A DNA stretch of 64,000 bases from positions 62,001-126,000 of the forward strand of contig CANRCT010000002.1 of assembly GCA_947629175.1 (NCBI GenBank), read 5' to 3'. Shown one piece after another: positions 1 through 64,000 of this stretch. Within the stretch, counting starts at the first letter, position 1; every line of letters begins with the position of its first letter. Under the pieces are notes generated by a model. That model ran no database searches. It saw only the letters and a program-made list of their open reading frames with translations, and was not told the origin of the DNA. Source of the stretch: an uncultured Muribaculaceae bacterium. Lineage in GTDB: Bacteria > Bacteroidota > Bacteroidia > Bacteroidales > Muribaculaceae. The position numbers and the translations under genes are program-made.

Positions 1-267
1 ATGGGGAGAAGTATACAATCCGACCCGATAGCCCGCTTTCTGTAATATCGCAGCAAGGGTGTGAGCTACAGATCCTTTACCATTGGTACCGGCGACATGA
101 ACGGTAGAATAACTGTTTTGCGGATCCCCGAGCCGTCTGGCCAGTTCAATTGTAGTCTCCAATCCCGGATCAATAGCGACGGCGCCAACCTTATGGAAAG
201 CGGCATAGCCGTCGTTGAGCGTTTTTAGCGCTCTTTCATAGGCGAGATCAATATTATCGTCATGCAT
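1..267 (-). CDS. folC: Folylpolyglutamate synthase / dihydrofolate synthase, N-terminal part (cut by window edge)
   Basis: Only the first 89 residues lie in the window; the frame stays open to base 1. The bifunctional enzyme adds glutamate to dihydropteroate and tetrahydrofolate in the cytosol. The visible part carries the Mur-ligase-type P-loop GTNGKGS at residues 60-66, preceded by the VHVAG strand and followed by the helix that leads to a YTSPH motif, which is the usual FolC arrangement. The ATG at 267 gives a normal N-terminus; an ATG four bases further in is out of frame. The start lies 8 bases inside the end of the upstream ATP-grasp gene, so the two are translationally coupled and folC is the last visible gene of a five-gene minus-strand operon. 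Confidence 0.93.
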   Translation of the reverse strand, partial: MHDDNIDLAYERALKTLNDGYAAFHKVGAVAIDPGLETTIELARRLGDPQNSYSTVHVAGTNGKGSVAHTLAAILQKAGYRVGLYTSPH

Positions 268-1126
268 ATTTGTCAGTAATATACTCAAAAAGATTGCGTA
301 AGATCGAGGAATTGCGGTCAAGCGACGACAGCGTGCGGAATCCCGCGTTGCCATTCACTTCACACACCGTGAATCCCCCTTCAGGAGTAAAAAGAAGATC
401 TATTCCGGCAAATTCGAGACCGAGCGAGCGGGCAGCCTTCACCGCAAGATCAGCCGCTTCGACGGATAATGCATACGGATCTGCGCTCCCACCTTGCGAA
501 TAGTTGGAAAGAAACGACGAATCCGAATGGCGCAGCACGCAGCCTACAGCCCGCTCCCCTACTGTCCATACCCGCAGATCGCGTCCGCAGCTTGAGGCTA
601 CATAACGCTGCAACATGGCTTTCGGCCCGAGAATGCCGACAGCTGAGTCATATTCTCCTTTGTTACTTACAAGAAAAACGTTGACGCCACGCGAACCATC
701 ATTCTGCTTGACGATGAACTCATATGCCCCCATTGCCTCACATGCGTCCTCATATGAAAGCGGCGCCATAGGCATTACGGTGAAAGGCGTGGGCAGCCCG
801 GCAGCCGTTAGTGCCTGATGGGTAAGAATCTTGTCAAGACTTAGCTCCATAGCCGCCCAGTGGTTTATCACGGGCACTCCACAGCTCTCGAAGTGAGATG
901 AAATCTCACGGCTATATCCCCGCATGACAGCAAATGCCTGATCGGGGAGCGGGATTCCGTCAACAAATGCCGAGGCATTGCCCGCATCATAGCGAAGCAT
1001 CAGATCTTCAAAAAAGGCCACGGAGAGATTTATGCCGCAGCGCGCGGCCTCCTGACGCCACCAGTCGAAAGCGGTAGGGCCGGAAGCAAGCGTGGATTCC
1101 GGAAACAATACAAGTCCGTCGGTCAT
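260..1126 (-). CDS. RimK-like ATP-grasp ligase
   Basis: 288 residues. The C-terminal two thirds (about 95-285) is an ATP-grasp domain of the RimK/glutamate-ligase type: K140 for the adenine/phosphate contact, the glycine-rich loop GSRGVNV at 144-150, GRDLRVW at 181-187, GIDLLF at 241-246 and the metal-binding EVNGNAGF at 256-263 (E256 and N258 are the likely Mg ligands). Family members join an amino acid or peptide to a carboxylate through an acyl phosphate. The substrate cannot be read from the sequence. It overlaps the FGase-like gene upstream by 4 bases (ATGA) and folC downstream by 8 bases, so a linked role with the former is likely. All key residues look intact, hence an active enzyme is expected. 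Confidence 0.85.
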   Translation of the reverse strand: MTDGLVLFPESTLASGPTAFDWWRQEAARCGINLSVAFFEDLMLRYDAGNASAFVDGIPLPDQAFAVMRGYSREISSHFESCGVPVINHWAAMELSLDKILTHQALTAAGLPTPFTVMPMAPLSYEDACEAMGAYEFIVKQNDGSRGVNVFLVSNKGEYDSAVGILGPKAMLQRYVASSCGRDLRVWTVGERAVGCVLRHSDSSFLSNYSQGGSADPYALSVEAADLAVKAARSLGLEFAGIDLLFTPEGGFTVCEVNGNAGFRTLSSLDRNSSILRNLFEYITDKYA

Positions 1127-3021
1127 ATTCTTTCCCTTTCTTTTATCAGGATTGAGTAAAGCACTACCGGTATAAGCGCCACGAAAGTCAAGAGCTTAAG
1201 AAGAGAGTCGAACTCCGATATTGAGAAAATCGCTATGAACAGACCTATAACAGCCAACAGCTGTTCGGTGATGTTTTTCCTGACAAGATATGCCAGATCG
1301 CGCTGTATCTCTACGCATTCATTAATATCCCTTATACAGAGACGGAAGCGGAATGTAGCCGGCACACAGACTATCATCTGGATATCATCCTCGCTGTCAA
1401 GGTTGTTAAACCTGACGACTTTGGAATACTCCTCCATATGAAGCTCTCTTACCCGTATGAACTCGCTGCCCCCCAGACTCTTCATGAACACTTTGTCTCC
1501 GTCGTTAAGTCCGAGACGATTGATATTGTCACGCGTCATAAGCACGGCTTCCTGAAGCTCGTCATTGGGGGTACACCTGACCACTCTCAGCCTGATCGAC
1601 ACATTACCGATATATCGTTGCAGTATCGCAGGCTGTCGTTTGGTGTTTTCGTCCGTCTTTTTTATACCTCTGACCTTTACAAAACCGAATGCGAGCTGAT
1701 ATATACGCTTGAGTTCATTATGAGTTTTCTCATCTATTTTTCCAAGGCGGAGCTGGCCCTCAGCGTCAGCGGCATAATGGTCGACAAACTCATTGTAGCT
1801 CTCCTCATCGGCAGCTTTCTTAAGACGGCTGACTATCTGCGGAGTCAGTGAAGTTGGCAGTTCGAGGTTAAGCAGGCGCCGCTGAAGGTAGCTGAGCCAC
1901 ACTGCACCGCATCGCCCGTTGATATTGCTCGTATACAGTTTCGGCGGATAATAAGCCCTAACGCCGCTGACAGAATTATATACCTCAACTATGTCAAACC
2001 CTTTCAGTCCTTCATACACATCAGATGAGAACGCGACTGTCGAGTTGTCGATCGCCTCGATCCTGGGCTTATAGACCTTTACATGCCGGTAATCTGATTT
2101 CTTAAGCGCTATCACATTGCAGTCACACGTCAGATCATCATATACCCGTCGGCCCAGTCGCACAAACTCGCTGTGCGAAGACCCTTTGACCAGACACTGT
2201 TCGGAGCCGGAAACGCCTATCACCTCGATATTCTCATCTTCTTCCCAGTTACCGGCCAGTCCATCTGGCAATTCGATCCGGTTGTGAGGCAACACTATTT
2301 CTGCTATACCGCACTCGGCAGCGATAAACTCCGACGCTCTGTGACCTACTCGCCCCATTATGCCGATAAACTGCGCAAGACATGTGACAGTCTTTCGCAG
2401 TCTCGGCATATCCATAGTGTCTCTGCCGAGTTTGTTGATCTCAATCTGTATGGCCGGGATGCCTGTAGCGGCAAACATTGAGGAGGATATGGTGTTGGGA
2501 TTCGAAGCGGGGAAAACCGTATCAACAGTCAGCACGAAGTCAAAACGTCGCACTATCAGCCCGAACAGATCTATCGGAAAACTGTTGCCATTGAGATTCT
2601 TGCCGTGGGATGTGCCTAACTCGAAATCAAAACTGCGGAAAGGGGCTGCACCGTGCAGATCAATGATCATACTGATGTCGCGTGACCTGACGATATCGGC
2701 AAGCTTTTCCTTATATCTTCCGCCCTCATCATAATTAGGATCGCAATCAAAGTCACGGTTGAAAATGATATGACATCCTGTGATGCTGTGCAATACCAAG
2801 GCTATTGCAAAAGTGTTGATCTCAGATTCCTTGACGTTCCCGTTACGATAGTGCCTGACACAATGCGGCACTGAAACCATTATGCCGCTGTTCCCTTCAA
2901 TATACCCGGGTTCAGGCGACGGGATCTGACTTTTCAGTAAATCCTCCGCGCCATCTATCACTGTCGCCGGCAATCCCTGAATATCGTCAAACGTAATATT
3001 ATCCTGAAAAAACGGATTCAT
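1123..3021 (-). CDS. N-formylglutamate amidohydrolase-like protein with C-terminal membrane hairpin
   Basis: 632 residues, much longer than a normal FGase (about 270). Residues about 45-215 resemble the FGase/zinc-peptidase-like fold: SVPH (H53), KESE (E64/E66), a DLHG motif (121-124), TSHG (137-140) and IQIEIN (191-196), all plausible metal or substrate ligands. Residues about 240-360 and 470-560 look like beta-rich modules; the second contains NRLGLNDGDKVF (501-512), reminiscent of double-psi or AbrB-like barrels. Two hydrophobic helices (about 585-602 and 606-625) end the chain, so it is probably anchored in the inner membrane with the bulk in the cytosol; no signal peptide is seen. Gap of 12 bases to the ChrA gene upstream, 4-base overlap with the ATP-grasp gene downstream. 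Function unknown; hydrolase or amide-bond-related activity is inference. Confidence 0.7.
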   Translation of the reverse strand: MNPFFQDNITFDDIQGLPATVIDGAEDLLKSQIPSPEPGYIEGNSGIMVSVPHCVRHYRNGNVKESEINTFAIALVLHSITGCHIIFNRDFDCDPNYDEGGRYKEKLADIVRSRDISMIIDLHGAAPFRSFDFELGTSHGKNLNGNSFPIDLFGLIVRRFDFVLTVDTVFPASNPNTISSSMFAATGIPAIQIEINKLGRDTMDMPRLRKTVTCLAQFIGIMGRVGHRASEFIAAECGIAEIVLPHNRIELPDGLAGNWEEDENIEVIGVSGSEQCLVKGSSHSEFVRLGRRVYDDLTCDCNVIALKKSDYRHVKVYKPRIEAIDNSTVAFSSDVYEGLKGFDIVEVYNSVSGVRAYYPPKLYTSNINGRCGAVWLSYLQRRLLNLELPTSLTPQIVSRLKKAADEESYNEFVDHYAADAEGQLRLGKIDEKTHNELKRIYQLAFGFVKVRGIKKTDENTKRQPAILQRYIGNVSIRLRVVRCTPNDELQEAVLMTRDNINRLGLNDGDKVFMKSLGGSEFIRVRELHMEEYSKVVRFNNLDSEDDIQMIVCVPATFRFRLCIRDINECVEIQRDLAYLVRKNITEQLLAVIGLFIAIFSISEFDSLLKLLTFVALIPVVLYSILIKERERI

Positions 3022-3033
3022 GGCTGCAGAGAA

Positions 3034-3603
3034 TCAGAATATAATGTATCCGGTGATTCCCGCGAGACAGATCACGAGAATCGGATGCCACTTCACGAAA
3101 TAAACCAATATGAATGCTGCCAGACATATCGCTATGCTCTTTAACACATCAGCCGATTCAGAGCCGAAATTAGCCGGATTCATCAGCAGTAGAGCCGCCG
3201 AAGCGATCAATCCCACCACTACAGGCCGCAGCCCGGCAAAAATGCCTTTTATCACCGCGCTCTCCTTATGTCGCTGAATGAAATGCGAAGCATAGAGAGT
3301 AAGGATAAACGACGGCACTACTACCACGAGCGTACATGTCAGCGACCCGAGCAATCCCCAGAGCGGGCCGGCAAAAGCAGGATCCGACACCCCGGGAGCT
3401 ACATATCCGATATATGTGGCCGAATTGATACCGATCGGCCCCGGTGTCATCTGCGATATGGCCACTATATCGGTGAACATCTGTGATGAGATCCAGCCCG
3501 GTCCTACTATCGCTCTTTCTATAAAAGCAAGCATGGCATATCCACCCCCGAATCCGAATAGCCCTATCTTGAGGTAGGCCCAGATGAGTTTGAGATATAT
3601 CAT
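3034..3603 (-). CDS. Chromate transporter (CHR) family, half-size protein
   Basis: 189 residues, one CHR domain: N-terminal FGFGGGYAM motif (17-25) and an MTPGPIGIN motif (about 53-61), with about five or six hydrophobic segments. Short-chain CHR proteins occur as adjacent pairs that together replace one full-length ChrA; the partner is the overlapping gene at 3600-4205. Full-length relatives export chromate by exchange with sulfate, but the physiological substrate in anaerobic gut bacteria is not established and may be another anion. The 4-base ATGA overlap with the upstream half indicates coupled translation and a defined stoichiometry. Downstream gene starts 12 bases later. Confidence 0.85.
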   Translation of the reverse strand: MIYLKLIWAYLKIGLFGFGGGYAMLAFIERAIVGPGWISSQMFTDIVAISQMTPGPIGINSATYIGYVAPGVSDPAFAGPLWGLLGSLTCTLVVVVPSFILTLYASHFIQRHKESAVIKGIFAGLRPVVVGLIASAALLLMNPANFGSESADVLKSIAICLAAFILVYFVKWHPILVICLAGITGYIIF

Positions 3604-4205
3604 AGATCACCTCCTTTCATTCTGCGGGCGCCGGAGTGGAGCCGCTTCATCGAAAGACGCATGTGCAGATATCCTCCCACACCTCCGAGTACAATAAAAA
3701 TGATAGGATTGGAGATCACCGGCAATTTCGACCAGATCAGAAGCGCTACCGCCACAGGAATGGCGATTGTGCGCCAGCTGATCCTGGCTGCCCGCGCAGT
3801 AGTGATCACAGGAGCCACAATCAGTGCTACCACAGCTGGACGTATACCCGCAAATATGCTGCTCAGCACCGGATTATTTTTTATCAGATCCGGCGTAAGA
3901 AATATGGCGATACAGAGTATTATGACAAACGACGGCAGGATCGTGCCGAGCGCTGCCGATATTGCCCCTCTGGTTCCTCTCAGCCTGTCGCCAACGGCAA
4001 CAGATATATTGACCGCAAGTATACCGGGCAACGACTGCGCCACAGCGAGCTGATCAAGAAACTCGTCTTTGGCAAGCCAGCCGTGTTTATCGACTACCTC
4101 ACGTTCAATTATTGAAATCATGGCCCATCCACCGCCGAACGTGAAAGCTCCGATCTTCATGAACGTCAGGAAAAGGCTGAATAATATATTGCTGTTCTTC
4201 TCCAT
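3600..4205 (-). CDS. Chromate transporter (CHR) family, half-size protein (first gene of operon)
   Basis: 201 residues from the chosen start. It has the CHR signature FTFGGGWAM (about 18-26) and a degenerate second motif, SLPGILAVN, where the partner has TPGPIGIN; it also ends in a basic tail. An ATG 60 bases further upstream is in frame, but a TAATTTTG promoter box (4214-4221) sits inside that extension, so the ATG at 4205 is preferred. This leaves a very short leader. With its 4-base-overlapping partner it should form a heterodimeric antiparallel-type anion transporter. It heads the operon that continues to the FGase-like protein, the ATP-grasp ligase and folC. Confidence 0.83.
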   Translation of the reverse strand: MEKNSNILFSLFLTFMKIGAFTFGGGWAMISIIEREVVDKHGWLAKDEFLDQLAVAQSLPGILAVNISVAVGDRLRGTRGAISAALGTILPSFVIILCIAIFLTPDLIKNNPVLSSIFAGIRPAVVALIVAPVITTARAARISWRTIAIPVAVALLIWSKLPVISNPIIFIVLGGVGGYLHMRLSMKRLHSGARRMKGGDL

Positions 4206-4213
4206 AGCGGTCG

Positions 4214-4246
4214 CAAAATTACTCAAAAATAGCCATATGACCCAAC
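4214..4246 (-). promoter_or_regulatory. Promoter of the chrA/FGase-like/ATP-grasp/folC operon
   Basis: On the minus strand a TAATTTTG box (4214-4221) is preceded, 21 bases upstream, by GTTG (4243-4246). This fits the Bacteroidetes primary-sigma promoter (TTTG-like, 19-21 bases, TAnnTTTG). It supports the start at 4205. Confidence 0.6.
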
Positions 4247-4342
4247 GATTTTTCATCATTGACAAATTGCAGGAACAATGAGGAGATTATTTTAGTCACG
4301 GCGCATCAGGCCGCTTCAGCGAAACAGGCCGGACAAGGGGGC

Positions 4343-4374
4343 TTTGCATATCTTATATTAAAATGTTAACTTTG
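4343..4374 (+). promoter_or_regulatory. Bacteroidetes-type promoter for the META-domain lipoprotein gene
   Basis: TTTG (4343-4346), 20 bases, then TAACTTTG (4367-4374): an essentially perfect match to the phylum's -33/-7 consensus. Transcription should start near 4381, leaving a leader of about 75-100 bases. Confidence 0.75.
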
Positions 4375-4477
4375 TAAACGCAAGCACTGAACCTTCTCCT
4401 TCCGTTTGTCATTATTAATACAGAGTTTATTCAACACATTTAATTTCACGCTCATGAAATACGATGGACATACATGC

Positions 4478-5347
4478 ATGAAGACAATCATGGCGTTAGC
4501 AGCCATATGCCTCATATTCCAGGGATGCTCGATGCTCCGGAAAACGGAGAATCCCTCTGCAGTGATCAATAAGCAGACCAATACGGTGGAAACCCAGTCG
4601 CCCCAACAGACCGTAGGAGCTATCGACCGTGTGCTTTACGGCGAATGGACAGTAGCCAATGTAGGAGGTGTTGCCGTCACGGGTGAAGATCGTCCGTATG
4701 TGATCTTCGACACTACGGCCGTAAATCCTTTCGAAATGAAACTTTATGCCAATAACGGATGCAACATACTCAACGGACGGATCTCTGTAACTCCCGGCGG
4801 AAAGATCGGTCGGGTATCCGATTTCCTCTCCACGATGAAATATTGCGCCTATGCGAAATACGAGCTCGGAATGACGATGGCACTCAACTCCATGTCACAT
4901 TTCAAGATAGAGAAGATCGGCAATGACTACTTGCTTTATCTTAAGAACTCTTCGGATTCGACTACTATGGTGATGCGCAAAAGCGACATTTCATTTCTCA
5001 ATGGAGCATGGCGCGTCAGCGAGCTCGACGGACAGACCATCCCTGCCGACGCAGAAATGCAGATGGTAATTGATCTGCCTGAACTGAAGGTACACGGCAA
5101 CACCGGATGCAATATACTGAACGGCGCGATTTTCATTGACCCGGACAAACAGAATTCGATTCAATTCTCAAATCTCGCCACCACCCGTATGGCTTGTCCG
5201 GATATGGAACGCGAACAGAAATTCCTCGTCGCTCTCGAACAGGTAGAGACAGCCATCCCGGGCAACGACAGCAACACGGCTTTGCTGAAAGACGAGCAGG
5301 GTCAGGTGATGATGCAGCTTGTAAGGCTTAACCTTTCAAAGCCATAA
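4478..5347 (+). CDS. Lipoprotein with two META/HslJ domains
   Basis: 289 residues from the ATG at 4478. The N-terminus is a short lipoprotein signal (KTIMALAAICLIFQGC) with Cys16 as the lipidated residue; in-frame ATGs at 4406 and 4454 would place a long tail before the signal, though 4454 is possible. Two META domains follow. Each has the NGCNILNG or NTGCNILNG core; the second also has the TRMAC motif typical of HslJ, the first a MKYCAY variant. HslJ-type domains are linked to novobiocin tolerance in E. coli, but the molecular role is unknown. The conserved cysteines of each domain may form disulfides in the periplasm. The gene is monocistronic or co-transcribed with rsmG 27 bases downstream. 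Confidence 0.85.
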   Translation: MKTIMALAAICLIFQGCSMLRKTENPSAVINKQTNTVETQSPQQTVGAIDRVLYGEWTVANVGGVAVTGEDRPYVIFDTTAVNPFEMKLYANNGCNILNGRISVTPGGKIGRVSDFLSTMKYCAYAKYELGMTMALNSMSHFKIEKIGNDYLLYLKNSSDSTTMVMRKSDISFLNGAWRVSELDGQTIPADAEMQMVIDLPELKVHGNTGCNILNGAIFIDPDKQNSIQFSNLATTRMACPDMEREQKFLVALEQVETAIPGNDSNTALLKDEQGQVMMQLVRLNLSKP

Positions 5348-5374
5348 TGTCACCGAAATTCAACAACATATGAT

Positions 5375-5995
5375 ATGGAGGAAATACTTAAATATTTCCC
5401 TGGTCTGACAGACACCCAGCGCGAGCGGTTCGCTGCGCTGGGCGATCTGTATTCCGACTGGAACTCGAAGATAAATGTCATCTCGCGTAAGGACATCGAC
5501 AATCTTTACACTCACCACGTGCTGCATTCGCTCGCAATAGCCAAGTTTTTGACTCCTGCAGAAGGCTCACGGATGCTCGACATGGGCACTGGCGGAGGTT
5601 TTCCGGGCATACCGCTGGCGATAATGTGGCCTGACTGCAAGTTTCATCTCATAGACCGTATCGGCAAGAAACTGAAAGTGGCTGAAGCTGTCGCCGACTC
5701 GATAGGTCTGGACAACGTGACTTTCCAGCACGGAGATATAGGGGAGTGCCGCGACAAATTCGATTTCGTGGTGAGCAGAGCCGTGATGACTCTTGACCAT
5801 CTGGTGCCTCTCGTGACAAAAAACATCGGGCATGCCGACCGGTCAAAACTCCCCGACGGACTGATATGCCTGAAAGGAGGTGACCTTCAGGCAGAAATAG
5901 GCAATACGCGTAGGCCGGTACTTGAGATACCGGTTTCCGACTGGTTTGACGAAGAGTATTTCTCGACAAAAAAACTTCTTTACGTACGACTATGA
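5375..5995 (+). CDS. rsmG: 16S rRNA (guanine527-N7)-methyltransferase RsmG
   Basis: 206 residues, normal length. The SAM-binding loop LDMGTGGGFPGIPLA lies at about 68-82, with the acidic strand ending FHLID and the VSRAV motif that is characteristic of RsmG. It methylates N7 of G527 in 16S rRNA, near the streptomycin-binding region of the small subunit. The stop overlaps the start of the next gene (ATGA), so the metallo-hydrolase is translated in coupling with it. Confidence 0.95.
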   Translation: MEEILKYFPGLTDTQRERFAALGDLYSDWNSKINVISRKDIDNLYTHHVLHSLAIAKFLTPAEGSRMLDMGTGGGFPGIPLAIMWPDCKFHLIDRIGKKLKVAEAVADSIGLDNVTFQHGDIGECRDKFDFVVSRAVMTLDHLVPLVTKNIGHADRSKLPDGLICLKGGDLQAEIGNTRRPVLEIPVSDWFDEEYFSTKKLLYVRL

Positions 5996-6633
5996 AAATC
6001 CACAATTTTGAATTCAATCTGTTTGGTGTAAACACCTATCTCGTATGGGACGAAGCGACTCTGCAGACGGCTGTGATAGACCCCGGTATGTCGAATCCCG
6101 ACGAATGCGAGGAACTTGCGCAATATATCGTTGACAACCACCTGCAGGTAACCAAGCTGATCGACACACATCTGCATATCGACCACACGATGGGCAATGA
6201 ATATGTCGAAGAGCGTTACGACGTAGGACTCACCGCCCACCCGGCCGACGCTCCTCTCGGAGAGATGCGCGGGGCACAGGCACGGGCGTTTCATCTTCAG
6301 GGAGCGCCGACCACTCCGGTGCATATCGACGTCGCTGTGAAAGGGGGCGACCGACTGTATCTCGGAGAGCAATGGCTTGAGGTGCTCGAAGTGCCGGGCC
6401 ACTCGCCCGGATCAATCGCACTGTATTCTCCATCGGGAGGATTTGTGATAACCGGCGACGCACTTTTCAACGGCAGCGTAGGACGCACCGATCTGGCAGG
6501 AGGCGACCACGGCACTCTCATACGCTCCATCCGCACCAGACTGCTGACGCTGCCACCTGCAACGGTTGTGTTCCCCGGCCATGGGCCCTCAACGACTATA
6601 GCCCGCGAAATGCAATCTAATCCTTATCTGTAG
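5992..6633 (+). CDS. Metallo-beta-lactamase-fold hydrolase (glyoxalase II-like)
   Basis: 213 residues. All zinc ligands of the glyoxalase II branch are visible: H60, H62, D64 and H65 in THLHIDH, H137 in VPGHSPGS, D156 in ITGDALF and H197 in FPGHGPST. No signal peptide, so cytosolic. Members hydrolyse thioesters such as S-lactoylglutathione or other activated esters; this small version lacks the C-terminal substrate-binding helical domain of true GloB, so the substrate is open. It overlaps rsmG by 4 bases and is followed by a strong terminator. Confidence 0.88.
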   Translation: MKIHNFEFNLFGVNTYLVWDEATLQTAVIDPGMSNPDECEELAQYIVDNHLQVTKLIDTHLHIDHTMGNEYVEERYDVGLTAHPADAPLGEMRGAQARAFHLQGAPTTPVHIDVAVKGGDRLYLGEQWLEVLEVPGHSPGSIALYSPSGGFVITGDALFNGSVGRTDLAGGDHGTLIRSIRTRLLTLPPATVVFPGHGPSTTIAREMQSNPYL

Positions 6634-6660
6634 GAGATATTGACAGCAACAAATAAAAAC

Positions 6661-6702
6661 CGATGCCCCGGGAAATCCATTAGAGGAAATGCCGGGGCAT
6701 CG
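6661..6702. terminator. Bidirectional intrinsic terminator between convergent genes
   Basis: An 11-bp perfect stem, CGATGCCCCGG (6661-6671) with CCGGGGCATCG (6692-6702), and a 20-base loop. On the minus strand it is followed directly by a T run (GGTTTTTATTTG), and on the plus strand by a T-rich stretch. It lies between the hydrolase gene and the M23 peptidase gene, which converge on it. Confidence 0.85.
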
Positions 6703-6722
6703 TTATTATCTGATCTTCAGTG

Positions 6723-7529
6723 TCAGCGCTTTTTCGACTTTGAAGTGGTGCGACGCGCATATTTGCGTTTTGACTTGGCTTTCGGTTTATAGCTCTGCGA
6801 CTTATTGTGGACGGCCTTGTTGAATGAGAATACATCCTTATGAGTCACTTTTTTCTCGAAGTCTATGATAGCCGTCGGATTAATGGCGATGCCCATGAAA
6901 CGTGTCTCGAAGTGAAGATGCGGACCGGTGCTTCGGCCTGTATTGCCTCCGAGAGCGATCGGCTCACCGGCTTTTACCCTCTGGTCGGGCTTCACGAGAA
7001 AACGCGACAGATGGCCATAGACCGTCTCCATGCCGTTGTCATGACGTATCACTACGTAATAGCCGTAACCGCGACGCTCGAATTTGGTCAGTCGGATTTT
7101 GCCGTCGAATGCCGCGCGGACAGTATCTCCTACCGAGAGCTTAAGGTCTATGCCGCGATGGATACGGCCGAAACGCCGACGGTAGCCGTAGTTGGAAGTG
7201 ACATGGCCGGGAACGGGATGGAAGTATCCGCTCACGTCGATATCCTTTGTGTCGGGAATGATCGCGTTGGCGTAGGGGTTGACTCTGTCGCTTTCCCAGT
7301 ATTCTCCATAGACTTCCGCCTCGTCAGGGGCTTCCACCTTGGAGAGCTCGCTGATATATTTCAGAGTATTGATCACCTTGATATCAGCCGAAAGAGGCTT
7401 CTGCGATGCAAGGAGATCCTCGTGTTCCTTATTGTGATTGTCGGGCAGCTTGAACTGTGCCTGCGCTGGGGCTGCAGCCGACAGGACTGCCATGACTGCC
7501 GCAAATCCGATATGCTTTAACTGGATCAT
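6723..7529 (-). CDS. Secreted M23 (LytM-type) peptidoglycan endopeptidase
   Basis: 268 residues. Signal peptide of about 25 residues ending AQAQ. The M23 domain (about 100-222) has all catalytic zinc residues: H124 and D128 in HRGID, H173 in YGHLS, and H204/H206 in PHLHFE, so it should be active on peptide cross-links of the cell wall. The C-terminal 40 residues are strongly basic (Lys/Arg/Ser-rich), probably a wall- or anion-binding tail. It lies 45 bases downstream of ndk on the same strand without its own clear promoter, so co-transcription with ndk is likely. Ends at the bidirectional terminator. Confidence 0.92.
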   Translation of the reverse strand: MIQLKHIGFAAVMAVLSAAAPAQAQFKLPDNHNKEHEDLLASQKPLSADIKVINTLKYISELSKVEAPDEAEVYGEYWESDRVNPYANAIIPDTKDIDVSGYFHPVPGHVTSNYGYRRRFGRIHRGIDLKLSVGDTVRAAFDGKIRLTKFERRGYGYYVVIRHDNGMETVYGHLSRFLVKPDQRVKAGEPIALGGNTGRSTGPHLHFETRFMGIAINPTAIIDFEKKVTHKDVFSFNKAVHNKSQSYKPKAKSKRKYARRTTSKSKKR

Positions 7530-7574
7530 CAGGATAGGTGTATTACTTTTTCTCTGGTATATTTATCGTAGTCA

Positions 7575-8039
7575 TTATTTAACTTCCAACGGCGAGTAGG
7601 TAAACTCAAGTGATTTCGGCATCCAGTCGAAGATTTCCTCGGGTTTGAAGAAACGCTTGATCTCAGCCTCGGCATCTTCGGGAGAGGAGGAAGCATGAAT
7701 GATGTTTTCCTGATTGCTCATCGAGAAGTCACCGCGGATTGTGCCGGGAAGAGCCTCGCGACCGTTTGTAGCGCCGGTCATGAGACGAACCACATTAATG
7801 ACATCCTTGCCCGAAAGGCACATGACAATAACAGGCGATGCCATCATAGCCTTGAGCAGGAAGGGAAAGAAAGCCTTGTCCACGAGATGGCTGTAGTGCT
7901 CGCGAAGGATAGCCTCGTCGAGCTGCATCATTTTGAGACCTGAGATTATCAGCCCTTTCTGCTGAAAACGCGCCAGAATCTGTCCGACATAACCGCGCTC
8001 CATGGCGGAGGGCTTGAATATCACTAATGTTTTTTCCAT
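7575..8039 (-). CDS. ndk: Nucleoside diphosphate kinase
   Basis: 154 residues. Transfers the gamma-phosphate of ATP to NDPs through a phosphohistidine, here H115 in the NIIHASSS motif; the KPSAMERG start and RGDFS loop are also canonical. Cytosolic, balances NTP and dNTP pools. A good phylum-type promoter lies 41 bases upstream. The M23 peptidase follows on the same strand. Confidence 0.97.
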   Translation of the reverse strand: MEKTLVIFKPSAMERGYVGQILARFQQKGLIISGLKMMQLDEAILREHYSHLVDKAFFPFLLKAMMASPVIVMCLSGKDVINVVRLMTGATNGREALPGTIRGDFSMSNQENIIHASSSPEDAEAEIKRFFKPEEIFDWMPKSLEFTYSPLEVK

Positions 8040-8079
8040 GAGGTTTTAGATATTTTTAGCTTTCCCATTGAAAGTTGTT

Positions 8080-8111
8080 CAAAGATAGCAAGATTATTCA
8101 ATATTGCCAAA
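8080..8111 (-). promoter_or_regulatory. Promoter of ndk
   Basis: Minus-strand TTTG (8108-8111), 20 bases, TATCTTTG (8080-8087). This matches the Bacteroidetes consensus at both boxes and places the transcript start roughly 33 bases before the ndk ATG. The remaining AT-rich DNA up to the recG stop at 8302 shows nothing further recognisable. Confidence 0.75.
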
Positions 8112-8301
8112 CCATTATGGCTAATGGTGAACCATTTGCGACAAAAAAATGCACCCAAAACAGCACAAACCGCTAAACAACAACAGATTAAATACAATTG
8201 TAAAAATATACTAAAATATCATTACCATTGTAAATCGCCCGGTTTACATGGTTAACCATCCTTAAAATGTGTTGAATGACTTAATGTTATATGTTGCGCC
8301 G

Positions 8302-10398
8302 TCAGGATATGCGGCTCCAGTCATTAGTGCGCTGGAATACCCTCTCAAGTTCGCGTCTTATCGCCGAATGCTCAGGAGCTGAAAGCGAAGGATCCTGACT
8401 CAGGATATCAGACGCGGCGTCGCGGGCTATCTGTACAAGCTGGCCATCTGTAGCCAGGCTCGCGATTTTCAGATCTACGGCCATACCGCTCTGCAATGTA
8501 CCTTCAAGATCGCCGGGCCCACGCATTTTCAGATCGGCCTCGGCCACGACAAATCCGTCGGTAGTCGATGTCATGACCTGCAGACGCTTGCGGGTATCTG
8601 CCGAAATATTGTGTCGGGTCATGAGTATGCAATAGCTCTGGTCGGCGCCACGGCCAACCCGTCCTCTGAGCTGGTGAAGCTGAGACAAGCCGAATCGCTC
8701 AGCGTTCTCAATGATCATCACAGATGCGTTGGGCACATTGACTCCGACCTCTATCACCGTTGTGGCTACCAGTATATCGGCCTTATGGGAGGCAAACAGC
8801 TCCATCTGACAGTCTTTCTCAGCCGGCTTCATACGACCGTGGACAAAAGCCACCCGGTATGACGGGAAATTATCGCGGACGAATTCATAGCCCTCCTCAA
8901 GGCTTTTAAGATCGACCTTTTCATTCTCCTTGATGAGCGGATACACGATATATGCCTGACGCCCTGCCTTAAGTTCCCGTCCCATTCCCTTGTAGACATC
9001 AATCCGGTGATCGTCAAAGCGGAGCAACGTGGTGACCGGCTTTCGGCCCGGCGGCAGCTCGTCGATCACCGAAACGTCGAGATCGCCATATACGGTCATG
9101 GCCAAAGTGCGCGGAATGGGGGTGGCCGTCATCACGAGGACATGGGGTGGAATGGCATTTTTCTTCCACAGTCTGGCACGCTGAGCCACTCCGAAACGGT
9201 GCTGCTCGTCAATGACCGTAAAACCGAGATTCCTGAATACCACATTGTCCTCTATCACTGCGTGAGTGCCTATCAGTATATGCAGAGATCCGTCTTCAAG
9301 CTGTCGGTGAATCACGGCTCTCTGGGCCGCAGGCGTTGATCCTGTCAGGAGTTTGACATTTATCCCTATAGGAGCCACGAGGCTGCTTATCGTGTCGAAA
9401 TGCTGCGATGCAAGGATTTCCGTGGGCGCCATCAGACATGCCTGGGTATCATTGTCAAGCGCTATGAGCATGCACAGGAGCGCCACAAGAGTTTTTCCGC
9501 TGCCAACATCTCCCTGAAGCAGACGGTTCATCTGCCTTCCGGATCCCATGTCTGCTCTGATCTCTTTAATGACTCTTTTCTGCGCTCCGGTCAGTTCAAA
9601 AGGCATATGTTCCTTATAGAAAGTATTGAAATACCTGCCTATGCGCGAGAATCTGAATCCGCCGACCGACAGCTTGCGTCGCTGCGAGTATTGCAATATG
9701 TCGAGCTGCAGATAGAACAGCTCGTCGAATTTCATGCGCGACCGCGCCCTTTCAGCCACTGTCGGCGACGAAGGACAATGTATATCGCGGATCGCGTCGG
9801 CAAGCGAAGGCAACCCGAGACGGCGCAACAATGCCGCAGGGATCGGATCGGCTATCCCGTGACGCGCGATACTGTCGATGACCGTTTTGACAATATTGTG
9901 GATTGCTCGCGAATTGACACCCTGATTACGCAGTTTCTCCGTCAGCGGATATACCGGACGCAGCCCACCTTCCGAACGCATTTCCGACGGCGATTCGACC
10001 TCCGGATGCACCATGCTCCAGCGGCCGCAGAAGACCGAAGGTTTGCCAAACAGCACGTATTCGGTCATAGTGGTATACAGTTCCCTTAGTTTTCTGATCT
10101 GACGGAACCATACGACTTCCATTGTCGACGCGCCGTCGGAAAACAGGCCGACCAGACGGGTTTTGGCTCCTTCGCCCTGCAAGGCGAACGATACAAACCG
10201 GCCTCTGACCTGCACCGCCGGCATCTCTCCCTCGAATGATGATATAGGATAAATCTTCGTTCGGTCGACATAATGGCTCGGATAATGACGGAGGAGATCT
10301 CCGACACTCTTTATCCCGAGTTCGGCAGACAGCACGGCAGCCCTTTTAGGCCCGACACCTTTTACAAATTTTATATCCGTGGAGTTCAGTCGCTGCAT
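8302..10398 (-). CDS. recG: ATP-dependent DNA helicase RecG
   Basis: 698 residues, full length. An N-terminal wedge/OB domain (about 1-240) is followed by superfamily 2 helicase domains: Walker A GDVGSGKT at 296-303, DEQH box at 397-400, then a MTATPIPRT motif, and motif VI QLRGRVGRG. RecG remodels stalled replication forks and Holliday junctions. Its first 13 bases overlap the end of ispD, so the two form one transcription unit, an arrangement I believe is common in this order. Confidence 0.97.
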   Translation of the reverse strand: MQRLNSTDIKFVKGVGPKRAAVLSAELGIKSVGDLLRHYPSHYVDRTKIYPISSFEGEMPAVQVRGRFVSFALQGEGAKTRLVGLFSDGASTMEVVWFRQIRKLRELYTTMTEYVLFGKPSVFCGRWSMVHPEVESPSEMRSEGGLRPVYPLTEKLRNQGVNSRAIHNIVKTVIDSIARHGIADPIPAALLRRLGLPSLADAIRDIHCPSSPTVAERARSRMKFDELFYLQLDILQYSQRRKLSVGGFRFSRIGRYFNTFYKEHMPFELTGAQKRVIKEIRADMGSGRQMNRLLQGDVGSGKTLVALLCMLIALDNDTQACLMAPTEILASQHFDTISSLVAPIGINVKLLTGSTPAAQRAVIHRQLEDGSLHILIGTHAVIEDNVVFRNLGFTVIDEQHRFGVAQRARLWKKNAIPPHVLVMTATPIPRTLAMTVYGDLDVSVIDELPPGRKPVTTLLRFDDHRIDVYKGMGRELKAGRQAYIVYPLIKENEKVDLKSLEEGYEFVRDNFPSYRVAFVHGRMKPAEKDCQMELFASHKADILVATTVIEVGVNVPNASVMIIENAERFGLSQLHQLRGRVGRGADQSYCILMTRHNISADTRKRLQVMTSTTDGFVVAEADLKMRGPGDLEGTLQSGMAVDLKIASLATDGQLVQIARDAASDILSQDPSLSAPEHSAIRRELERVFQRTNDWSRIS

Positions 10399-11069
10399 CG
10401 GCCGAGGAGTATTTCAGCTATTGCAAGATCAACTGGGTTGGTGACCTTCATATTGACGGACGATCCTTCCACCAGCGACACATCATATCCTGCTGCCTCT
10501 ATCACCGATGCGTCGTCGGTGAACAACGGGCTGAAAGGAGCGCTATATGCTGTTCTCAACTCTTTTCCGGAAAAGCCTTGAGGAGTCTGTACGGCCACAA
10601 AAGAGGACCGATCCACAGCCGAGGAATGTCCCCCGCCGTCAATCTGTCTTAAGGAATCTGACAAAGGGATAGCCGGAACCGCTCCCGCAGCACCTCCCAG
10701 CACCGCAGATATCACCCTCTCCACCACACTTTTTCCGACAAGCGGACGGGCTCCGTCATGGATCGTGACTATATCGGCATCATTGCCATAAACATCAAGG
10801 GCATTGCGCACCGACATCCAGCGGGTATCTCCTCCGGCGACGATTACTCCGGGATCAAACCCGAATGACGCGCAGACATCGTTCCAGTAACTGATATAAT
10901 CAGGATGAAGCACAGTGACCACCAAGCCGCCGCCTCCATATCTGCGCATTGCGTCGACAGAGTGCATGAGCACAGGTTTGCCTCCAAGCAGATGAAACTG
11001 CTTGGGAAGATCGGCCCCGAACCGCCGGCCGCTGCCCGCAGCCACAACTATGTGCACTATTCGATTCAT
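10386..11069 (-). CDS. ispD: 2-C-methyl-D-erythritol 4-phosphate cytidylyltransferase
   Basis: 227 residues. MEP-pathway enzyme that makes CDP-methylerythritol from CTP. The nucleotide-binding start AAGSGRRFGADLPKQF, the THDGARPLV-type motif (IHDGARPLV) and the late VQTPQGF motif are all present. Overlaps recG by 13 bases. Confidence 0.95.
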   Translation of the reverse strand: MNRIVHIVVAAGSGRRFGADLPKQFHLLGGKPVLMHSVDAMRRYGGGGLVVTVLHPDYISYWNDVCASFGFDPGVIVAGGDTRWMSVRNALDVYGNDADIVTIHDGARPLVGKSVVERVISAVLGGAAGAVPAIPLSDSLRQIDGGGHSSAVDRSSFVAVQTPQGFSGKELRTAYSAPFSPLFTDDASVIEAAGYDVSLVEGSSVNMKVTNPVDLAIAEILLGRCSD

Positions 11070-11073
11070 TCTG

Positions 11074-11081
11074 CAAAATTA
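11074..11081 (-). promoter_or_regulatory. Probable -7 box of the ispD-recG operon
   Basis: Minus-strand TAATTTTGC immediately upstream of the ispD start, implying an almost leaderless transcript. No good -33 box is visible about 20 bases upstream. Confidence 0.4.
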
Positions 11082-11223
11082 CACATTTCCAACGTCAGAT
11101 TCATACTTTCCGGGGAGCTTTTGTATTACCGATCCTTGATCTGAAGCATACCAATCTGACGGAAACAGACGACCGGATGCAGTCACACCTCCGATATTGA
11201 TCAAATGTTTTTTTTGAAAAAAA

Positions 11224-11254
11224 GTTGAATTATAAGAAATAATGTCTAATTTTG
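11224..11254 (+). promoter_or_regulatory. Promoter of the DUF349 gene
   Basis: GTTG (11224-11227), 19 bases, TAATTTTG (11247-11254). The leader before the ATG at 11335 would be about 75 bases. Confidence 0.6.
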
Positions 11255-11334
11255 ACAACCAAATAGATTCTGCCGGCTATACCTACCGGCAGGATACACC
11301 CTAACTATACCATAAACCAGTTAATTTCTTAATT

Positions 11335-13143
11335 ATGGAAATGCTTGACCGGGCCGAACAACTCAACGAAACAGCTGTGGAGCCTAACCTGCCAAAAGAG
11401 GAGCTTCAGGGAGAGAATCCGACTGAAGCCGAATGCGCCTGTGAAGAGAACGTCACACGAGAGTCTCTTCTGGAGACCATTGAAAAGATCATCGCCGAGG
11501 ACTCGGAGATTGTCGCTGATGACGTAGCCCGCATCAAGCAACAGTTCTATACGCTCCACAACGAACTGATCATTCGTCGAAAAGAGGAAGCCGGCGAGGA
11601 AGGAGAAGCCTTCACTGCCACTGAAGATCCGATCGAAGAACGGTTCAAGGCTGCGCTGACCGCCCTGAAGGAGAAGAAGGCCCGGCAGAGAGTGGAGATT
11701 GAGACCCGTCAGGCAGCCAATCTTGAAAAGAAAGAGGCACTGATAGCCGAGCTCAACACTCTTGCAGCCGACACCGACAATGTGAACCGTCATTATCCGC
11801 GCATCAAGGAGATTCAGACTGAATTCAAGGAGACGGGCGAAGTGCCCCCGCAAAATGCCACCACTGTCTGGAAAAACTATCAGGATGCAGTAGAGGCCTT
11901 CTACGACCAGTGGAAAGTAAACAAGGAACTTCGCGACTATGATTTCAAGAAGAATCTGGCCGAGAAACAGCTGCTGCTCGACGAGGCCCGCAAACTTGTC
12001 GACGAACCCGACGTGATCACAGCATTCCGCCGGTTGCAGAGCCTTCACGACAAATGGAGAGAAATCGGCCCGGTGGCAAAAGATGTCAGGGAAGAGATAT
12101 GGGCTTCTTTCAAGGATGCTTCGGCTGAGATCAACAAAAAATATCAGGCACATTTCGAACAGCGCAAGGCCCGCGAACGCGAGAACGAGGAGATCAAGAC
12201 AGCTCTTTGCGAACGCCTTGAAGCGCTCGATTTCGGCAAGCCCTCTTCCTATCAGGAATGGGACGCCATGACCAAGACCATCCTCGAAGCGCAGGAAGAA
12301 TGGAAAAAGGCCGGATATGCCTCACGCAAATCCAATACGGCACTCTTCAACCGGTTCCGCGCGCTATGCGACGATTTCTTCGGCAGGAAATCCGAATTCT
12401 TCAAAAAGACAAAGGCAGAGTTTGCCGAAAACATGGCCAAGAAGACCGCATTGTGCGAAAAAGCCGAGGCGCTTTCTGAAAGCACTGACTGGAAAAAGAC
12501 CACGGACGCCATAGTAGCGCTTCAGAAAGAATGGAAGACAATCGGACCGGTCGCTCGTAAAAACAGCGATGCCATCTGGAAACGTTTCATAAAGGCTTGC
12601 GACACATTCTTTGACCGCAAGAAAAAGATCAATGGCGACACTCGGCGTGCGGAACAGGCCAATCTCGCGACAAAAAAAGAAATCATCAGCCGTCTAAACA
12701 CCATAGCTTCAGACAATGACGAAACATCACGCGAGGATGCTATCGCAGAGGTGCAGCAGCTGCGCAAGCAGTGGCAAGAGACAGGTCATGTGCCTTTCCG
12801 CGACAAAGACAAGCTTCAGGATGCTTACCGTGAAGTAGTGGGAGCATTGTTCGACAAGCTCGACATAAAGGAGAACCGCGCCCGCATGGCCGACTTCCAG
12901 GCCGGCGTGGAAGCCTCAGCCGGCGACTCCGGCAAGCTCTCCCGCGAGCGCGACCGTCTGGTAAGAGCCTGCGAACAACGGCGGCAGGAGCTGAAGACCT
13001 ACGAAAACAATATGGGCTTCTTCAACTCCAGATCGAAGAGCGGCGACTCGATCGTCAAGGAAATGGAGCGAAAGATGCAGCATCTCAAGGAAGAGATCGC
13101 CCAGCTCACTGAAAAAATCAAGATCATCGACTCCAACATCTGA
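11335..13143 (+). CDS. DUF349 repeat protein
   Basis: 602 residues, rich in charged residues and mostly helical. At least five tandem DUF349 helical repeats of about 70-75 residues are seen from about residue 105 to 545, each marked by a W-K/R-x-x-G/P pattern (WREIGPVAK, WKKAGYAS, WKTIGPVARK, WQETGHVPF). The first 60 residues are acidic and the last 60 form a predicted coiled coil. No signal peptide or membrane segment; cytosolic. The family is conserved across Bacteroidetes; the biochemical role is not known. It is monocistronic with a promoter upstream and a clear terminator downstream. Confidence 0.88.
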   Translation: MEMLDRAEQLNETAVEPNLPKEELQGENPTEAECACEENVTRESLLETIEKIIAEDSEIVADDVARIKQQFYTLHNELIIRRKEEAGEEGEAFTATEDPIEERFKAALTALKEKKARQRVEIETRQAANLEKKEALIAELNTLAADTDNVNRHYPRIKEIQTEFKETGEVPPQNATTVWKNYQDAVEAFYDQWKVNKELRDYDFKKNLAEKQLLLDEARKLVDEPDVITAFRRLQSLHDKWREIGPVAKDVREEIWASFKDASAEINKKYQAHFEQRKARERENEEIKTALCERLEALDFGKPSSYQEWDAMTKTILEAQEEWKKAGYASRKSNTALFNRFRALCDDFFGRKSEFFKKTKAEFAENMAKKTALCEKAEALSESTDWKKTTDAIVALQKEWKTIGPVARKNSDAIWKRFIKACDTFFDRKKKINGDTRRAEQANLATKKEIISRLNTIASDNDETSREDAIAEVQQLRKQWQETGHVPFRDKDKLQDAYREVVGALFDKLDIKENRARMADFQAGVEASAGDSGKLSRERDRLVRACEQRRQELKTYENNMGFFNSRSKSGDSIVKEMERKMQHLKEEIAQLTEKIKIIDSNI

Positions 13144-13177
13144 CTGTAAACCGACATCATAGTCTCATACAATCATC

Positions 13178-13210
13178 CAGCGGCTGTCCATCCGGGCAGC
13201 CGCTGTTTTA
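13178..13210 (+). terminator. Intrinsic terminator of the DUF349 gene
   Basis: Perfect 9-bp stem CAGCGGCTG (13178-13186) / CAGCCGCTG (13197-13205), 10-base loop, followed by TTTTA. Confidence 0.8.
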
Positions 13211-13256
13211 TATCACTGATGACAACTATAAGATTTCCGCTGACAGCTGGTCACTT

Positions 13257-14651
13257 TCAGTAGGCATTGTCATCGCCCCTGATAATGTTGATTATCGTCC
13301 GGACAATGATCTTCAGGTCGAGCAGCAACGACCAGTGTTCGATATACCACACGTCGCATTCCACACGCCTTTCCATCTTCCAGAGCTGGTCGGTAGCTCC
13401 TCTGTAACCATTGACCTGCGCCCAGCCTGTGATCCCCGGTTTTACTATATGACGGAGCATATAATGATCCACCAGATTGCGGTATATGTCGGTATGTGAC
13501 ACCATATGCGGTCGAGGTCCGACGATTGACATGTCGCCTTTCAGCACGTTGAACACCTGAGGCAGTTCGTCGAGCGAGGTCCGTCGCAGAAAGCGGCCCA
13601 CTCCGGTCACCCTGGGGTCGCATTTTTCCACCGGTGACTCGTCGGAATTGTCATAAAGGAGCGTACGGAACTTCAGACAGTCAAACGTGCGCCCTTTCAG
13701 TCCTGTCCGTTTCTGGCGATAGAATACCGGGCCGGGAGATGTGAGTTTGATACACAAGGCGATCGGTATGAAGAATACGGGGAACAGCGCGATACCCAAA
13801 AGGGCTGCAACTATGTCGAGCGAACGCTTCAAAGCCACATTGTAACGCGATGCAAGAGGACTGTTGAGCGGCGTCATCACCGGCAGACGGCCGATTTCGT
13901 TGACAGCAAAACCACGGTTGACAAACCGCGACAGTTGCGGCACGACATGCAGCGTCACAGCATTGTTGTCGGCCACCTCCATTGATTCGAGAAGCGCTTT
14001 CTCGTCATCCCCGGCAAGCGTGCAGAAAATCTCCTCCGCATCATGTTCCCTTACGAATCCGCCGAGAGCACTCATTGGCATGACCTGCAGCCCCTCGGGA
14101 GCGGTTTCAGCCGGATTATCGTCAAATACACCCATCACCACATATCCGTAGCCGTCATTTCTCATCATGTCATAAAGACGTGCGGCAGTCTTGTTCATAC
14201 CTACTATAACTACCTTACTGTGATTGCGTCCGCGACGACGCATGAACTTCAGCAACTCCAGCGACATCGTGTAGGCGACAGGGAGTGAAAGGAACAACAG
14301 GGCATAGAATATGGCGAGCGTACTCCATTCCACATGAGGAGTGCCTGTCAGATACAGCAAGACAATAAACGACAGCAGATGACAACCGCATGCATGGATG
14401 GCGCTGCGTGCCGTATGCTCCATTCTTAGCGCCCTCAGTTCGGCCGGCCGCACGAGCCTCATTCCTGCGATTATCCATGCGATCAATGCCGAAATGACGA
14501 CCTTGGGCGACAGCCATGCCATGCTCTGTCCGCTTCCTATGAGCCACGATGTCAGATAGAACGACAATGACACCATCAGGAGAGCCATGACCGACAATGC
14601 CGGCCTGATCAACCTCCCATAACGTCTGCCGCTATTTAACAATCCGGTCAT
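13257..14651 (-). CDS. Polyprenyl-phosphate sugar-1-phosphate transferase (WcaJ/CpsE type)
   Basis: 464 residues. Four or five N-terminal membrane helices (about 15-145), a Rossmann-like cytosolic domain (about 145-260) and the C-terminal bacterial sugar-transferase domain (about 272-460). The latter has the KRSLDIVAA start, SPGPVFYRQ, DCLKFRTL, RRTSLDELPQ and SIVGPRPH motifs that define initiating hexose-1-phosphate transferases. It loads the first sugar phosphate on undecaprenyl phosphate for exopolysaccharide or capsule synthesis. It stands alone here, with no polysaccharide cluster nearby, so it may serve a dispersed locus. An out-of-frame ORF overlaps it but the motifs fix this frame. 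Confidence 0.92.
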   Translation of the reverse strand: MTGLLNSGRRYGRLIRPALSVMALLMVSLSFYLTSWLIGSGQSMAWLSPKVVISALIAWIIAGMRLVRPAELRALRMEHTARSAIHACGCHLLSFIVLLYLTGTPHVEWSTLAIFYALLFLSLPVAYTMSLELLKFMRRRGRNHSKVVIVGMNKTAARLYDMMRNDGYGYVVMGVFDDNPAETAPEGLQVMPMSALGGFVREHDAEEIFCTLAGDDEKALLESMEVADNNAVTLHVVPQLSRFVNRGFAVNEIGRLPVMTPLNSPLASRYNVALKRSLDIVAALLGIALFPVFFIPIALCIKLTSPGPVFYRQKRTGLKGRTFDCLKFRTLLYDNSDESPVEKCDPRVTGVGRFLRRTSLDELPQVFNVLKGDMSIVGPRPHMVSHTDIYRNLVDHYMLRHIVKPGITGWAQVNGYRGATDQLWKMERRVECDVWYIEHWSLLLDLKIIVRTIINIIRGDDNAY

Positions 14652-14785
14652 GATGACTATTACCCTTATGGTGCATATTGCATTTAAGTATTAAACGTAG
14701 CGAAATCGTTCTTATTGCACCGACATAAGCATATTTAATTCATGGGGTTCATTCTCCCCCCTGCAGGCAAAGCACACAAAACAGA

Positions 14786-14822
14786 AAACGGCCGCGCCCC
14801 ATTGTCAGGGGCACGGCCGCAT
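14786..14822 (-). terminator. Intrinsic terminator for the coiled-coil lipoprotein gene
   Basis: 12-bp stem with one C/A mismatch (14789-14800 with 14808-14819) and a 7-base loop. On the minus strand it is followed by TTTTCTGTTTTG. Confidence 0.75.
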
Positions 14823-14852
14823 ATGCAGTCGGTCGTTATGCCGAACGATAAA

Positions 14853-15713
14853 TCAGTCGACCTTAATCACCAGGAAATTGCTGAGTTCCCAGAACTGCGA
14901 GGGATCGGTGATCTTCAGCACTTTCTGGCCGTCCTCGTCCTCTATGACATAACTTGATGCAGGCTGTTTAGTCATCACCTCGGCTTTTTTGCTGTGAAGA
15001 GGTATGCTGCGGAGCGTGCGCTTGTCGGCCTTGATGAAGTAAGCTTTCTCGAAGTCGCCTTCCATGATTTTGGTCTTGCGCAGGAAACCGGTCTGTATGA
15101 TTTTGTTTTTCTGAAGTTCCGACTTGTTGCCTATGGCATAGTAGCATGTGTTGAGCTCGTCGTTGAGCTGCGTAGCTTCGTTTCTGGCTGCCTCGCGTTC
15201 GGTGGTGACTGTGGTGACAGTGGAACTCAACGAATCGACTTTCTGGCCGAGACTTGCTATCTGCACGTTGGCGGCTGCAAGCTGGTTATGAAGCGTAGCT
15301 ATCTCCGTCTCCTGCTCGGAGATCTGGGCCTTGAGGTTTTCTATCGTCTTGGTAAGGGTGGCATTCTGGCTGCCGCTTTTGCGGAGCTTTTCCTCAAGCT
15401 GTGCAAGCCGGTCGCGACGCTGCTGCAGAGCTTCCTGAATAGCCACCATATCGTTGCGGAGCTGATCTTTCTGCGAGCGTGAGTCGGAAATATTGCCCGG
15501 AGTCGCGATTATATGCTCAAGATCCTTGATCTGCCCCATCCCGGCCGTGATGTCGTTGATGAGGGCAAACAGCGAATCCTGTGTTGCGAGCGTGGCCTGA
15601 AGCTCTGAATTGAGCTGCACGTTCTGTTCTTCGGCTTTTTCAAGTTTTTCGCGAGTGCCGCAGGAAGTCATTACGGCGGCCGCTGCGAGAGCCATTACGA
15701 TTGTTCTCTTCAT
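14853..15713 (-). CDS. Coiled-coil lipoprotein
   Basis: 286 residues. Lipoprotein signal with Cys18 in MTSC. Residues about 22-185 form a long heptad-patterned coiled coil with many Leu, Glu and Gln; residues about 195-286 are a compact globular end with basic and aromatic positions (GFLRKTKIM, YFIKADKRTLRSIPL). It should be a periplasmic or outer-membrane-tethered elongated protein. I do not recognise a named family, though similar lipoproteins are common in Bacteroidales. A terminator follows on the minus strand; rsmI lies 47 bases upstream on the same strand. Confidence 0.8.
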   Translation of the reverse strand: MKRTIVMALAAAAVMTSCGTREKLEKAEEQNVQLNSELQATLATQDSLFALINDITAGMGQIKDLEHIIATPGNISDSRSQKDQLRNDMVAIQEALQQRRDRLAQLEEKLRKSGSQNATLTKTIENLKAQISEQETEIATLHNQLAAANVQIASLGQKVDSLSSTVTTVTTEREAARNEATQLNDELNTCYYAIGNKSELQKNKIIQTGFLRKTKIMEGDFEKAYFIKADKRTLRSIPLHSKKAEVMTKQPASSYVIEDEDGQKVLKITDPSQFWELSNFLVIKVD

Positions 15714-15760
15714 AATAGTTGAATTGATGATTTTTCAATTTTTACTTCGGTAGGGCTTGA

Positions 15761-16492
15761 TTACTGCTCCCCGATGTCGTGTCTGTATTTGTTTTTATGT
15801 TGTGGACGAGATGACAACTCCTTGTTTCCCGCTACGATAATAACGATTTCTCCTTTAGGATTGTTTTGCGAGAAATATTGGGCGAGCTCCCCTAACGTCG
15901 CACGTCGCGTCTCTTCGTGAACCTTGGAGATCTCCCGGCTTACGGACGCTTCCCTGTCGGCCCCGCATGCGGCCGCGAGCTCGTCGAGTGTACGGGCCAG
16001 ACGCAGCGGCGACTCGTATATGACTGTAGTGCGTGTCTCTGCCGCGATCTCTGCAAGGCGTGTCGCTCTTCCTTTTTTCTGAGGAAGGAAACCCTCGAAA
16101 CAAAATCTTTCGCATGGTATCCCGCTGTCGACCAAAGCAGGGACAAAAGCTGTAGGCCCCGGCAAAGTGATCACTTCCACATCCCGTCTACGACACTCGC
16201 GCGATATGAGGAATCCCGGATCCGATATGCCGGGAGTGCCGGCATCGGTGATAAGGGCTATGGTCTCTCCTGCCTCTATCCGGTCGACGAAGGAGCCCAC
16301 AGTCAGGTGCTCGTTAAACTTATGATGGCTCACCACGGGGGTAGATATGCCGAAATGGCGAAGCAGCACCCCGCTCGTGCGCGTATCCTCGGCCAAAATA
16401 AGATCAGCCTCCCGCAGAGTATCAATAGCCCGTGGAGTCATGTCGGCGAGGTTACCCACCGGCGTCGGAACAATAAACAGTCGGCCTGCCAT
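15761..16492 (-). CDS. rsmI: 16S rRNA (cytidine1402-2'-O)-methyltransferase RsmI
   Basis: 243 residues. Tetrapyrrole-methylase-fold enzyme with the family signatures VPTPVGNLADMTPRA at the N-terminus, AEDTRTSG, DAGTPGISDPG and the YESPLRL motif. Methylates the ribose of C1402 in the decoding centre. Its first base is shared with the stop region of the upstream hypothetical gene, so the two are coupled. Confidence 0.95.
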   Translation of the reverse strand: MAGRLFIVPTPVGNLADMTPRAIDTLREADLILAEDTRTSGVLLRHFGISTPVVSHHKFNEHLTVGSFVDRIEAGETIALITDAGTPGISDPGFLISRECRRRDVEVITLPGPTAFVPALVDSGIPCERFCFEGFLPQKKGRATRLAEIAAETRTTVIYESPLRLARTLDELAAACGADREASVSREISKVHEETRRATLGELAQYFSQNNPKGEIVIIVAGNKELSSRPQHKNKYRHDIGEQ

Positions 16493-17115
16493 CAGTCGAA
16501 CCGCTGAGTGACGATTGCGGTAAAATCTGCCACATCCTGATTTTCGGGATCAAGGCAAAGATCGTCGGTAAGGTATTCCACCACCTCGTCGGCCGACGTC
16601 ATGGACGACAACTGTTTCAAAGTATCGTTGAAATCCTGACTGTTACCTTTGAAGAGCTCACGGATGAAACGGAAACGGTCGTTGAGAGTAAACACCGGCT
16701 GGACATGCTGATTGCTTTCAGTCACAGGTGAGGAAGCCGCTGCATGAACATCCGCCCGCTCTTCGGCAGCTTCTGCCACGTTGCTGTCGGCCACCTCCTC
16801 TTCAACAGCCGACTCGGCAATAGCCGAGTCATCGGATTCGACTGATGTCTCTGCCATGGAGACGCACAGCGCAGCAGCGGTCTGAATGCATCCACTGTCA
16901 TCGGAGGATTCTTCCGGAGAGATCGCTTCGGAAGTGACGGGAATACAGCTGCCGGCCATCTCCTCCGTCAGGGAAAGAAGAGAAGATGCTTTGTCGCGCA
17001 ATATATAGTTCACTTCCGGATTCACCAGGTCGCCGCGCCTCTGTATCAGAAGAGCCAGACCCTCGATCTCAAGAGCGAGGGTAAGTATCTGCTTGGCTTT
17101 TTCATTGCTGTACAT
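16492..17115 (-). CDS. Conserved hypothetical with acidic linker
   Basis: 207 residues in three parts. Residues 1-55 are a helical module (EKAKQILTLALEIEGLALLI). Residues about 60-140 are a disordered stretch dominated by Ala, Glu, Ser and Val. Residues about 143-207 form a conserved-looking module starting FTLNDRFRFIRELF and containing DLCLDPENQDVADF. I recall similar C-terminal modules in Bacteroidales hypotheticals; no function is known. It precedes rsmI with a 1-base junction, so coupling with rRNA methylation is possible but only by context. Confidence 0.75.
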   Translation of the reverse strand: MYSNEKAKQILTLALEIEGLALLIQRRGDLVNPEVNYILRDKASSLLSLTEEMAGSCIPVTSEAISPEESSDDSGCIQTAAALCVSMAETSVESDDSAIAESAVEEEVADSNVAEAAEERADVHAAASSPVTESNQHVQPVFTLNDRFRFIRELFKGNSQDFNDTLKQLSSMTSADEVVEYLTDDLCLDPENQDVADFTAIVTQRFD

Positions 17116-17141
17116 AAGTAAGTCGCTTTTAATTTCAGCCG

Positions 17142-17149
17142 CAAAATTA
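17142..17149 (-). promoter_or_regulatory. -7 box for the hypothetical-rsmI operon
   Basis: Minus-strand TAATTTTGC about 27 bases before the ATG at 17115. The -33 region has only a weak TTGA-like element. Confidence 0.5.
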
Positions 17150-17194
17150 AGTATTTTTTGAATAGGTCAATCCATCCGGCGCCAATAAATAGCC

Positions 17195-18664
17195 TCAGGC
17201 CCTGCGCTTCTTTCCGGATGATCTGGCAGTCCTACCCTTCCGACTCACGGAAGTTTTCTTTTTCGACTTCTTGACGGCATGCTTGACAGGCCTAACATAA
17301 TCGGGAGCGAACATCGAGAGAAGCATATCCTCTATTCCGGTCTTGAGAGTGGCTCGTCCGCATGTGAATCCATTGACCATCACCACTATGACATGTGTCG
17401 GCAGACCATCCTCACCGAGAAGATATCCGGCATATGACTGCACTCCTTTCATACTGCCGGTCTTAAGGGCCACACGCCCTTCGAGCGGAGTGTCGCGAAG
17501 AAAACTTTTGAGAGTACCCTCTCGTCCGGCTTTAGGAAAGAGACTGACATAATCGGGCGCTTTGTAATGAGAGGCCATCCAGGTAAACACGTCGGCGAGA
17601 AACATCGGAGTAAGCCTGTCGTTGCGGGAGAGACCGCTTCCGTCCTCCAGCACCACACGCTGTGTATCGACATCACGTGTCTCCCACATATCGAGTTCAG
17701 TCCTCACTGCCTCCGAACGCAACTGACCCGGCGCCACCGAGCGAAGCATAGCCTCGGCCATCATATTGTCGCTTCTGAACATAAGGCTGCGAAGTATATC
17801 CACCAGTGCGGGCGACCGGTGTACATAAAGAGCCGTCACGTCGTCATCGGCACCTGACTGCGCTACCTCGGCTATCTCCACTCCACTCTTGCGAAGCTTC
17901 TGCATCACCTCATGGCGCATCACCGGAGCCGGATCAGGAGTGGCCACCGTTATACTCTCGCCATTGCGTCGCGCATTGCCACGTGACAATATGACTTTGG
18001 AATCTTTCTTGCGATCGACTTTAAGCGATCCTTTTGCCGGAGTATGAGAGACCTTCAGATCCGGAACGAACGGCACCGATTTACCTGAAGGGAGAGTAAG
18101 CACGAACTTGTTGTCACGGAAATTAGCTGCATGGTGAGAAGTACCATAGGGCCACACGATATCCTCGTCGGCCCATCCTGCCGGTACACGGTCCTCCGGT
18201 ATCAGCGATGAATCGATGACCACAGTTCCGGTCACACGCCTGATGCCGGCAGCGCAGACTGCTGCCGCAATACTATCGGAAAAGCCGCCAGCTTCATCAA
18301 AATATGCCGATTCGACAGTAGGATCACCCACACAGCGCACTACGATATCGCCGCGAAGGAGGTCTCCGGAGATCTTGCCTACTGCTTCGACCGAAGTCTC
18401 GTAGCGGTCCGACGGATTCATCAGAGTCAGAACTGACGCCGATGTCAGGGCTTTGGTAATACTCGCCGGCACAAACGCCCTGCGGCTGTTGATATCACGG
18501 AGAGACTCTCCTGTGGCTATATCCGCTATATATATGCCAAGCTGTGACTCCTTGACACCGCTGATGCCAAGGGGGGATGAGGGGCCGGCCGCAGACGCCA
18601 TGAGGCCACAGGCCACCGAACAAACTACCAAAAGACTTTTTACCACTTGACTGTATTTAATCAT
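17195..18664 (-). CDS. dacB: D-alanyl-D-alanine carboxypeptidase/endopeptidase (PBP4, peptidase S13)
   Basis: 489 residues. Periplasmic penicillin-binding protein with a signal peptide of about 26 residues. The three active-site motifs are intact: SITK (S68, K71), SDN (298-300) and KTG (401-403). The insert between motifs 1 and 2 is the PBP4-type extra domain. It trims stem peptides and cleaves cross-links. The last 30 residues are highly basic (Lys/Arg/Ser), like the tail of the M23 peptidase at 6.7 kb. Confidence 0.95.
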   Translation of the reverse strand: MIKYSQVVKSLLVVCSVACGLMASAAGPSSPLGISGVKESQLGIYIADIATGESLRDINSRRAFVPASITKALTSASVLTLMNPSDRYETSVEAVGKISGDLLRGDIVVRCVGDPTVESAYFDEAGGFSDSIAAAVCAAGIRRVTGTVVIDSSLIPEDRVPAGWADEDIVWPYGTSHHAANFRDNKFVLTLPSGKSVPFVPDLKVSHTPAKGSLKVDRKKDSKVILSRGNARRNGESITVATPDPAPVMRHEVMQKLRKSGVEIAEVAQSGADDDVTALYVHRSPALVDILRSLMFRSDNMMAEAMLRSVAPGQLRSEAVRTELDMWETRDVDTQRVVLEDGSGLSRNDRLTPMFLADVFTWMASHYKAPDYVSLFPKAGREGTLKSFLRDTPLEGRVALKTGSMKGVQSYAGYLLGEDGLPTHVIVVMVNGFTCGRATLKTGIEDMLLSMFAPDYVRPVKHAVKKSKKKTSVSRKGRTARSSGKKRRA

Positions 18665-18694
18665 AGTTATGGTCAGGAATGATGTATCAGACTG

Positions 18695-18702
18695 CGAAAT
18701 TA
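18695..18702 (-). promoter_or_regulatory. Possible -7 box of dacB
   Basis: Minus-strand TAATTTCG, one base off the TAnnTTTG consensus, about 30 bases before the dacB ATG. Confidence 0.35.
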
Positions 18703-18776
18703 CGAAAAAACCGCCGTATAGAGCCGCCCGAAGCTAAAAATAGGCCTACAATAGATGTTAATTCGACAATTTTGAG

Positions 18777-18784
18777 TAATTTCG
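18777..18784 (+). promoter_or_regulatory. Possible -7 box of the TetR gene
   Basis: TAATTTCG, the same variant as the divergent dacB box, 26 bases before the TetR ATG. The two boxes face apart across about 75 bases, so the regulator could act on both; no clear palindromic operator was found. Confidence 0.35.
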
Positions 18785-18810
18785 CACACTGAAAGAGTAA
18801 TTGTGCAGAT

Positions 18811-19407
18811 ATGGTTCTAAAGACTCGCGAAAAGCTCATCGATGTGGCCCGGCAGCTCTTTGTACACAAAGGGGTCGAGAACACAACAATGAACGATATT
18901 GCGGCCGCCTCTGACAAGGGGAGGCGCACCATCTACACCTATTTCAAGAACAAGCGTGAGATCTACAATGCAGTAATTGAGCGCGAGAGCGACCGACAGG
19001 TAGAGCGCCTGCGGCTGACGGCTCAGTCGGATCTGGCGCCGGAAGAGAAACTGCGCCGATTTCTCATCGGACGTTTCGACACCATCGACGATGTGAGTTC
19101 CTATCACCCGGGAACCATACGGTCTCTTTTCAGTCTCGACTTCAAAAGAGTCGAGCGGATCCGTCGTCTGGCCACCGTCAAGGAGCGTGAGATCCTTAAG
19201 GAGATCCTCAACGAGGGGGTCAGAAAAGGCTCATTCTCACGCATGCAGGCCGACAGGCTTGAAGCACTCCTGACTATGGTTTTCCAAGGCGCCTACTACT
19301 GCATGATCAAGGGCAATCTTGAAGAAGGGGCAGCCGAACTTGAAGAGCTCCGACGCGACGTGGTGGATTTCGTGATGGACAGCATCGTCAACCGCCGGCC
19401 CGACTGA
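18811..19407 (+). CDS. TetR/AcrR family transcriptional regulator
   Basis: 198 residues. N-terminal helix-turn-helix (about 5-50) with the typical LIDVARQLFVHKG...TTMNDIAAA...GRRTIYTYFKNK pattern, including the Y-x-Y/H-F-x-N/S-K end. The C-terminal ligand-binding domain is all-helical and ends with a dimerisation helix. It probably senses a small hydrophobic ligand. It is divergent from dacB and 47 bases upstream of fabG on the same strand; control of fatty-acid or envelope genes is therefore plausible but is inference from position. Confidence 0.88.
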   Translation: MVLKTREKLIDVARQLFVHKGVENTTMNDIAAASDKGRRTIYTYFKNKREIYNAVIERESDRQVERLRLTAQSDLAPEEKLRRFLIGRFDTIDDVSSYHPGTIRSLFSLDFKRVERIRRLATVKEREILKEILNEGVRKGSFSRMQADRLEALLTMVFQGAYYCMIKGNLEEGAAELEELRRDVVDFVMDSIVNRRPD

Positions 19408-19454
19408 CAATCATAAGCAAATACCTCAATAATATAATAATATCTCTTAGAAAG

Positions 19455-20201
19455 ATGAAACTACTTGAAGGAAAAACAGCCATCGTCACCGGAGCCGCCC
19501 GCGGCATCGGCAAAGCCCTGGCTCTCCGCTTCGCCAAAGAAGGCGCCAACATCGCCTTCACCGATCTCGTAATCGACGAAAACGGCAAAGCTACAGAAGA
19601 TGAGATAGCAGCTCTGGGTGTCAAAGTCAAGGGTTATGCATCAAATGCAGCCGACTTCGAACAGACAAAAGCCGTAGTAGATCAGATCCATAAGGATTTC
19701 GGCTCGATCGACATCCTCGTAAACAACGCAGGCATCACCAAGGACGGCCTCATGATGCGCATGACCGAGCAGCAGTGGGATGCAGTGATAGCCGTCAACC
19801 TCAAGAGCGCCTTCAATTTCATCCATGCCGTGCTTCCGATCATGATGCGCCAGCGCAGCGGCAGCATCATCAATATGGCATCGGTAGTAGGCGTGCACGG
19901 CAACGCAGGCCAGTCAAACTATGCAGCCTCCAAAGCAGGCCTGATAGCCCTGGCAAAGAGCATAGCCCAGGAGGTAGGCTCGCGCGGCATCCGTGCCAAC
20001 GCTATTGCCCCCGGCTTCATCGAGACAGCCATGACAGCCGCTCTGCCCGACAACATCCGCGCCGAATGGGTGCAGAAGATACCCCTGCGCCGCGGAGGCA
20101 AACCCGAGGATATCGCCGATGTGGCCACATTCCTCGCTTCAGACATGTCGAGCTATGTCACCGGCCAGGTCATCCAGGTCGACGGCGGCATGAACATGTG
20201 A
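19455..20201 (+). CDS. fabG: 3-oxoacyl-[acyl-carrier-protein] reductase
   Basis: 248 residues, classical short-chain dehydrogenase. NADPH-binding TGAARGIG at 12-19, NNAG at 90-93, and the catalytic S143, Y156 and K160 (YAASK). The C-terminal VIQVDGGMNM end is typical of FabG. Reduces beta-ketoacyl-ACP in each elongation cycle of fatty acid synthesis. It follows the TetR gene and is closed by a strong terminator. Confidence 0.95.
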   Translation: MKLLEGKTAIVTGAARGIGKALALRFAKEGANIAFTDLVIDENGKATEDEIAALGVKVKGYASNAADFEQTKAVVDQIHKDFGSIDILVNNAGITKDGLMMRMTEQQWDAVIAVNLKSAFNFIHAVLPIMMRQRSGSIINMASVVGVHGNAGQSNYAASKAGLIALAKSIAQEVGSRGIRANAIAPGFIETAMTAALPDNIRAEWVQKIPLRRGGKPEDIADVATFLASDMSSYVTGQVIQVDGGMNM

Positions 20202-20225
20202 TCGCCACAAGCTAAAGCAACCGTC

Positions 20226-20270
20226 AATCCGTGCCGACGATGGATTATATCCGTCAGCGGCACGGATTTT
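20226..20270 (+). terminator. Intrinsic terminator of fabG
   Basis: Perfect 11-bp stem AATCCGTGCCG (20226-20236) / CGGCACGGATT (20258-20268), 21-base loop, then TTTC. Confidence 0.8.
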
Positions 20271-20275
20271 CATTA

Positions 20276-20307
20276 TTTGCAGGAATGGGAGAGAATGTGT
20301 AACTTTG
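20276..20307 (+). promoter_or_regulatory. Promoter of the DUF4290-rimM operon
   Basis: TTTG (20276-20279), 20 bases, TAACTTTG (20300-20307): a full consensus match. The leader is about 16 bases, because the ATG is at 20330. Confidence 0.78.
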
Positions 20308-20329
20308 AGGAAAATTTCAAAACTGACGG

Positions 20330-20920
20330 ATGTTAAGATACAACACTCAGCTCGAAAGGCTGAAACTTCCGGAATACGGACGCAACATACAGAACATGGT
20401 GGAGCATTGCCTCACCATCACCGACCGCGAGGAGCGGAACGCATGCGCCAGAAGCATCATATCGGCCATGGCACAGCTGACGCCCCAGGCGAAAAACGAC
20501 CCTGACCACATCAGAAAACTATGGGATCATCTGGCCATAATCTCCGATTTCAGGCTCGACATAGATTATCCGTTCGAACAGGTGGAACAGAGCGCCCTCC
20601 ACAGCGCTCCCGAACGAGTGGCCTATGGTTTACAGAACATACGCTACCGCCACTATGGCAAATCGGTGGAAAGGCTTGTTGCGACAGCGTCGGCTATGGA
20701 GCCCGGGCAGGAACGCGACACGCTCATAAGGCTCATTGCCAACCACATGAAAAAACTGATGCTGGATGTAAACCGCGACGGTGTGGACGACGCCAAGATA
20801 TTCAAAGATCTTGCCGAACTCTCACACGGCGAGATCAGGGTCAGACCGGAAGAGATGCGGCTTCATGAATTCAAAGCCGTGCAGCAGCCCGCGGGCAAGA
20901 AACGCCGCAAACGCCAGTAA
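20330..20920 (+). CDS. DUF4290 domain-containing protein
   Basis: 196 residues, matching the Bacteroidetes-specific DUF4290 family (start RYNTQLERLKLPEYGRNIQ, then WDHLAIISDFRLDIDYPF). Mostly helical, cytosolic, with a basic C-terminal tail (GKKRRKR). Function unknown. In other Bacteroidales that I recall, it sits with murA and rimM; here rimM follows after 10 bases and no murA is present. Confidence 0.88.
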   Translation: MLRYNTQLERLKLPEYGRNIQNMVEHCLTITDREERNACARSIISAMAQLTPQAKNDPDHIRKLWDHLAIISDFRLDIDYPFEQVEQSALHSAPERVAYGLQNIRYRHYGKSVERLVATASAMEPGQERDTLIRLIANHMKKLMLDVNRDGVDDAKIFKDLAELSHGEIRVRPEEMRLHEFKAVQQPAGKKRRKRQ

Positions 20921-20930
20921 GACTTAAGCT

Positions 20931-21464
20931 ATGATCAAGGCAAGTGAACTCACAGCCATCGGAGCCATCGTAAAGCCCCACGGAGTGAAAGGCGAGATGG
21001 TCATCAGCATGAGAGACGACCGTATCGACATCGGCCGGACCGAATGTATCGTAATGGATATGGATGGTATCTACGTGCCTTTTTTCATAGAGAATGTACG
21101 CCAGAAAGGCCGTGAATCATTCATAATCTCCATCGACGGAATCAATTCTGACACCAAGGCATCTGAATTCACCGGCAAGACCGTCTATGCTCTCCGCGAC
21201 CGCATGGCCGCGACAAGCGATGATGACGCCGACGACGGCTTTTATGCATCTGACCTGATAGGATTCAAGGCTCTGAAACCCGATGGCTCCACGACAGGCA
21301 CAATAACCGATATAGAGGACAGCACGCTCAACGTGCTCGCCATTATCCTGACCGCTGACGGACGCACAGTCTACATGCCGCTGGCCGAAGAGTTTATCAC
21401 CGACATAGACCCCGACAGCCGCACCATCACGTTTGATGCGCCCGAAGGCATCGAGTCACTCTGA
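20931..21464 (+). CDS. rimM: Ribosome maturation factor RimM
   Basis: 177 residues. N-terminal RimM beta-barrel (GAIVKPHGVKGEMVI) and C-terminal PRC-barrel (YASDLIGFKAL ... VYMPLAEEFI). Binds ribosomal protein S19 and helps assemble the 30S head. Second gene of the operon begun at 20330. Confidence 0.93.
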   Translation: MIKASELTAIGAIVKPHGVKGEMVISMRDDRIDIGRTECIVMDMDGIYVPFFIENVRQKGRESFIISIDGINSDTKASEFTGKTVYALRDRMAATSDDDADDGFYASDLIGFKALKPDGSTTGTITDIEDSTLNVLAIILTADGRTVYMPLAEEFITDIDPDSRTITFDAPEGIESL

Positions 21465-21499
21465 ACAGTTTTACCTACTAATGCGAAAACACCACTGAT

Positions 21500-21799
21500 A
21501 TGGAATTCGACGAGACCAAAGCTATTGAATACATGCGCAAGGCTCTCGGCAAACGCGCCGAAGCCTATGATGACGACCAGCTCCTCAATCTGATCGACAT
21601 CATATGGGATTTCTATGAGGAAAACGGCCTGCTCGACATAGATGCCGACGAGGAGATCGACGACGAGGAAGACGTGCTCGACGATCTCGTGGCTTATGCC
21701 AGACGGATGCTCCGCAAGGACAAGGAATCGAGGATCAGCGACGACGACATAGCTCCCCTTATCGAAGCAGAGATCGACTATGAGAACTCTCTCGAATAA
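21500..21799 (+). CDS. Small acidic conserved hypothetical protein
   Basis: 99 residues, strongly acidic: about a third are Asp or Glu, concentrated at 49-60. Predicted all-helical, with no signal peptide. The last 20 bases overlap the start of the OmpA-like gene. It lies 35 bases after rimM in the same operon. I do not recognise a function; the coding pattern and tight packing support a real gene. Confidence 0.75.
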   Translation: MEFDETKAIEYMRKALGKRAEAYDDDQLLNLIDIIWDFYEENGLLDIDADEEIDDEEDVLDDLVAYARRMLRKDKESRISDDDIAPLIEAEIDYENSLE

Positions 21800-22475
21800 A
21801 CTCACGGCTCCCAAACTGCTGGCCATACTGACTGCCGTCATGCTCATATGGCCGGCCGGTGCCGAGGCGCAGTTCTTCAGAAAAAAAGAGAACCGCTATA
21901 CCGATCCGTATAAGGGATTCTCAGAGGAGGCCTACATGGACATGGACTTTCTTCCCAACCTCTCCACACCGGAAGTACATGAAAAAGCCAAGGGAGGAGT
22001 AAAAAAGGCCGTAAGAAGTCTGGCAGAGCAACTCAAGAACAAAGCCACAGTGGATCTGGTAAGAAACGATGAGGTCGTGCTGGTGACATTCCCGACCGAC
22101 GATCTCTTCTTGCCCAACGACACGATGCTGACCACCGAAGGAGGGGCGCTTCTGACACCGTTGCTTCCACACATGAGAGACCCGATGATGTACAAGATAG
22201 TGCTTGCCGTGCACACTGACGACACCGGTTCGGATTTCTACCGCGACGCGCTTTCGACCGCACGCCTTAATTCCGTCTACGATTGGTTCATGCTTGCAGT
22301 CGACTCCGGACAGTTGCAGGAAAGCCTGATCATAATACCCTTCGCAATGTCGAATTCGATGCCTCTGGCCGACAATGACAGCCGGGCCAACCGTGCCGGG
22401 AACAGGCGTCTTGAGGTATATTTCATACCGGGCCCTAAGCTTATCGACGCAGCTTATAAAGGACAGCTCAAATAA
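21780..22475 (+). CDS. Secreted OmpA-C-like protein
   Basis: 231 residues. A signal peptide of about 31 residues ends at AEAQ. The C-terminal half (about 95-222) resembles an OmpA/MotB peptidoglycan-binding domain: [13 protein letters not shown], then [22 protein letters not shown], and finally [12 protein letters not shown]. The usual G-H-T/A-D and R-R-V/I/L landmarks are present as VHTDDTG and NRRLEVY. It is likely periplasmic and wall-binding. The N-terminal 65 residues are unique. It overlaps the acidic gene by 20 bases and is followed by proS after 28 bases. Confidence 0.78.
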
Positions 22476-22503
22476 ACAACCACATATCATCATACATACA
22501 GAA

Positions 22504-23985
22504 ATGGCAACAGAACTAAAGGAACTCACCAAAAGAGCAGACAATTATTCACAATGGTACAACGACCTCGTGGTCAAAGCCGACCTTGCCGAACAGTCGC
22601 CGGTGAGAGGATGTATGGTCATCAAGCCCTACGGCTATGCCATATGGGAGAAAATGCAGCGTGAACTTGACCGCATGTTCAAGGAGACGGGGGTGCAGAA
22701 CGCCTATTTTCCCCTGCTGATCCCGAAATCGTTTCTTTGCCGCGAAGCAGAGCACGTAGAAGGTTTCGCAAAAGAGTGTGCGGTGGTGACCCACTATCGC
22801 CTGAAGAATGATCCCAACGGAAGCGGCGTGATCGTCGACCCCGAAGCCCGTCTGGAGGAAGAACTCATAGTACGCCCCACATCCGAGACAATAATCTGGG
22901 GCACTTACCGCAACTGGATCCACAGCTACCGCGATCTGCCCATCCTGTGCAACCAGTGGGCCAACGTGATGCGCTGGGAGATGCGCACCCGCATGTTCCT
23001 CCGCACATCGGAGTTTCTCTGGCAGGAGGGTCACTGCGCCCACGCTACAGCCGAGGAGTCGGAAGCGCGCACTGTGCAGATGATCAACCTCTACGCCGAC
23101 TTCGCCGAGAAATACATGGCCATGCCGGTGATCAAGGGCGTAAAATCGGCCAACGAACGGTTTGCAGGAGCTGTCAACACCTATACGATCGAAGCGATGA
23201 TGCAGGACGGCAAAGCTCTTCAGAGCGGCACATCCCACAATCTCGGACAGAATTTCGCAAAGGCGTTTGACGTCACTTTCGTCAACAAGGACAATCAGCC
23301 TGAATACGTGTGGGCCAACTCATGGGGAGTGTCGACGCGCCTGATGGGTGCTCTCATAATGAGCCATTCCGACGACAACGGCCTTGTGCTCCCTCCGCAT
23401 CTTGCCCCGATCCAGGTTGTTATAGTACCGATATACAAAAACGCCGAACAGCTCAAACAGATCAGCAGCCACATAGAGCCTATCGTGATCAAGCTCAAGG
23501 AGCTGGGTATAAGCGTGAAGTATGACGACGCCGACAATCGCCGCCCGGGCTTCAAGTTTGCCGACTACGAGCTGAAGGGCGTTCCGGTGCGTCTGGTTGT
23601 CGGAGCGCGCGACATTGAGAAGGGCACCGTCGAGATCATGCGCCGCGACACGCTCGAAAAGAGCGAGGCTCCCCTTGAAGGTATCGCCGGCCACGTAAAG
23701 AGCCTGCTTGAAGAAATTCAGGCCAATATCTATCAGAAAGCCCTCAAGCACCGCGAGGAGATGACCCGCACTGTCGAGACCTACGACGAATTCAAACAGG
23801 AAATCGAAAAAGGCGGATTCATCCTCGCCCACTGGGACGGAACGACAGAGACCGAGCTCAAGATCAAAGAGGATACGAAGGCTACACTCCGCTGCATCCC
23901 TCTCGACGGCGACACCACCCCGGGCAAATGCATGGTGACCGGCCGGCCTTCGCGCCAGAGAGTGATCTTCGCCCGCAATTACTGA
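22504..23985 (+). CDS. proS: Prolyl-tRNA synthetase, archaeal/eukaryote type
   Basis: 493 residues from ATG 22504; a longer in-frame start at 22375 lies inside the preceding gene and is rejected. Class II core with [37 protein letters not shown] and a [14 protein letters not shown] motif 3-region. It lacks the bacterial editing insertion and carries the C-terminal zinc-like domain ending RVIFARNY, hence the archaeal/eukaryotic ProRS subtype that Bacteroidetes use. Charges tRNA(Pro). Last gene of the DUF4290 operon; a terminator follows. Confidence 0.96.
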
Positions 23986-23997
23986 TCCCGACATATC

Positions 23998-24026
23998 GCC
24001 TGCGGCCGGATGGCCGCAGGCTTTAA
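23998..24026 (+). terminator. Intrinsic terminator of proS
   Basis: Perfect 10-bp stem GCCTGCGGCC (23998-24007) / GGCCGCAGGC (24012-24021) with a 4-base loop, followed by TTTAATT. Confidence 0.85.
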
Positions 24027-24038
24027 TTCACACCCAGC

Positions 24039-25010
24039 ATGAGTCAAACACGTATCGCGACAGGACGTCAAGCCCGACTGGCCATCGTCATACCCTGTTA
24101 CAACGAGGAAGAGGCGCTGCCCCTTACCGTCGGACGACTGACAGAAATAATCGACAGAATGGCTGCCGAAGGGCTTGTGACATCCGACAGCTATATCATG
24201 TGCTGTGACGACGGGAGCCGCGATGCCACATGGCAGGTAATACAGGACATGCATGCTTCAAATCCGCGTGTCAAGGGTATTTCGCTTGCCCATAACCGCG
24301 GGCATCAGTACGCACTGCTTGCCGGACTCATGACGGTGCGCGACGAATGCGACGCAGCCATCAGCATCGACGCCGACCTGCAGGATGACCCTCAAGCCAT
24401 GGTGGAGATGGTGAGAAAATTCACCGAAGGCGCCGACATAGTCTACGGCGTGCGCAGAAGTCGGGCCACCGACACATGGTTCAAGCGCACGACTGCACGT
24501 GGCTTTTACCGTTTTCAACACAGCATGGGTCTCGAAACCATATATGACCATGCCGACTACCGCCTGTTGAGCCGGCGAGCGCTCGATCTGCTGTCGGCTT
24601 ACGGAGAGAGCAATCTGTTTCTTCGCGGAATAGTTCCGCAGCTCGGACTTTCAACCGCCATTGTAGAATATGACCGCAAGGAGAGAGTAGCGGGCGAATC
24701 GAAATATCCGCTGAAGAAGATGCTGAGCCTGTCGATCGACGGCATTACATCTTTTTCCTCCCGTCCGATAAGAATGATATTCTATGTAGGGCTCGGACTG
24801 CTTATAGCCGACATTGCTACCGCCATATATGTGATGCTGTCGTGGATGCGGCATGATGTGGAGCCCGGCTGGACCTCGCTCATATTGTCAGTATGGTTTC
24901 TTGGCAGTCTGATTCTCATGGCCCTCGGCATTGTGGGCGAATACATAGGCAAAATATTCATAGAAGTCAAGCATAGGCCGAGATATGCCATCAAAGAGAT
25001 ACTCAAATGA
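24039..25010 (+). CDS. Membrane-bound family 2 glycosyltransferase (DPM1/GtrB-like)
   Basis: 323 residues. GT-A domain with IVIPCYNEEEALP, CCDDGSRD (about 56-62) and the metal-binding DADLQDDP (111-118). Two C-terminal membrane helices (about 245-268 and 280-303) resemble GtrB/ArnC enzymes that move a sugar from a nucleotide onto polyprenyl phosphate on the cytosolic face. The acceptor gene that would use the lipid-linked sugar is not in the window. It ends in an ATGA overlap with the HU-fold gene. Confidence 0.9.
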   Translation: MSQTRIATGRQARLAIVIPCYNEEEALPLTVGRLTEIIDRMAAEGLVTSDSYIMCCDDGSRDATWQVIQDMHASNPRVKGISLAHNRGHQYALLAGLMTVRDECDAAISIDADLQDDPQAMVEMVRKFTEGADIVYGVRRSRATDTWFKRTTARGFYRFQHSMGLETIYDHADYRLLSRRALDLLSAYGESNLFLRGIVPQLGLSTAIVEYDRKERVAGESKYPLKKMLSLSIDGITSFSSRPIRMIFYVGLGLLIADIATAIYVMLSWMRHDVEPGWTSLILSVWFLGSLILMALGIVGEYIGKIFIEVKHRPRYAIKEILK

Positions 25011-25279
25011 CCGATACAAAATCACTTGAAACACAGCTCTCGATGGAGAGCGGTAAAAACGCCGGCGCCATAGAGGCGGATATAAAGGCGATAGCAGACG
25101 TGCTTGGCGAACTGTGCGCACAGGGCGATTCTGTGGCCATACCCGGTTTCGGCACTTTCCAGTCAGTAAAGACCGACGAACATGTCCACACCGATGACGA
25201 TGGACACCGCATGCTCGTGCCTCCATCCATCACTGTAGAATTCAAATCGAGCGTAGTGCTCCGCAAATCTCTTAACTGA
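25007..25279 (+). CDS. HU-family DNA-binding protein (short)
   Basis: 90 residues. HU/IHF fold signature IPGFGTFQSVK at about 45-55 and C-terminal SSVVLRKSLN. Compared with standard HU, the DNA-binding beta-arm is replaced by a shorter, acidic-rich stretch (HVHTDDDGHRML). It overlaps the glycosyltransferase by 4 bases and shares one base with the next HU-fold gene, so three genes are coupled. DNA binding is likely but affinity may be reduced; it may form a heterodimer with the next product. Confidence 0.8.
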   Translation: MTDTKSLETQLSMESGKNAGAIEADIKAIADVLGELCAQGDSVAIPGFGTFQSVKTDEHVHTDDDGHRMLVPPSITVEFKSSVVLRKSLN

Positions 25280-26106
25280 TGAACGAGAAAATTCCCTTGC
25301 GCACTTTTGCGGAAAAAGTAGCCGAAACAACCGGGCGAAGCGAAGCCGAAATGGAATCGCTTATCAGGCGCTTGTTTGAACTCATAGCCGAAGGCCTCCA
25401 TGAGGGGCGTAAGGTAGAAGTAAAAGGTCTCGGGACCTTTTCTCTGTCGGATAATCCGGCCGACCCCGTAGATTTCTATCCGGCAAGCGCGTGGGCAGAG
25501 AGAGTCAACGCTCCGTTTGCCATGTTCACACCTGAAGAGCTGGCCCCCGATGCCAGTGAGAGTGATTTCAATGAAATCGGTTCAATCGCCGAGGAAGAAA
25601 GCGACACACCGGATTCCCTGCCGCAGCATGATCAATCGGCTGACAGCACAGCAACCGAACCTGTCGCCGGCCCGGCAGCTGCTGATAATCTTACGGAAGA
25701 GACCAAGGCCGCTGCGCACCAGTCAGATGCGGCTTCTGAAGTGGCTGTCATTGAATCACCAGAAGTAGCCGATTCCCCGGAAGAGAGCGCAGACGACCGG
25801 ACACTCGATACTCCGGCCGCCACAGAGGAAGCTGTTCTTTCATCGCCAGAAGCCGACAGCTTCGTCAACAGTCAGGACAACCATGACGAAGCCGTCGAAA
25901 CAACAGATAATTACGCGGAAAACTCGACGGATGACGCGACTGAAAAGAACGGATTCGGACGCGGATTCATCGTAGGACTGATAGTCGGCCTGGCCATCGG
26001 CGCACTCGGCCTCTGCTGCTACGTGATGTATTTCGTACACGCCTCAGGAGAGACACAGCCGGTGGAAACCGAACTGGTGGAAACAGCCCCTCTACCGGTG
26101 GAATGA
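25279..26106 (+). CDS. HU-fold protein with acidic linker and C-terminal membrane helix
   Basis: 275 residues in three parts. Residues 1-90 are an HU/IHF-like domain (EVKGLGTFSLSDNP around 47-60). Residues 91-222 are a disordered region rich in Glu, Asp, Ala, Ser and Thr. Residues about 229-253 form a single strongly hydrophobic helix (GFIVGLIVGLAIGALGL), followed by a 20-residue tail. No signal peptide, so a tail-anchored-like topology with the HU domain in the cytosol is expected. This could link DNA or a nucleoid protein to the inner membrane. The start codon overlaps the stop of the short HU gene (TGATG). The HU domain lacks a typical long beta-arm, so DNA binding should be tested. Confidence 0.78.
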   Translation: MNEKIPLRTFAEKVAETTGRSEAEMESLIRRLFELIAEGLHEGRKVEVKGLGTFSLSDNPADPVDFYPASAWAERVNAPFAMFTPEELAPDASESDFNEIGSIAEEESDTPDSLPQHDQSADSTATEPVAGPAAADNLTEETKAAAHQSDAASEVAVIESPEVADSPEESADDRTLDTPAATEEAVLSSPEADSFVNSQDNHDEAVETTDNYAENSTDDATEKNGFGRGFIVGLIVGLAIGALGLCCYVMYFVHASGETQPVETELVETAPLPVE

Positions 26107-26151
26107 CGTCAGTCGCCGTCAAGCTTCAATTTTTGTGAAATAATTAAAAGG

Positions 26152-26227
26152 TTTGTAAGAATAAACCTATAATAGCTAATTTTAACACACCGTAAGTCGC
26201 TCAAAGGTGTTATTATATATAATTTTG
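26152..26227 (+). promoter_or_regulatory. Promoter region of the moxR-bat operon
   Basis: Two candidate promoters. The first is TTTG (26152-26155), 21 bases, TAATTTTA (26177-26184). The second is a perfect TAATTTTG -7 box (26220-26227) followed by GC, without a good -33. The rest of the 224-base gap is AT-rich and shows no gene. The leader before moxR would be about 100-140 bases. Confidence 0.5.
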
Positions 26228-26330
26228 CGTAGGTCATTGCTGCCGGAATGCAATGGCCAATCAGACATATTGACCATACAATACGACAAAACGAACAACA
26301 ATACTTTAACTTAAAGCCGCAAAATATCTT

Positions 26331-27326
26331 ATGAGCGAATCTGTTAACATCAGAGAGTTAAACGACCTCGTGGCGAGCAAAAACGATTTCGTACAGCTCA
26401 TCACCAAGGGAATGGATCAGACAATTGTCGGACAGAAGCATCTTGTGGATTCCCTTCTGATAGCTTTGCTGGCCAACGGCCATGTGCTTCTCGAAGGCGT
26501 GCCCGGTCTGGCCAAAACGCTTGCAATCAAGACGCTCGCCCAAGTGATCGACGCAAAATACAGCCGCATACAGTTTACTCCCGACCTGCTGCCTGCCGAC
26601 GTTACGGGCACGATGATCTACAGCGTGCAGAAAGAGCAGTTCCAGATAAAGAAAGGCCCGATTTTCGCCAATTTCGTGCTTGCCGATGAGATCAACCGTG
26701 CTCCGGCGAAAGTGCAGAGCGCGCTGCTGGAGGCGATGCAGGAGCGTCAGGTGACGATCGGCGAACAGACGTTCCGTCTCGACGAGCCGTTCCTCGTCAT
26801 GGCCACTCAGAATCCTATTGAGCAGGAAGGCACGTATCCTCTGCCTGAAGCGCAGGTCGACCGTTTCCTGCTTAAAGTCATCATCGGGTATCCTACGAAG
26901 GACGATGAGCGCCAGATCATACGCCAGAATATCTCGCCGCGTAAAATCGAGGTCAAGCCGCTTCTCCGTCCAGAGGAGATTCTCGACGCCCAGAAGATCG
27001 TTGAGCAGATCTACCTCGACGAGAAAATCGAACGTTATATCGTCGACATAGTTTTCGCCACCCGTCGTCCGGAAGACTACAATCTCAAGGATCTCAGCGG
27101 CATCATTTCTTTCGGCGCGTCACCCCGCGCATCAATCGGTCTGGCCAAGGCCGCCCGCTCCTACGCTTTCCTTCGCCAGAGAGGATACGTGATACCTGAA
27201 GATGTAAGAGCCGTATGCCACGACGTCATGCGTCACCGCATCGGCCTGAGCTATGAGGCTGAAGCCAACAACATAACCTCCGACGAGATAATCTCGGAAG
27301 TGCTCGACAAGGTAGAGGTGCCCTAA
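26331..27326 (+). CDS. MoxR-family AAA+ ATPase
   Basis: 331 residues. Walker A GVPGLAKT (56-63), Walker B VLADEINR (116-123), sensor 1 ATQNP, and a C-terminal lid. MoxR ATPases act as chaperones for von Willebrand factor A (VWA) proteins, probably loading metal ions or maturing complexes. It is the first gene of an eight-gene operon with DUF58, BatA and BatB VWA proteins. This order is the classical Bacteroidetes aerotolerance (Bat) operon; in Bacteroides fragilis Bat proteins help survival in oxygen. Confidence 0.95.
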   Translation: MSESVNIRELNDLVASKNDFVQLITKGMDQTIVGQKHLVDSLLIALLANGHVLLEGVPGLAKTLAIKTLAQVIDAKYSRIQFTPDLLPADVTGTMIYSVQKEQFQIKKGPIFANFVLADEINRAPAKVQSALLEAMQERQVTIGEQTFRLDEPFLVMATQNPIEQEGTYPLPEAQVDRFLLKVIIGYPTKDDERQIIRQNISPRKIEVKPLLRPEEILDAQKIVEQIYLDEKIERYIVDIVFATRRPEDYNLKDLSGIISFGASPRASIGLAKAARSYAFLRQRGYVIPEDVRAVCHDVMRHRIGLSYEAEANNITSDEIISEVLDKVEVP

Positions 27327-27349
27327 TATTTTTATCCGCGACTTATTCG

Positions 27350-28228
27350 ATGGAAGCTACCGAGCTCATAAAAAAAGTCAGAAAGATCGAGATCAAGACC
27401 CGTGGACTCTCCCAGAATATTTTCGCGGGAGAGTATCACACGGCTTTCAAAGGCCGCGGCATGATCTTCTCTGAGGTGCGTGAATACCAGTATGGCGACG
27501 ATGTGCGCGATATCGACTGGAACGTCACCGCGCGTCACAATCATCCTTATGTAAAGGTTTATGAGGAGGAACGTGAGCTGACCGTGATGCTTCTTGTCGA
27601 CGTCAGCGGCAGCCGCCTGTTCGGAGCGGTCGGCGAGGAAAAGCGCGAGATGATTGCAGAAGTCGCTGCCACTATCGCTTTCTCTGCGATCCAGAACAAT
27701 GACAAGATCGGAGTGCTTTTCTTCTCCGACAAGGTGGAGAAATTCATTCCGCCCAAGAAAGGGCGCAAGCACATCCTGTTCATCATCCGCGAATTGCTTG
27801 ACTTCACGCCCGAGAACAAAGGCACCGACATCGGAGGAGCTCTCCGCTATATGACGGATGCGCTGAAAAAACGCACCACGGCCTTCGTGATATCCGACTT
27901 CATTGATGACACTCACGACTACCGCACTTCCCTGTCGGTTGCAGCCAACAAGCATGATGTCATAGGCATACAGATTTTCGACAAACGCGATACCCAGATC
28001 CCCGACATAGGTCTTATCCGCGTCAAAGATCTCGAGACCGGAGGCGAACGCTGGCTCGACACGTCGTCGAAACGTACGCGGCAGTCCTTGAGCAAATGGT
28101 GGTATGACCGGCAGCAGAAGATGACCGAGACGATGCGCCGAAGCGGAGTCGACATCGCATCCATAGCCACTGACGAGGATTACGTGCGCGCACTTATGGG
28201 ACTTTTCCAGCGCAGAGGCGTCAGGTAA
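27350..28228 (+). CDS. DUF58 (VWA-like) domain protein
   Basis: 292 residues. The family signature REYQYGDDVRDIDWNVTARH (about 44-63) precedes a VWA-type fold with the metal-site motif DVSGS (84-88). No signal peptide or membrane helix, so cytosolic. In this operon it pairs with MoxR, which is believed to act on it. It is separated from the next gene by 106 bases that contain a perfect hairpin. Confidence 0.92.
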   Translation: MEATELIKKVRKIEIKTRGLSQNIFAGEYHTAFKGRGMIFSEVREYQYGDDVRDIDWNVTARHNHPYVKVYEEERELTVMLLVDVSGSRLFGAVGEEKREMIAEVAATIAFSAIQNNDKIGVLFFSDKVEKFIPPKKGRKHILFIIRELLDFTPENKGTDIGGALRYMTDALKKRTTAFVISDFIDDTHDYRTSLSVAANKHDVIGIQIFDKRDTQIPDIGLIRVKDLETGGERWLDTSSKRTRQSLSKWWYDRQQKMTETMRRSGVDIASIATDEDYVRALMGLFQRRGVR

Positions 28229-28244
28229 CTGATCCCAGCATTCC

Positions 28245-28270
28245 GGATGACTTCGGCAGCGAAGTCATCC
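28245..28270. other. Perfect 11-bp hairpin inside the bat operon
   Basis: GGATGACTTCG (28245-28255) and CGAAGTCATCC (28260-28270) pair perfectly around a GCAG loop. No T run follows (ACATGCCG), so it is not a normal intrinsic terminator. It may be an RNA-processing or stability site, or a weak attenuator between DUF58 and the downstream membrane genes. Confidence 0.6.
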
Positions 28271-28334
28271 ACATGCCGATCTATACAGAATTTGCAGGCC
28301 AAAAACCAATATCCGACTCTTCAATCATCAATAC

Positions 28335-29348
28335 ATGAATTCTTCGGTAAGAAAATCACTTTTAATATTAGCAGCGCTGTTATATTCCATTACGGCGGCT
28401 TCCGGCATGCTGTCGGCCCAGGTCAAGGTGAAAGTAGCTCTTGACTCGGCCTATCTGGAGATGGGCCGCACCACCCCGCTACATGTGGAAGTGACAGGAA
28501 AAATCGACGAGACCGGCGGAATACTGTTGCCCGACACTCTCTGGCGCGAGGTGGAAGTGGCCAGTCTTGGCGAACCGCTCGTGACTGACCTTGGTAACGG
28601 AAACAAGGAGCTGCGTCAGGATATCATACTTCAGGCGTTTGATTCCGGTCTGTATACACTGCCTCCGGTATTGTTCGTGCAGGACGGTCAGGTGACCGAA
28701 AGCAACCGGCCGGCCCTCAAAGTGATGCCGGTGGCTATAGATTCGCTCGCTACCATCCATGACTATTACGACGCTCAGAATCCTCCGCGTCATTTCTTCG
28801 ATTTTCTGCCCGACTGGATGACCGATTTCGGAATATGGATTCTGCTGGCTCTGCTCGTGATCGGCGCAGCCCTGTATATCTATTTCAAATGGATCAAACA
28901 GGGACGAATACCACTTGTTCCCGCCAAGAAACCGATACCTCCTTACGAACTCGCCATGCAGCGTCTGGAGACGCTCCGGTCAGAGAATCTCTGCGAGAAA
29001 GGCCAAGAAAAAGAGTACTACACACGCCTTACAGACATATTGCGCAACTATCTCGACACTCGCTTCGGCATCAACGCCATGGAGATGACATCTTCGCAGA
29101 TACTCCACTCCCTGCGACATAATGAAGCCACGCGTCTGCCTGAAAAATACATGAGCAGGGTGCTTGAGATCGCCGACTTTGTGAAGTTTGCCAAAGCCAG
29201 ACCTCTCCCTGAAGACAATGCCGCCTCATTCCGGGCCGCCATGCAGTTTGTGGAGGACACGCGCCCCCTTCCTGAACCGGACACAGCTCCCGCAGGCGCC
29301 GACGGCATCGATAAGACTGAGAACAGATCAAAAGAGAATTCCAAATAA
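28335..29348 (+). CDS. Bat-operon membrane protein (DUF4381-like)
   Basis: 337 residues. Signal peptide of about 28 residues ending SAQ, a beta-rich periplasmic domain (about 30-150), one membrane helix (about 167-190) and a cytosolic helical domain (about 200-310). This matches the usually unnamed protein between DUF58 and BatA in Bacteroidetes. It has no catalytic motif that I can see. The gene ends 9 bases before batA. Confidence 0.85.
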   Translation: MNSSVRKSLLILAALLYSITAASGMLSAQVKVKVALDSAYLEMGRTTPLHVEVTGKIDETGGILLPDTLWREVEVASLGEPLVTDLGNGNKELRQDIILQAFDSGLYTLPPVLFVQDGQVTESNRPALKVMPVAIDSLATIHDYYDAQNPPRHFFDFLPDWMTDFGIWILLALLVIGAALYIYFKWIKQGRIPLVPAKKPIPPYELAMQRLETLRSENLCEKGQEKEYYTRLTDILRNYLDTRFGINAMEMTSSQILHSLRHNEATRLPEKYMSRVLEIADFVKFAKARPLPEDNAASFRAAMQFVEDTRPLPEPDTAPAGADGIDKTENRSKENSK

Positions 29349-29357
29349 CGATAGTAC

Positions 29358-30344
29358 ATGCAATTCGCACATCCCGCATATCTATGGTTTTTGCTGCTGC
29401 TTATTCCCTATGTGGTTTGGTATATCTGGAACCGCAACCGTAAGCATGCCACCATATCAGTATCTACCATAGCCCCCTATGTCAAAAACGGGCGTCCGTT
29501 GAGAGCATGGCTTCTCCACGGACTGTTTGTCATGCGTGCGCTGTGTCTGGCCGCCCTCATAGTCATCCTTGCCCGTCCGCAGGCTTATGACCGCTGGAGC
29601 ACATCCAACACCCAGGGAACCGACATTGTGATAGCGCTCGACATTTCCACGAGCATGCTCGCCAGAGACTTCAAGCCCGACCGTTTCGAAGCGGCGAAGA
29701 AGGTCGCTTCGCAATTTGTCAGCGGACGCGAGAGCGACAACATTGGAGTGGTGATCTTTGCCGGAGAGAGCTTCACGGCCGTCCCAATGACTACCGACAA
29801 GGCCCTTCTTGTCAACTACATCAACGACATCAAGATGGGCATGCTTCAGGACGCCACCGCAATAGGCGACGGACTGGCGACATCCATCAACCGCATCAAG
29901 GACGGCAAAGCCAAATCAAAGAGCATCATCCTTCTGACCGACGGCTCAAACAATACAGGCAATGTGGCGCCCATCACAGCAGCCGAGATCGCAAAGAAAT
30001 ACGGTATCAAAGTATACACAATCGGTATCGGGCGCAACGGCATGGCGCCATTCCCGCAGGAAAACGCTTTCGGGCGCATCGAGTATGTCAATATGCCCGT
30101 TGTCATCGACGAGGCTACCTTGCGCAACATCGCTTCCATAACCGGTGGCAAATATTTCCGCGCTACCGACAACAATGTGCTCTCTCAGGTGTTCGAGGAG
30201 ATCGATGCACTTGAAAAGACGGTGCTCGACGTGCGCAATTTCAGCCATACCGAGGAAAGCTATATGATCTGGGCATGGCTTGCCTTCGCATTGCTGGCGC
30301 TTGAACTGCTGCTGCGGTTCACCGTGCTCCGTTCTATTCCCTGA
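29358..30344 (+). CDS. batA: BatA, VWA-domain aerotolerance protein
   Basis: 328 residues. N-terminal BatA helices (about 8-25 and 57-74), then a VWA domain with an intact metal-ion-dependent adhesion site: DISTS (95-99), followed by the T and D positions in later loops. A C-terminal membrane helix (about 303-322) anchors it so that the VWA domain faces the periplasm. It should work with BatB, BatC, BatD and BatE as one complex at the inner membrane. Confidence 0.94.
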   Translation: MQFAHPAYLWFLLLLIPYVVWYIWNRNRKHATISVSTIAPYVKNGRPLRAWLLHGLFVMRALCLAALIVILARPQAYDRWSTSNTQGTDIVIALDISTSMLARDFKPDRFEAAKKVASQFVSGRESDNIGVVIFAGESFTAVPMTTDKALLVNYINDIKMGMLQDATAIGDGLATSINRIKDGKAKSKSIILLTDGSNNTGNVAPITAAEIAKKYGIKVYTIGIGRNGMAPFPQENAFGRIEYVNMPVVIDEATLRNIASITGGKYFRATDNNVLSQVFEEIDALEKTVLDVRNFSHTEESYMIWAWLAFALLALELLLRFTVLRSIP

Positions 30345-30370
30345 CGTTTAACCACCATGCTTAAAAAACG

Positions 30371-31450
30371 ATGTTGAGCTTCGCATATCCTAAACTATTA
30401 TATCTGCTGCTGACCATTCCGGTGATAGCGGCCATATATTTTCAGAGCCGGGTCAGCCGGCGAAAGCGTCTGCGCCGGTTCGGTCAGATCAAGGTAGTCA
30501 GGGCGATGATGCCCGACGCTTCACGCTATATGGGCTGGATCAAGCTGACTATAGAATGTCTCGCTCTGGCCTTCATCATCATTGCTCTTGCCCGGCCCTA
30601 CACCACCAGCGCCGACGCCTCGGCCAAGGAGGAGGAAACAGTGTCGAGAGGCATTGAGGTGATGATCTGCGTGGACGTATCAAATTCCATGCTGGCTTCG
30701 TCGACCGACGATCCGCGTGGCGTCAGCCGTCTGCAGCGAGCCAAATTCATCCTTGAGAAACTTATCGACAAGATGAACGACGACAAAGTCGGGCTGATCG
30801 TATTTGCCGGCGACGCCTACACTCAGCTTCCGATCACGTCGGACTACATATCGGCCAAAATGTTTCTCAACGGCATAAATACCGATATGGTGCCGACCCA
30901 AGGCACGGCTATAGGCGCGGCCATAGACATGGCGATCAATTCATTCACTCCCGACAGCGAGTTCCGCAAGGCCATAATAGTGATCACCGACGGTGAAAAC
31001 TTCGAGGACAACGCTGTGGAAGAGGCACGAAGAGCTGCTTCGGCAGGCATCCAGGTCGACGTGATAGGCATAGGAGGAGGCAAAGGCTCTCCCATTCCCA
31101 TGAACGGAGGCGAATATCTAAAAGATCAGCAGGGCAAGGTGGTGATGACCGCTCTCAATGAATCCATGGCCAAAGAGATAGCTCAGGCAGGCGACGGCAT
31201 TTATCTCTCCGGAGGCTCCTCATCGGTGGTAGGCGATCTCGACAGCCACCTCGACAAGCTCGGAAAGACAGAGTTCAAACGACGCACGGCGTCATCGGCA
31301 GCCAACGAACTCTTCCCGATAGCGGCGATACTTGCCATACTTATGCTCGTGATCGACGGGATGCTCCCCTACTGCAAGATATCGTGGCTCCGCGACATCA
31401 ATTTCTTCACAAAACAATCTTCAGTAAAGAAAGATGAAAACGGCAAATAA
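30371..31450 (+). CDS. batB: BatB, VWA-domain aerotolerance protein
   Basis: 359 residues, a paralogue of BatA. Two N-terminal hydrophobic segments (about 8-25 and 57-75), VWA domain with DVSNS (102-106), and a C-terminal helix near 315-335. BatA and BatB are thought to form the VWA heart of the Bat complex. The last 17 bases overlap batC. Confidence 0.94.
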   Translation: MLSFAYPKLLYLLLTIPVIAAIYFQSRVSRRKRLRRFGQIKVVRAMMPDASRYMGWIKLTIECLALAFIIIALARPYTTSADASAKEEETVSRGIEVMICVDVSNSMLASSTDDPRGVSRLQRAKFILEKLIDKMNDDKVGLIVFAGDAYTQLPITSDYISAKMFLNGINTDMVPTQGTAIGAAIDMAINSFTPDSEFRKAIIVITDGENFEDNAVEEARRAASAGIQVDVIGIGGGKGSPIPMNGGEYLKDQQGKVVMTALNESMAKEIAQAGDGIYLSGGSSSVVGDLDSHLDKLGKTEFKRRTASSAANELFPIAAILAILMLVIDGMLPYCKISWLRDINFFTKQSSVKKDENGK

Positions 31451-32261
31451 AATATTGGCAATGATATTCGTGGGCGGCGCAGCGACGTTTTTCATGCCGG
31501 CCGTGGCCGCTGAAAACGATAGCGACGCAGCGCCTCTTACCACAAAGCAGGAGCGCAATCTCATTCGCGAGGGCAACAGTCTCTACCGGCAGAAGCGTTT
31601 CTCTGAAGCCGAGGTCAAATACCGCAAGGCTCTGGAGGAGGTGCCGCAGTCGGAGACCGCCCTGTTCAATCTGGCGGCATCGCTGATCCGACAGAGCGGC
31701 TCGGCCGATCCCAACAGCGGCAACAATCCTCTCAAAGAGGCATCCGATGTATTGCGTCAGCTCGGCAAGGAGGGCTACGACATCAATCTTTCAGGCAAAT
31801 CGTTCTACAATCTTGGCAACATGGCTTTCAACAACAGCGATTTTGCCGGAGCTGTCGACATGTATAAGAATTCGCTGCGCAAAAATCCCGATGACGACAA
31901 AGCACGTCAGAATCTCCGCATAGCCCAGAAGAAGCTTCAGGAACAGCAACAAAACCAGCAGAATCAGGATCAGCAGCAGAACCAGGACAAACAGGATCAG
32001 CAGGATCAGAACCAGGATCAACAGCAGAATCAGGACAAACAAGACCAACAGGATAAAAACCAGGACCAGGATCAGCAGCAACAGCAGCAGGACAAGAAGG
32101 ATCAGCAGAAACAACAGCAACAGCAGCAGATGAGCGATTCCAATGCCGACAAAATACTTAAAGCAATGGAAAACGAGGAAGCTGCCACTCGTAAACGCGT
32201 TGAGGCCGAAAAGAAAAAGGCTGCCGCTGCACGTAAAAAGCATGTCACCAATCCCTGGTAA
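31434..32261 (+). CDS. batC: BatC, TPR protein with Gln/Asp-rich linker
   Basis: 275 residues. Signal peptide (about 1-26), TPR-type helices (about 38-80 and 120-165), then a low-complexity segment (171-232) made almost wholly of Gln, Asp, Asn and Lys, then a basic, helical tail. It overlaps batB by 17 bases. TPRs are expected to bind other Bat proteins in the periplasm; the linker is probably disordered and may vary in length among strains. Confidence 0.9.
   Translation: MKTANKILAMIFVGGAATFFMPAVAAENDSDAAPLTTKQERNLIREGNSLYRQKRFSEAEVKYRKALEEVPQSETALFNLAASLIRQSGSADPNSGNNPLKEASDVLRQLGKEGYDINLSGKSFYNLGNMAFNNSDFAGAVDMYKNSLRKNPDDDKARQNLRIAQKKLQEQQQNQQNQDQQQNQDKQDQQDQNQDQQQNQDKQDQQDKNQDQDQQQQQQDKKDQQKQQQQQQMSDSNADKILKAMENEEAATRKRVEAEKKKAAAARKKHVTNPW
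31944..32129 (+). repeat. Low-complexity CAG/GAC/AAC-type repeat tract inside batC
   Basis: About 62 codons of CAG, CAA, GAC, GAT, AAC and AAG in imperfect units such as CAGGATCAG and AACCAGGAC. The near-repeat structure makes slippage-driven length change likely, always in multiples of three if the frame is to be kept. Confidence 0.8.
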
Positions 32262-32288
32262 CCTCCAAACATACAGAAATCACGAAGC

Positions 32289-34121
32289 ATGATGAAAAAG
32301 TTTCTGACACTCATATTTCTGATGCTGACAGCATCGGCAGCGCTCAAAGCCGATCTGACATTCAGGATCAAGGCACCCGACCGCGTGATGGCAGGCGAAC
32401 AATTCTACATCACATATTCGGTTATCGACGGCAATCCCAGCCTACGGTCGCTTCGAGTGCCTGAAATTGAAGGCTGCAAGCTGCTCTACGGACCGTCGGA
32501 GACTAAAAGCCAGAGCTACGAGATCATCAATGGACGTTCGCGTTCAAACACGCGAGTGGACTACACATTTGTTTACCGTGCCGAAAAAGAGGGGATGGTC
32601 ACTATCGGAGAGGCATCTGTTGAAGCCGACGGGAAGCATCTGACTACATCGCGGCGCAAACTCACGATTACGGCAGGCTCCCAACCGTCGGCATCCCGAC
32701 CGGGCGCATCGGGTTCATCAGCTCCCGATGTGAACATCGATGACATCTCCACCCAAAGCTCCGACAGAGCCGTGCAGTCCGACGACGTGTTCGTACGTAT
32801 AATTCTCAACAAGAGCACCGCCTACGAGCAGGAAGCGATAGAATGCACCATAAAACTTTACACCAAGTATTCCATCTCATCGTTCATGCCCACAAAGCAG
32901 CCGAGTTTCGACGGTTTTCTGATCGAGGAGGTGCCTATCCAGGCCCAGCTCAACGAAGTGGAAAGCTATCGCGGACAGAATTATATGACCGCTCTGCTCA
33001 AAAGATGCATCATCTTCCCCCAGAAATCGGGAAAACTCACCATCAATTCTGGCAACTACGATATAACAGTGGTTCAGTACGACAATGTCAACATGGGATT
33101 CTTTAATGTCAGGACGCCGCAGGAACGCGATATCAAGGTCAGCTCCAACTCAGCGGCGATTGATATCAAGCCCTTGCCATTCCCCCAGCCCGAAGGATTC
33201 AGCGGAGCGGTGGGAACTTTCGAGATCGACAGCCGTCTGGTAGGGAATAATTTCCGCACAAATGATCCGGCCACACTGATCTATACGATCACCGGTACGG
33301 GCAATATCAAATATGTCAAGGAACCGGAAATAGACTTCCCCTCGGAATTCGAGCTATACAATCCGCAGACCGACTACGACACGCGTGTCAACGGCAGCAA
33401 TGTCAGCGGAAAAATGACTGTAGAATATACTTTCGTGCCACAGGCTACCGGCGATTTCCGCATCGGAAGCGACAAGTTCGTTTATTTCAATCCCTCAAAT
33501 CATCAGTATGTCACTTTGGCCACTCCTGTCTACGACATTAAGGTGGCCAAAGGAGCCACATCGGCCGCGTCAGTCGAACAGAAAGATATAGAGAGCAAGA
33601 ATACCGACATACTCCATATCAAGACGGGCGACAAGCATCCTGCTCTTCACCGCACTTATGTCATAGCCACATGGTGGTACTGGGCGCTGGTAGCGCTCAT
33701 GATAGCCGGCGTGACTGTTGCGGCCTGTGCCAGAGGCAAGCGCGCCCGCATGGCATCCGACGAGAAAGGCACACGCCTAATCAAGGCCAATAAAGTGGCC
33801 CGCCGGCGCCTGAAACTGGCAAAAAAGCTGTCGGAGACACATCAGGACGAAAAATTCTACGAAGAGACGCTAAAGGCCATATGGGGATATCTCAGCGACA
33901 AACTCGGAATACCGGCATCACAGCTTACGCGTGAGAATATCATGAGCGTACTTGACGAGGCCGGAGCACCGGAGGATGTCAGAGCTAATCTCGGCGAGGT
34001 GCTCGACGACTGCGAGATGGCCCGCTACTCCCCTGCCGACACCCGACCCTCGACCGAAGAGATCTACCGAAAGGCATCCACTGCAATCAACAGTATGGAA
34101 AACATCAAATTCAGAAAATGA
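32289..34121 (+). CDS. batD: BatD, oxygen-tolerance membrane protein
   Basis: 610 residues. Signal peptide (about 20 residues), a long beta-sandwich periplasmic region with the BatD features DVFVRIILNKSTAYEQEAI (about 160-180) and YTITGTGNIKYVKEPEID (about 330-350), a membrane helix (about 458-480) and a cytosolic helical domain. It ends with a 4-base overlap with batE. Thought to be the large scaffold of the Bat complex. Confidence 0.92.
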   Translation: MMKKFLTLIFLMLTASAALKADLTFRIKAPDRVMAGEQFYITYSVIDGNPSLRSLRVPEIEGCKLLYGPSETKSQSYEIINGRSRSNTRVDYTFVYRAEKEGMVTIGEASVEADGKHLTTSRRKLTITAGSQPSASRPGASGSSAPDVNIDDISTQSSDRAVQSDDVFVRIILNKSTAYEQEAIECTIKLYTKYSISSFMPTKQPSFDGFLIEEVPIQAQLNEVESYRGQNYMTALLKRCIIFPQKSGKLTINSGNYDITVVQYDNVNMGFFNVRTPQERDIKVSSNSAAIDIKPLPFPQPEGFSGAVGTFEIDSRLVGNNFRTNDPATLIYTITGTGNIKYVKEPEIDFPSEFELYNPQTDYDTRVNGSNVSGKMTVEYTFVPQATGDFRIGSDKFVYFNPSNHQYVTLATPVYDIKVAKGATSAASVEQKDIESKNTDILHIKTGDKHPALHRTYVIATWWYWALVALMIAGVTVAACARGKRARMASDEKGTRLIKANKVARRRLKLAKKLSETHQDEKFYEETLKAIWGYLSDKLGIPASQLTRENIMSVLDEAGAPEDVRANLGEVLDDCEMARYSPADTRPSTEEIYRKASTAINSMENIKFRK

Positions 34122-34903
34122 AAATCATTCATACCATATCGCTTGCGCTCGCACTGAGCGTATCGGCAGGCACCGCGACGGCAGGGCCGCTCGACCAACA
34201 GGCCGACTCGGCCTATTCAGCCGACAGATTTGAGGAAGCTGCCCGGCTCTATCGCAAAGCAATCGCCGAATACGGTTCATCGGCCGAACTTTATTACAAT
34301 CTCGGCAACTCATATTATCGGCTCGGATCTCCCGGCAAAGCCATAGTCGCATACGAACGTGCGCTCCGCATCGACCCGACTTTTTCCGACGCCAGAACCA
34401 ATCTGGATTTTGTCAACTCCCGTCTGCCCGACCGGCAGGGCGAGCGGGGCACATTCATGAGCAACACTTTCGACCGTCTGGCCCGCATTATGACTCCCAA
34501 CGGTTGGGCATGGACAGCTTTCGCCATCTTCGCTCTATGCATAGCATGTGCGGCCATGTATATTCTTACCGACATCGTCATGGTCAGGAAAGCAGGTTTT
34601 TTCGGAGGCATTCTGCTTCTTTTCCTTGCTGCGGGATCAGTATTGACGGCCTTCAGGGCGCGTGATCTGGCAAGTGCACGCGACATGGCTGTCATAACAG
34701 TGCCGTCGACCATATTGAGCACATCGCCCCGCGAACCCAAGGATCGCAATGAAGAGGCCATGCTGCTCCACGAGGGAGTGAAGCTGCAGATACTCGATTC
34801 CATATCGGAACGCTCCGATACTACTGGCTTAAAGTGGTTTGACGTACAGATCGACAACCACCACAGAGCATGGATCAAGTCATCTGCAGTAGAGAGGATC
34901 TGA
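34118..34903 (+). CDS. batE: BatE, TPR and SH3-like membrane protein
   Basis: 261 residues. Signal peptide, two TPR repeats (about 24-95, with ELYYNLGNSYYRLG), two membrane helices (about 125-150 and 158-178) and a C-terminal beta-barrel resembling a bacterial SH3 domain (about 190-261, ending HHRAWIKSSAVERI). It closes the moxR-bat operon. No terminator is obvious after it; a separate promoter lies before the next gene. Confidence 0.88.
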   Translation: MKIIHTISLALALSVSAGTATAGPLDQQADSAYSADRFEEAARLYRKAIAEYGSSAELYYNLGNSYYRLGSPGKAIVAYERALRIDPTFSDARTNLDFVNSRLPDRQGERGTFMSNTFDRLARIMTPNGWAWTAFAIFALCIACAAMYILTDIVMVRKAGFFGGILLLFLAAGSVLTAFRARDLASARDMAVITVPSTILSTSPREPKDRNEEAMLLHEGVKLQILDSISERSDTTGLKWFDVQIDNHHRAWIKSSAVERI

Positions 34904-34941
34904 AATATGCTCTAAAACATATAACGTTTTTCAGCAAAATA

Positions 34942-34973
34942 TTTGGTCAGGTAAAATATTGGGGCTATTTTTA
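34942..34973 (+). promoter_or_regulatory. Promoter of the 85-residue HTH gene
   Basis: TTTG (34942-34945), 20 bases, TATTTTTA (34966-34973), one base off TAnnTTTG. The leader is about 50 bases, AT-rich. Confidence 0.55.
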
Positions 34974-35027
34974 AGCTGACAAAACAAACATGAATAACTA
35001 ATTTCTAACCAATAAATCATTTTTATT

Positions 35028-35285
35028 ATGGCTAAGACTATTACATTCAACGAGTTGCGCAAGCTCAAAGACAGCCTGCCCGACGGTGCGACACACCAGA
35101 TCGCCGACAAGCTCAATATAACCGTACAGACCGTAAGAAACTACTTCGGCGGAAGCAACTACGAGTTCGGTAAAAATGCCGGAGTGCACATCGAGCCGGG
35201 ACCCGATGGCGGCATCGTGGTTCTCGACGATACCACGATCTACGACATGGCTCTCGATATCCTCAAAGAGCAGAAAAAGGACTGA
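35028..35285 (+). CDS. Small HTH-type DNA-binding protein
   Basis: 85 residues. The central part (IADKLNITVQTVRNYFGG) is a helix-turn-helix pattern and the C-terminal part (IVVLDDTTIYDMALDILKEQ) a helix. Similar short proteins are abundant in Bacteroidales. It likely binds DNA non-specifically or acts as a small regulator; targets are unknown. Confidence 0.8.
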   Translation: MAKTITFNELRKLKDSLPDGATHQIADKLNITVQTVRNYFGGSNYEFGKNAGVHIEPGPDGGIVVLDDTTIYDMALDILKEQKKD

Positions 35286-35287
35286 AC

Positions 35288-35369
35288 CGTGATGGAGCAT
35301 GAAGCCATGCTGCCTGCGCAGTCGCCGGCCCACCGACCGGTTGACGGCATGCCATCGCTTCATATCACG
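35288..35369. other. Imperfect long hairpin after the HTH gene
   Basis: CGTGAT (35288-35293) pairs with ATCACG (35364-35369) and ATGAAGC (35299-35305) with GCTTCAT (35357-35363), separated by a 5-base bulge. The GC-rich interior can pair further. No T run follows. The rest of the gap up to 35507 is pyrimidine-rich (CTCTCTCC-like) without a gene. It may be a transcript 3' structure or a small RNA; weak support. Confidence 0.4.
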
Positions 35370-35507
35370 CGCAGTATCATCCTTGAGTGAAGATACCGGC
35401 TGACATATTTACTCATTCTCCTCTCTCCGCCTCTCCCTTCGACACCTCTCTGAAAGACACTGATCATCTTTCCTCACACTTTCCACCACCTTACTATTGC
35501 CGATGAC

Positions 35508-36626
35508 ATGGACGACAGACTGATAACCATAGCCATACACACCTATGAGCGAGCGCTTGAACTTAAATCGCTGCTTGAAAGCGAAGGAATAGAAGCCGTG
35601 CTGCAAAACGTCAATCTGTCATCGCCGATAATCGCCTCCGGAGTCAGAGTACGCATAAAGGAGCATGATCTCCCCGCAGCCTTACGCATAATCGAGAACC
35701 GAGAGATTTTCATGGGTTCCCCCGTGACTTCGTCCGATTCGCCTCTGTCGCGGCGCATTCTCGTGCCTGTGGATTTTTCGCCTATGTCGATCAAAGCCTG
35801 CAAAGCGGCTTTCAGGATAGCCCACTCTCTTCAGAGCGAGATTGTGCTGCTGAATGCTTTTGTCGACCCGGCGCTGACTGCCTCGATACAGCTGTCGGAC
35901 ACGCTTGATTTCGATGTCGCCGGCGCCCAGATGCGCCAAAGCATTGCTAAAAGTGCTGAAAACTCCATGATCAGTCTATGCGACGAGCTTAAGCGTCTTA
36001 TCAAGGAAGGAGAGATCCCTCCGGTGAAATTCACCCGTGAGATCACCGAAGGCGTGCCTGAGGATGCAATCAACTCATGGTCGAAAAAACACCAGCCCAT
36101 GCTTATTGTCATGGCTACGCGCGGTGCTGACAAAAAAGAAAGGGAACTGGTGGGGAGCGTCACGGCTGAAGTGCTCGACACGAGCCGCACGCCGATTTTC
36201 ACCATACCCGAATCTGCATCGGTCGACACAATCAACCGCATGCGCCACATAGTGTTTTTCTGCACTCTCGCTCAGGAAGATATGCTCGGGCTCGACGCCC
36301 TGTCGCGTCTGTTTGACTCGTCGCTGCTCCATGTAAGTCTGCTCCACGTCAGGAGCCGCAAGGACGAAGGTCGCGACCTTTCAGGCGCCGAAGAAGCGCT
36401 GCTTCGCTACTGCCGGGAAAATTATCCGAGATGCACTTTCGAGATGATCAGCGTGGCCAGCGACAAATCGGCAGAGAGACTCGACTCGATCGAGCATAGT
36501 TCAAAAATTGATATGCTCGCTGTCCTTAACAAGAAGAAAAACGTCTTTGCGCGTCTTTTCAATCCGGGCATGGCACACCGACTTCTTTTCAGAGCCGATA
36601 TACCGATGATAGTCATTCCCGTCTGA
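35508..36626 (+). CDS. DUF2007 plus tandem universal-stress-protein domains
   Basis: 372 residues. Residues about 5-65 are a DUF2007-type domain (ITIAIHTYERALELKSLLES). Two UspA-like domains follow: about 82-225 (start RRILVPVDFSPMSIKACKAA, end VGSVTAEVLDTSRTPIFTIP) and about 242-372 (a more divergent copy ending FRADIPMIVIPV). The first copy contains the G-(2)-G-(9)-G/S-like ATP-binding region with the MATRGAD loop; the second lacks it. It is cytosolic and probably responds to stress or nucleotide state. It converges with the O-antigen-ligase-like gene, with only 17 bases between stops. Confidence 0.85.
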   Translation: MDDRLITIAIHTYERALELKSLLESEGIEAVLQNVNLSSPIIASGVRVRIKEHDLPAALRIIENREIFMGSPVTSSDSPLSRRILVPVDFSPMSIKACKAAFRIAHSLQSEIVLLNAFVDPALTASIQLSDTLDFDVAGAQMRQSIAKSAENSMISLCDELKRLIKEGEIPPVKFTREITEGVPEDAINSWSKKHQPMLIVMATRGADKKERELVGSVTAEVLDTSRTPIFTIPESASVDTINRMRHIVFFCTLAQEDMLGLDALSRLFDSSLLHVSLLHVRSRKDEGRDLSGAEEALLRYCRENYPRCTFEMISVASDKSAERLDSIEHSSKIDMLAVLNKKKNVFARLFNPGMAHRLLFRADIPMIVIPV

Positions 36627-36643
36627 AACGGTCAGGTACAGAA

Positions 36644-38152
36644 TCACCGCCTGTCTCGAAATGGCCTTACTGGCATGAAGTAATCATCTATTAAGAAATC
36701 ATCTATGTGATGAGGAGTCAATGCAGTTATGCTGTCGTGCATATGGCGCAGATCCGTCCTCATCTGCCTGATGGCCGGTGACATCACTTTCGGATCCATA
36801 TCCATGGCTGCCTCGTATGCCATCATGAATTTATACCTGTCGAAACATAGCGAGTCAGCGTGAAGTCTGGCAAGAAGATAATAGGGATACATGCGTCCGG
36901 GCAGACGTGTGATCGACCTGCGGTACATCTCCTCCGCCTCTGCGTAGCGATGACAGTCATGACTGTTTCGTCCGAGAAGATTGAGAAACATCGGATCGGA
37001 ACTGACTGAAAGGCCCCTGCGAAGCACGCTGTCGGATTTTTCGTACAGGCCGTTTTCACGCAAAGCCTTGCCATAATCGAAAAGAAATCTCGACGAATGG
37101 CCGTGTATATCCGAAAGCGAATCGAGGACCGCTATATCACGACGGCTCAGCGAATGCTGGTAGGCATAACGTATTCTTGACCATTCCTGGGCCTTCTCAC
37201 TGTCGACATGCAGCGCCCTGACGGCTAAAAAAGCAGTTACCGCCACTGCGCCCCCGACAAATACAGATACTGCCGGAAAAAGTCGTCGGTCACACAGTAT
37301 CACCGAGATAACGAGCAGAGCAGCGCATACCACAAATTCAGGGAACTGCAGCGGATAGGAGGAGAAGCATACTATCGCAAAAGCGAGCAGCGATCCGCCT
37401 GCACTAAAATGATAAGAGCGGAAAGCCGAAACGCACGACGTGACGAGCAAAGCGATGAAAACCAGAGCAGCCGGTATACCGAATGCTATTGCAATCTGAA
37501 GGAATTCATTGAAAGCGTATTCAGGCGTACCGGCTACGGCAGCTAATGCCGAAGATGGATTTGCAGCGAAATAAGCTTCCTGAGCTGCTCCGAGCGCTCC
37601 TCCGACACCATGCCATCCCACACCCGTAAGCGGACTGATCATTGCGGCCGACAGCCCGTCGCGCCAAATAAGCAGACGACCAAACGCCGATGCCGGTTTC
37701 AGCCACACCACAAATAACCCGACTACTACCGCACCCATGACGATTATCATGGACAACAGCATGTCGGGGCGCCTGATGCGTCCGCTTCCGAACCCCACTG
37801 CCAGGCATCCGACTGCGGCGGCTATCCATCCGGTCCGTCCCATAAGCGATGGCATTATTCCGAGAGCGGGAAGAATAAAAAGCCATCCGGCCCAATACAT
37901 AATCCTGTTGCCATCGCGAAGCACGCATCCTACGGCCAGAGGCATGATCATGGCCAGAAATCCGCAAAATGGCCCCGGATTGAAAAAAGTGCCGGTAGCC
38001 GGATACAGAGAGTGCCGGCTCGGAGTATATCCGAGCAGCTGCCCCCACCCGAGCAGAGCTTCCCATATCCCGAATGCAATAACAGCCAGACAGATAATCG
38101 AGGCAAGCGTTTGCCGCAGATCTATTTTACCGATTTGAAAATTCGTCTCCAT
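36644..38152 (-). CDS. O-antigen-ligase/polymerase-like membrane protein with TPR tail
   Basis: 502 residues from the ATG at 38152; an in-frame ATG at 38182 lies deeper inside lepB. About ten membrane helices in residues 15-310; FFNPGPFCGFLAMIMPLA is a Wzy_C-type loop and the GVGWHGVGG region carries the usual short conserved motif. The C-terminal third (about 330-502) is a soluble domain with TPR-like helices (AEAEEMYRRSITRLPGRMYPYYLLARLH). Such proteins transfer or polymerise glycan chains at the periplasmic face. Its 5' end overlaps lepB by 31 bases, so both are co-translated. Confidence 0.82.
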   Translation of the reverse strand: METNFQIGKIDLRQTLASIICLAVIAFGIWEALLGWGQLLGYTPSRHSLYPATGTFFNPGPFCGFLAMIMPLAVGCVLRDGNRIMYWAGWLFILPALGIMPSLMGRTGWIAAAVGCLAVGFGSGRIRRPDMLLSMIIVMGAVVVGLFVVWLKPASAFGRLLIWRDGLSAAMISPLTGVGWHGVGGALGAAQEAYFAANPSSALAAVAGTPEYAFNEFLQIAIAFGIPAALVFIALLVTSCVSAFRSYHFSAGGSLLAFAIVCFSSYPLQFPEFVVCAALLVISVILCDRRLFPAVSVFVGGAVAVTAFLAVRALHVDSEKAQEWSRIRYAYQHSLSRRDIAVLDSLSDIHGHSSRFLFDYGKALRENGLYEKSDSVLRRGLSVSSDPMFLNLLGRNSHDCHRYAEAEEMYRRSITRLPGRMYPYYLLARLHADSLCFDRYKFMMAYEAAMDMDPKVMSPAIRQMRTDLRHMHDSITALTPHHIDDFLIDDYFMPVRPFRDRR

Positions 38153-39006
38153 TGTATGCCGTTGTCGTTGGCCGACCACCATATGAAGGCAGCCCTGCCT
38201 ACGATAAAGTCTTCAGGGACAAGTCCCCAATAGCGCGAATCCATCGAAGCGAGGGCATTGTCGCCGGCCATGAAATAATAGTTTTCCCTGAATGTGTATC
38301 TTGTCAGCGGATTACCGTCAAGTCTGACAATACTGTCGGCGTATTCCAGAGAGGCTTCGGTTTCCCGCTCAATGATCTGCCTGTAGCGCCGGAAATTTGC
38401 CGGATCAAGCGGCAAAGTCATGCCGGCGCACGGCACTACAAGCGGCCCGAAATCGCGGATAGTCCAGCGATCGAGAGTGTCGCTGACATCAGCCATATAT
38501 CCACGCAGATTCTCTGCGCGGCACACCGAGTCGGGCGGATAACTCCTTGCGAACAGATCCGGCTCCGGATAACGCGAGAGAGTATCGCCATTGACTATAT
38601 ATCTGAAACCGCTGATAGCTACCGTATCGCCCGGGGCCGCTATGCAGCGCTTTATATAGTGCACATGATAATTCATTGTCAGGGTATCCCAGGATCCGCG
38701 GTGGACGAAGTTGAACACCAGCACATCGTCGCGCCTGAATCTGCGCCAGTGAGGCGTACGCCTTATGTCGGTGCGTTTTCCGGCCGCTGCCTCGAAGATA
38801 TCATAAAGGCGCGCTCCACCCGACACCTTCTCAACAATGATTTTATCGCCCGCCTGAATTCCGGGCAACATCGAAGTCGTAGGCACCGTTACCGGCGTAT
38901 ATACGAATATTATCAGGATCACGTATAAAGCGAACAGACCGACCCCGATAAGGAATAATGTGGCAATGATCTCAGCGACTTTAAGCGCCGCCTTTTTTAT
39001 ATTCAT
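38122..39006 (-). CDS. lepB: Signal peptidase I
   Basis: 294 residues. One N-terminal membrane helix (about 13-36). Catalytic Ser45 in the TSMLPG box, Lys119 in YIKRCIA, and the GDNALASMDSRYWG box near the C-terminus are present, so active. Cleaves signal peptides of exported proteins such as the M23 peptidase and BatC. A -7 box (TATCTTTG) lies 70 bases upstream. Confidence 0.95.
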   Translation of the reverse strand: MNIKKAALKVAEIIATLFLIGVGLFALYVILIIFVYTPVTVPTTSMLPGIQAGDKIIVEKVSGGARLYDIFEAAAGKRTDIRRTPHWRRFRRDDVLVFNFVHRGSWDTLTMNYHVHYIKRCIAAPGDTVAISGFRYIVNGDTLSRYPEPDLFARSYPPDSVCRAENLRGYMADVSDTLDRWTIRDFGPLVVPCAGMTLPLDPANFRRYRQIIERETEASLEYADSIVRLDGNPLTRYTFRENYYFMAGDNALASMDSRYWGLVPEDFIVGRAAFIWWSANDNGIQWRRIFKSVK

Positions 39007-39078
39007 ACGTTATGTTGTTCAGTCAAGGCTCTCCGGACTTTTCTACCAAAGGATGCAGCCATTCAGGACATGGCGTCG

Positions 39079-39086
39079 CAAAGATA
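39079..39086 (-). promoter_or_regulatory. -7 box of lepB
   Basis: Minus-strand TATCTTTG followed by C, about 73 bases before the ATG. No convincing -33 box. Confidence 0.5.
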
Positions 39087-39189
39087 ATTTTTTTTCTCCA
39101 ATTCCCCGACACCTTCAGATGATTAAATGCTCCGATCTGATTAATCTTGTCGAATCTTATAAGCTGCCACTGATATTTTATAAGAAAAA

Positions 39190-39221
39190 CTTGCTTACCG
39201 AACGATAAATCACTAAATTTG
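39190..39221 (+). promoter_or_regulatory. Promoter of galE
   Basis: CTTG (39190-39193), 20 bases, TAAATTTG (39214-39221). The leader before ATG 39259 is about 30 bases. Confidence 0.7.
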
Positions 39222-39258
39222 CGGTATTAAACCAAAACAACAATTATAAGTACAAGTC

Positions 39259-40296
39259 ATGAACAAGGACAGGATACTGGTGACCGGCGGAACCGGTTAC
39301 ATAGGTTCCCACACTACCGTGGAACTTCAGAAAGCCGGCTATGACGTAGTCATCGTCGACAATCTTTCCAATTCCAATATCGAAGTGCTCGACGGCATCG
39401 AGAAAATCACCGGCGAACGTCCGGCATTTGTCGAGGCGGACTGCACCGATATGGAGGCCATGAAAAAACTTTTCGCCGATTATCCCGGCATAAAAGGCAT
39501 CATCAACTTCGCTGCGAGCAAAGCCGTGGGCGAATCGGTCGAAAAGCCTATTCTCTACTACCGCAACAACCTCAACACTTTGCTCAACCTGCTCGACCTC
39601 ATGGGCCCCAACGGAGTGAAAGGCATAGTATTCTCCTCATCATGCACCGTCTACGGCGAGCCTGACGTCAATCCTGTCACCGAACAGTCGCCTATCAAGA
39701 AAGCGACTTCGCCTTACGGCAACACCAAACAGATATCCGAGGAGATCATCACGGATGTGATCAACTCCGGCGCTCCTTTCAAAAGCGTCATACTCCGCTA
39801 TTTCAATCCTGTAGGCGCACATCCCAGCGCTGAAATCGGCGAGCTGCCCAACGGCGTGCCCCAGAACCTCATCCCGTTTGTCACCCAGACAGCCATGGGC
39901 ATTCGCAAAGAGCTGTCGGTATTCGGCAACGACTATGACACTCCCGACGGATCGTGCATCCGCGACTTCATCAATGTGGTTGACCTCGCAAAGGCCCATG
40001 TCATCGCCATACAGCGTATGCTTGAGGACAAGAGCCAGGACAAGATCGAGATCTTCAACCTCGGCACAGGCATAGGCCTTTCGGTGCTGGAGCTCATAGA
40101 GTCGTTTGAGCGCGCTACCGGAGTGAAAGTGCCCCACAAGATCGTAGGACGCCGCACCGGCGACATCGAAAAAGTATGGGCTAATCCGGAACACGCCAAC
40201 AAAGTGCTCGGATGGAAGGCTGAGACGCCTATCGACGACACCATGCGCTCGGCATGGGCATGGCAGTGCAAGCTCCGCGAACGCGGCATCATGTGA
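39259..40296 (+). CDS. galE: UDP-glucose 4-epimerase
   Basis: 345 residues. NAD-binding GGTGYIGSH (10-18), catalytic Ser-127/128 with Y153 and K157 (SPYGNTK). Interconverts UDP-glucose and UDP-galactose for glycan synthesis. The next gene (DUF4105) starts 20 bases after the stop and is co-directional. Confidence 0.95.
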   Translation: MNKDRILVTGGTGYIGSHTTVELQKAGYDVVIVDNLSNSNIEVLDGIEKITGERPAFVEADCTDMEAMKKLFADYPGIKGIINFAASKAVGESVEKPILYYRNNLNTLLNLLDLMGPNGVKGIVFSSSCTVYGEPDVNPVTEQSPIKKATSPYGNTKQISEEIITDVINSGAPFKSVILRYFNPVGAHPSAEIGELPNGVPQNLIPFVTQTAMGIRKELSVFGNDYDTPDGSCIRDFINVVDLAKAHVIAIQRMLEDKSQDKIEIFNLGTGIGLSVLELIESFERATGVKVPHKIVGRRTGDIEKVWANPEHANKVLGWKAETPIDDTMRSAWAWQCKLRERGIM

Positions 40297-40315
40297 TGTT
40301 GTCATACACCACCGC

Positions 40316-41584
40316 ATGACAATAAGATCAGCCCGCGTCAGAATAATAATGGCTGTGGCGGCAATCCTTTTCGGACTGCCGCCATACGCTTTTTCACAGT
40401 CATATGACGCGACGGATTCCACTGCTGTCGACTCGACGCTTACCGTAAGCCTGCTCACCGCCTCGCCCGGAGATGACATATACGAGCTGGAAGGACACGC
40501 AGCCTTGCGCTTCAAAAGCTCTACTGCCGACATGACTGTCAACTGGGGACTGTTTGACTTCGACTCACCCAATTTCATTTACCGGTTTGTCAAAGGGGAG
40601 ACCGACTACATGGCTGGCGCCATGCCCACCGAGTATTTTCTGAGACAATACCGCAGCGAGGGCCGTCGGATCAAGGAGCAGACATTCAATCTCACCCCTC
40701 AGGAAGCCGCAAGAGCCCTGGAGCTTGTCAGTATCAACCTGCAGCCACAAAACCGCACGTATCGCTATAATTACGTGAAAGACAACTGTTCGACCAGATG
40801 TATCGACGTGATCGAGCGTGCCATAGGCGATTCGATCCATCTCGGGCCGGCCCCGGGCAAAATGACCGGTGAAGTGACTTTCCGCGACGTGATGAAATAT
40901 CACCACCGCAATTATCCCTGGTATCAGCTCGGTATTGATCTCGCGCTCGGCAGCGGTATCGACCAGACGATCACCAACCGGCAGAAAGCTTTCGCGCCTA
41001 CGATGCTCGAACGTCAGGTCGAGGAATCCCTGAGACCCGACGGCTCACCCCTTACAGTCGGCACAACAATTCTCATTGCCGGTACAGACGACGGTACAGC
41101 GCTCGGCCCCACTCCGTGGTGGATGTCGCCACTTGCGGCCGGCTGTACATTGTTCGGAGCCGTGCTGCTGATATCCTTGGCCGACATTTCGCGCGGCAGA
41201 GTGAGCCGTTGGCTCGACACACTGCTCTTCGGCATAATGGCTTTAGCCGGATGCATCATAGCGTTTCTGGTATTTATTTCAGTACATGAAGCGACGTCGC
41301 CCAACTGGGTCATATTGTGGCTCAACCCTTTATGCCTCATACCTGCCGTTTTTGAATGGTCGCGCCGCTGCCGTTTCTTTCTTATTTGCTATCATTTTCT
41401 TAACTTTGCAGCGATTTTGACACTGGCGGCTCTGATGATAGCCGGCGAACAAAATTGCAACTTTGCGTTTATACCATTGATGGCATGTAGCGGGCTCCGC
41501 TCTGCAAGCTATCTCTACATTTCGCTATGCGGAAAACGAAAAGAACTGACATACAGCATAAAATACTCTGTGCGGCGCTCCTGA
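40316..41584 (+). CDS. DUF4105 membrane protein (Lnb-like N-terminal domain)
   Basis: 422 residues. Signal peptide (about 1-29), a DUF4105 domain (about 45-245) and five C-terminal membrane helices (about 262-400). Conserved-looking residues include H61 in ELEGHAALRF, and C158 with C162 in DNCSTRCID, which could be a Cys/His catalytic pair. Related DUF4105 proteins have been implicated in lipoprotein N-acylation; whether this one does so is inference. The next gene starts inside its last 58 bases. Confidence 0.83.
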   Translation: MTIRSARVRIIMAVAAILFGLPPYAFSQSYDATDSTAVDSTLTVSLLTASPGDDIYELEGHAALRFKSSTADMTVNWGLFDFDSPNFIYRFVKGETDYMAGAMPTEYFLRQYRSEGRRIKEQTFNLTPQEAARALELVSINLQPQNRTYRYNYVKDNCSTRCIDVIERAIGDSIHLGPAPGKMTGEVTFRDVMKYHHRNYPWYQLGIDLALGSGIDQTITNRQKAFAPTMLERQVEESLRPDGSPLTVGTTILIAGTDDGTALGPTPWWMSPLAAGCTLFGAVLLISLADISRGRVSRWLDTLLFGIMALAGCIIAFLVFISVHEATSPNWVILWLNPLCLIPAVFEWSRRCRFFLICYHFLNFAAILTLAALMIAGEQNCNFAFIPLMACSGLRSASYLYISLCGKRKELTYSIKYSVRRS

Positions 41585-43134
41585 CTCTCGTCACCGCATC
41601 AGCCGGCGCCCAGACCGCTCCGAAGCGGCCGCAGATGGTCGTGGGCATAATGGTGGAGGGGCTAAATCAGGATTATCTCGAACTGCTCCAGAATTATTTT
41701 ACAGCCGACGGTTTCAAACGGCTCATGCGCGACGGAGCTACTCTAAGCAACGTCGACTACGGGCCCGGGGTAGACGGCGCGGCGGCAACAGCGATAATCT
41801 ACACCGGAGCCGCCCCCACCGTCAACGGCATCCCCGCAGAATATGTATATGACCGCGAGCGACGCCGGAGCCGCAATATACTCCTCGACACCGCCAAAAT
41901 AGGCAATTTCACCAACGAGACCTACTCACCCGCAGCTATCCTCGTATCGACCTTAGGCGACGAGGTGAGGCTCGATGCCGCAGGCACCGGCTGGGTCTAC
42001 AGTGTGTCGCCCGATCCCGTACAGTCGATTGTCATGACCGGGCATGCCGGCAACAGCGGATTCTGGTTGAGCGACCTCACAGGTTCGTGGGCAACGACCA
42101 CACACTATAAAGACGTGCCACGAAGCATATCGTCGCGCAACTACCGCCGCCCGATCTCGACCGTTCTCGACACTTTGAAATGGGAGCCGTTGCTGCCAGC
42201 AGCCATATATCCAGATATACCCGACTACAAGAAGCAATACCCTTTCCGCCACTATTTCAGCCGGAAAGACACCGACCGGTACCGTCAGTACAAATCCTCC
42301 GCCAAAGTCAACGAGGAGGTGACAGCCGTGGCGGAGGAATATCTCTCCACCATGGCACTCGGCACTCGCGGCCCTGTCGACATGCTCAATATCGGCTTCA
42401 CTCTTTCGCCATACCCCTATACGGCCGACGGAGACAACCGAATGGAGACCGTCGACTCTTATCTGCGTCTCGACCGCGATCTGGCAAGGCTGATGAAGGC
42501 TATCGACAAACGCACCGGCTCAGGAAATTCGCTCATATTCCTTGCCGGATATCCGGCTCGTCCTACATCACGCCGCGACGATGAGAAATGGGGTATACCG
42601 TCGGGAGAATTCTCGCCGCGCAAAGCCATTTCGCTCCTCAACATGTATCTCATAGCCCTCCACGGCAACGGCGACTGGGTAACGGGATATTTCAACCGTA
42701 ATTTCTATCTCAACCAGCGGCTGATAAAGGAGAACCGTCTTGACGCATCGGAGGTGAGAGCCGAAGCCGCAGAGTTTCTTGCCCGCATGAGCGGAGTGAG
42801 CGGCGTCCATACAATCGACGACATAATAGCATCGCGGGCCGGCGATAATGCGAGCGCTCTCAAACGAAACACTGTCGTAAAATATGCAGGCGACGTCATA
42901 GTCAACATCACTCCGGGATGGTCGGTCACCGACGATACCGTCAGCGGCGCGGTCAACACTCCCGCTGTGGCGCGCGACGCTTTTTTCCCATCCACGGTCA
43001 TTATCATGGGCCCCGGCGTGGAACCCCTGACCATCGAGGAGAAGATCGATGCAAGGCGCATAGCTCCCACCGTCAGCCGTCTGCTTCGCATCCGTTCACC
43101 CGGCGCGGCATCCCTTCCAGCCATCAGACTCTGA
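41527..43134 (+). CDS. PafA-like alkaline-phosphatase-fold protein with lost active site
   Basis: 535 residues, about the length of PafA. Signal peptide (1-29). The PafA fold can be followed end to end (KRPQMVVGIMVEG; YTGAAPTVNGI; SYLRLDRDLARLMKAID; RRIAPTVSRLLRI). However, recalled PafA metal ligands and nucleophile appear replaced: the first Asp by E44, the Thr nucleophile region by GVDGAAAT (81-88), the Asp/His pair by SPYPYT (294-299), the Asp-His pair by GYP (341-343) and the last His by F in AFFP (485-488). It is thus probably a pseudo-enzyme. The start at 41527 is supported by the signal peptide directly after it; it overlaps the DUF4105 gene by 58 bases. Confidence 0.8.
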   Translation: MRKTKRTDIQHKILCAALLTLVTASAGAQTAPKRPQMVVGIMVEGLNQDYLELLQNYFTADGFKRLMRDGATLSNVDYGPGVDGAAATAIIYTGAAPTVNGIPAEYVYDRERRRSRNILLDTAKIGNFTNETYSPAAILVSTLGDEVRLDAAGTGWVYSVSPDPVQSIVMTGHAGNSGFWLSDLTGSWATTTHYKDVPRSISSRNYRRPISTVLDTLKWEPLLPAAIYPDIPDYKKQYPFRHYFSRKDTDRYRQYKSSAKVNEEVTAVAEEYLSTMALGTRGPVDMLNIGFTLSPYPYTADGDNRMETVDSYLRLDRDLARLMKAIDKRTGSGNSLIFLAGYPARPTSRRDDEKWGIPSGEFSPRKAISLLNMYLIALHGNGDWVTGYFNRNFYLNQRLIKENRLDASEVRAEAAEFLARMSGVSGVHTIDDIIASRAGDNASALKRNTVVKYAGDVIVNITPGWSVTDDTVSGAVNTPAVARDAFFPSTVIIMGPGVEPLTIEEKIDARRIAPTVSRLLRIRSPGAASLPAIRL

Positions 43135-43240
43135 GGCCTCATCACTTATAACTGCCATTTTCGCGGCGTATGGATTGCACGAGTCAACATCCACAGCTCC
43201 GCCACTCAATAATCAATAATATTCATCTGAACCAACAAAT

Positions 43241-46200
43241 ATGTCATTCAATTCATTCTTAAGCAAAATATTCGGCAACAAATCGCAGCGCGACCTCAAG
43301 GAGATACAGCCGGTCATCAATAAGATCAAGGCTTGCGGCGAAAAGCTTAAATCACTCGACAACGACGCCTTGCGACAGACTGTCAGCGACGTACGTGCGG
43401 ATATAAAGAAAGCTATCGAGCCCGATGAAACCGCCATCGCAAGCCTCAAGACCGAAATAGAGTCACTCCCTTTCGACAAGCGTCAGCCTCTCTGGGATGA
43501 TATCGACCGTCACGAAAAAAACATACTCGACACAATAGAGGAGAAGCTCAACGAACATCTTCCCGTGGTATTCGCAGCCATGCGGGAGACTGCGGCACGC
43601 TTCGCTGCCAATCCGACGGTGGAGGTGACCGCCACACAGATGGACCGCGATCTGGCAGCCGCGGGAAAGGATTTCGTCAGCATCGAAGGCGACAAGGCCA
43701 TCTGGAAAAACCATTGGGTGGCAGGAGGCAACGAGATCACCTGGGATATGGTGCATTACGACGTGCAGCTTATCGGCGGCGTTGTGCTCCATCAGGGCAA
43801 GATTGCCGAGATGGCCACCGGTGAGGGCAAGACCCTCGTGGCCACTCTGCCTGTATTCCTCCGCTCTCTCTCGGGCCGCGGCGTTCACGTGGTGACCGTC
43901 AACGACTATCTGTCGAAGCGCGACTCCGAATGGATGGGTCCGCTCTATATGTTCCACGGTTCGAGCGTCGACTGCATCGACAAGCATCAGCCCAACTCCA
44001 CCGGACGTCGCGACGCCTACAACTGCGACATCACGTTCGGCACCAACAACGAATTCGGCTTCGACTATCTGCGCGACAACATGGCCCTCTCCCCTGCCGA
44101 CCTGGTGCAGCGCAAACACTACTACGCTATTGTCGACGAGGTCGATTCCGTGCTCATCGACGATGCCCGCACTCCGCTTATCATCTCCGGGCCGGTGGCT
44201 AAAGGTGACGACCAGATGTTCAACGAATACCGTCCGAATGTGGAAAAAGTCGTTGCAGCCCAGCGTAAACTCGTCACCCAGATGCTCACCGAAGCCAAGA
44301 CGAAGCTCGCTTCGGATGACAAGGAGGTGCGCAAGGCCGGCGCGCTCGAACTCTTCCGCTCATTCAAGGGTCTTCCCAAAAACGGCGCTCTGATCAAGTT
44401 CCTCAGTCAGGAGGGCATGAAAAACATCCTGCTTGAGACTGAAGGGTACTATCTGCAGGACAATTCACGCGAGATGCCGAAAGCCACGGAGCCGCTGTAT
44501 TTCGTCATCGACGAGAAAAACCGCAGCGTAGAGCTTACCGACAAGGGTATCGACATGCTGACAGGCACGTCGAGCGACCCGCAGTTCTTCGTTCTTCCCG
44601 ACATAGCCGCCCAGCTGTCGGAAGCCGAAAACATAGCCGACCCCGCTGAACGCCAGCAGAAGAAGGACGAGCTGATGCAGAACTACGCCGTAAAGGCCGA
44701 GCGCGTCCATACAGTCACCCAGCTGCTCAAAGCCTACACGCTTTTTGAGAAAGATGTGGAATATGTGATCGATGACAACAAAATCAAGATCGTCGACGAG
44801 CAGACCGGCCGAATCATGGAGGGACGCCGCTACTCCGACGGTCTCCATCAGGCGATCGAGGCCAAGGAAGGAGTTAAAGTTGAGGCTGCCACCCAGACCT
44901 TCGCCACCATCACTCTGCAGAACTATTTCAGGATGTATCACAAGCTGGCCGGTATGACCGGTACGGCCGAGACCGAAGCCGGAGAGCTGTGGGATATATA
45001 CAAGCTCGACGTAGTGACCATCCCGACCAATCGCCCTGTTGCCCGAATTGACATGAACGACCGCGTCTACAAGACCAAGAAGGAGAAATACGCGGCCGTG
45101 ATCGACGAAATTGTAAAATTGAGAGAAGCCGGCCGGCCGGTGCTCGTGGGCACGACATCGGTCGAGATCTCAGAGCTGCTCAAACGAATGCTCGACATGC
45201 GCCACATTCCCTGCCAGGTGCTGAATGCGAAGCTCCATCAGAAAGAGGCCGACATCGTGGCCCAGGCAGGCAAGACAGGCACCGTCACCATAGCCACCAA
45301 CATGGCCGGCCGTGGCACCGACATCAAGCTCCCCGACGAAGTGAAGGCGGCAGGCGGCCTTGCCATTATTGGCACCGAACGCCATGAGAGCCGCCGTGTG
45401 GACCGTCAGCTCCGCGGACGTTCAGGCCGTCAGGGCGACCCGGGATCGTCGGTGTTCTACGTATCGTTCGAGGACACCCTTATGCGCCTCTTCGCCACCG
45501 ACCACGTCACCAAGGTGCTCGACCGCCTCGGCCTGAAAGAGGGCGAGATGATAGAGAGCGGCATGGTGACCCGCGCCATCGAAAAAGCCCAGAAGCGCGT
45601 TGAGGAGAACAACTTCGGCATACGCAAACGCCTGCTCGAATATGACGACGTGATGAACAAGCAGCGCACCTACATCTACTCGCGCCGCCACCACGCCCTG
45701 CTCGGCGAACGCATCGGCATCGACATAGCCAATATGTTCTACGACTATATCGAGAACCTGATCTCCACTTACGACTCTCCCGCTTCTTTCGGCGACCTGT
45801 CGCTTGAACTTTTCAAGACACTGACCATCGAGGCCCCGTTCACGGAGGAAGTGTATCGCAACCTCAGCAAGGAGGAAGCGATCGACCGCGTCCATCAGGC
45901 AGCCATCGAGGCATTCGACCGCAAGAACGACCGTATCCGCGAAGTAGCGATGCCCGTCATCAAGGACTGCGTGGAAAACCGCGGAATGAACTCCATGATC
46001 CTCGTGCCTATCACCGACGGAAAACGGATATTCAGCCTTCCTGTCAACATCATCGACGCATACAACTCCGACGGCCGCGCCATAGTCAAGGAGTGGCACA
46101 AGGCCATAATGCTTGTCAGCATCGACGAGCTCTGGAAAGAGCATCTCCGCGAGCTCGACCAGCTGAAACAGTCGGTACAGAACGTATCATACGAGCAGAA

Positions 46201-46591
46201 GGATCCTCTGGTGATCTACAAGGTAGAATCGTTCCACCTGTTTGAAAGCATGCTCAACAGCCTCAACGTGAAGGTGATCGCCGCTCTCATGCGCGGCCAG
46301 CTCTACATACAGCAGCGTCCGGCGGCGCAGCAGCCCGAGGGACAGCCGGCCCAGGCTCCGCAGCCTGAAGTGAAGCGAGCCATGCCGGAGACGCACCGTC
46401 AGGCCAACAACTATCACGAGAGCCGCGGCGGACTGCCCGGAGAAGCCGAACAGCGGGCAGCTGCTTCGGCCCAGCAGGGCGAACAGCAGCGGCCGATGCC
46501 TGTCAAGGCCGGCCCGAAGATCGGACGCAACGACCCGTGCCCCTGCGGCAGCGGCAAGAAATACAAGAACTGCCACGGCCGAGGCCTCTGA
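43241..46591 (+). CDS. secA: Preprotein translocase ATPase SecA
   Basis: 1116 residues, longer than E. coli SecA (901), as in other Bacteroidetes, because of inserts (about 50-130 and 340-470). Walker A MATGEGKT (191-198), DEVDSVLID, motif [14 protein letters not shown], and a C-terminal zinc-binding SEC-C tail ([16 protein letters not shown]). Drives proteins through SecYEG. A Gln/Pro-rich linker ([17 protein letters not shown]) precedes the tail. Only a TonB-like spacer of 47 bases separates it from the coiled-coil gene, with no obvious terminator. Confidence 0.97.
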
Positions 46592-46638
46592 CAATCAATG
46601 ACCGCAAACAAGCAACAATAATATTTCCATAACACGAT

Positions 46639-47556
46639 ATGAACTCACTCAGCAACAAGCCCAAGCTCCTATGGCTCGCCATAGGGCTTGTGGCCCTTCT
46701 GGTGATAGCTGTGGTGGTCAGCCTGTTTCAGGTGACATCGCTTAAGCTTGAAGTCAACCAGCAGAAAGCAGAAAACGAGCAGCTGCAGCTCACAAACGAG
46801 CAGTTGCAGCTGGCAAACGAGTACGAAGCGATCAACTCACAGTTCGCCCAGTATGAGAATCAGGCCACGCAGATGGCCGGAGACACCATTCTGGCCAAAT
46901 ATACGGCAGCAAAAAACAAAGTGGAACAGCTGCTCCAGGAGCTTAATTCAGAGAAGGTCAAGAGCCAGAAACGGATCTCGCAGCTGCAGAACGAGATCTC
47001 GACCCTGCGCGGTCTGCTGCGCCACTACATAGCCCAGGTGGATTCGCTCGGCAAAGAAAATGCCGGTCTGCGCGCAGAGAATGAAGAGATACGCAATGAG
47101 AACCGTACGCTTTCCAACCGCGTGCAGGAGGTCTCGCGCAAAAACGAGACTCTCAGCGAACGCATGACTCTCGCAGAGAAACTCAACGTCACCGGAGTGT
47201 CTCTCACTCCGCTCAAAAAGAACGGCAAGCAGGAAAAAAAGATCACCAAGGCAAAACAGCTGATGGTGACATTCACCATACCGCAGAACAATTCCACTCC
47301 GGTGGGACAGAAAACGATCTATCTCCGCATCACTTCGCCCGAGGGAACTCTTCTGGGTAACGCAGGTACATTTGACTTCGAAGGATCCAATGTGGCCTGC
47401 ACGGCGAAGAAACAGATCGAATATGCCGGAGAGGAGATACCGGGAGTCACCATCTACTGGGACATCAATACAGCCCTTTCTGCCGGGGAATACACTGTGG
47501 AACTTTTTGCCGACAATTACCGACTGGCATCACGCCGGTTCACTTTCAGCAAATGA
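46639..47556 (+). CDS. Membrane-anchored coiled-coil protein
   Basis: 305 residues. One membrane helix (about 11-32), a long coiled coil (about 34-180, Gln/Glu/Asn/Leu-rich, with a QLQLTNEQLQLANE near-repeat) and a C-terminal beta-rich domain (about 195-305, VTFTIPQNNSTPVGQKTIYL to YRLASRRFTFSK). It is likely periplasmic and elongated. I do not recognise the family by name. It overlaps mgtC by 4 bases. Confidence 0.8.
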   Translation: MNSLSNKPKLLWLAIGLVALLVIAVVVSLFQVTSLKLEVNQQKAENEQLQLTNEQLQLANEYEAINSQFAQYENQATQMAGDTILAKYTAAKNKVEQLLQELNSEKVKSQKRISQLQNEISTLRGLLRHYIAQVDSLGKENAGLRAENEEIRNENRTLSNRVQEVSRKNETLSERMTLAEKLNVTGVSLTPLKKNGKQEKKITKAKQLMVTFTIPQNNSTPVGQKTIYLRITSPEGTLLGNAGTFDFEGSNVACTAKKQIEYAGEEIPGVTIYWDINTALSAGEYTVELFADNYRLASRRFTFSK

Positions 47557-48278
47557 CCGGCCTGCTGCAACAGTTCTACGATGCGATAAATACCGTCGAA
47601 GTCACAGCGACGTCGGCTGTATTCAAGCTTTGTGTCAGCCTTCTGCTGGGAAGCTGCGTCGGGATGGAGCGCAAGCGTAAGGGACAGATAGCCGGCATAC
47701 GCACGTTCGCCCTTATATCTATGGGGGCTACTCTGGCCATGCTTCTGTCGATCTATGTGCCGCAGATTTATACCGGCCTGAAGAACGGCGACCCCGGACG
47801 TATCGCCGCCCAGGTGATCACCGGCATAGGTTTTCTCGGCGCCGGCGCCATAATACAGATGAAGGGATCGGTGCGCGGACTGACCACCGCTGCAGGCATA
47901 TGGATGGTGGCTACGATAGGCATGGCAGTCGGCGTGGGAATGTATCTTGTATCGGTCGTGGCCACCGGCCTGATGCTTGTCATTCTCGTGCTGCTCGAAC
48001 AGCTTGAGCACCGCATCCACGTAGGCTGGGAGACCCGGATAATACGTATCCGGATAGGAGATATCGTAAAAGATATCGACGCCTACCGCCATTGTCTCTC
48101 GGAGTTCAACATCAATCTTACCAATGTGTTTGTGGAGTATGATTTTGAAGCTCCGTGCACTCGGCTCAATCTTGTGGTGCTGGCCAAAAACACTACCGAC
48201 TTCGTCAAAGTGTTCGGGCATCTTCGTCAGCTTCATCCTACCCAGGGCATATCGCTCGCCAATCAAGTGACAATATGA
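47553..48278 (+). CDS. MgtC/SapB family membrane protein
   Basis: 241 residues. N-terminal MgtC domain with four or five membrane helices (about 18-145) and motifs SCVGMERKRKGQIAGIRTFALIS and GFLGAGAIIQMKG. A C-terminal ACT-like cytosolic domain (about 150-241) follows. MgtC proteins affect magnesium and pH adaptation. Overlaps the previous gene by 4 bases and the next by 4 bases (ATGA). Confidence 0.9.
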   Translation: MTGLLQQFYDAINTVEVTATSAVFKLCVSLLLGSCVGMERKRKGQIAGIRTFALISMGATLAMLLSIYVPQIYTGLKNGDPGRIAAQVITGIGFLGAGAIIQMKGSVRGLTTAAGIWMVATIGMAVGVGMYLVSVVATGLMLVILVLLEQLEHRIHVGWETRIIRIRIGDIVKDIDAYRHCLSEFNINLTNVFVEYDFEAPCTRLNLVVLAKNTTDFVKVFGHLRQLHPTQGISLANQVTI

Positions 48279-50515
48279 TTTTAGCCACCGTAGCCTCCGA
48301 AGCACTCCCTATCGAAAGCCTGACCCGCGATCTGGCTTTCATCCTTATACTCGGCGCCGTGGTGACGGTGCTGTTCAAATGGATGAAACAGCCGGTGGTG
48401 CTCGGCTATATCGTGGCGGGCTTTCTGGCCAGCCCGCATTTCGAGTATCTGCCGTCGGTGACCACCGACAGCAATATCGAGTTCTGGGCTCAGATTGGCA
48501 TTGTCGTGCTTCTGTTTTCATTGGGAATTGAGTTCAGTTTCAAGAAGCTTGTAAATGCCGGAGGCTCGGCGGTAGTAACTGCGCTGATCATCGTGATAGG
48601 CATGATGTGCGGCGGATTCATAGTCGGGCATGTACTTGGATTCTCGGCCATCAACTGCCTGTTTCTTGGCGGCATGCTGTCCATGTCGTCGACCACCATA
48701 ATCATAAAGGCGTTCAACGATCTCGGTCTGCAACACAAGAAATTCGCCGCGCTGGTGTTTGCCGTCCTTATCGTAGAGGATCTGTTCGCCGTAGTGATGA
48801 TGGTTCTTCTGTCGTCAATAGCAGTCAACTCTACCGTAAAGGGCGGAGAGATGCTCTTCAGCGTGATGAAGCTGGTGTTTTTCCTGATCATGTGGTTCGC
48901 CACCGGAGTGTTCGTGCTGCCGTCGCTTCTAAATCTGATCCGGCGCTATCTCAATTCGGAAACCCTGCTGATCGTGTCGATGGGGCTCTGCCTCGGCATG
49001 GCCGTATTCTCGGTCTACTGCGGCTTCTCGCTGGCTTTAGGCGCTTTCGTCATGGGGTCAATTCTTGCCGGAACAAGCTTTGCCGAACGTATCGAGCGGG
49101 TGGTGTCACCGGTAAAGGATCTGTTCGGCTCGGTATTCTTTATTTCTGTAGGCATGATGGTCGACCCGCATATAATAGCCCAGTACTGGGCGCCGATACT
49201 TGTGCTTTCGGGAGTGGTCATCGTAGGAATGATACTCTTTGGCACTTTCGGAATGCTTGTCACGGGTCAGAATCTCAAGGTGGCCATCGAGGCCGGGTTC
49301 TCACTGACACAGATCGGTGAATTCGCCTTCATCATCGCCACTCTCGGCATGAGTCTCGGAGTGCTGGATCCGACGATCTATCCTATTGTTGTGGCAGTGT
49401 CGGTACTGACAACGTTCACCACACCTTACTTCATACGCATGGCCGATCCGGTCTATGACATCATCCGCCGTCTGCTTCCACGCCGACTTCACTTCCTTAT
49501 CGACCGGTATACGGAGAGCGCGGCTGCCGAGAGCGAGACCGGGCGCCTGTGGCGCACCGTCATACAGCGATATCTGTGGAGAGTGATGCTCTACTCTGCC
49601 GTGCTCGTGGCCATGGCGCTCATTTCACAGAAATGGCTGCTGCCATGGCTTACCGGGCTGAGCGACGCCTGGGGGCGACTGCTATGCGCACTGCTGACGC
49701 TCGCCGCTATGACGCCATTCCTGATCGCGCTATCGTTTCCGGCCTCGAAACGCACCGAACGTCAGCGTCTCATAGAGGCCAACGCACGCTTCGACGTGCC
49801 GCTGGTAGTGATGACTTTCTTCAGGCTGCTCATCGGGCTTGCCATCATCATCTACACGCTGTCGGTGACATTCTCCGTAGCAGTGGGATTCATCTTCGGG
49901 ATATTCATATTCATACTGCTGGTGTTCGGCTTCTCGCGCAACGTGCGCCGACGCATGCGCGGCATAGAGTCGCGTTTCATCGACAATCTCAACGAGCGCG
50001 AACTTCGCCGCAGCGGGCGCCGCAACAATGTCGTGGGAAACCTTCACATGGCCTACATGACCGTAGGGTACGACTGTCCGTTTGTAGGCGAAAGGCTTCA
50101 GGATTCGGATCTCCGTCGCAAATACGGAGTCAACATAGCGAGCATCCAGCGTGGCGCTCAGCTTATCCCGGTTCCGTCGGGTGACACGCGTATTTTCCCG
50201 GGCGATGTGCTCGGCGTGATAGCCACCGACGAAGAGATTCAGACACTCCTCCCGACAGTGGAAGCCTCCGACAGCAACGAGGCCGCGGCGACGTCGGCCT
50301 ACGATTTCAAGCTGACCACGGTGCAGCTGACGGAATCGTCGCCACTCGCCGGCAAGACTGTCGGCGAAGCCCGCCTCAGCAAGGACTATTCGACCCTCCT
50401 CGTGACTATAGACCGTAATGGAGAATTCATCACTCCGGTGGCTTCCACTACGTTCGCCCCTCACGACGTCATCTGGGTAGTGGCGCCTAAAAAACAGCTC
50501 GCACGCCTCAAATGA
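48275..50515 (+). CDS. CPA2-family cation/proton antiporter with two TrkA-C domains
   Basis: 746 residues from the ATG at 48275 (an earlier ATG is inside mgtC). Thirteen or so membrane helices (about 18-400, plus further helices at about 440-620), with the KefB-like LFSLGIEFSF and GGMLSMSSTT motifs and the LTQIGEFAFI motif. The C-terminal cytosolic part has two TrkA-C-type domains (about 612-680 and 690-746), but no NAD-binding RCK-N domain. It should exchange Na+ or K+ for H+. It is coupled with mgtC by a 4-base overlap. Confidence 0.88.
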   Translation: MILATVASEALPIESLTRDLAFILILGAVVTVLFKWMKQPVVLGYIVAGFLASPHFEYLPSVTTDSNIEFWAQIGIVVLLFSLGIEFSFKKLVNAGGSAVVTALIIVIGMMCGGFIVGHVLGFSAINCLFLGGMLSMSSTTIIIKAFNDLGLQHKKFAALVFAVLIVEDLFAVVMMVLLSSIAVNSTVKGGEMLFSVMKLVFFLIMWFATGVFVLPSLLNLIRRYLNSETLLIVSMGLCLGMAVFSVYCGFSLALGAFVMGSILAGTSFAERIERVVSPVKDLFGSVFFISVGMMVDPHIIAQYWAPILVLSGVVIVGMILFGTFGMLVTGQNLKVAIEAGFSLTQIGEFAFIIATLGMSLGVLDPTIYPIVVAVSVLTTFTTPYFIRMADPVYDIIRRLLPRRLHFLIDRYTESAAAESETGRLWRTVIQRYLWRVMLYSAVLVAMALISQKWLLPWLTGLSDAWGRLLCALLTLAAMTPFLIALSFPASKRTERQRLIEANARFDVPLVVMTFFRLLIGLAIIIYTLSVTFSVAVGFIFGIFIFILLVFGFSRNVRRRMRGIESRFIDNLNERELRRSGRRNNVVGNLHMAYMTVGYDCPFVGERLQDSDLRRKYGVNIASIQRGAQLIPVPSGDTRIFPGDVLGVIATDEEIQTLLPTVEASDSNEAAATSAYDFKLTTVQLTESSPLAGKTVGEARLSKDYSTLLVTIDRNGEFITPVASTTFAPHDVIWVVAPKKQLARLK

Positions 50516-50570
50516 TACGTGCGGACCAAAAACGTTACACTCTCAGAGATGCCTTAACGGAAAAATTAAG

Positions 50571-50578
50571 TAATTTTG
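50571..50578 (+). promoter_or_regulatory. -7 box of guaA
   Basis: TAATTTTG followed by CA, 42 bases before the ATG. No clear -33 box. Confidence 0.5.
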
Positions 50579-50620
50579 CAAACAAAGACCAAAGCGACAA
50601 CTCTTTTACAATAATCCCCT

Positions 50621-52144
50621 ATGCAGGAAAAGATCATTATCCTCGATTTCGGATCGCAGACCACGCAGCTTATCGGCCGGCGTGTACGCGAGCTGAACAC
50701 CTACTGCGAGATTGTGCCCTACAACAAGTTCCCCCACGGCGACAAATCGGTAATCGGCGTAATCCTCTCCGGGTCACCGTTCTCCGTATATGACGAGAAA
50801 GCTTTCCGCACTGATCTGTCGGAAATCTGGGGACGTCTGCCTATCCTCGGCATATGCTACGGAGCGCAGTTCATCGCCTATACCCACGGCGGCAAGGTAG
50901 AGCCGGCCGGCAGCCGTGAATATGGCCGTGCACGTCTTGAATACGTCGACGAGGCCGACCCGCTGCTCCGCGACATACGTCCGGGAAGCCAGGTATGGAT
51001 GAGCCACGGCGATACCATCACCAGCATTTCCGACAGCTTCGAGATCATAGCGTCAACGGCCGACGTGCCCGTGGCCGCCTACCGCTCCAGAGAGGAGAAG
51101 GTATGGGGCGTACAGTTCCATCCCGAGGTTTACCACAGCGAGTGCGGCATGCAGCTGCTGGAGAATTTCGTCAAAGGGATATGCGGATCGAAGTGCGACT
51201 GGAATGCCGCATCGTTTATCGAATCGACCGTGGCTGCGCTGAAGGAGCAGCTCGGCGACGACAAGGTGGTGCTCGGGCTGAGCGGCGGCGTTGACTCCTC
51301 GGTGGCAGCAGTGCTTCTCAACAAGGCCATCGGCAAGAACCTCACATGCATATTCGTCGACCACGGCATGCTTCGCAAAGATGAATTCCGCGACGTGATG
51401 CGCGACTACGAAGGCCTCGGCCTCAACGTGATCGGTGTCGATGCTTCGGCCAAATTCTTCAAGGAGCTCGCCGGAGTGACCGATCCCGAGAAGAAGCGCA
51501 AGATCATAGGCAAAGGATTTATCGACGTATTCGATGAGGAGGCCCACAAGCTTTCCGACGTCAGATGGCTCGGACAGGGCACCATCTATCCCGACTGCAT
51601 AGAATCACTTTCCATCACCGGCACGACCATCAAGAGCCACCACAATGTCGGCGGTCTGCCTGAAAAGATGAACCTCAAGCTATGCGAGCCTCTGCGTCTC
51701 CTGTTCAAGGACGAGGTGAGAGCCGTAGGCCGTCAGCTCGGCATGCCGGAGAGACTGATCAGCCGCCATCCGTTCCCGGGCCCGGGGCTTGCCGTCAGAA
51801 TCCTCGGCGACATAACGCCTGAAAAGGTCGCTGTGCTTCAGGAGGCCGACGCCATCTTCATCCAGGGACTACGCGACCATGGTCTTTACGACTCCGTATG
51901 GCAGGCGGGAGTGATACTGCTCCCCGTGCAGAGCGTTGGAGTGATGGGCGACGAACGCACCTACGAGCGTGCAGTGGCTCTTCGCGCCGTCACCTCCACC
52001 GACGCCATGACCGCCGACTGGGCCCGACTCCCCTACGACTTCCTCGCCGAGGTGTCAAACAAAATCATCAACAAGGTGAAGGGCGTCAACCGCGTCACCT
52101 ACGACATCTCCTCCAAGCCGCCGTCGACGATAGAGTGGGAATGA
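50621..52144 (+). CDS. guaA: GMP synthase (glutamine-hydrolysing)
   Basis: 507 residues. N-terminal class I amidotransferase with Cys79 in GICYGAQ, the later HPEV motif, and an ATP-pyrophosphatase P-loop LSGGVDSS (about 223-230). Amidates XMP to GMP. guaB, which makes XMP, lies 1.8 kb downstream in its own unit. The YccF gene starts one base after the stop. Confidence 0.97.
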
Positions 52145-52145
52145 T

Positions 52146-52520
52146 ATGAATCTTATTCTCAATATAATATGGGTGGTGTTCGGCGGACTGATGATAGCCA
52201 TCGAATACGCCATATCAAGCGTGGCGATGATGATCACGATCATCGGCATACCGTTCGGGCTGCAGACCATGAAACTGGCCGTGGTGGCGTTATGGCCGTT
52301 CGGCACGTCCACACGTAGCAGCGGCTGGCCATCGGGCTGTCTGGCCGCGCTGATGAACGTCATCTGGTGGTTTCTGGGAGGCATACCGATCGCTCTCACC
52401 CATCTGGCGTGGGGACTGCTCTTCTGTATAACCATCGTAGGTATACCGTTCGGGCTGCAGCACTTCAAGCTTATGCGTCTGGCTATGTTTCCGTTCGGAA
52501 AAGATGTTACATATGCGTAA
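52146..52520 (+). CDS. YccF-domain inner membrane protein
   Basis: 124 residues with two copies of the YccF motif (IIGIPFGLQTMKL and IVGIPFGLQHFKL), each flanked by hydrophobic helices. Function unknown. It follows guaA by one base and overlaps the next gene by 17 bases. Confidence 0.88.
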   Translation: MNLILNIIWVVFGGLMIAIEYAISSVAMMITIIGIPFGLQTMKLAVVALWPFGTSTRSSGWPSGCLAALMNVIWWFLGGIPIALTHLAWGLLFCITIVGIPFGLQHFKLMRLAMFPFGKDVTYA

Positions 52521-52998
52521 GCGGGTAAAATACAGCGGTTTCTGCTGGCTCATGACAACGCTTGCCCTCGCGCTGACCGGCGCGTCAGCTGCTTATGCCG
52601 TCTGCTCCGACGCCGAGCCATGGGTCAAGTGGGTGATCGGAGTCGGAGTGGCTATGATGGTAACAGCTCCGTTGCTCTATGCCCCCGTAAGCATATCGGT
52701 CGACGCACAGCGCATCTCCATCAGGCGTCCGCTTATGGTCAAGCACATACCGCTGTCGGAAGTAGCTGCCGTAAGAATGTGCCCGCCCACCATGGCCGAG
52801 TCAAAACTATGCGGAAGCAGTGCCTATTTCGGCTACTGGGGATGGTTTTCCCAGACAGATACGGGCCGATACTTCGCTTACTATGGCAAAGCCTCCGATT
52901 GCTTTCTGATCACGATGCGCGACGGACGGAAATATCTGCTCGGATGCGACGACGGCGCGTCGATGGCAGGATTCATTTTCCGGCTCGCCGGAGTCTGA
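52504..52998 (+). CDS. Membrane protein with bacterial PH-like domain
   Basis: 164 residues. Two membrane helices (about 14-36 and 43-63), then a beta-rich domain with ISVDAQRISIRRPLMVKHIPLSEVAAV and ending DGRKYLLGCDDGASMAGFIFRL, which is a PH-like pattern. An alternative start at 52513 is also possible. It overlaps YccF by 17 bases. Confidence 0.72.
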   Translation: MLHMRKRVKYSGFCWLMTTLALALTGASAAYAVCSDAEPWVKWVIGVGVAMMVTAPLLYAPVSISVDAQRISIRRPLMVKHIPLSEVAAVRMCPPTMAESKLCGSSAYFGYWGWFSQTDTGRYFAYYGKASDCFLITMRDGRKYLLGCDDGASMAGFIFRLAGV

Positions 52999-53052
52999 CC
53001 GGCGTGTATCCCCTGCCGATCACCGCACGATCGGCAGCGCCCATAGCATTAA

Positions 53053-53105
53053 AATGAAGCCTCGCCGCTCCCGACAATCACAGTCGGCTCCGGCGAGGCT
53101 TCATT
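53053..53105. terminator. Strong bidirectional terminator
   Basis: Perfect 15-bp stem AATGAAGCCTCGCCG (53053-53067) / CGGCGAGGCTTCATT (53091-53105), with an inner 5-bp CCGAC/GTCGG pairing. The flanks are AT-rich. It lies between converging genes, the PH-like membrane gene and the ECF sigma factor gene. Confidence 0.85.
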
Positions 53106-53150
53106 ATATGACTATAGTAGATTAAGAGAACAATACTTGCGGATGATGGA

Positions 53151-53654
53151 TCAGCGGTAATCGGCAAAACGGATCTGGAGCTGCTGACGCGTATAGAATA
53201 TGCGGCTTTTGACAGTGCCTACAGGCAGATTCATATTCTGTGCGATCTCCTCGTATTTGTAGCCGGCCACATGCATAGAAAACGGCTCGCGGTATTTTTC
53301 CGGAAAACTGTTGATGGCATCGGTGATCTCACGGGCGCCGAACGCTCCTTCGGGAGTGGCGATGCCTGAATCCTGGCTGAGATTAAGATGGTAGAGATCG
53401 TCGGTAGTATCGACCACCGTGGCTGCACGCGCTGCCTTGCGATAGTTGTTGATGAAGATGTTGCGCATGATAGTGAACACCCATCCCTTGAAATTCGAAT
53501 TTTCGGTAAACTTGTCGGCATTGTCAAGCACCTTAAGCATTGTGTCCTGCATAAGGTCGGCTGCATCTTCGCGATTTGACGTGAGCATGTAGGCGAAGTT
53601 GAGCATGTTGGCCTGAAGTGATGTAAGCTTCTGCTTGAAATCAACTGTTGTCAT
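53151..53654 (-). CDS. RNA polymerase sigma factor, ECF family
   Basis: 167 residues from ATG 53654; the longer frame to 53711 runs into the leader. Region 2 (about 12-75, with YMLTSNREDAADLMQDTMLKV and FKGWVFTIMRNIFINNYRK) and region 4 (about 110-160, with EIAQNMNLPVGTVKSRIF). No anti-sigma gene is adjacent, so control is at transcription or by a distant partner. Very similar factors are widespread in Bacteroidales. Confidence 0.92.
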   Translation of the reverse strand: MTTVDFKQKLTSLQANMLNFAYMLTSNREDAADLMQDTMLKVLDNADKFTENSNFKGWVFTIMRNIFINNYRKAARAATVVDTTDDLYHLNLSQDSGIATPEGAFGAREITDAINSFPEKYREPFSMHVAGYKYEEIAQNMNLPVGTVKSRIFYTRQQLQIRFADYR

Positions 53655-53728
53655 GTCGTATCGAATTTTGTAGTTTACTATTGTTTTGCGTTGTGCTGAA
53701 CCCTCTGTCATTGATTGGTTCGACGATG

Positions 53729-53736
53729 CAAAGTTA
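53729..53736 (-). promoter_or_regulatory. -7 box of the ECF sigma gene
   Basis: Minus-strand TAACTTTG followed by C, 75 bases before the start at 53654. The longer ORF start at 53711 would leave only about 10 bases of leader. Confidence 0.55.
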
Positions 53737-53899
53737 CGTCAAATACAGGGCTGACAATAGTTTTAACGTTAAAGCAAGTTAAAATAGTTACAACGGTGTT
53801 ACGCATCAAAACATCTGTCTGAATTTCAGCCCGGCACGATATCCCGGGAAATGTCAAGAAAAATAGGCGCGAGTGGAACACTATCTCGAAAATTCTGCG

Positions 53900-53907
53900 T
53901 AACTTTG
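53900..53907 (+). promoter_or_regulatory. -7 box of guaB
   Basis: TAACTTTG followed by CG, 34 bases before the ATG at 53942. The -33 region is not a good match. Confidence 0.6.
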
Positions 53908-53926
53908 CGTGCAATTAAATCCATAA

Positions 53927-56205
<2,279 letters not shown>

Positions 56206-56251
56206 CCATGGAACGGAATAAACATATATTTAACCTTCAATACATACCATA

Positions 56252-56911
56252 ATGGAAACTACGTTTAGATCTCGTTCAAAAAGAAAGTTACTGCAAGTCA
56301 CTTTCCCTTCTGGGAAAACCATCTGTTACGCTAATGTAACCGACACAATGATAGCCGTGCTCTGTGAGATAGGGTCCGAGAGGTTTCAGGATATCAGCCT
56401 GGAAATGTGCCATCTTCCTTTGTTATCCAAAGAAATCTACCCCAAATATAGGGAATGGATGAAACCGGTGTGTGATGGATGGTATGTCAATGCACAGTCT
56501 AATACAGACCAAAAGTATCTGCAACTCACATCAATCAGTGATTCGCTTGGACTTGGATTAATAATTAGGATAGGCGAGGAACTTGAAACTCAAGAGAACC
56601 CCAACAAAGGCAAAACCACGAGACCGAAAGGTAAATTATTGGTAAAATTCCCTGATGGGACAAGTATCATCAACACTCCGTCCGACTCTTTCATCCAATC
56701 AATCTGTAAGATTGGGATTGACGATGTCATGAAAAGAGGTATTGAGTATGGTGGCAATGATCTGATCAGTCAATTCCAAAAGAGCAACCGACAGATTCAG
56801 ATAAGTGAGCGCCGCTGGATCACTGTACCCAACACTATCAAAGATAAAGTCAAGATACTTAGAGTCATCGCTCTACACATGGGCATCCGATTGGAAATCA
56901 TCGATCAATAA
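56252..56911 (+). CDS. Hypothetical protein with two copies of one domain
   Basis: 219 residues. Two related halves: about 10-105 (KLLQVTFPSGKTICY ... GWYVNAQSNTDQKYLQL ... LGLGLIIRIG) and about 126-218 (KLLVKFPDGTSIINT ... RRWITVPNTIKDKVKIL ... MGIRLEII). Each goes from a beta strand with an FPxG turn to a second strand pair after an aromatic W. Codon use is visibly more A+T-rich than in flanking genes, which suggests acquisition. I recall proteins like this in Bacteroides but no function. It could be linked to the restriction system 2 kb downstream; position only. Confidence 0.65.
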   Translation: METTFRSRSKRKLLQVTFPSGKTICYANVTDTMIAVLCEIGSERFQDISLEMCHLPLLSKEIYPKYREWMKPVCDGWYVNAQSNTDQKYLQLTSISDSLGLGLIIRIGEELETQENPNKGKTTRPKGKLLVKFPDGTSIINTPSDSFIQSICKIGIDDVMKRGIEYGGNDLISQFQKSNRQIQISERRWITVPNTIKDKVKILRVIALHMGIRLEIIDQ

Positions 56912-57015
56912 CCAGCGGCCTCTTCTACGCCATTATTTCTACGCAGTTATAAACACATGGAATTGCAACATCGGTATCGCAAAAAAGATCCATAGGTTGA
57001 GGAGATAATAAAGAG

Positions 57016-57057
57016 ACCGCCTCCGGCGCCGCGCTCTAAAAGCGACTGCCGGAGGCG
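57016..57057. terminator. Bidirectional terminator near gpmI
   Basis: Perfect 11-bp stem CCGCCTCCGGC (57016-57026) / GCCGGAGGCGG (57047-57057), loop of 20 bases with a smaller GC hairpin. AT-rich on the plus-strand side (ATTAATTTTG). It lies between the hypothetical gene and gpmI, which converge on it. Confidence 0.8.
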
Positions 57058-57148
57058 GATTAATTTTGGGATATTTTCGGAATGTCAGCCGATCGGCTGC
57101 CGCGGTCTGCTATGGAAAGCGGGGTTACCGGGACGGCATCCGGAATGG

Positions 57149-58660
57149 TCAGATGAGCGAGTGGCCGGTCATTTCGGCAGGCTGAGGCAGACCCATGATC
57201 TTGAGGATGGTGGGAGCCACGTCGGCCAGACGTCCGTCGGCAACCTTCACGCCGGTCTTGTCGGTGACATAGATGCAGGGCACGGGGTTGAGCGAGTGGG
57301 CGGTATTGGGAGTGCCGTCGGCATTGATGGCGTTGTCGGCATTGCCGTGGTCGGCGATGATGATCGCCTCGTAGCCTGCCTTGACAGCGGCGTCGATAGT
57401 GCGGCCGACGCATTCGTCGACAGCCTTTACGGCCTTCTCTATGGCCTCGTATACTCCGGTGTGGCCCACCATGTCGCCGTTGGCGTAGTTGACCACGATG
57501 AAGTCATACTCTTCGCTGCGGATGGCCTCTACGAGCTTGTCGCACACCTCATAGGCGCTCATCTCAGGCTTGAGATCGTAAGTGGCCACTTTGGGCGAAG
57601 CCACCAGTATGCGCTCCTCGCCCTCGTAGGGAGCCTCGCGGCCGCCGTTGAAGAAGAATGTCACGTGGGCATATTTCTCGGTCTCGGCGATATGAAGCTG
57701 CTTCTTGTCGAGCGACGAGAGGTATTCGCCGAGCGTGTTGCCGACATTCTCCTTGTCGAAAAGGATATGCACGCCGGTGAACGAAGCGTCATAGGGCGTC
57801 ATGCAGTAGTACTGCAGATCCTTGACGGTATGCATTCCGGCCTCAGGCATGTCGTGCTGGGTGAGCACGGTGGTGAGCTCCTTGGCGCGATCGTTGCGGT
57901 AGTTGAAGAAGATGACGGCGTCGCCCTCCTTGATGGTGCCGTCGACAGCCGAATTGTGGATCGGCTTTACGAACTCATCGGTCACGTCGTTGTCGTAGCT
58001 CTGCTGCATGGCGGCGACCATGTCGGTGGCCTGCTCTCCCTCGCCGTTGACGAGCAGATCGTAGGCGATCTTCACGCGCTCCCAGCGCTTGTCGCGATCC
58101 ATGGCATAATAGCGGCCGATGATCGAAGCTATCTTTCCGGCCGACTTGGCGGAATGGGCCTGCAGGGCCTCGATGAAGCCTTTGCCGCTGTGGGGATCGG
58201 TGTCGCGGCCATCCATGAAGCAGTGGATATATACCTTTTCAAGACCATAGGCCTTGGCGATATCGCAGAGTGCGAAAAGATGATCGAGCGACGAATGCAC
58301 GCCGCCGTCGGAGGTCAGTCCCATGAAGTGGATAGCCTTGCCCGACTCTTTGGCGTAGCCGAACGCGTTCTTGATCTCGGGATTCTCCATGATCGAGCCG
58401 TCAGCGCATGCCTTGTTGATCTTCACGAGATCCTGATAGACCACGCGGCCGGCGCCGATATTGAGGTGGCCTACCTCGGAGTTGCCCATCTGGCCGTCGG
58501 GGAGACCTACATTTTCGCCGCTTGCCTGCAGCTGCGAGTGGGGATACTTGGCCATAAGGCTGTCCCAGGCCGGTGTGGGTGTGGAGTAGATCACATCGCC
58601 CTTCGAGTGGTTGCCGATGCCCCACCCGTCGAGAATCATGAGTAATGCTTTCTGTGACAT
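57149..58660 (-). CDS. gpmI: 2,3-bisphosphoglycerate-independent phosphoglycerate mutase
   Basis: 503 residues. Alkaline-phosphatase superfamily with metal-binding D11 (ILDGWG) and catalytic Ser61 in [11 protein letters not shown], then [10 protein letters not shown]-type loops and a C-terminal AEMTGHSLI tail. Interconverts 3- and 2-phosphoglycerate in glycolysis. A strong promoter is upstream. Confidence 0.96.
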
Positions 58661-58707
58661 ATCTGGTTGTGTTATGAGTTTGTTTCCGTATCGGTTATTT
58701 CAACATG

Positions 58708-58740
58708 CAAAATTACACAAATCGCCCGAAAAAAGCCAAA
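58708..58740 (-). promoter_or_regulatory. Promoter of gpmI
   Basis: Minus-strand TTTG (58737-58740), 21 bases, TAATTTTG (58708-58715). About 48 bases before the ATG. Confidence 0.7.
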
Positions 58741-58789
58741 CTATTGCCACGAAGTGACAGCAAAAGCTGAAAATTCTCTTTTTAACCGG

Positions 58790-61174
58790 TCATACATATT
58801 GTTGCGGATCGAATATGTCCCAGTTAGTCGTATCAGATGTGCCGAGCTTCACGTCGAGCGGAGCGGCCGAATATACCCAGTTGCCGAAGTCGTCGGGTAT
58901 GATGATGCCGCCGTGGAGCTTTTTGCTCCTGTTTTCGGGAAGCTGCATATACTCCCACAGGGCGTTATGCTTGTAGGGGGCCTCCGGGTCGCTGTTTTCC
59001 GTCTTCGTGTCGAAAAGAAATATGTCACTACTTTTCATTCGGATTATAAAGTCGACATAGAACAGGGCTTTTTCGCCGAATGAGTTGGTGTAGCCAATGG
59101 CATAATGGGCTTTGCCCTGGTCGCCGTTCTTGTACCACCACTCAATCGCGTTGTTTTGAGATTCAAGGAAGCTCGCAAAAGCGTGTTCTACATTTGACGC
59201 TCCTTTGTATTCCATGAACGGCAGCAGTGCATGATAGTCAATCTGCGGCTGTTCGTCGAACGTATCGACCGGATAAGCACGCTCTGCCGGCACCTCCCAA
59301 TCGTAATGCTTGAAGGCGCGGCGTTTGGCGGCAGCCTGACGCAAACGTAATTTCGCCGTATATTGCATAATGGCATTAGACAGCACACGCTCAAACTTCG
59401 GGCGGTTATGATGCACATTATCATTGGAGAGGATAATCTTCATTGCATCATACTCGAACACTTCAAAGAGTTCTTCCATAATTTCTTTGAGGGCACCCCC
59501 CAGCGTCTTGACGCTGCGCTGTTCATAGTCGTTGCCGAGCAGCCTCTTGCAGAAAGCGAGGTACATTGCCGTAAGGTCGGATACATTATTGATATAAGTA
59601 GCTTTGCTCTCGACAATCTTTGTGCCGACCTCGCCGGTCATATCAAGGTCTTTAACGATATCGGTGCTTACATTCTTGACATTGAAATTGATGCCTCGCT
59701 GATTGACAGCTGCCTGTCGGTTGCTGTAAGTCTCGTTCGTTACTTCCTCCGCTCCTTCACACATTTCTCCTTCTCCAAAAAGCATCTCTTCGGTAAAGAG
59801 CGATAATTGTCCTGATTTAAGTCCCCATTCAGCCTTAAAAGTATTCTTCAATACATCCTTGAAGTCTGTTCCGAGCCGATTACGATCCAAGGACAGACGT
59901 TCACTATATTCGGCATCAAGAACAATATTTTTAATTTCCTCACGACGCTTAGTCCCTACAGTTTTTGCCAGATAATCCATATCGTCCTTCACGATTTCGA
60001 TTATATCTTTTGAAAGGTTCGTGTAGACGTAACCTTGATTTAGTCGTTGGTCGGTGTAATACTTCTGTTCCGGCATTCGGAGTATTCGCCCGACGGTCTG
60101 CGCCGAGAATTGGAAACTCTCAATCTTGCGGAAGATGATGAGCACGGCGGCGCGAGGGCAATCCCAACCGAGGGCAATGGCTTGCTTGAAAAGCAAAACC
60201 TCGGTGAGGTCGTTGGGACGGTCTATCACATCGAGGTTGTCGGTCTTCTCTCCCGAAAGCCAAATGGCGAGCTTGCTATTGGTGGTGTTGATGCCGTAAG
60301 CATCAAGAGTAGTGATGACCTCGTCCTTGACCTTGGTATCGTCAACGGTAAGGTTCTCGCTATTGTCATTAGGAAGCTGAATCAGCAAAAGCGGATTTAT
60401 CTCCACGCCGAGCTTTTTATAAGCGTCGGCGAGTTCCTTGCGCTTTTCCAGAGCAAGCCAAATGAGGTGTTGGTTGAGAGAGCCGTGAGGGTCTTTGAAG
60501 TCGAGAGCCGGATTAAGGATGATGTTCTCCTTTATCATTTCTTCCTCAATGACTTTCTCGCGGGGTACGTTAACTTGCTGCTCGCCGTTGGTCTGCGGCG
60601 TAGCGGACACTCGGATTTCAACCTTGGGCTGAATAGTGGCGAGCACCTTTTCCGACTTTTTTGCGTTCTTGCCGCCAAACATATGTTCCTCGTCAATCAC
60701 AAGCACGATAGGAATACCGTTATCGTCTTGTGTGCGGCGGGTAATATCATAAAGCGAAGCCGAGTTTTCGGTTTCGCGGACCAACAGGTTTTTGTCCTTG
60801 TTGATGCTCTCCCAGTTCACAAAGAGAATTTCGCCCGGCTTGATGTAGCCGTCGGCGGAGTGGTCGAGTTCATCGTAGATGACGGGGCGCAGAGCGCAAT
60901 TCTCGGTAAAGTAGTTCTTCATCTTAAAGTAGCTCTGCTCGTGCAGTTTATTTGGAGCAATCCAAATATAAGCTACTTCGGTGCATGGAGCATCAGGACG
61001 CTCGGCGAGTTCCTGGTTGAGCCGCATAAGCATCTCCGATGCCATAACGGTTTTTCCGGAACCGGTGGGCGACTTGAAAACGAGCGTATGGCGGCTGCCA
61101 CGCAGACCGAGCAAGTCGATGGTCTTGTTTACGAGTTCATCAACGGCTTTCTGCTGATAGCGTATTTGTTTCAT
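58790..61174 (-). CDS. Type III restriction enzyme, Res subunit
   Basis: 794 residues. Helicase with Walker A SPTGSGKT (35-42), DEEH box (161-164), SATP (190-193) and a motif VI-like QTVGRILRMPE. A PD-(D/E)XK-type nuclease is visible near the C-terminus (D708 and D722-T-K724). Type III enzymes translocate or slide on DNA and cut when two unmodified sites are engaged. Its start overlaps the mod gene by 4 bases. The codon use is less GC-rich at third positions than in the neighbours. Confidence 0.92.
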   Translation of the reverse strand: MKQIRYQQKAVDELVNKTIDLLGLRGSRHTLVFKSPTGSGKTVMASEMLMRLNQELAERPDAPCTEVAYIWIAPNKLHEQSYFKMKNYFTENCALRPVIYDELDHSADGYIKPGEILFVNWESINKDKNLLVRETENSASLYDITRRTQDDNGIPIVLVIDEEHMFGGKNAKKSEKVLATIQPKVEIRVSATPQTNGEQQVNVPREKVIEEEMIKENIILNPALDFKDPHGSLNQHLIWLALEKRKELADAYKKLGVEINPLLLIQLPNDNSENLTVDDTKVKDEVITTLDAYGINTTNSKLAIWLSGEKTDNLDVIDRPNDLTEVLLFKQAIALGWDCPRAAVLIIFRKIESFQFSAQTVGRILRMPEQKYYTDQRLNQGYVYTNLSKDIIEIVKDDMDYLAKTVGTKRREEIKNIVLDAEYSERLSLDRNRLGTDFKDVLKNTFKAEWGLKSGQLSLFTEEMLFGEGEMCEGAEEVTNETYSNRQAAVNQRGINFNVKNVSTDIVKDLDMTGEVGTKIVESKATYINNVSDLTAMYLAFCKRLLGNDYEQRSVKTLGGALKEIMEELFEVFEYDAMKIILSNDNVHHNRPKFERVLSNAIMQYTAKLRLRQAAAKRRAFKHYDWEVPAERAYPVDTFDEQPQIDYHALLPFMEYKGASNVEHAFASFLESQNNAIEWWYKNGDQGKAHYAIGYTNSFGEKALFYVDFIIRMKSSDIFLFDTKTENSDPEAPYKHNALWEYMQLPENRSKKLHGGIIIPDDFGNWVYSAAPLDVKLGTSDTTNWDIFDPQQYV

Positions 61175-63069
61175 TCGTCGCCTCCTTTCTCATAGTCCAG
61201 ACCAAATAAGCCTTCGTTGGATTCTTCGGCTTCATCATTCTCTACAATTTCTTCGACAAGTTCATCGACGAGGAATTTGGGTTTGCGTTTGGGCAGCACT
61301 TTTTGGTAAGCGTCGTAGATGGCTTGCGGCAGTGCGCACAGCTCTACGCGGTCTTCCACCTCGGCAAATTCATCGTCGTAGGCATAGCTGCCATGAGAGA
61401 AAACATAGACCTTGATTTTCTCCCCGTCCGGCATTGTATTGATAATGTCGGCAATGAACGGTATCGCCCTTTCCTCGTAAATTACAAGCATACGCTGTTC
61501 GGCATTTTCGAAGTAGCGGGCATATTTCGGATTCATCTTGCGGCCTCCAAACGGTGCCTCCGTATAGAGGTCATTCTTGATGCAGAGAAGCCCGGTTGAA
61601 GTCTGAACGAGTTCGCGCATATTTTTCACCGAGCGTTCACGAGGCAAAAATTTAGTCCGATAGTAGCGGAGATTATTGTCGGCAAGTCCGGCAACTTCCT
61701 CGCCGTTTGGTTTCGTATAACCCTCGATTACACGCTTGTTGCGTTCATAGGTAACATTCTCGCAGATACCGTTCTCATTGTTGGTGCAGAGAATACACTG
61801 GCGCCGTCCACCGTCCTCGCTGTTTTGTCGAAGTAAGGCTTGCATTGTTGTACCGGAACCTGCGAAAAAGTCCAGGTATATTCCATTTCGGAAATTTGCA
61901 AGGAAAATGATGTGTTGAATTAAATCAGTGCTTTTGGGGAAAGGGAAATCTTGATTTCCGAAGCCCAATTCTTTGAAATCCATCATAGCATTATCAGAAT
62001 TGAAAGCCTTTCTATCCCAAGACGTGTGCTCTTTTACAGTGCGCTCACCTTCTTTTTTATCAATGTAATCTTTTTCGTAGACAGTATATTTACCTTTGTA
62101 TTTAGGCATTTCTTTGGCTACAAGATTACCAAGGTTTTCGTTTGCTGTATTCATAGCCCATCTCCATCGACCATCGGTTCCATCTGGCTTAACGGGAAAT
62201 ATCTCGATGAATCCAAGAGCTAATAATTCAGGGTCAGAATTTTGTCTAACGAGTAAAGAATGATCTTGTGGATCCAGATAAAACGGATAGAACATTAACG
62301 GTCTGTCAATCTTCCTATCTGCATTACCCGTTTTTCTCAAGTCCGTTTCCCTATATCGGCGTCCGTCTACATCTACTTTATTGTATCTATCCGTGACTTT
62401 ATCTTCTGCGGGTAAAGCCGATGCAATCCAATTAGATGACTTTGAGTATATAAGTATATATTCGGTGGATTTAGCAAAATTAGAGCTATCTTGTTTACCC
62501 GATGTTTTTCTTACATATGTAATTGTCGCCTCATAATTGAAGAAACCAAATATTTCGTCACTCAAAAGGCGTAAATTAGCGAGTTCATTATCATCTATTG
62601 AAATAAAAATGACTCCATTATCAGACAACAACCGCTTGGCAATACGCAAACGTTTATCCATGAACGACAGCCACTTGGAGTGGCGGTAGCTATCCTCGCT
62701 GTCAACATATGAATCATTGTAGATAAAGTCCTTGTTGCCGGTATTGTAAGGAGGGTCGATGTAGATAACATCAATCTTGCCCGCATGAGTGTATGACAAC
62801 TCCGTGAGCGCGGCGAGATTGTCGCCCTCGATAATGAGATGATTGGGAGCGTCAGGGTTATCGGAAATTATCGGGTGGACTTTATCATCGTTGCGCTCGA
62901 CGAGGACAGGGAGGTCTTCGCGAAGGCGTTCCTCGATGTCTTCGGGCTTTTCTTCCCACACAAGCCCGAACTTCTTATAACCACGAATGAGTTCAAGCAA
63001 CGCTGATTTTTCATCGTTACTCAAACCATCAAGGTTTTGGATTTTCCGAGCCAGATCAGTCTTATTCAT
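61171..63069 (-). CDS. Type III DNA-methyltransferase, Mod subunit
   Basis: 632 residues. DPPY (105-108) comes before FAGSGTT (402-408), which is the beta-class order of type III Mod and N6-adenine enzymes. The segment between, about 170-370, should hold the target-recognition domain; its DNA (about 61950-62560) is visibly A+T-rich. The enzyme methylates adenine in a 5-6 base asymmetric site and guides Res. Overlap of 4 bases with res. A structured RNA lies directly upstream. Confidence 0.93.
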   Translation of the reverse strand: MNKTDLARKIQNLDGLSNDEKSALLELIRGYKKFGLVWEEKPEDIEERLREDLPVLVERNDDKVHPIISDNPDAPNHLIIEGDNLAALTELSYTHAGKIDVIYIDPPYNTGNKDFIYNDSYVDSEDSYRHSKWLSFMDKRLRIAKRLLSDNGVIFISIDDNELANLRLLSDEIFGFFNYEATITYVRKTSGKQDSSNFAKSTEYILIYSKSSNWIASALPAEDKVTDRYNKVDVDGRRYRETDLRKTGNADRKIDRPLMFYPFYLDPQDHSLLVRQNSDPELLALGFIEIFPVKPDGTDGRWRWAMNTANENLGNLVAKEMPKYKGKYTVYEKDYIDKKEGERTVKEHTSWDRKAFNSDNAMMDFKELGFGNQDFPFPKSTDLIQHIIFLANFRNGIYLDFFAGSGTTMQALLRQNSEDGGRRQCILCTNNENGICENVTYERNKRVIEGYTKPNGEEVAGLADNNLRYYRTKFLPRERSVKNMRELVQTSTGLLCIKNDLYTEAPFGGRKMNPKYARYFENAEQRMLVIYEERAIPFIADIINTMPDGEKIKVYVFSHGSYAYDDEFAEVEDRVELCALPQAIYDAYQKVLPKRKPKFLVDELVEEIVENDEAEESNEGLFGLDYEKGGDE

Positions 63070-63120
63070 GGCGACCGATTAAGGTTAGTTGTCGCCAATA
63101 CCCCTCTGCGACTGGTGAAT

Positions 63121-63212
63121 AAAAAAGGAGTGGGTATCTGTACCTTCGCTCATTCTACACATCACGGAGGTCGGAATTCCTGAACCCATAGAATGAAATA
63201 CAGATAACCCAC
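63121..63212 (-). terminator. Terminator of the structured RNA
   Basis: The outer 13-bp stem GTGGGTTATCTGTA (63212-63199) with TACAGATACCCAC (63142-63130), one bulged base, is followed by TCC and T6. An inner 8-bp stem TCATTCTA (63196-63189) / TAGAATGA (63157-63150) extends it. It is 51 bases before the mod ATG. Confidence 0.75.
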
Positions 63213-63432
63213 GCCGATATGTGAATACCCCAAACCCACTCTATGCCAATTAAGGCACAGAATGAGCCGGATAGGTATGAACATACCCCGTGAGCGTTTA
63301 CTGTTCTTCAATCCTGGTGGGTTAAAAGTTTCCGACGCTTTTGATGTGCCAAGAAAGAAGCGTTGATAAACGCCTTTTATTTTAATTACCTCCCGCCTCG
63401 CTCCCTCTCTTGGAAGACGCACGGCTTGAGTC
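63121..63432 (-). ncRNA. Unidentified structured RNA, about 310 nt, upstream of mod
   Basis: A minus-strand transcript is framed by a TAAATTTG promoter box (63439-63446) and a T6 terminator (63121-63126). Base pairing seen by eye: a 15-bp hairpin with a TTAATT loop (63268-63254 with 63247-63233), a 6-bp hairpin (63363-63358 with 63340-63335), a 7-bp enclosing stem (63373-63367 with 63300-63294), a 5-bp hairpin GGTAT/ATACC near 63275-63288, and the terminator stem. A possible crossing pairing (63413-63406 with 63356-63349) suggests a pseudoknot or an alternative fold. It does not match tmRNA, RNase P, SRP or 6S RNA as I know them. It could be an independent small RNA or a leader of mod. An 86-codon ORF overlaps it and is probably spurious. 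Confidence 0.7.
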
Positions 63433-63438
63433 TTGGTG

Positions 63439-63446
63439 CAAATTTA
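63439..63446 (-). promoter_or_regulatory. -7 box of the structured RNA
   Basis: Minus-strand TAAATTTG followed by CACC. A GATT about 20 bases upstream is a poor -33 box. The remaining part of the gap (63447-63532) holds only a plus-strand TAATTTTG (63483-63490) with no gene downstream of it. Confidence 0.55.
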
Positions 63447-63533
63447 GCAATAAATCTTAAACGAAGAATCGCTGGTTGCGAGTAATTTTGTCATACTCGT
63501 CAAGAACTCGGATTTTGCATCCAGCCGTAACTG

Positions 63534-63573
63534 CAAAAAAATGACGCGAGTGCGAAAATATCACACCCGCGTC
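63534..63573 (-). terminator. Terminator of the small lipoprotein gene
   Basis: 12-bp stem, two G-U pairs, GACGCGGGTGTG (63573-63562) with CGCACTCGCGTC (63554-63543), 7-base loop, then a T run (63541-63534) on the minus strand. Confidence 0.85.
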
Positions 63574-63592
63574 AATAATACTCATAATGGGT

Positions 63593-63997
63593 TCAGAGCT
63601 CGTCCTTCTCGAAGACGATTTCTACCACTTCGCCGCTCTTGTTGCCTTTGTAGTCGAACTTCAGGCTGCGGTCAACGGATTTCACCAGGTCGATGAAGGC
63701 CTTGTTGGAAGCCTGGTTGATGACGGAAGCCTTAAGATTCTTCTTCGACTCCTCGGCGCCGGCCTTGATGGTGGCCATGTCGGAGAGTTCCTCGTCCACG
63801 ACATAATTGTAGATCACATAGCCGTCGTCGAAAGAGAGACTCATTTCCTCGATTCCAGGCATCTTCTGGCCCTTGAGCTGCTCGTTGATCTGTTCAACGG
63901 CCACTGAAAGAGCCTTGTCCTTGGCACCGCTGCAGGCAGTGGTGAGAGTCATCATGGCTATCACGGCCACGATAAGCAGATTAGCTATTTTTTTCAT
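63593..63997 (-). CDS. Small lipoprotein
   Basis: 134 residues. Lipoprotein signal with Cys22 in LTTAC. The mature part has a helix (LSVAVEQINEQLKGQKMPGI) followed by beta strands (MSLSFDDGYVIYNYVVDEE), and ends in KSGEVVEIVFEKDEL. No family recognised. Full length, as the ATG at 63997 lies at the window edge; the promoter is outside the window. Confidence 0.82.
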   Translation of the reverse strand: MKKIANLLIVAVIAMMTLTTACSGAKDKALSVAVEQINEQLKGQKMPGIEEMSLSFDDGYVIYNYVVDEELSDMATIKAGAEESKKNLKASVINQASNKAFIDLVKSVDRSLKFDYKGNKSGEVVEIVFEKDEL

Positions 63998-64000
63998 ATC

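Follow-up and report, generated by a model that had tools for sequence, protein, structure and literature searches.

A putative cis-acting transcription attenuator from a previously uncatalogued, multi-copy Bacteroidales RNA family

Between a gene for a lipoprotein-like protein and a type III restriction-modification operon of an uncultured Muribaculaceae bacterium lies a region that is dense in potential RNA stems. The original prediction for this locus, made within a window of 64,000 nucleotides of genomic DNA, left two readings side by side, an independent non-coding RNA and a long leader of the methyltransferase gene mod, and the question is thus what kind of RNA this is and what it does to the gene behind it. 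We consider that it is probably a cis-acting transcription attenuator, belonging to a previously uncatalogued, multi-copy RNA family of the Bacteroidales.

An uncatalogued RNA family

The main features of the locus are collected in Table 1. The promoter box and the hairpin with a T6 tract that had been proposed to bracket the RNA are both in place, as is the 15-bp stem with its TTAATT loop, and the structured character of the region was confirmed by a predicted MFE of −126.8 kcal/mol, compared with −85.2 ± 4.6 for shuffled sequences (z −9.1, 0/100). In the operon, mod is the first gene past the leader and its end is overlapped by res. An 86-aa open reading frame (63162-63422) spanning the RNA was rejected, having no match in Pfam or PADLOC and showing indels in its homologues that are not multiples of three.

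Table 1. Coordinates of the RNA, its helices and the neighbouring genes in the window
Feature	Positions	Strand	Description	Basis
Promoter box	63439..63446	−	Bacteroidetes −7 box TAAATTTG, TAnnTTTG type	sequence
Structured RNA	63433-63121	−	~310 nt, between promoter box and T6	
H1	63390..63430	−	5′ hairpin; CUC/GAG, CGCC/GGCG-type and CUUCC/GGAAG-type pairs	window MFE
S1	63294..63373	−	OFF-fold helix, GCGUUUA (63373-63367) : UAAACGC (63300-63294)	
S2	63306..63356	−	OFF-fold helix, UUUCUUGG (63356-63349) with CCAGGAUUGAAG (63317-63306)	
K1-K3	63157..63349	−	Hypervariable helices: K1 63349-63342/63164-63157, K2 63336-63330/63176-63170, K3 63323-63318/63188-63183	
AT	63189..63313	−	Antiterminator: 5′ strand ~63313-63287, 3′ strand ~63214-63189	window MFE and swap test
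H3 apex	63233..63268	−	15-bp hairpin, UUAAUU loop	double changes at 14/14 modelled pairs, distant copies
H4	63121..63212	−	Intrinsic terminator: 5′ arm 63212-63189, 3′ arm 63157-63130, T6 63126-63121	sequence
LH	63091..63112	−	Leader hairpin GUCGC[AGAGGGGUAUUG]GCGAC	loop complementary to terminator 3′ arm
mod	61171..63069	−	Type III DNA methyltransferase	PF01555 3e-33; PADLOC MTase_III 2.1e-84
res	58790..61174	−	Type III restriction subunit	PF04851 1.6e-14; PADLOC REase_III 3.4e-16
Lipoprotein-like gene	63593-63997		134 aa; the RNA sits between it and the operon	

That the RNA would prove not to be a known one was borne out by Rfam, which gave no match at the gathering score over the whole 64-kb window, no meaningful match at E ≤ 10 in the region 62900-63700 and, in version 15, no family over the element at the gathering score in 55 homologous loci. 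The matches at that score in the window and these loci (tRNA, SRP, abiF, DUF805b and FopS) all lie outside the RNA, and the FopS found elsewhere in locus L074 indicates that the search works. Among the individual families considered, none of Bacteroid-trp, Bacteroidales-1, Bacteroides-1, Bacteroides-2 and FopS (RF04319) matches any tested copy at the gathering score, and the T-box model has no match over any copy tested. No DNA similar to the window RNA was found in phages or plasmids, and no description of the family was found in searches of an open-access library or, for selected terms, in the work of Weinberg in 2010 (PMC2864571) and the B. theta map (PMC7366714). Two known RNAs do lie close to copies of the element, an abiF RNA (L082:3361-3397) and an sRNA of the FopS family (L074:7818-7885).

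Of 297 genomes from the same family, a minority have strong copies by DNA similarity, mostly directly 5′ of a mod-res pair. A search with a covariance model built on the 177-nt core (R1, cut-off E ≤ 1e-4) finds matches in 266 of these 297 genomes (~90%), often several in each, scoring being capped at nine. It also finds them in 93 of 393 genomes sampled across the order, but not in any of 147 elsewhere in the phylum, and the copies in gut Bacteroidales run to hundreds. The genome of the window itself holds at least five copies. Most copies come from metagenome-assembled genomes; named records with core-model matches include Xylanibacter rodentium PROD, Palleniella muris NM73_A23 and Bacteroides sp. 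GM023, all of which also fit the terminator-hairpin pattern, and Paraprevotella xylaniphila YIT 11841 was matched by that pattern only. Cultured isolates carry the RNA, which makes it testable at once. As far as its sequences tell, the RNA is a real, widespread and uncatalogued family.

Two sets of pairings that exclude each other

Compensatory changes in the stems were the support to look for according to the original prediction, and they were found: already in the first 27 sequences, 20 of the 43 core pairs showed double changes. With 40 distant, distinct copies, 37 of the 43 model pairs did so, 91.2% of the cells pair and 302 cells carry double changes; neither of these last two values was reached in 500 shuffles, and six slid registers came nowhere near. 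Since this alignment had been fitted to the model, cognate complementarity was also tested in a model-free manner, by setting the duplex energy of strands from one and the same copy against that of strands swapped between copies (n = 114, 2000 permutations), the positions of arms and loops being cut by simple rules. The energies of own against swapped strands were −8.9 and −8.1 for S1 (z −7.3), −14.7 and −11.7 for S2 (z −12.9), −33.8 and −29.3 for the terminator arms (z −13.4), −12.5 and −10.7 for the terminator 3′ arm with the leader hairpin LH described below (z −7.8), and −23.5 and −20.7 kcal/mol for AT (z −11.5), with 0/2000 permutations in every case, the z values not being probabilities because the permutations ignore relatedness.

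The fold that we call OFF contains S1, S2 and the terminator. In the 40 distant copies, 97.5% of the S1 cells are paired, and S2 shows double changes in 8/8 pairs with 92.7% paired. The 5′ strand of S1 (63360-63373) has an alternative local hairpin, GCGUU/AACGC, and in 113 of 121 copies this GCG could form a local stem of 4 bp or more, a possible third conformation. Further upstream, H1 is kept in most type III-linked copies.

The second fold, ON, is built from the antiterminator AT, the apical hairpin H3 and the K helices, which are hypervariable: nearly every copy has two or three of them, nested and specific to that copy. The best single-helix K score is 21.8 for own strands and 15.0 ± 0.3 for swapped ones (0/5000; n = 66, relatedness ignored), and a separate set of 58 copies, fetched with a pattern limited to the terminator hairpin and a portion of K2, gave 21.5 against 16.5 ± 0.3 (0/5000). 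In its predicted MFE structure the window RNA forms one long hairpin in which K1-K3, AT and H3 are nested. A description of the K helices as kissing loops alone was dropped in view of this nesting, which led to the model of two folds. AT is also backed by helix 3 of the core model in the 40 distant copies; its 3′ strand includes the 5′ arm of the terminator and its 5′ strand includes the 3′ strand of S1 (S1b). The terminator 5′ arm can thus pair either with the 3′ arm or with the 5′ strand of AT, in a mutually exclusive way. Sequence comparison establishes that both sets of pairings are maintained, and two exclusive folds kept in evolution are the signature of an attenuator switch.

The leader hairpin and the genes that follow

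Most copies carry a further hairpin in the leader of the gene, ~10-60 nt past the U-tract, whose loop complements the 3′ arm of the terminator. In the window, the LH loop GGGUAUU (63103-63097) is complementary to GAUACCC (63138-63132), and other copies have their own loop/3′-arm pairs, such as GAGCCUG/CAGGCUC (L102), GAAAGCC/GGCUUUC (L109), GAGCGG/CCGCUC (L112) and GGGAAUCUG/CAGAUUCCC (L177). Two weakly scoring copies in the genome of the window also have private pairs, recognised by eye (CGUUCC/GGAACG and AAUCCUC/GAGGAUU). When leaders are scored against 3′ arms, own combinations reach 15.2 and swapped ones 12.7 ± 0.3 (0/20000; n = 51), and a separate set gives 15.0 and 12.5 ± 0.3 (0/20000; n = 56), relatedness being ignored in both. 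The sites fall in an apical loop in 46 of 56 cases, compared with 24 expected by position. At the level of sequence, the copy-specific complementarity of LH is established, with a weak match in some copies (e.g., L074, L081, L105). The predicted MFE structure of the window readthrough transcript combines the giant hairpin with the pairing of the 3′ arm and LH, and the window leader folded alone prefers another hairpin than LH. The idea that LH copies the 5′ arm, as a shared protein site would, was discarded: identity to the own 5′ arm is no better than to others (0.64 vs 0.62), perfect 5′-arm matches number 0/43, and LH tracks the complement of the 3′ arm.

The position of the RNA is equally regular. 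All of 46 loci fetched by pattern have their first downstream open reading frame on the same strand, and in 41 it starts at most 400 nt away. A TAnnTTTG box precedes the core in 64 of 67 copies, where shuffled flanks would give ~10%, and in a further set it does so in 47 of 60; after the terminator it is found in only 2/67 and 0/56, with ~3% expected. The gene is therefore probably reached only by readthrough. On these grounds, the same-strand gene, the lack of a TAnnTTTG box of its own and the matched LH, the "long leader of mod" is favoured over the "independent ncRNA" of the original prediction, the latter keeping in its support the RNA's own promoter and terminator.

The predicted link to a type III methyltransferase holds at this locus and for what turned out to be a single sub-class within a far broader family, and control specific for type III systems was consequently rejected. 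Within the sub-class, identity to the window proteins runs from ~45% to 83% for Mod (aligned segments) and from 45% to 89% for Res, indicating that the RNA is kept before divergent enzymes. Mod homologues under the RNA (L035, L037, L039, L043) show two well-matched segments and a divergent middle relative to the window protein, a pattern as would be expected for exchange of the target-recognition domain. Close copies of the RNA also precede another subtype of type III mod (L061, L066, L069), an HKD+SNF2 helicase protein (L063, L065), a BspA-like LRR protein (L051) and an acyltransferase (L064). BspA-type LRR proteins recur downstream (L051, L073, L074, L102, L108, L148), together with a fimbrillin (L094), an SPFH protein (L081), an FtsK-gamma domain protein (L084), a D12 methyltransferase (L106), SNF2/PLD helicases (L090, L101), lipoproteins, and outer-membrane and hypothetical secreted proteins. 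No shared pathway was seen among the downstream genes examined. The HKD+Snf2 helicase genes (L063:2579-5812 and L065:2574-5873; PADLOC C3a139) lie in operons that also contain a mod-like gene and are candidates for a defence system under the same RNA class.

At the sequence level, the element presents an upstream promoter, an intrinsic terminator before the gene, an exclusive antiterminator kept by covariation and a gene on the same strand, as expected for a transcription attenuator. According to the mechanism that we propose, transcription would start at the TAnnTTTG promoter. In the OFF state, S1 and S2 would form and take the upstream strands, the terminator 5′ arm would pair with the 3′ arm, and RNA polymerase would stop at the U-tract and release an RNA of ~310 nt. 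In the ON state, the partners of the upstream strands would instead be the 5′ arm and the stretch separating the two arms (K1-K3 and AT, the giant hairpin around H3), so that the terminator would be blocked and mod-res transcribed. The 3′ arm orphaned in the readthrough transcript would then be captured by the LH loop just 5′ of the start codon; this capture may either lock the RNA in its ON fold or control how accessible the start site is. Lying past the terminator, LH is made too late to determine whether its own transcript terminates. We infer that the folds do switch, that readthrough drives the gene and that LH acts as a latch holding the freed 3′ arm, a pairing for which we know of no other example among attenuators.

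Known systems and alternative readings

The general kind of element is known. Attenuation leaders such as riboswitches, T-boxes and ribosomal protein leaders also have a promoter, a long structured 5′ leader, a terminator before the gene and an alternative helix that uses the 5′ arm of the terminator, and T-box leaders likewise occur in several copies before different genes. The window family differs from the riboswitch, T-box and leader families in Rfam, none of which it matches, as well as in its hypervariable K helices and in a post-terminator hairpin matched to the terminator 3′ arm; with these, and with pairing private to each copy, it is a distinct variant. It shares its taxonomic range with the Bacteroidales RNAs of Rfam, some of which are leaders or intergenic RNAs. 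More tentatively, a common RNA switch, present many times per genome, might set accessory operons off or on by antitermination through private codes, a latch and a common signal or factor, a wider picture that we are slightly more inclined to doubt than to accept. If true, the operons so switched would be restriction systems, helicase defence operons, surface LRR proteins and fimbriae, and an RNA carried by ~90% of the sampled genomes of a gut bacterial family and absent from Rfam would represent a major missing regulatory layer. The RNA precedes restriction-modification and further defence-like operons as well as surface proteins, and knowledge of the signal would reveal how accessory genes are switched in these bacteria.

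The main rival for the role of LH is action in trans, where the terminated RNA would be an independent sRNA silencing the downstream mRNA, its 3′ arm pairing to the LH loop that lies close to the start codon. The own promoter and terminator and the copy-specific complementarity would suit such an sRNA, and there is a precedent in SreA of Listeria, a riboswitch acting in trans whose terminated leader RNA is complementary to an mRNA leader. In the window family, by contrast, the complementary leader is adjacent, in cis, and the 3′ arm of the terminated RNA is taken up by the terminator stem. Leader hairpins of the type III class occur in 11 of 297 genomes at 12 sites; one of these is at a contig end and each of the others adjoins an RNA copy, which gives no sign of a scattered regulon. 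A first gene on the opposite strand was found in 0/46 loci, and the position is not independent of one downstream gene as it would be for a trans-acting sRNA. We thus consider this reading unlikely, and the cis-acting attenuator remains our preferred one.

An ornate self-assembling RNA like GOLLD, ROOL or OLE, in which the K helices would be intermolecular loop-loop contacts and the gene position secondary, is very improbable. RNAs of this kind assemble into homo-oligomers by way of conserved contacts between molecules (PMC12286853), and the elaborate fold with long-range loop-loop complementarity is indeed a shared feature of these bacterial RNAs and the window family; however, the K helices nest with AT in a simple single-molecule hairpin, Rfam gives no match, and the tight association with genes and LH would be left unexplained. 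GOLLD and ROOL are phage-associated (PMC12286853), and the window family differs from all three in being ~310 nt long, dispersed in several copies, proximal to genes and usually accompanied by a leader element that matches it.

That the RNA is a mobile or repeat-like element (retron-type RNA, invertible promoter or transposon end) landing before genes by chance is hardly credible. In favour of this reading are the patchy, multi-copy distribution, the near-identical RNAs before different genes in different families (L084, L086) and two copies ~1.7 kb apart in L048. Against it stand the invariable orientation towards the gene, the accompanying promoter, terminator and matched leader, the compensatory changes that maintain RNA pairing, and the diversity of the first genes, with no reverse transcriptase or recombinase as constant partner among those examined.

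The L048 copies lie at 560-878 and 2262-2573; the first, its U-tract lost, seems degenerate, and the second precedes mod-res. The L084 and L086 copies (L084:3945-4124 and L086:3938-4117) belong to two different families of the order and are near-identical in RNA and LH hairpin, with different downstream genes and different intervening DNA, so that RNA and LH look like two functional parts travelling together; judging from these sequences, we read the case as a recent horizontal transfer of the cassette. Finally, on an IMG/VR contig (L256:392-552), the RNA lies 5′ of a gene for an EF-Tu-like GTPase, in what may be either host DNA or a phage-borne copy.
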